Positions 1-64,000 of a DNA stretch of 64,000 nucleotides are shown here, piece after piece. Source of the stretch: Tridacna crocea (lineage: Eukaryota; Mollusca; Bivalvia; Cardiida; Cardiidae); assembly GCA_943736015.1 (NCBI GenBank), contig OX031069.1, positions 43,496,728 through 43,560,727 on the forward strand, read 5' to 3'. Below the pieces are notes generated by a model. That model was not told where the DNA came from. It made no database searches and saw only the letters and a program-made list of their open reading frames with translations. A program made the translations under genes and the position numbers. Numbering within the stretch: the first letter of the stretch is position 1; each line of letters starts with the position of its first letter.

Positions 1-460
1 AGTTTATGACCCAACTGACCCAAATTCAGATTCATGACGTGAGATTTTTTCAAGTCAATTGAGCAAAAAATGTGGCCTCTAGAGTGCTCACAAGGTATTT
101 CTTTAATTTGATCTCAGGTGACCAGAATCCAGGTTCATCCAAGATTTTATCAAGACAAACATTCTGACCAAATTTCAGACCATTTGAGAGAAAATATCAA
201 AGCTCTAAGCCTTCTAATTTCAGAGAAGAAGAACTGTAACGTTTTCCTTCTTTGCTCCTAGGTTCAAACTTGTGACCGCTTGGGGTGAGCAAGGAGATGC
301 TACATACCAAATATCAAAGCTCTATCCTTCCAGTTTTAGAGAAGAAGAATTGTAAAGTTTTCTTTCTTTGTTCTCATGTCCAAAATTGTGATCCCCGGGG
401 CGGGGCCAGTTTTTACACCAGAGGCATCTTATGAGCAAACTTGGTAGAAGTCTGTTAGGA
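1..460 (-). repeat. Partial 167-bp-unit tandem element, reverse orientation
   Basis: About two and a half units of the repeat seen in full at 36995-38814, here on the other strand. Shared words include 'ATATCAAAGCTCTA', 'AGAGAAGAAGAA' and 'GGGGCGGGGCCAGTTTT'. The left part lies outside the window. No gene is seen in it. Confidence 0.75.
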
Positions 461-689
461 GATGCGAAAAAATATCCTCTATGTCTTCATGTGCTAACAA
501 TTTGGAAAAAAGTGTATATATTTTTGGCATCTGGTAGAGAATTAGACCAGGATATTGCAGCAGTTAAGTGTATGAATGGCAACTTGGAAGCCCAAAGCCC
601 CACTAGAAACACGGAGGTTTTATGTGGAATTCAAGTGCCATCAGGCAAGACAGTTCAAAATCCCAGCTGGAACCAAAGATGCATGCTTA

Positions 690-768
690 TATGAGAGCTG
701 CGGCCATAAAATCACTGAAATACTGTTGATGCAGCTTTAAGCATCAATCAATCAATCAATCAATCAAA
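690..768 (+). repeat. SINE 3' tail with (ATCA)n
   Basis: A short body fragment ('GCGGCCATAAAATCACTGAAA') runs into six ATCA/ATCA-like units at about 742-768. This is the tail type of the tRNA-derived SINEs elsewhere in the window (56742-57061). No tRNA-like head is visible, so the copy is 5'-truncated. Confidence 0.5.
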
Positions 769-1519
769 CGGCAGAGTTCCAATATGGCCTTCGACTTACT
801 GAATGCTTCATTTCTGATACTGGACAAAATAATCGATTCATCTACATAACTTTAAAGAAAACAATACTTAAATAAAGCTGTTTATGATAATCTTCAGTTT
901 TTCATTATTATCTGAAAACAAGATTTTAATAAGTTCTCCCATTCTAATCTACAATCCTACATGTACTTTCATTTTCGACGTCAAAAAAACCCACTATCTG
1001 TGGCAAATGTCTCCATATCGTAACGCTGTGTTGCAGCAATTAACAGATTGCTATAGCCTAGCGTGTGTTGTTTTCCTTGTCACTGTTTTCTTATTACACC
1101 TGAGCATCGCGATGTCGAGAATGCTGATATTAACTAGAACCACCATTCACTCGTCTACTTGTACAGTACGAATATTCATTGGTAAGAATAAGCCAATCTG
1201 TTATGATGAAGTATGGCTTGACCAATATAATCTAAAGCTTTGGAAAGTATATACTATCTTTAAGATAAAGTTAAGTTACTGACCACAAACATCAATACGT
1301 TCTCTTATGCTTGGAATAACCTTTATCCACACTACTTTCACTTCCTCATATTCCATCTTGGTTTTGGAATTCCAAGATTAACTTGTATTCCTCCGAGCGC
1401 ATCATTGGAACTAATTCTTTTCAACGTAGTAATAAATTAATTGAGTAAGCTAGAATTTTTGTGAGAATTTTTTACATATTTCATATTCTCATTTTTCATC
1501 GGACTAACCAGCCATTGAA
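769..1519. other. Stretch without a supported feature
   Basis: AT-rich sequence. A plus-strand open frame of 132 codons at 884-1282 has no start context, splice sites or recognisable motif that I trust. No repeat shared with the rest of the window was noticed. Confidence 0.4.
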
Positions 1520-1745
1520 TCAATTAAGAATTTCACCAGCTGCCTTTGTGGACTGGGCTAGTAGGATTCCCCGTCCACCTAAAAATCTAGAAGTCTGCCC
1601 CAGTTGAAACTTGAAGATGAGCCGCTTAGAATTACTCCTAATAACTCGATTCACCACACAATCGGGAATGCAATAAATGTATATGTACCAATGAGGACAG
1701 ATTTTTGGAATTGTTTTTAAAAAACACCATTTTATCATAAAACAT
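1520..1745 (-). CDS. Candidate terminal exon, unrecognised protein
   Basis: On the minus strand an acceptor (TTTTCAG) precedes an open frame that ends in TGA at 1522-1520. Its C-terminal part looks protein-like: basic and hydrophobic, with 'SKRLIFKFQLGQTSRFLGG' and 'RGILLAQSTKAAGEIL'. Base composition is more GC-rich than its surroundings. I do not recognise the family. It could pair with the candidate exon at 3137-3293, but the best-scoring acceptor does not match that exon's phase; an internal acceptor (GAATCGAG) would. It may equally be a chance open frame, since upstream it runs into AT-rich sequence. Confidence 0.3.
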
Positions 1746-1847
1746 CTGAAAATATTGAGTGTCTCAGTAAAAAGAAAAGGAAATATATTCTCTCTAGATA
1801 GCGGCGAATATATGATATGAACTGGCCACCGTTGTATACCGTGTATT

Positions 1848-2502
1848 GGTAGCAGTACACGGTTGTCGGCTAAACTCGTCTCGGTCCGCCGTATGCCGAC
1901 CTGAACTTCCTCAAACAAAGGTCTATTTAGTCAGCCTGAAATTATAAGGAGCACTTAAATGCAACAGCACAATCCTAATTCTTTAGATTTTATCAATAAA
2001 TCATGTTCAATTTGTGAAATATTGATATCAATGATCAATATAAGCAAGTGACATGGTCGGAAAAAAAATGAAAAAAATTGCCATTTTAGCCTATATTCCA
2101 AAATTCACAAAATCCAAACCCAGGAAGCTAGCCTGAAAATGCCAAGCTGAATTGAAACTCAAAACAACACATAATCTGGGGATGAAATCCAAAATAGCAC
2201 GTTACCATGCCGTTTTTCCGCAATCTTTCGTGCCCTGACCCTACCCTTGTTTTCTCCGCTAAAAACAGCCGCTTGCTCCATGACCCCTCACTTTCGCATT
2301 TGGGGTCAAAACTATAGAACAAAGAAGGAAAGGTCATGACCCCCTGTTTCACATACAAAACAAATGCTTCTTTTCCTTAATCTAACACAATTCATGGGTG
2401 TAATAACTACTCTTCTTATCAAAATTGCATTAAAAACCTACCTTACTCACTTATTTCTATTTTTGACCCTGGCCAATTCGAAGCAAACTGTTTACTGGTG
2501 CC
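1848..2502 (+). repeat. 655-bp direct repeat, copy 1
   Basis: Apparently identical, base for base, to 3618-4272. The ends are imperfect inverted repeats: GGTAGCAGTACACGG at the left and, read on the other strand, GGCACCAGTAAACAG at the right. TTAA follows the right end of this copy, while the left flank is TATT. A 76-codon minus-strand frame (2128-2358) is carried in both copies, so it is part of the repeat and not evidence of a gene. Confidence 0.85.
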
Positions 2503-3136
2503 TTAAGGCAGAAATGGATTTTTTCAAATATGCCAAAAAACACTTCAAACAGTCTTAACAAGGAACTTGCCTTGTTACTGAGTGATATAAACCAGCAGAA
2601 TGAGACTCAGTTACACAGAACTCATTTCAGATGGATTCTTAACCTTTATGCAAATCAGAATATTTTACCCCATTTTACTGGCAATTTGAGCTCAAAGACA
2701 AGTCTTAGGAGAACAACTTTAATTTCACTTTCACAACCTCAGGCAAGATTCTATTGTCTTTCTGGACATTAATCTTACCTCAGGTACTTGTACAGTTGCA
2801 AAACCACTGGTTCTTCCCTGTCTTGGGTTCCACTTCTGTTTAAAACTGTCACTTTTCTTAACATACCATGCCAAACTGCCTGTTTGTTACATTAAAAAAG
2901 TTCTAATAATTAGAATTTTAGAAACTGCTTCAACAAGTTTAAGACATGAGCAACTTGCAAAACATATAAGAAACAAATATAACACAAAAACAGAGCCCTT
3001 TTATATGACAAGTGATCAACATTGAGGCATTAATTTGTTTGGACACAAATGTACATATATTTGTCACTACAAAGCTGAATCAGGCTTTTCTTGACAAAGT
3101 ATGTAAGTCGATAAACCAGCAGTTTCGAACTTTTAC
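2503..3136. other. Spacer between 655-bp repeats
   Basis: Together with 3137-3617 this makes a 1115-bp spacer. It starts and ends with TTAA. No transposase, reverse transcriptase or primer-binding-like site is visible. The minus-strand candidate exon 3137-3293 lies in its second half. Confidence 0.4.
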
Positions 3137-3293
3137 CATCAACCGAGACTAGGTATACGCCAAAGCCACATATACCAGTCAGGCCGGTCCTAACTACACA
3201 TTCGTCATGGCCCAGAGACTCGTGGGATAGAACATTTCGGTCCACAACGACTCTTTTCGGACACAATAGAGAACTGAAGAATGCACTGACCAT
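3137..3293 (-). CDS. Candidate first coding exon, unrecognised protein
   Basis: From ATG at 3293-3291 the minus strand encodes a Cys/Gly-rich, non-repetitive stretch (includes 'SHESLGHDECVVRTGLTG' followed by 'ICGFGVYLVSVDG'), then a possible donor GATG|GTAAAAG at 3137/3136. The frame stays open to 3030. Upstream on the same strand, GGGAGGTAAGT near 3470 would serve as the donor of a 5' UTR exon, next to a TGACGTCA motif (3418-3425). I do not recognise the family; coding status rests only on amino-acid texture and splice context. Confidence 0.3.
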
Positions 3294-3617
3294 GTAGGTA
3301 TGTAGATCTGTTCCCCCAATATCAGAAATGGTTTAAATCTACCAGAATTGCCTAAATCATACTGATTTCATTCAAAGCAGCTCTGGAAAAGTACAAAAAT
3401 ACCGAAATCAGGCAACATGACGTCAAGCGCCAAATTCGCAAAATTTGCATTTTTCCGAATTTCGACTTACCTCCCTTCTTTGAATCAATATCAGCCAAAA
3501 TTCACAATCCTAGGATCAACTTGGATACTATTTTCAGTCTGGAAATTGATGGAATTACTAGACTAAATGCAATTTGAGGTCAAAATACAAACTTTTATAA
3601 ACTACCACTTACCTTAA

Positions 3618-4272
3618 GGTAGCAGTACACGGTTGTCGGCTAAACTCGTCTCGGTCCGCCGTATGCCGACCTGAACTTCCTCAAACAAAGGTCTATTTAG
3701 TCAGCCTGAAATTATAAGGAGCACTTAAATGCAACAGCACAATCCTAATTCTTTAGATTTTATCAATAAATCATGTTCAATTTGTGAAATATTGATATCA
3801 ATGATCAATATAAGCAAGTGACATGGTCGGAAAAAAAATGAAAAAAATTGCCATTTTAGCCTATATTCCAAAATTCACAAAATCCAAACCCAGGAAGCTA
3901 GCCTGAAAATGCCAAGCTGAATTGAAACTCAAAACAACACATAATCTGGGGATGAAATCCAAAATAGCACGTTACCATGCCGTTTTTCCGCAATCTTTCG
4001 TGCCCTGACCCTACCCTTGTTTTCTCCGCTAAAAACAGCCGCTTGCTCCATGACCCCTCACTTTCGCATTTGGGGTCAAAACTATAGAACAAAGAAGGAA
4101 AGGTCATGACCCCCTGTTTCACATACAAAACAAATGCTTCTTTTCCTTAATCTAACACAATTCATGGGTGTAATAACTACTCTTCTTATCAAAATTGCAT
4201 TAAAAACCTACCTTACTCACTTATTTCTATTTTTGACCCTGGCCAATTCGAAGCAAACTGTTTACTGGTGCC
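3618..4272 (+). repeat. 655-bp direct repeat, copy 2
   Basis: Identical partner of 1848-2502, offset by 1770 bp. TTAA immediately precedes the left end; the right end is followed by ATTACC. The outer flanks of the pair share only ATT. The pair could be two insertions of one TIR element, a tandem duplication, or an LTR-like arrangement around a 1115-bp spacer. The absence of TG...CA ends and of a purine tract argues against the last. Confidence 0.85.
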
Positions 4273-4384
4273 ATTACCTATACACGTAGTGTATCAGGGG
4301 CGGTAACCAGTCTATATATGATATAGAAAAACTGTTCCATCATACAAACGACGGAATAATCGCATTAGGTCACGAAATGTCTAG

Positions 4385-4900
4385 CTAAATCATTTAGCTA
4401 AAACAGGCCTAATTTTTCCTCAAACGTATTGATAAAAGCCATTTTTATTGCAACTTAATAGAGCGTATTTAATACAATTCCCCCCCCCCCTTCAATAATG
4501 GGCGAGTGATGCGTCATATAAGACAAGTCGAATCTTCGAAGAATATGACTTGCGTAGACAATACACAACAATTTCGTTGTCTGCGCATGTCATATTCTTC
4601 GAAGATTCGAACCCCCCCCCCCTCAATAATGGGCGAGTGATGCGTCATATAAGACAGGTCGAATCTTCGAAGAATATGACTTGCGTAGACAATACACAAC
4701 AATTTCGTTGTCTGCGCATGTCATATTCTTCGAAGATTCGACCTGTCTTATATGACGCATCACTACTAGCCCCGAAAGCGGGCTGACTGTACGCTCTATA
4801 TAAAGTAGCAATGTTGAAAATAGCTTTTACGCATCAATACGTTTGAGCAGAAATGAGACCTGCATAAGCAACAGATTTCTCTAAACAGGTGATCATAGTT
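4385..4900. repeat. Foldback element with nested tandem hairpins
   Basis: Long outer arms (around 'CTCAAACGTATTGAT' near 4430 and its complement near 4840, extending to 'CTCTATATAAAG') enclose two 131-bp tandem units starting at 4492 and 4623. Each unit begins after a run of 9-10 C. The second contains a near-perfect hairpin, 'GATGCGTCATATAAGACAGG' at about 4640 against its complement at about 4745-4764, with a second inverted repeat 'CGAATCTTCGAAGAATATGAC' inside it. Short frames on both strands here are shadows of the palindrome. Confidence 0.8.
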
Positions 4901-4924
4901 TATTGGGTAAACCTTGTTTTTGTT

Positions 4925-5472
4925 TTAAAGGTAGGTATTTAGAATTTTCACATCTCACCAAATTAAAAAATAAATATATCATTGAAATTCATATGAAAAT
5001 ATAATACAAATCATCAATAATTAAGATTCATAAAATTACAAAAAAAATTTTTTTTGATGGTATTCCCTTAAAAGGCTACGTAGCCTCTTAAGGTATTTTT
5101 AGATTTCGCGCCAAAAATCAATAAAGCATTTCGGGAATGCCTAGTGACAGGCACGTGACTCATAATGCTTAAATTCCATTACATAGCAAACATGTAATAA
5201 TTATTTTCCATAATGTCTTCTTCAGACGCTATGTTTGAAACTTTATCTGTGTATTCCTGTATGTAAATGAGCGAATTGATAATCTAAAAATAGAACGTGT
5301 CCCCCGTCAGTTTCGACCTGGGCTGTAGTAAATCTCGAATTTCTTGTGTTGTAGCAAGGTGTTCGACTACTGGGGTTTTATGAATGAAAATTAAAAGGCT
5401 TTAGGAGTATAAGGATGATTTTTTTGCATTTTTGTACAATTTTCGTCCCAAAATCTGAGGGGCCACCTTTAA
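4925..5472 (+). mobile_element. 548-bp TTAA-bounded TIR element, copy 1
   Basis: Bounded by TTAAAGGTAGG and CCACCTTTAA. About 80-90 % alike by eye to 6328-6879 and 55901-56424. The flanking sequence (4862-4924 plus 5473-5580) recurs without this insert at 8829-9014, so the insertion boundary can be read directly and falls at TTAA. No coding capacity; a non-autonomous DNA element. Confidence 0.8.
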
Positions 5473-5580
5473 ATTCAAAGTAACGGTTGTCGCGTAGGAA
5501 AGTGGTTCGGTTTGTACCCAGGATGCCCATATCAGATAGATGAGTATTTATAGAATGCCATCTAGCGGGAGATAATGACA
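5473..5580 (+). repeat. Repeat fragment carrying the 548-bp insert
   Basis: 'GCCATCTAGCGGGAGATAAT' and its left context match 8908-9014. With 4862-4924 it is one older repeat split by the 548-bp element. Confidence 0.7.
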
Positions 5581-6327
5581 ACAATTTGGAAAAACCAAAA
5601 GTAGTCCCATTGCGTTCATCAAATCAAAGCGTTGAGAACGCTGAAGTGGTATTTGTCAAGGAAACCCATTGTGTGGAATTAATAGTTTGAAAGACAAAGA
5701 GAGATATGGTTCAAATATTGGATCAAAAGTCAAACCACTAAGCAAATGAATACCTTTTCGGTTGAAGGGAGAGTGCTCATTTACCTTAAAACAATAATTT
5801 TGAAATATCTTTAGCCTTTTACATTTAATTTCCAACATTACAATCAATTACTTCGATCTATAAATATTCATGAGCAATCACATGGAGAAGCGTGCAATCA
5901 TAGGACGAACAAGCCATGGAAATAAAAAAGCAGGCAAATTTGTATCATTGCGCCAATAAAAGGCAATGAGCGATAGAAGCTATTTTCAATAAAAATAAGT
6001 ATCTCAACGATCAATGGCCTTGCCCAATGTATTTTAATATACCATTTCAAATTACATATCTGAGTGCTACCGAAAAACTCATTTGCCTGAGAAAAAAATG
6101 AGTTTAACTAGGTTTATTTCCTTCGGCTTTGCACAAAATAAAATACACGGTTATCAAAATTCAATCTTGAACTTATAGTGGTATTGTCTTCGACAAATAC
6201 CACAAAAATGGTATGTAGGTGTTTTTGTTTTGTTTTTTTTTTGTCACATGACCTGATTATGACCAATCAAAAAACAATTTTACACCATGGGTGCAATTAT
6301 TCCTCTTTAACAGAAAAAAAGTCATGC
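5581..6327. other. Stretch without a supported feature
   Basis: AT-rich sequence, no long open frame with splice support, no repeat recognised elsewhere in the window. Confidence 0.4.
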
Positions 6328-6879
6328 TTAAAGGTGGGTACCGTATTTAGAATTTTCACATCGCACCAAATTAAAAAATATATATGACACTGAAATTTAT
6401 ATGAAAAACAATACAATCATCTGTAATTAAGAATCATAAAATCCAAAAAAAAAAAAATTATTGTATTCCTTGAAAAGGCTACGTAGCCTCTTAAGCTATT
6501 TTTAGATTTCCCGCCAAAATAAAAAAAAAAAGCAGTGTGGGAATGTTAAGTGACTTGCACGTGACTTATGACTATTTAATTCCATAACATAACAAACATG
6601 TATTTTCCATAATGTCTAGAACTTCGGATGCTATGTTTGAAGCTTCGTCTGTATATTTCCAGTATGTAAATGAGCCAGTTGCTCATGTAAAAATAGACTG
6701 TGTTTCCCTTCATTGTCGACCTGGGCTGTAGTAAATCTCTAATTTATCTAGTTTTCTGATGGTTTTTGACTACTGGGGTTTAATGCATGAAAATTATCTA
6801 GGTCTTTGGAAGTGTAAGGATAAGTTTTTCTTTTATCCTTGTAAAATTTTCGTCCGAAAATCTGAAGGGCCACCTTTAA
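6328..6879 (+). mobile_element. 548-bp-family TTAA TIR element, copy 2
   Basis: Runs from TTAAAGGTGGG to CCACCTTTAA, with TTAA at both borders. Collinear with 4925-5472, including the 'CGACCTGGGCTGTAGTAAATC' region and the inner 'AAAAGGCTACGTAGCCTCTTA' palindrome. Confidence 0.8.
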
Positions 6880-6907
6880 TAGATCCAAGATAAGCCTGTA
6901 AGTTCTA

Positions 6908-7573
6908 TACATATATGGCTTGCAATATGCAAAAAGGTGCTTTCGGACATTTGTGTAAATTGTCATCTCGGATCAGCCCGCACAGTCCGTGCAGGCTAAT
7001 TCGAAATGGCACTTTTATAAATTAGTTGTACGGTCAGGTGGCAGGGAACTTGGAAACTTAGTTCACGGCTGTGGTACGAATTTATTATACTGCAAAGTTT
7101 TACCATTCCAACACTTGTTAAGCTAATTTTACTTTAAAAAAAAATACGATCCCTGAAAAAAATGAGTTCCCTTCTTAAACTGACTTCACTGGTAACTGAC
7201 ATCACTAAAACCCTGACGCGCTATTTAAAACGTGCAGCTTGGCGCATATTCTTAATGCTAATCTTGATTACATCCGCCGTTTTGGATACATTGATGGTAT
7301 AGTCATGTATACGGAGCTCTCGAAAGGGAAACTACTTTTACGTCGGCATGTTTTGCCAGTGTACATGGTATATATGGCCCCGGCAAATTATCCAATTAGA
7401 TAACAAGAAATCTTTGCCGTATTATATAGAATTTGTGCCAAAATATTAAGTTACATAAAAAACGGAAAGTGTCGTTTTGGATTAGCCTATGCGGACTGTG
7501 CAGGCTGATCAAAGACGACACTTTACGCAAATGTCCGCATGCCCCTTTTAGCATGTTTCAGGCCATATAGACA
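6908..7573. repeat. CAGCCTGC palindromic element split by about 400 bp
   Basis: The left half (6908-7032; TATATGGCTTG..., CAGCCCGCACAGTCCGTGCAG) and right half (7440-7573; ..., GCAGGCTGATC, CAGGCCATATAG) together match the intact copies at 17074-17345 and 42217-42485. The 7033-7439 insert has no recognised relative here. Confidence 0.65.
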
Positions 7574-8082
7574 TGCTGTAACGTTAGTTGGTTTTCCGCA
7601 GTTGTTTTACATTTTGTCGTCTAATCATGAGCCAAATCAATGTCATCGAGGACACAAAATCTTTTGCCTCCCTAACATTCGAGATTTTGGATTGCAGAGC
7701 GAAAGGATTCCGTACTTTTGTCAAATTTTCTCACAGACTGTGTAGATCTTTCCAGGCTTGAAAATTTAGGGGGAGCACTATTTAGGGAGACGTGGGTAAA
7801 CTAAGCCATGCCCCGATCAAAATTGATTATGCCCCTCTTTCTCATTTTTATGGCACAGCAGAGACCCGCAGAATAAACATAACAAAACAATAGACAGAAA
7901 AGTTGCGATTAGCTATGTAAAAACGTCGTAGAGTTTTGTTGTTTGCAGCGAAAGTTCGGTACCCAAATATCTCCTTTTTGTACCCTTTTGACATTGTTTG
8001 GCAAAGGTTTGTATTGCTTGCATGTGAATTTTAAAGCTGACATCCACCGATAAGGTTTTGGTAGCGGGTTTTAACCACTTAC

Positions 8083-8243
8083 CTTCTTTCGTGTCGCGAA
8101 AACTAATTACAAAATAAAGACCGGATTCCTCAAGTACCCTCAAGTCAACTGGCTGTTGAATGGTTGTACCTATCTTCATTCTGAAGAGTTGCTCCGATGT
8201 TATTTTTGTGACTTGATCTCTGCACCCACTCAAATCAACCGAC
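8083..8243 (-). CDS. Candidate internal exon, unrecognised protein
   Basis: Minus-strand acceptor CCTTTACAG (8244 side) and a consensus donor GAAG|GTAAGT (8083/8082) bracket 161 nt with one long open frame, about 53 codons; the frame remains open past the donor to a stop at 7913. Texture is globular: 'KITSEQLFRMKIGTTI' then 'PVDLRVLEESGLYFVISFR'. No family recognised and no neighbouring exon found with matching phase. The gene would have to continue into repeat-rich sequence on either side, so this may be a solitary relic exon. Confidence 0.35.
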
Positions 8244-8300
8244 CTGTAAAGGTCATAATTCGATAGATAAATGATTTAACTTTATGTTGAAACAGTTACT

Positions 8301-8768
8301 TTAAGCACAGGAATCTGACATTCTATAACCAAAATAAATGATAAAATATGGAAAAAAAAAAATCCCCCCCTATATAATATAAACACAAGGAGTGCAGAAT
8401 ATAATAGTAATAAGTAATACGAAAATACGCTAACTGCTACTTTCTGTGACGTCAGCGAATGGCCACCCGGATAAATCAAAATGTCCTGATAGAGCTGTAA
8501 AACATGACGGATATCTCCGGTTGAAAGGTGTCTACTGAGGTATCGCCGGATGTCGCGGGTACATTAATGTCTTGTCTATCGCTAGGCTGAAGGGGATTAC
8601 GATCAATGTTTGTTTCGTGGGTGATTTTGGTTGGGAAAGGCTGTCGGGTGCTCGCGCCAGCAATCGAGACGTTGCACTCCTTGTGTTTATATTATATAGG
8701 GGGGGTTTTTTTTTTTCCATATTTTATCATTTATTTTGGTTATAGAATGTCAGATTCCTGTGCTTTAA
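8301..8768. mobile_element. Foldback element with ~110-bp inverted arms, TTAA ends
   Basis: The left arm 8301-8395 (TTAAGCACAGGAATCTGAC... to 'AACACAAGGAGTGCA') is the reverse complement of 8672-8768. The loop carries 'CATGACGGATATCTCCGG' and a TGACGTCA at 8447-8454. A second copy lacking the left arm is at 54738-55077. Open frames on either strand are symmetric shadows. Confidence 0.8.
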
Positions 8769-8828
8769 GTGTAAGAATTTCATTCATGTTTTTGTAATTT
8801 ACCATTTATTTGACACAAACACATTTCC

Positions 8829-9014
8829 CAGATTTCTCTAAACTACTGATCATAGCTGAGTGAATCGCACGAGGTAGCGTCTTAATGAGTTACCGTTTAT
8901 TTTAGTTTGAAATTCGAAGTAACTGTTGTCGTGTAGGAAAGTGGTTTGCTTCTGTACCCAGGATGCCCAAATTAGATGAGTATTTATAGAATGCCATCTA
9001 GCGGGAGATAATGG
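8829..9014 (+). repeat. Empty-site copy of the 4862-5580 repeat
   Basis: 'CAGATTTCTCTAAAC...GATCATAG' near 8832 and 'GCCATCTAGCGGGAGATAAT' at 8992-9011 match both flanks of the 548-bp element at 4925-5472, with no insert. The join reads TTTGAAATTCGAAG, where the filled site has TTAA on each side. Confidence 0.65.
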
Positions 9015-9559
9015 GCTCCAGTTATTTCAATTTGATGCAAACTTTCTCATTTGGCGAAAGTGATGGCGCAAAAATAAAAGCAGCTAGAGGGAACCCTGGC
9101 AGTGAAATGCAATTCACTTTGAGTTACAAAATTAATGTAACCAGTGACAAATTATTAAATCTTTTCTGTTACTTGAAGACTTTGTAGAGGTCATTTATAA
9201 TAGATAAACAAACCTCAGCTCATCTAAAATGATGCAGTAAGATTTTTTTTTCCCAAATCTGATTTCGTACTATATCAAGGCCTCGGCCGAGTGGGCGACT
9301 TGGGCAAAGAAGTCGCCTGATTTCAAAAAACTTCGCTCATTTCGCCAAGTAAAGCGAAGTCCAAGTCGCCTGAAAAAATTGGGAAGTCGCCCAGCGTATA
9401 TTGACAAAGCGTCCTGTGTGTAATCTATGAAATCAGCGTGTGCCGTACCCGATAAATTTACAGTTACTGCCCAATCAGCGACTTTAATTAGTTTACAACA
9501 TACCGAGAGTCTGATTGACAAGTCATTGTTAATTACGACACCATGGGATAATCCCCTAT

Positions 9560-9906
9560 TATTGACAGATATTTTGGTTTGAAGCAGAGAAGGCAGAAGG
9601 ACTCCAGGGATTTGCTTGATGTGTTAGATTTTTTAAACAACACCTGATAAAAAAGTTATTGACGAGCAAACAAATTTTTTACCCTGGATAATTTGTTTGC
9701 TCGTCAATAACTTTTTTGACAAATTATCCAGGGTAAAAAATTTGTTTGCCCGTCAATAACTTCTCCGCCTTCTCTGCTTCAAACAAAATTCCAATCGGTC
9801 ATGTATTAACGGAATTATTGAAGATTTTCTTACCTGAAGTTGGGGAATTTTTTCAAATATCGGTCATTGTTGTTGTTGTTGTGTCACATGATTCCCCGCC
9901 GTGAAT
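9560..9906. repeat. Foldback element, copy 1
   Basis: Contains 'ACCCTGGATAATTTGTTTGC' and its complement, plus 'GCAGAGAAGG' and 'CCTTCTCTGC' arms, and ends in a (GTT)n run and 'GATTCCCCGCCG'. An opposite-orientation copy is at 29524-29815. Confidence 0.75.
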
Positions 9907-49366
<39,460 letters not shown>

Positions 49367-49627
49367 GAGACGTTGTACATGTTCCATTGTTGACTATTGA
49401 ATATGAGAATATTTGTTCAGTGATGTTTGTGAACAGCACATAGTATGAGCAAACAAAAGGACAAACTGTATTCCATACAGCAAATCTGAAACTTAATATT
49501 CAATACAAAATGGCCGACTGAGAGCAATTTTGAGTTATGCAGTCGGGTAAAATTTTGAAAGGGTCCTTTTTGGTGGTGGTTATCATTCCAGTGAAATCAC
49601 TTGTCAAAAGCTACATGTATTAAGATT

Positions 49628-49851
49628 TTGACTCTTTACTACACAACAAAACTCTGAACTTTAACAAATTGAAGGCATTTGCAAATGAAGAATTACAAGT
49701 TGTCAAAATGGCAATCTGTCTGGGCTAGAAAACATTGTGGGTAATGGAGAAAGTGCTGGTTACGAACATTTTCTCCCTTTTCCTACAATGTTTTTGTAGG
49801 GCTGTCTAAGTCTTTGTTATTAAAAGTCGGAATTGAGTGGTAAAGGGTTAA
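49628..49851 (-). mobile_element. TTAA-MITE in the EFTUD2 3' UTR region
   Basis: Near-complete copy between the stop codon and the candidate poly(A) signals; if the distal signal is used, the hairpin would be part of the mature mRNA. Confidence 0.85.
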
Positions 49852-49858
49852 GATTTTA

Positions 49859-50104
49859 ATTAAACTACAGAAATGTAAGACCCTTTTTGCCATATTTAAG
49901 ATTCAGAAACTAAGGCAAGTTCTGATTGATTAGACCAAATCAGAACTTTTGTTACTTTTCAAATTTAGAAAATCCTTTAGAATAGGCCTAAGAATGTTCT
50001 CAAAAGCAGATTGTGAATATGGACCCTGTTCCTGAAAAAGTGTTGGATTGTTTCACCAGTCTATCATTCATTTTGTATATATCGGCACAATCTCTATCAA
50101 TAAA
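49859..50104 (+). promoter_or_regulatory. Candidate EFTUD2 poly(A) signals
   Basis: ATTAAA at 49859-49864 and AATAAA at 50099-50104, about 0.5 and 0.7 kb after the stop. The latter is followed by a T-rich/GT stretch ('TTGGGTTTTTTTTATA'), so it is the better candidate. Confidence 0.45.
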
Positions 50105-50267
50105 ACTTTGATGAGCGAGGTAATTAGTTGGGTTTTTTTTATATACATTTTCAAATCATTATATCCCATACAAGGAATTGGAAGGTATCTAGTATGGGTA
50201 CCTTCGCTGGAATAAAGTTGTCCAGTAAAAGACAAATTTGTGCTATCTTTTTTACGACAAGTTTTTG

Positions 50268-50410
50268 CCTCTCACCTCTGATGCATGTGAGAAAAGTAGT
50301 CAGTGACTTGGAAAGAAAATTGTGTCAGTACTTGTGTGAGAAAGCTTGGAAATACATGTATAGGTGCATTGACCACAGTGATTTGACCACATCTGTTAAA
50401 ACATTGTTGA
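50268..50410 (+). repeat. SINE body fragment
   Basis: 'CCTCTCACCTCTGATGCATG' and 'AAAGTAGTCAGTGACTTGGA' match the body of 12848-13110. Confidence 0.6.
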
Positions 50411-50423
50411 ACTCTTACACAAT

Positions 50424-50680
50424 TACCCCTGTACCAGACGACAAAATTTTAACCCTGTTCAAATTGAAAGCATTTGCAGACGATGATTTCAGTGTGGCTC
50501 AAATGGTGCAATAGTTTATTGATAGGGTAGAAAACATTGTAAGAAAAGGAGAAAATGCTGGTTACCAGCATTTTCTCCTTTTCTCACAATGTGTTTAAAC
50601 GGCCTTTTCCTCACAATTGTTAAAAAAGTCAGGTATGTGTAGTAAACGATCAAAAGTTGGCATTGTGTGGTAAAGGGTAA
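50424..50680 (-). mobile_element. TTAA-MITE between the convergent genes
   Basis: Full B arm and core; A end partly duplicated (two 'AAAAGT..GTGTGGTAAA'-like endings). Confidence 0.85.
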
Positions 50681-50866
50681 AAACACAAAATAACCAATCA
50701 GTAGTGTCCAATGTACTTAGTTCAAGATGATATGACTTATCTTTGTATTGAAGAAAGTCACACAAATCCAACCCTATCAGAGTGTTTGTATTCTAGTCTG
50801 ATAGCCATTTTTTTGGAGGCTTTGTGCAGTGTTCAATGATAAGAGACTCAATAGGTGTATTGCTTC

Positions 50867-53800
50867 TCAAGGTTTCTCCTCTCCTGGCTCTTCTTTAGCT
50901 TGTAAGGTTTCTGCTTCTTTGTACTCCTGTATCAGAGAATCCATGGCTCCTGAAATAAGAACAGCATAGAAATTTAAAACTTCTTACCAGATGGTAATAT
51001 TGAACTCTTTACCAGACGACAAATCTATAGACTGGTCCAAATTAAAAGCATTTGCAGATGACAAAGTAAATGTGACTGAAAATTCGAAACTTGATTTAGG
51101 ATTGGTAGAAAACATTGTGGGAAAAGGAGAAAATGCTGGTTACCAGCATTTTCTCCTTTTCCCACAATGTTTTCAAAAGGCTTCTACATCAGGGTCGTCT
51201 AAAGTCGTCGTGTGGTAAAGGTTTAAAGCATATTTAACTCTTTACCACACAATCCCGACTTTTAACGACCCTGAGATAGAACCCTTTTGAAAACATTGTG
51301 GGAAAAGGAGAAAATGCTGGTAAACAGCATTTTCTCCTTTTCTCACAAAGTTTTCTACCCAGCTGGTAACAATTTTCAATTTTTGAGTTACGTTTATTTT
51401 GTTGTCTGCAAGTGCTTTAAATTTGGACCAGTCCAAAATTTTGTTGTTTGGTAAAGAGTTAAAGCAGGTAACAAATGTGATTCATATGATGAATGAATGA
51501 AATAAAGAGTAAAACAAAGGTGAAAAGAACAAAAAACGAACTCACTCTTACTATCTGAGAAGGCCATGTCCCTTGTGGTTTTAAAGAATATGTTACTGTT
51601 TGGCTGCTGTTTGTAAACACTCTACAATGAAGAGGAAAAAAATGATAACTGAGCCCTGCTCTGGCATTAGGGGGGGTTATTACATCTCCGTAATTCATCA
51701 TACCAAAGAACGCATCATGTAATCATGAATCCATGAAATACGTTTTGTCCAACAACCAACGGATTCAGACCTTTGCCATACTAAAAATTGATCAATAGAG
51801 AAAAGTTCAGGCTGACTTGGGTCAATACTTTTAGCAGATGCATTAAGCCCCTGTTTCACAAAGCAAGGTTCAGATTATATTTAGACCACAGTTTTGATAA
51901 GTTGACAAATCATCTCTCAGTAATTTGTCTGTGTATACCACAAGCACAAAGCTTTGTCAATCCTTGTGGTCCAAGTCGGACAGACAAAGAGTCATAGGGT
52001 CTATCAAATACAAACAACGCTACTCCCAGTCTATGCCAAAATTAGAAGCCCTGGGCCTTGTGGTTTCAGAGAAGATCACTTTTAATTTTTTTCCCAGTTT
52101 TGTTACCATGGTAACCAGAGTTTTTGAAGGAATCAAATTCTTTCAAGAAATTCCGAAGAGGACCATGGCAGGATAATTTCTGTAAAGTTTAATAAAATTT
52201 GGATGAGTAGTTTCAGACAATAAGATGTTTGAAATAAAACTTAACACATGCAGGCACACACATAAGGATGAACAAACAGAAGCATGACAGATAACGGGCT
52301 ATGACATAAGCCCGCTGGCCTTTGGCCAGTGTAGCCAAAAACATTTGAAAATATAATTATCAGTTTAACTTTCGTAAAATTATAGGATTTGAATTTACTT
52401 GCTACCCTTATCGATATTTTTTTTTTTTGTCAAATAAGCATATATACTTAATAAATAATCTTCTTTCTATCGTGGTATATCGTTCAATAAACCACAGTTG
52501 TGAGTTATGAGGCACAATAAATAATCCACGAGGGCGATAGCCCGAGTGGGTTATTCATTGTGCCTCATAACTCGCAACGTGGTTTATTGAACGATATACC
52601 ACAATAGAAAGAAGATTATTTCAATTCTAACTTGGCCAATTCTTAATGAAAGGAAAACAAGTTCAAACTAAGAGTAAAAAGGCGGATGAAGATTATGTTC
52701 CATTGAATAACTCACTCATTGAATGACGTCACTCTACATGGATTGTCGCAGATTTTACCACGTTTTCCTTGCACTGTGTTTATAGAGCCAAAGTCACATG
52801 TCATGTTAGAATTATAAATAAATTAACAGGCATGAAATAATGCTTGATCAACAAGAAAATACAGAAACCCATGACACAACAAAATGTTCCTTTTAACGGT
52901 CACCCAGTCAGAGTCATTTCAGACCATCTCTTCAGCTTTGTATTGATGGGTCACAATGGAATGCATTTGCAGATGACATAATTATAGAATGTGATTGGAA
53001 AATTTGAAATATTTTTTTAGAAGGGTAGAAAACAATGTGGGAAAGGGAGAAAATGCTGGTTACCAGCATTTTTTCCTTTTACCACAATGTTTTTAAAAGG
53101 CTTCTCTCTCAGGGTTGTTAAAAGTCAGATTGTGTGGTAAAGAGCAAGTTTCCACAGATATCTTGATACATGTATAACAGACTTTTGTGCAGCAAATCAT
53201 TAATATTTATTGCTTTACCTCTAGTCGAGAATCATTATTGTTATACCCTCTGACTTGACATCTTAACCCCAGATTTACAGCTCAGGGGGTAAGTGTACCC
53301 CTGAAATAAAAAGCTAGTGAGAACACTGTGTAATTTCAATACCATATTTTTTGTCAAAATATTTGTGGGGAAAAATGTAATTCTACAGTCTGGATCCTAT
53401 ACTAGTATCCGACTACATATTCTTGCAGTCTGATCTTGATCAATTCCAACAAAATCCAAGTTCAATGCTTAACTGGTTGAGCAGACACTTTTTGAGGTCC
53501 CCTCCTTGGAGCTCTGGCAAAAGGGGACTTAATGCATCTCCATGACGTGTGATGTCAAGCAAGCCAACACATAAGTGTGGATCCATTTTGTACAGCCATG
53601 TTTTTTCACAACAACCGACTTAGTCAGTAGGTACACCGGTCCTCTCATATACAGAAAATTGACAGATGGCAAAAACTTTTGGCCCAGGTAAGCCTGTGTG
53701 AACTGTGCAAGGTAACCTGGGTCAATACTTTTCGCAAATGCATTTGGCCCCCTTTTCCCAGAGCATGGCTCAAATTATTACTTACAGCTCCTTTACGCAA

Positions 53801-55213
53801 AGTTTTCAGCTCCTCTTGCAACAGCTTCTGTTCTTGAATCTATTAGATGGAGAAAATAATGTATATGAATCAAATTGGTGTTACTGTACTGAAGATGTTT
53901 GAAAGGTAGTGATGATGGGTAGCAGTGCTGTCAGGCAGTTGGGATGGGTCAGTGTTCAGAGCGATGGTGTGGTTTGAGGTCCGTGGTTCAAGTCTCATAC
54001 GGCAAATACTTTGTCTCTTTGAAAACTATTGTACTGTTACTTACGAGAGGTTGTAGTGACAATGAGACCAGGGTAAAAGTGGTAATGGTATGCAGTCAAT
54101 GTGTACCATGACTATTATCATACCATTTTGTTTATGATCACTTTGTACCAAGCGGTAGCGACGATAAATAAATGGAATTCTAACATGAAATGCGCTATAA
54201 ACACAGTGCAAGGAAAACGTGGTAAAATCTGCGACAATCCATGTAGTGTGACGTCATTCAATAAGTGAGTTATTCAATGGAACATAATCTTCATCCGCAT
54301 TTTTACTCGTTTGAACTTGTTTTCATTTCACTAAGAATTGGCCATGTTAGAATCGAAATAATCTTCTTTCTATCGTGGTATATCGTTCAATAAACCATGT
54401 TGTGAGTTATGCGGCGCAATGAATAACCCATTCGGGCTATCGCCCTCGTGGATTATTTATTGCGCCACATAACTCACAACTGTGGTTTATTGAACAATAT
54501 ACCACGATAGAAAGAAGATTATTTCTTAAATAACCAACCAACCAAATCAGTAATTGTGATGTCGAGCACTTCTGGTGGAGCAGTTTATAGAGTTACCTCG
54601 CTTGATGGGGGATTTCCCTATTCACGAAAGTCAAATATCTTTTCTTTAAAAAGGAATGCGCTCAAATACTTTTGTTAGTTACTTTTAGAAAAATCTTTAG
54701 TATTATGTGATGTCCATAAATATCTTAAAAACGAAGAAAATAATAGTAATAAGTAATACGAAAATACGTTTCCTGGCTCTTCCTGTGACGTCAGCGAATG
54801 GCCTCCAAGACAAATCTAAATTTTCTGATAAAGTTGTAAAACATGACGGATATCTCCGGTTGAAAGGTGTCTACTGAGGTATCGTGTTGTCTATCGCTAG
54901 GCTAAAGGATATTATGATCAATGTTTGTTTCGTGGGTGATTTTGGTTGGGAAAGGCTGTCGGGTGCTAGCGCCAGTAATCGAGACGTTGCATTCCTTGTG
55001 TTTATATTATATAGGGGAGATTTTTTTTTCATATTTTATCATTTATTTTGGTTATAGAATGTCAAATTCCTGTGCCCCTACCCACGAAAAAACTTCTACA
55101 TAAATTATCAAATTTAAGGCAGCAATCACATATGGACGGACCTTGAAATAAGATCAATGACCGTCTTCTCACTAGCCACCCAAAACGCGGCCAATACCTA
55201 CTTTGCGGTCCAT
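50867..55213 (-). CDS. ASDURF: ASDURF-like prefoldin-type PAQosome subunit
   Basis: Small prefoldin-like coiled-coil protein; in humans ASDURF joins URI1, UXT, PDRG1, PFDN2 and PFDN6 in the PAQosome co-chaperone. Minus-strand exons: 55213-55202, 53839-53786, 51621-51546, 50949-50867; 225 nt, 74 residues plus TGA. Residues 5-10 (IQEQKL) and 'VYKQQPNSNIFF' align with the human protein as I recall it (IKEQKI; VYRQQQNSNIFF), followed by 'SKRAMDSLIQEYKEAE' against human 'SKNILDELKKEYQEIE'. Heptad-like helices flank the conserved NSNIFF turn. Exons 2-4 have clean splice sites and matching phases. Exon 1 supplies only M-D-R-K (ACAATGG context, donor AAA|GTAGGT, first in-frame ATG) and is less sure. 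Human ASDURF is 96 residues with a longer N-terminus. No ASNSD1 sequence is in the window. Confidence 0.85.
50999..51462. mobile_element. Two opposed TTAA-MITEs in ASDURF intron 3
   Basis: - copy 50999-51225 (complete) and + copy 51234-51462 (complete), eight bases apart, together forming most of the intron between ASDURF exons 3 and 4. Confidence 0.9.
51640..52458. other. ASDURF intron 2 sequence without a gene
   Basis: A CAGCCTGC-type scrap near 51800-51850 and a fragment related to the 167-bp-unit element ('CCCAGTTTTGTTACCATGGTAACC'). No exon signal. Confidence 0.4.
52459..52811. repeat. Foldback element D, copy 2 (reverse)
   Basis: 'AATCTTCTTTCTATCGTGG' inverted as 'CCACAATAGAAAGAAGATTA' around 'GAGTTATGAGGCAC...GTGCCTCATAACTC'. 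TGACGTCA at 52724-52731. Confidence 0.8.
52958..53145 (-). mobile_element. TTAA-MITE, B end truncated
   Basis: Begins inside the B arm ('ATTTGCAGATGACATAATTA') and keeps the full core and A arm. Confidence 0.82.
53930..54172 (+). repeat. tRNA-derived SINE, third type
   Basis: B box-like 'CGTGGTTCAAGTCTC' at about 53983 and a 3' end 'GGTAGCGACGATAAATAAATGG', shared in style with 27073-27330. Confidence 0.55.
54175..54528. repeat. Foldback element D, copy 3
   Basis: Same orientation as 12165-12545; TGACGTCA at 54249-54256; hairpin 'TTGTGAGTTATGCGG...' against 'CACATAACTCACAA'. Confidence 0.8.
54738..55077. repeat. One-armed copy of the 8301-8768 foldback
   Basis: 'ATAGTAATAAGTAATACGAAA' through 'GGTTATAGAATGTCAAATTCC'; the left inverted arm is absent. 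TGACGTCA at 54785-54792. Confidence 0.8.
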
Positions 55214-55330
55214 TGTATATAATGATAAATGGCGGCTTTTCCGACAAGGGAAGTAACTGTGTGAAAATCTTGGAAATGCTTATTCTGCGGAGCCTTAATC
55301 TGTATCGCGACAACGTTCTTGATATCGATA
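55214..55330 (-). promoter_or_regulatory. Candidate ASDURF promoter and 5' UTR
   Basis: Just upstream of the proposed ATG the minus strand reads GCCGCCATTTATC, resembling a YY1 site (antisense of ATGGCGGC), and AGTTACTTCCCTTGTCGG. Both are typical of housekeeping mRNA 5' ends. No TATA box. The sequence is more GC-rich than its surroundings and free of the window's repeats. Confidence 0.4.
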
Positions 55331-55678
55331 TATGTTAGCACTATAGAGCACCAAGCACAACTTTGTCCACTTTAAGCATTGTAGATCACCATCAGACTGC
55401 ATTTCGCGGACACAAAACACACTTGGTGATCATTGTTGAAGCCCGGCTTCCGCCTGTCTACGTGAATGTTTTACAATATAGGCCTATTAAGGAGAGTCTG
55501 CAGAATATGATTCAGTGCATGCAATTTAATTTGGGACAAGGTGCATGGGCGAAACATAGCCATTAAGAAATGCTTTGCGACATTTTTTAGGTGATGTACA
55601 ATAGGCCTACAAGGCAACATTCGAACATGCCGCAATTTAAAGATAAAATCTCACTGTGCTCCAAATCTTGAAACTACA
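55331..55678. other. Upstream flank of ASDURF, no feature
   Basis: A 67-codon plus-strand frame here has no splice or motif support. Confidence 0.4.
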
Positions 55679-56424
55679 AGTCTTTACCAATCAACAAAAT
55701 TTTAGGTTTGTCCAGATCGAAAGTGTTTGCAGACGACAAAATAAAAGTGACTGAAAATTTGGAATTTGTTTCGTGAAGGGTAGAAAACATTGTGGGAAAA
55801 GGAGAAAATGCTAGTTACCAGCATTTTCTCCTTTTCTAACAATGTTTTCTAAAGGCTTCTTTCTTGGGATCGCCAAAAGTAGGGATTGTGTGGTAATGGG
55901 TTAAAGGTGGGTATTTAGAAATTTCACATCACACCAAATTAAAAAATAAATATGTCAATGAAATTTATATGAAAAAACAGTTCAAATCATCAGTAATTAA
56001 GAATCACAAAATTACAAAAAAAAAAAAACGTTTTGGTGGTATTCCCTATTTTTAGATTTCCCGCCAAAATAAAAAAAGCATTGTGGGAATGTTAAGTAAC
56101 TCGCACGTGACTAATGACTATTAAATTCCATAGCATAACAAACATGTAGTTATTTTCCATAAAGTCTAGAACTGTGGACGGTATCTTTGAAGCTTCGTCT
56201 GTATATTTTTGGTATGTAAATGAGCGAGTTGCTCATATAAAAATAGACAGTGTTTCCCTTCAGTGTCGACCTGGGCTGTAGTAAATCTGCAATTTATCTA
56301 GTTGTCGGATGGTTTTCGACTACTGGGGTTTAATGAATGAAAATTATAAGTATTTGGGAGTATAGGGATAATTTTTTTGTATTTTTGTAAAATTTTCGTC
56401 CCAATATCTGAAGGGCCACTTTAA
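55679..56424. mobile_element. TTAA-MITE abutting a 548-bp-family element
   Basis: - MITE 55679-55904 and 548-family copy 3, 55901-56424 (TTAAAGGTGGG...CCACTTTAA). The two unrelated elements share TTAA 55901-55904. Confidence 0.88.
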
Positions 56425-56439
56425 ATGATAGATCTGTCG

Positions 56440-56573
56440 TGGAAAGGGTACAAAACACTATAACAAAAAAGAGAAAATGTTGTTTACCAGCATATTCTTC
56501 TTTTCAACCAATGTTTTCAACTGCCGTCTTCAACAGAGTTGTTAATAACACTGGGTTGTGTGATAATGGATTA
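56440..56573 (-). mobile_element. Decayed TTAA-MITE
   Basis: Worn core ('GAGAAAATGTTGTTTACCAGCA') and A end 'TAATGGATTAA'; B arm lost where the 548-family element ends. Confidence 0.65.
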
Positions 56574-56741
56574 AGTTATTTATATCGTTTTGAAGCCATT
56601 GTTGGTAAAGCAGCAAGGAGGAGGGATGTTGAGTGTTGAGATTATTTACCAGCAACTTCCTTCAAAAGCGACAGATTTGTTAAATCCTACCCAGTTGACT
56701 CATTTTAAATAATATCATCAAAAGTCGTTAACCTTTGTGGT

Positions 56742-57061
56742 CGAGCCTCGGTACCTCAGTCGGTAGCGTGCAGGACTTGAGAGCAAGGGGTCGTGGGTTC
56801 AATCCTTTGGTCGGCCAATTTCTTTTCTAGGATTGATGATAGTCATTGCAACAAGATTCATTCCTCTCCCACCGCCGACCATTGTCTCGACGATGGGTTA
56901 TGTAGGAAAGCAGCTAGTGGTTTGGAAAGAAGATTGTGCGGAGTACTGGTAAAAAGAGCGTAGAAAAGTGGACTGACCGCAACGATATAACTGAAATAAT
57001 GTTGAAAACGGCGTTAAATACTATATAATCAATCAATCAAGCAATCAATCAATCAATCAAT
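56742..57061 (+). repeat. tRNA-derived SINE, full-length with ATCA tail
   Basis: A box-like 'TACCTCAGTCGGTAGCGTG' (about 56752), B box-like 'GTGGGTTCAATCC' (56793-56805), body 'GATTGATGATAGTCATTGC' through 'GGAAAGAAGATTGTGCGGAG', and a tail of seven to eight ATCA units. The best-preserved member of the family seen as fragments at 23160-23885, 31262-31520, 36540-36760, 58490-58690 and 58960-59090. Confidence 0.8.
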
Positions 57062-57145
57062 CCACATATAAGCTGTGAACACCATAGACAAACACAAGGA
57101 CCAACGTGCATGGGGTAAATCAAAATCAGACTACAAATATCGTGC

Positions 57146-57660
57146 TTTATTTCATGCTTTCCGGTAGGATATCGAGAAATAGCAGTGAAAAATATTTTTC
57201 GATATTACACGGGTACGACCAGTGAAAATACCGATTTTCATGTTCTTGTTGCCAAAGTAAATTGCGCTTGCCTAACAACCAGATGAAACACATGACGTCA
57301 TTTACCTTGCATTTCTCGCACTTGTCGTAATATTGTAATGCGTTGCTGTGCGAGAGGGGTACGCCGCGGGGAATAACGGAAAAGAACTGTACTGGATTTT
57401 GATAAAGCTCCTCCCAGAAAGGGTTAAATGCATGAAATAAATAGAATATTTGTTTTTTTCGGTGAAAGATCGAAATTTATTTCATCGAGTGAACACCATC
57501 GGTAATATTTTCACGAATAGCTGCTTTTTTCGGTGAAAGATCGAAATTTATTTCATCGAGTGAACACCATTGGTAATATTTTCAGCTACTCGTGTAAAAT
57601 ATTACCGATGGTGTTCACTCGTTGAAATAAATTTCGATCATTCACCGAAAAAAACAAAGA
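57146..57660. repeat. Foldback element G, copy 1
   Basis: 'CATGCTTTCCGGTAGGATAT' start. The 'GGTGAAAGATCGAAATTTATT' to 'GTGAACACCATCGG' arm is present twice in direct repeat and once inverted (57595-57650). TGACGTCA at 57293-57300. Second copy at 62559-62972. Confidence 0.8.
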
Positions 57661-57819
57661 TCCTCTATGTCTTATCTTTGATCTATATACTACTCAACAT
57701 TTGTTAGGGATCACCATATAAGATTCACTCTGGCTCTATATGTGGCATGTATCATGTATGGTTTTATAATATGTTACATTGCTACTCTGATTAATAAAAT
57801 CACCAGTGGAAAAGGGTCT

Positions 57820-58040
57820 TTAACCCTTTACCTCATAATGCCGACTGTTACAGACACAGAGAAAGAAGCCTTTGGAAAACATTGTTGGAAAAGGAGAAAA
57901 TGCTGGATACCAGCATTTTCTCCTTTTCCATCAATGTTTTCTATCCTATGACAGACAGCACTTTGTGTGTTGCATTTGGTTTTTAGTCAGCAAATGCTTT
58001 CAACGTAGACAATTCCAGAATTTTATATTGTGGTAAACAG
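57820..58040 (+). mobile_element. TTAA palindromic MITE, + copy
   Basis: A arm and core intact ('ATGCTGGATACCAGCATT' centre); B end eroded to 'GTGGTAAACAGTTT'. Confidence 0.87.
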
Positions 58041-58770
58041 TTTCTGCAAAACTGCTGCAACACATACACCCATACTGAAATACGCAAATGATCCCTATCA
58101 AACGGTGAGTAGTATATATTTCATCCATCCGCTCGTTCGCTGGACCTTTGAGCGGCAGAAAATGGACCAATATCAAAACGTTTCGGCTCGGGACAGTCTG
58201 GGCTGAATACGCGGAATGCACAGGGTGTCCTGAGTCGATACGTTTTTCAAAATGCATTAAGACCTCGTTTCACAGAACATAGCTCATATGTGCATACATG
58301 TATTTAGCGCAGGTATAGACTTAAAAGTATTAATATTGATCGCTATTGAATCAGTCAGAATACAATTCGAATCCATTATACCCCACTTTAACACTATTGT
58401 ATTGGTGTTTACGTTTCATATATTGATGCTTTTCAAATCTGAATGATTAAACGATCTTTTTATTTTCACGGGTGCTAAAATACAAAATCGGCTCAGTCCT
58501 CTCTCTCCGTTGGTCATTATTTGGATAATGGTTATGTAGGAAAAGAGCCAGTGGCTTTTGAAGACTATATTGTCCGAAGTAAACGTTAAATATAATCCGG
58601 GAAAGCATGGGTAGGTGCACTGGCCGCCACGTTCGTTTCAAATTTGGACATTCTTGAGGATTAGGCAAATAATACTCTAAAGAACGGTTGGTGAATGGGA
58701 ACATGGTCTGTATTCACCGACCATTCTTATGAACATTCTTAGTCTTATTCTTCAGAATTTTGTCAATGTA

Positions 58771-58834
58771 AAAGTAACAGAACTTCTGATTGGCTAAACC
58801 ATATGGTTTAGCCAATCAGAAGTTCTGTTACTTT
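58771..58834. repeat. Perfect 64-bp palindrome
   Basis: Two 32-base arms meet at CCATATGG with no mismatch (AAAGTAACAGAACTTCTGAT...). A looser relative, 'TTCTGATTGATTAGACCAAATC', occurs near 49921. Confidence 0.9.
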
Positions 58835-59324
58835 AACTGCAGTCAGAAAATCTTAACTCTCGAGCTTGAAACCTAGGGGGCGCTGTTTTGAAACCTTGCT
58901 CCGTAAAATTCTTTACAATAACTATAATTGATCGATTGCCAATATTAATTTATTTCTCACCATTCATCATTTTTCATGGATATCTATGTGGGAAAGCAGC
59001 TAGCGGCTTTGAAAGAATGTTGTGCAAGGTACTGGCTTTGGATATTCCAGGAAAGCTTAGCCGCCTCAAAATAATTTCCGAAAAAAAAAATGTTTGAAAC
59101 CAGCAAAAACACCAAACAAACGAACAAGCGAAAGTCTAAATTTTGAAATGTTTCCTGTTAGGGCATGAATTACTCATAGGAAATATCTGTCAATTTTTCT
59201 ATCATCGTTCCCTCCTAAAACACCTACTTTCAAATTGGCTACAAAATGAAAAATAAAATGAACAGCTGTGTTTTATTGTCCCTATCTTTTTTTGTAACAT
59301 GATTTTTACTGTCCACAAAATAAA

Positions 59325-59553
59325 TTAAGCCTTTACCACACATTCCCGACTTTTAACAACCCTAAGGTTGAGGTCTTTTGAAAACATTGTAGGAAAATGA
59401 GAAAATGCTGGTAACCAGCATTTTCTCCTTTTCCCACAATGTGTTCTACCCTATTAAACACAAATTTCCTCATTTGAGTTTCTTTTAAATTGCCATCTGT
59501 AACTGATCTAAATATGGAGAAGTCTATTTTTTTCTTGTGTGGTAAAGGTTTAA
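59325..59553 (+). mobile_element. TTAA palindromic MITE, + copy
   Basis: Complete A arm and core; B arm diverged ('TGCCATCTGTAACTGATC'). Downstream of the coiled-coil gene. Confidence 0.88.
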
Positions 59554-59948
59554 ATAAAACTTTCAAGTCGACAGTTAAAAACATTAGATGAAGCGTATGT
59601 TTTCTAGAAAAATATCTCTCTATCGGACTGTGTAGATCCAAGATCAGACTGCACGTTCTGTGCAGTCTGATCTTGATCTATACTGTCCGCAAAAGGTCAG
59701 TTAGTCGCACAAAGCAGCTTTTAACTGGTGGGCTTTACGAAATACGTCGTCACCAGAGTCCGCCATATCAAGTACAACCTGTATATTTCAAACTCGATCA
59801 TGACCTGTCAAATATCTTTTTCTTGTTCTCACCAGAGTCACGTGATCACAGACACTGCTAATACAACAATAAAATTCTCCATGCAGAAAACAATATTATA
59901 TCGAACATACATCTACGACAGTGAAGTTGTACTTTTCGAACAAATATG

Positions 59949-62900
59949 TCACCATTCAGAATCCATCAGATCAGGTATAAATTGTCTACTTTGTTCTTGT
60001 CCAGGACCTAACAAACTTTTCATTGGCTTTTCTATTGGGGTCACGTGACCCGGTTCCTCCGAAGGCAGCCCTGTAAGGAACAGTGATACTGCGTTCTTGT
60101 TTTTCGACAAACCGAGGTACTCCTCATTTAGATTAACTATTCTATCTGGCGCCTTGATTGAAGATCCTATAAACTCGGCTGTGATATTGTGTTTAGCTTC
60201 AACCAGTGGTAGACGGTCTTTTATCTGCATCTGTTCCTTGACAAATTTCTTGTCCTGTGAAATAGGTATCAGTGCAGCTTGGATGGCTTTCTGTTCTTTC
60301 TTTGCCTTTTCGATAAAAGACTCGATTTCTTCACAACGATCCTGTACATCATTTGTTGTGTGGATAATGTCTGCCTTGACTTCCAGTTCTATAGTCATAT
60401 CTGACTCAAGTAACGACAAATGGTACTCCAAGCCGGCTAGTTGTCTCTCAAGAGCAAACCTTTGAAGCTTGTTCCTGTCATACAGAGGTTTTAGCTGCCT
60501 GAAATCTGTCTTGTTTTCATTTTTGACGGCTAGATGTAGTTGTTCACACAATTTATTCCTTTCTTTGAGAAAAACGTCCATTTGCTCTTTAAGTATTTCA
60601 CGACGTCTGCGTAAATCAAAAATGTCTTGGCTTAAGTTATTAGATCTCTCCTCTCGCTCTAGAAATTTGTTCAGCACATCAGATTGGGATTCTAATTCTC
60701 TCTCTTTTTGTTGAATTTCCTTTGACAGAGAACTCAGTCTTTTGTTCATTTGTTCCTCCAATGATGTCAATTTATCCAACTTTGCATTAAGGTCCTTGGT
60801 CTTCTCGTCATCTTTTTCCAGCCATCTTCTAGCAAGCCAAGCTTGCTTCTGGAATTTCATCAGTATATCTGGTACTAGTCTCATCAGCTTTAATGTCCCA
60901 GCGTCCAAAATTTTAAGATGAAACACAACTCTTTCACTATCCTGACTGAGGAGCTCATTATCCAAGCTGTTTTCTTTGTCTATCAAGTGATCGATGCGAC
61001 CTTTTAAGTGGCACATTCGTTTTGCAATTCTCTGGATATCAGACGTGTCGTAGAGTCTTTTAATATCTTTATATTCTCGTCCAAGTAATACGAGAGCATG
61101 TTTCGTTATTGCATTACGACGAGCATTTTGTGTCTCCTCGAAGTCCGCACCAGAATTTGACCTTGACACTGATCGAGAAAGCGTTCTCGCACTGTGGTAA
61201 CTATGGCCAAGATCTGAGTCACCAAGAAACGAAGTCAGACCGCTGAAACCACTGTATCCGCTATCTATGCTTTTAAACGATACAATACTTGGTGTCGATA
61301 TCCCAGAGTCAGTTGAATCTTCTCGATCGGGCTTATCATATCCGATATGGTAGAAATAGCGAAACAGAGGCTGATAAATCCGATCAGCGAAGTTTGTCCG
61401 AAGTTCCTTCAAATAGTCCAGATACTCAAAGAACCAAGTAAAGTACTTCACCAGTTTCTCTTCCTCTGGAGTGGCCTTGACCTTCCTATGCCGATATTTA
61501 CATCTCAAGGTCCTATTCAGATCTTTAAAACATTTTCTCAGGTGTGCAATGGTTTTTACTTTTCTGACATCGACCACGGTTTTCTTGGTCAGGTCAACAA
61601 ACATTCGATGTAGCATGTCGATGTTAAACTGCTCGTAGCACGAGTATACTTTGTCTTCGAAAGCACGAATCTGCTCGTAGAGAAAATGGCTTCGATATTT
61701 CTCTTCCATTCGCAGGAGACGTAACTACAAAAGAAACCAGTTTTTTTTTAAAGATAGATTGTGTAATACTAGTTATATGGTTCGATTTGCTTAGACATTA
61801 TCAATAACTTTAAGACAAAAGATAGTCTCCTATCAAATCCTTTTGCTATGGTTTAATTCAATCCTTTACCACACAAATTCAGCTTTTAACACCACTGTGA
61901 AAAGAGACTTTAGAAAACATTGTGGGAAAAGGAGAAAATGCTGGTAACCAGCATTTTCTCCTTTTCACACAATGTTTTCTACCTTTCACAAAACAAGTTT
62001 CAAATTTTCAATCACTTTTGTTTTTCGTCTACAAATGCTTTCGATTTGGATAAGCCTAAAATATTGTCGTTTGGTAATGAGTTGAATAAGTGCCGCGAGG
62101 AATCGATTAACTAAAAAAAGAAAAACATGTATACAGTCAGACATATAAGTTAAGCATCATCCAAAAATATTTAGTCATACTTTTTTTAATGGATAACCTT
62201 TTATTTGGTATATTTTCAAGCTATGCATGGATCCACTAGACAAGTAACAGGCTGATTTATGAGCCAAATGAAAGGATAGCTACGAAAAAACTTTCCGAAA
62301 CCCAGAAATGGCAAATTGTGGGCATTATAGTAATGCAGGTCTAAGCACATGGGGTATTATTGCTGGTCAGTTTTTGGTGATGCTTAACCTATGTCTGACT
62401 GTATATATTGGTGTAATTGGACCAGCACAAGTCCTCAGTATAAACATGTCCATGTTATCTTTTTATTTGTTATCGCATATTTCTGCCCATTCGCCACTAA
62501 AACGAAGAAGCAGGTAAAAACATCAGCTTGTACGGCTACTTTGAAAAGAATCATTTATTACATGCTTTCCGGTAGGATATAGAGAAAAAGCAGTGAAAAT
62601 AATTTTCGATATTCTACGGGCAAGGCCATTGAAAATACCTATTTTTATATTCTAGTTATCTAGGAAAATTGCACGTGACCCATAATCAGATGGAAATATG
62701 ACGTTAATTACCTAAACATTCCTCCCGTTTGACGTATAATATTGTAATGCCATGGGGGGTTTGGTAACAAAACTGTACTAGATTTTGATGAAGCTCCACC
62801 CAGAAAGGGTAAAAAGCATGAAATGAATAGAATATTTGTCTTTTTCGCTGAGATGAATTAACGAAAGTTCGAAAATTATTTCACCGAGTGAACACCATCG

Positions 62901-63201
62901 GTAAAATATTACCGATGTGTTCACTCGATGAAATAAATTTCGATTTTTCAACGAAGAAAAGAAAACATCCTCTGTATCGATTGGATATCAATAAAGAAAA
63001 TTAAACAAATATTAGGTTAGAAATATTTACTCCCTAGCAGATAACAAAATTTTAGACATGTCCAAATTGAAGTCATCTCGTTCAGTGTCGTAAGAAATGC
63101 GTTTTATAGTATTTTATTGCGCATAAAGATGTAAATATTAGGTTTATACCTGGAGTTGTTCGCTCCTAAAGCTCTCGGTGCCACGCCTTCTCCCATCCTC
63201 A
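59949..63201 (-). CDS. Unrecognised coiled-coil protein, last two exons
   Basis: Minus-strand exons 63201-63150 (52 nt) and 61724-59949 (1776 nt with stop), joined in phase (CTCCAG|gtataa; TTTTGTAG|TTACG). Residue numbers count from the ATG at 61709, which is internal: the upstream exon adds 'EDGRRRGTESFRSEQLQLRL' in frame and begins mid-codon, so the start lies beyond the window or in an unseen exon. An N-terminal alpha/beta-like region (1-125) contains an aromatic-rich 'YFTWFFEYLDYL' (89-100). A Ser-rich linker (131-190, 'DSTDSGISTPS', 'SIDSGYSGFS') follows, then long heptad-rich helices (about 200-500) and a polar tail ending PDLMDSEW. No catalytic motif, signal peptide or membrane segment. 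Likely cytoplasmic or cytoskeletal; function unknown. Coding status is strong: 586 uninterrupted codons. Confidence 0.88.
61857..62084 (+). mobile_element. TTAA palindromic MITE, + copy (coiled-coil gene intron)
   Basis: Near-complete, in the intron between the two coiled-coil exons; ends GGTAATGAGTTGAA. Confidence 0.9.
62559..62972. repeat. Foldback element G, copy 2
   Basis: Collinear with 57146-57660 but with single arms: 'CGAGTGAACACCATCGG' inverted as 'CCGATGTGTTCACTCG'. Confidence 0.78.
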
Positions 63202-63309
63202 CTGCAATAAAAGAACAAATGACACGCTGAAGTCAACTTAAATATCCCTGAGTCCTTTTTTCTTTTTAAGCTGACTCTAAATAATTGAGACATCTCTGTG
63301 GAAAGGGGA

Positions 63310-63538
63310 TTAACTCTATACCGAACGACAAAGTTTTAGACTTGTCCCAATTGAAAACATTTGCAGACGACAAAATAAATGTGACTCAAAAACTAAAACT
63401 TGACTTTGAAAGAGTAGAAAACATTGTGGGAAAAGAAGAAAATGCTGGTTACCAGCATTTTCGTCTTTTTCCAAAATGTTTTCAGAAGGCTTCTTCCCCT
63501 TGGTCATAAAAACCAGGGATCGTTTGGTAAAGGGTTAA
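63310..63538 (-). mobile_element. TTAA palindromic MITE, - copy
   Basis: Complete, 229 bp, TTAACTCTATACC...AAAGGGTTAA. A B-arm scrap of another copy lies at 63028-63078. Confidence 0.92.
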
Positions 63539-63552
63539 AGGTTGTGTCTATT

Positions 63553-63755
63553 GTCGTGAGGTAGAGCGTCGGCCTCATAACCTCAAGTTCGATACCCGAA
63601 CGTGTGTCAACTTTGGGATTTTTCATTGGCCCACACATTCGGCGCGAGTACTGGTGTAGTTCCCAGGAAGCAGAATAGAGAGAAATTATCATAAGTTGTA
63701 AGAACTTGTTTCTCAATCGATGTAAAATAAATATATTTACTAAACTAAACTAAAG
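63553..63755 (+). repeat. tRNA-derived SINE with ACTAA tail
   Basis: A box-like 'GTGAGGTAGAGCGTCGG', B box-like 'CAAGTTCGATACCCG', tail 'TAAACTAAACTAAA'. Confidence 0.7.
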
Positions 63756-63910
63756 GGTTAATGCATCTGCGGAAAGTATCGACCCTGGGCCGAAACTTTT
63801 CGCTATCTGTCAATTTTATGTTTGTCCAAGTACCAGTCTACATTATGACTCGGTCGATTGTCTGGACAAATTGGATTTTATAGATCCATGAACATGTGTT
63901 AGATATCATG

Positions 63911-64000
63911 CATCTCAGGAACTCAGGAGGGGGTGATGGTATGCTAAAATCATTATTTCTCTTCAAAACCCTATGTTGTGGGTACTCATTAGAATCGTCT
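63911..64000. repeat. Foldback element E, copy 3, cut by the window end
   Basis: 'GGGGGTGATGG...CTATGTTGTGGGTACTCATT' matches the left half of 31521-31702. Confidence 0.75.

Follow-up and report, generated by a model that had tools for sequence, protein, structure and literature searches.

A very likely stand-alone, spliced ASDURF gene tail to tail with EFTUD2 in Tridacna crocea

In a 64,000-nt stretch of Tridacna crocea DNA (contig OX031069.1; hereafter the window), ASDURF very likely has a gene of its own. Our reading, which we hold with high confidence, is a conserved, stand-alone, spliced ASDURF gene on the minus strand, which lies tail to tail with EFTUD2 and would encode a prefoldin-like subunit of the PAQosome. 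ASDURF is often cited as a functional protein that is translated from an upstream ORF (uORF). The human protein is made from the leader of the ASNSD1 mRNA, according to a passage in PMC9776223.

The predicted coding sequence consists of four minus-strand exons (Table 1), which add up to 225 nt in a single frame and give a protein of 74 residues. The introns are 1362, 2164 and 596 nt long, and all three begin with GT and end with AG. In-frame stops are met past exon 1 into the intron, before exon 2 and also 5' of the ATG. Because of the stops around exon 1 and exon 2, the ASDURF protein would need splicing for its production, and because of those upstream of the ATG, the frame of exon 1 could be extended further up only with the help of another exon. 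The predicted exons 2 to 4 rest on the joint family match together with their phase, whereas exon 1 with its 12 nt is the least certain part of the gene model. The N-terminus of the 74-residue protein is accordingly given as provisional.

Exon 1 was assessed by a screen of the region from 60500 to 53841 for stretches that run from an ATG to a donor, have a donor score above 3 and reach exon 2 in phase 0. The screen covered single first coding exons that join exon 2 directly. It returned 28 candidates, among which 55213-55202 ranks sixth by donor score. The ATG of this candidate has an A at -3 and a G at +4. Two of the four residues that it contributes lie inside the family match, and the last one is aligned with the lysine before IKEQK in human ASDURF. 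The rival candidate 58419-58387 likewise ends in lysine. A promoter argument for this region was dropped. The promoter-like motif GCCGCCAT at 55229-55236 is the sole copy in the window, but at least one copy is present in 30 of 100 shuffles. Near 55.1 kb the CpG ratio reaches 0.97, compared with 0.50 on average over the window, but higher values occur in many other places.

Table 1. Coordinates of the predicted ASDURF gene and of the neighbouring EFTUD2, counted from the first letter of the window.
Feature	Positions	Strand	Length	Basis
ASDURF exon 1, coding part (MDRK, donor gtaggt)	55202..55213	minus	12 nt	sixth of 28 in ATG/donor screen; provisional
ASDURF exon 2 (IQEQKLLQEELKTLRKGA)	53786..53839	minus	54 nt	inside PF21975 match
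ASDURF exon 3 (core VYKQQPNSNIFF)	51546..51621	minus	76 nt	PF21975; tblastn E 1.9e-4 for the exon alone
ASDURF exon 4 with stop codon	50867..50949	minus	83 nt including stop	PF21975 match
AATAAA, putative poly(A) signal of ASDURF, 347 nt beyond its stop codon	50515..50520	minus		predicted
Last coding exon of convergent EFTUD2, stop at 49364-49366	49270..49366	plus		peptide recognised as EFTUD2
Open stretch with C-terminal EFTUD2 coding exon	45687..46118	plus		E 6.2e-52; Pfam EFG_C

The family identity of the protein was determined with Pfam. Residues 3-64 match profile positions 29-90 of 96 of PF21975 (ASNSD1 upstream ORF protein) with an E of 1.7e-14, and the score of 54.1 bits lies above the curated cut-off of 27, which makes the protein a member of the ASDURF family. 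The human ASDURF sequence that was used for comparison matches PF21975 from position 1 to 96 with 213.7 bits, and because of this end-to-end match we take it to be sound. The protein of the window is identical to it in 30 of 63 aligned residues, without gaps. With the human query the real protein reaches 51.1 bits (E 7.1e-15), whereas the best of 1000 residue shuffles reaches 10.6 bits (E 0.036). The core VY-x-QQ-x-NSNIFF is present, as VYKQQPNSNIFF is aligned with human VYRQQQNSNIFF. When the window was searched by tblastn with the same query, exon 3 alone gave the best match, exon 2 alone reached E 0.42, which is level with chance matches, and exon 4 is absent from the matches listed at E 10 or better.

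The stretch that would correspond to the human N-terminus (profile positions 1-28) is missing, and the match starts at position 29. We do not regard this extension as defining for ASDURF, and exon 1 is uncertain. Searches in other collections gave no further assignment. The 74-residue protein has no NCBIfam match at E 1, the solved structures gave one chance match to it (E 0.89), and no Rfam match was found anywhere in the window at gathering scores. The ASDURF peptide pattern is fitted by 25 stretches in viral contigs and by 590 stretches in bacterial and archaeal genomes, none of them confirmed by tblastn; an animal gene is not expected there. At the level of sequence, the observation of ASDURF at this locus is confirmed, well above chance.

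On the side of its stop codon ASDURF faces EFTUD2. Both genes lie tail to tail with 1500 nt between the stop codons. The open stretch on the plus strand matches the 116 kDa U5 snRNP component, from which the identity of the gene is taken, and the peptide of the exon that carries the stop is what we take to be the end of EFTUD2. The closeness of ASDURF and EFTUD2 to their human counterparts points to an animal host. Between the two stops, the minus strand has one AATAAA (the candidate signal of Table 1) and one ATTAAA (1007 nt after the ASDURF stop), and the plus strand has AATAAA at 50099 and 50211 and ATTAAA at 49819 and 49859.

On the other side, upstream of ASDURF, a 591-residue open stretch on the minus strand (59949-61724) probably codes, as an exon, for part of a coiled-coil protein. 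No Pfam family reaches its cut-off on this stretch, an SMC-like match in NCBIfam is weak and stays far under the cut-off, and the matches to solved structures are at chance level. Six AATAAA lie between this stretch and ASDURF.

To search for ASNSD1 on the strand of ASDURF, 1-50866 was translated in all three minus-strand frames, with an X in place of each stop, and scanned with Pfam. In these frames no Asn_synthase match was found at E 0.1 or better, with short exons missable, and nothing exceeded its Pfam cut-off. The sole match at E 0.1 or better was Baculo_E66, with 15.9 bits vs a cut-off of 26.5. The six frames of about 54999-64000 gave no Pfam match; of the remainder, the scan covered one of the three minus-strand frames of 50867-54998 and a minority of the plus-strand frames of 1-54998. 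The motif SGGxD[S/T], the PP-loop of asparagine synthetases, is absent from the six frames of the window, apart from copies interrupted by an intron, which this search would not see. As a positive control, the C-terminal domain of EFTUD2 was found in its 2000-residue strip, whereas the 25-residue exon 3 of ASDURF was missed in its own strip. Therefore, an ASNSD1 domain would be caught by the scan if it lay in a long exon, but might escape if it were divided among short ones. Within these limits, no ASNSD1 ORF was found downstream on the ASDURF strand of the window.

The first-pass annotation had described four minus-strand exons that join in phase to 74 residues, an ASDURF with its hallmark core, and a convergent EFTUD2 3' end after the coding sequence. 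All of this is borne out: the exons are open with GT-AG at all introns, PF21975 is matched above its cut-off and the EFTUD2 stop lies at 49366. Its statement that no room is left for ASNSD1 downstream on the same transcript, unless splicing skips past EFTUD2, holds in so far as no ASNSD1 domain was detected on the minus strand within the window, but short exons could escape the scan.

Three other explanations have to be weighed against a stand-alone gene. The best of them, which we nevertheless regard as improbable, is that the locus holds a second, stand-alone copy, while an ASNSD1 gene elsewhere in the genome keeps an ASDURF uORF of its own. The three introns speak against a simple retrocopy, which we reject for this reason. 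A duplicate made at the DNA level is possible, and there is no direct evidence of another copy.

Still less probable is that the exons form the leader of an ASNSD1 transcript, with the main ORF beyond EFTUD2, outside the window, and connected via a very long intron. Although the window ends short of the proposed main ORF and human ASDURF does come from an ASNSD1 leader (passage in PMC9776223), this would require splicing over some 50 kb and past the antisense EFTUD2 gene, in spite of a candidate poly(A) signal that is met already 347 nt past the ASDURF stop. In addition, no ASNSD1 domain was found in the three minus-strand frames of 1-50866, with the blind spot of the scan for short exons. Finally, an unexpressed relic or a chance assembly is very unlikely: exons 2 and 4 alone are not distinct from chance and the gene is known here from its sequence, but one reading frame stays open through all four exons, each intron has GT-AG borders, the family score is double the cut-off, and chance assembly is rejected as none of the 1000 residue shuffles came anywhere near the real score.

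For the preferred reading, a stand-alone ASDURF gene, the comparison with known ASDURF genes is informative. Human ASDURF belongs to the same family by the curated cut-off and shares the 30 identical residues and the NSNIFF core with the protein of the window. In difference to human, the protein of the window has 26 fewer residues before the aligned part, a number that depends on exon 1, and no ASNSD1 ORF was found downstream at its locus. A review table in PMC9776223 gives for human ASDURF the span chr2 189663925-189666058, about 2.1 kb; the length entered beside it, 40 aa, is at odds with the 96-position Pfam model, and the span is used with caution. A span of this size suggests splicing of the human uORF as well, and the multi-exon structure alone is probably no difference from human ASDURF.

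In Arabidopsis, ASDURF has the locus AT1G49245 and was found together with UXT by AP-MS (passage in PMC10893143). The same locus was already among the prefoldin genes in 2016 (PMC4792155, in part) and is described as structurally similar to UXT in a passage of a 2025 review (PMC12699172). The likeness to the window consists in a gene with a locus number of its own, as described in these papers. Because of this locus number we read the plant ASDURF as stand-alone; ASNSD1 is not discussed in those passages. The beta subunits of prefoldin (PFDN1, 2, 4 and 6) are a third point of comparison, as the human ASDURF model aligns with them according to a passage in PMC11009110. Against Prefoldin_2 (PF01920) the human sequence scores 18.6 bits, below the cut-off of 27.6, and the protein of the window differs in that PF01920 did not match it at E 1 or better.

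From these data the following picture can be drawn for the stand-alone gene. The minus strand would be transcribed from a start of ASDURF's own, probably near 55.2 kb, at least four exons would be spliced, and the transcript would end tail to tail with EFTUD2. The protein would most likely fold as a helical hairpin of the prefoldin-beta type and, by analogy with human, would most likely be one of the subunits that make up the URI1/UXT prefoldin-like module of the PAQosome chaperone. In human, ASDURF is found in the same fractions as the prefoldin-like complex and the PAQosome on co-elution, and the model predicted for it can be aligned with beta-prefoldins (PMC11009110, in part); human evidence for an assembly with URI1, UXT, PDRG1, PFDN2 and PFDN6 is given in passages of PMC9406135 and PMC11009110. 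In human, mutation of the uORF start increased the activity of an ASNSD1 leader reporter 2.27-fold (passage in PMC8894207). The uORF coupling between ASDURF and ASNSD1 that is known in human would be absent here, because the two apparently have no common transcript at this locus.

The protein is best read as a new member of the prefoldin-like ASDURF family, in a stand-alone arrangement that is already implied for plants. The first-pass annotation had suggested that the uORF arrangement is not universal. This is supported by the stand-alone locus, which is very likely here, but it is less new than proposed, since it is already implied by Arabidopsis AT1G49245. Likewise, the multi-exon nature of the gene agrees with four exons in phase, but it loses weight as a special feature since the human uORF, with its span of about 2.1 kb, is probably spliced as well. 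The literature passages on ASDURF consulted here report no invertebrate ASDURF gene; the original report (Cloutier 2020) is outside their scope and may treat invertebrates, and we do not claim that an animal stand-alone ASDURF is unpublished.

With some reserve we favour the view that the stand-alone ASDURF is ancestral and common to plants and this animal lineage, and that the human ASDURF-ASNSD1 bicistron is a later product of two independent genes that were brought under a shared promoter. If this is true, a textbook functional uORF would be a former independent gene, and the joining could be dated. A stand-alone animal gene together with the Arabidopsis locus would show that ASDURF can fulfil its role uncoupled from ASNSD1, and it would make it possible to ask when and why the two genes were joined. 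Such a gene also cautions against deducing a conserved uORF arrangement from the conservation of the uORF protein.

The introns of ASDURF also contain repeats. A palindromic repeat with the core GAAAATGCTGGTAACCAGCATTTTCTC occurs with up to 3 mismatches at 41 places from 11488 to 63449, where shuffles expect none, and looks like a MITE-type element. Copies near ASDURF are located at 53060 (intron 2), 51321 and 51140 (intron 3) and 50562 (past the stop). A longer element is present in two inverted copies, at 52445-52788 in intron 2 and at 54192-54532 in intron 1. Their complementarity is 93% over a stretch of 224 nt and 97% over one of 117 nt, and either copy has a 43-nt inverted repeat of its own. 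Far from ASDURF, about 590 nt are duplicated with 100% identity at 1880-2470 and 3650-4240, 1770 nt apart, which is either a recent duplication or an assembly artefact.
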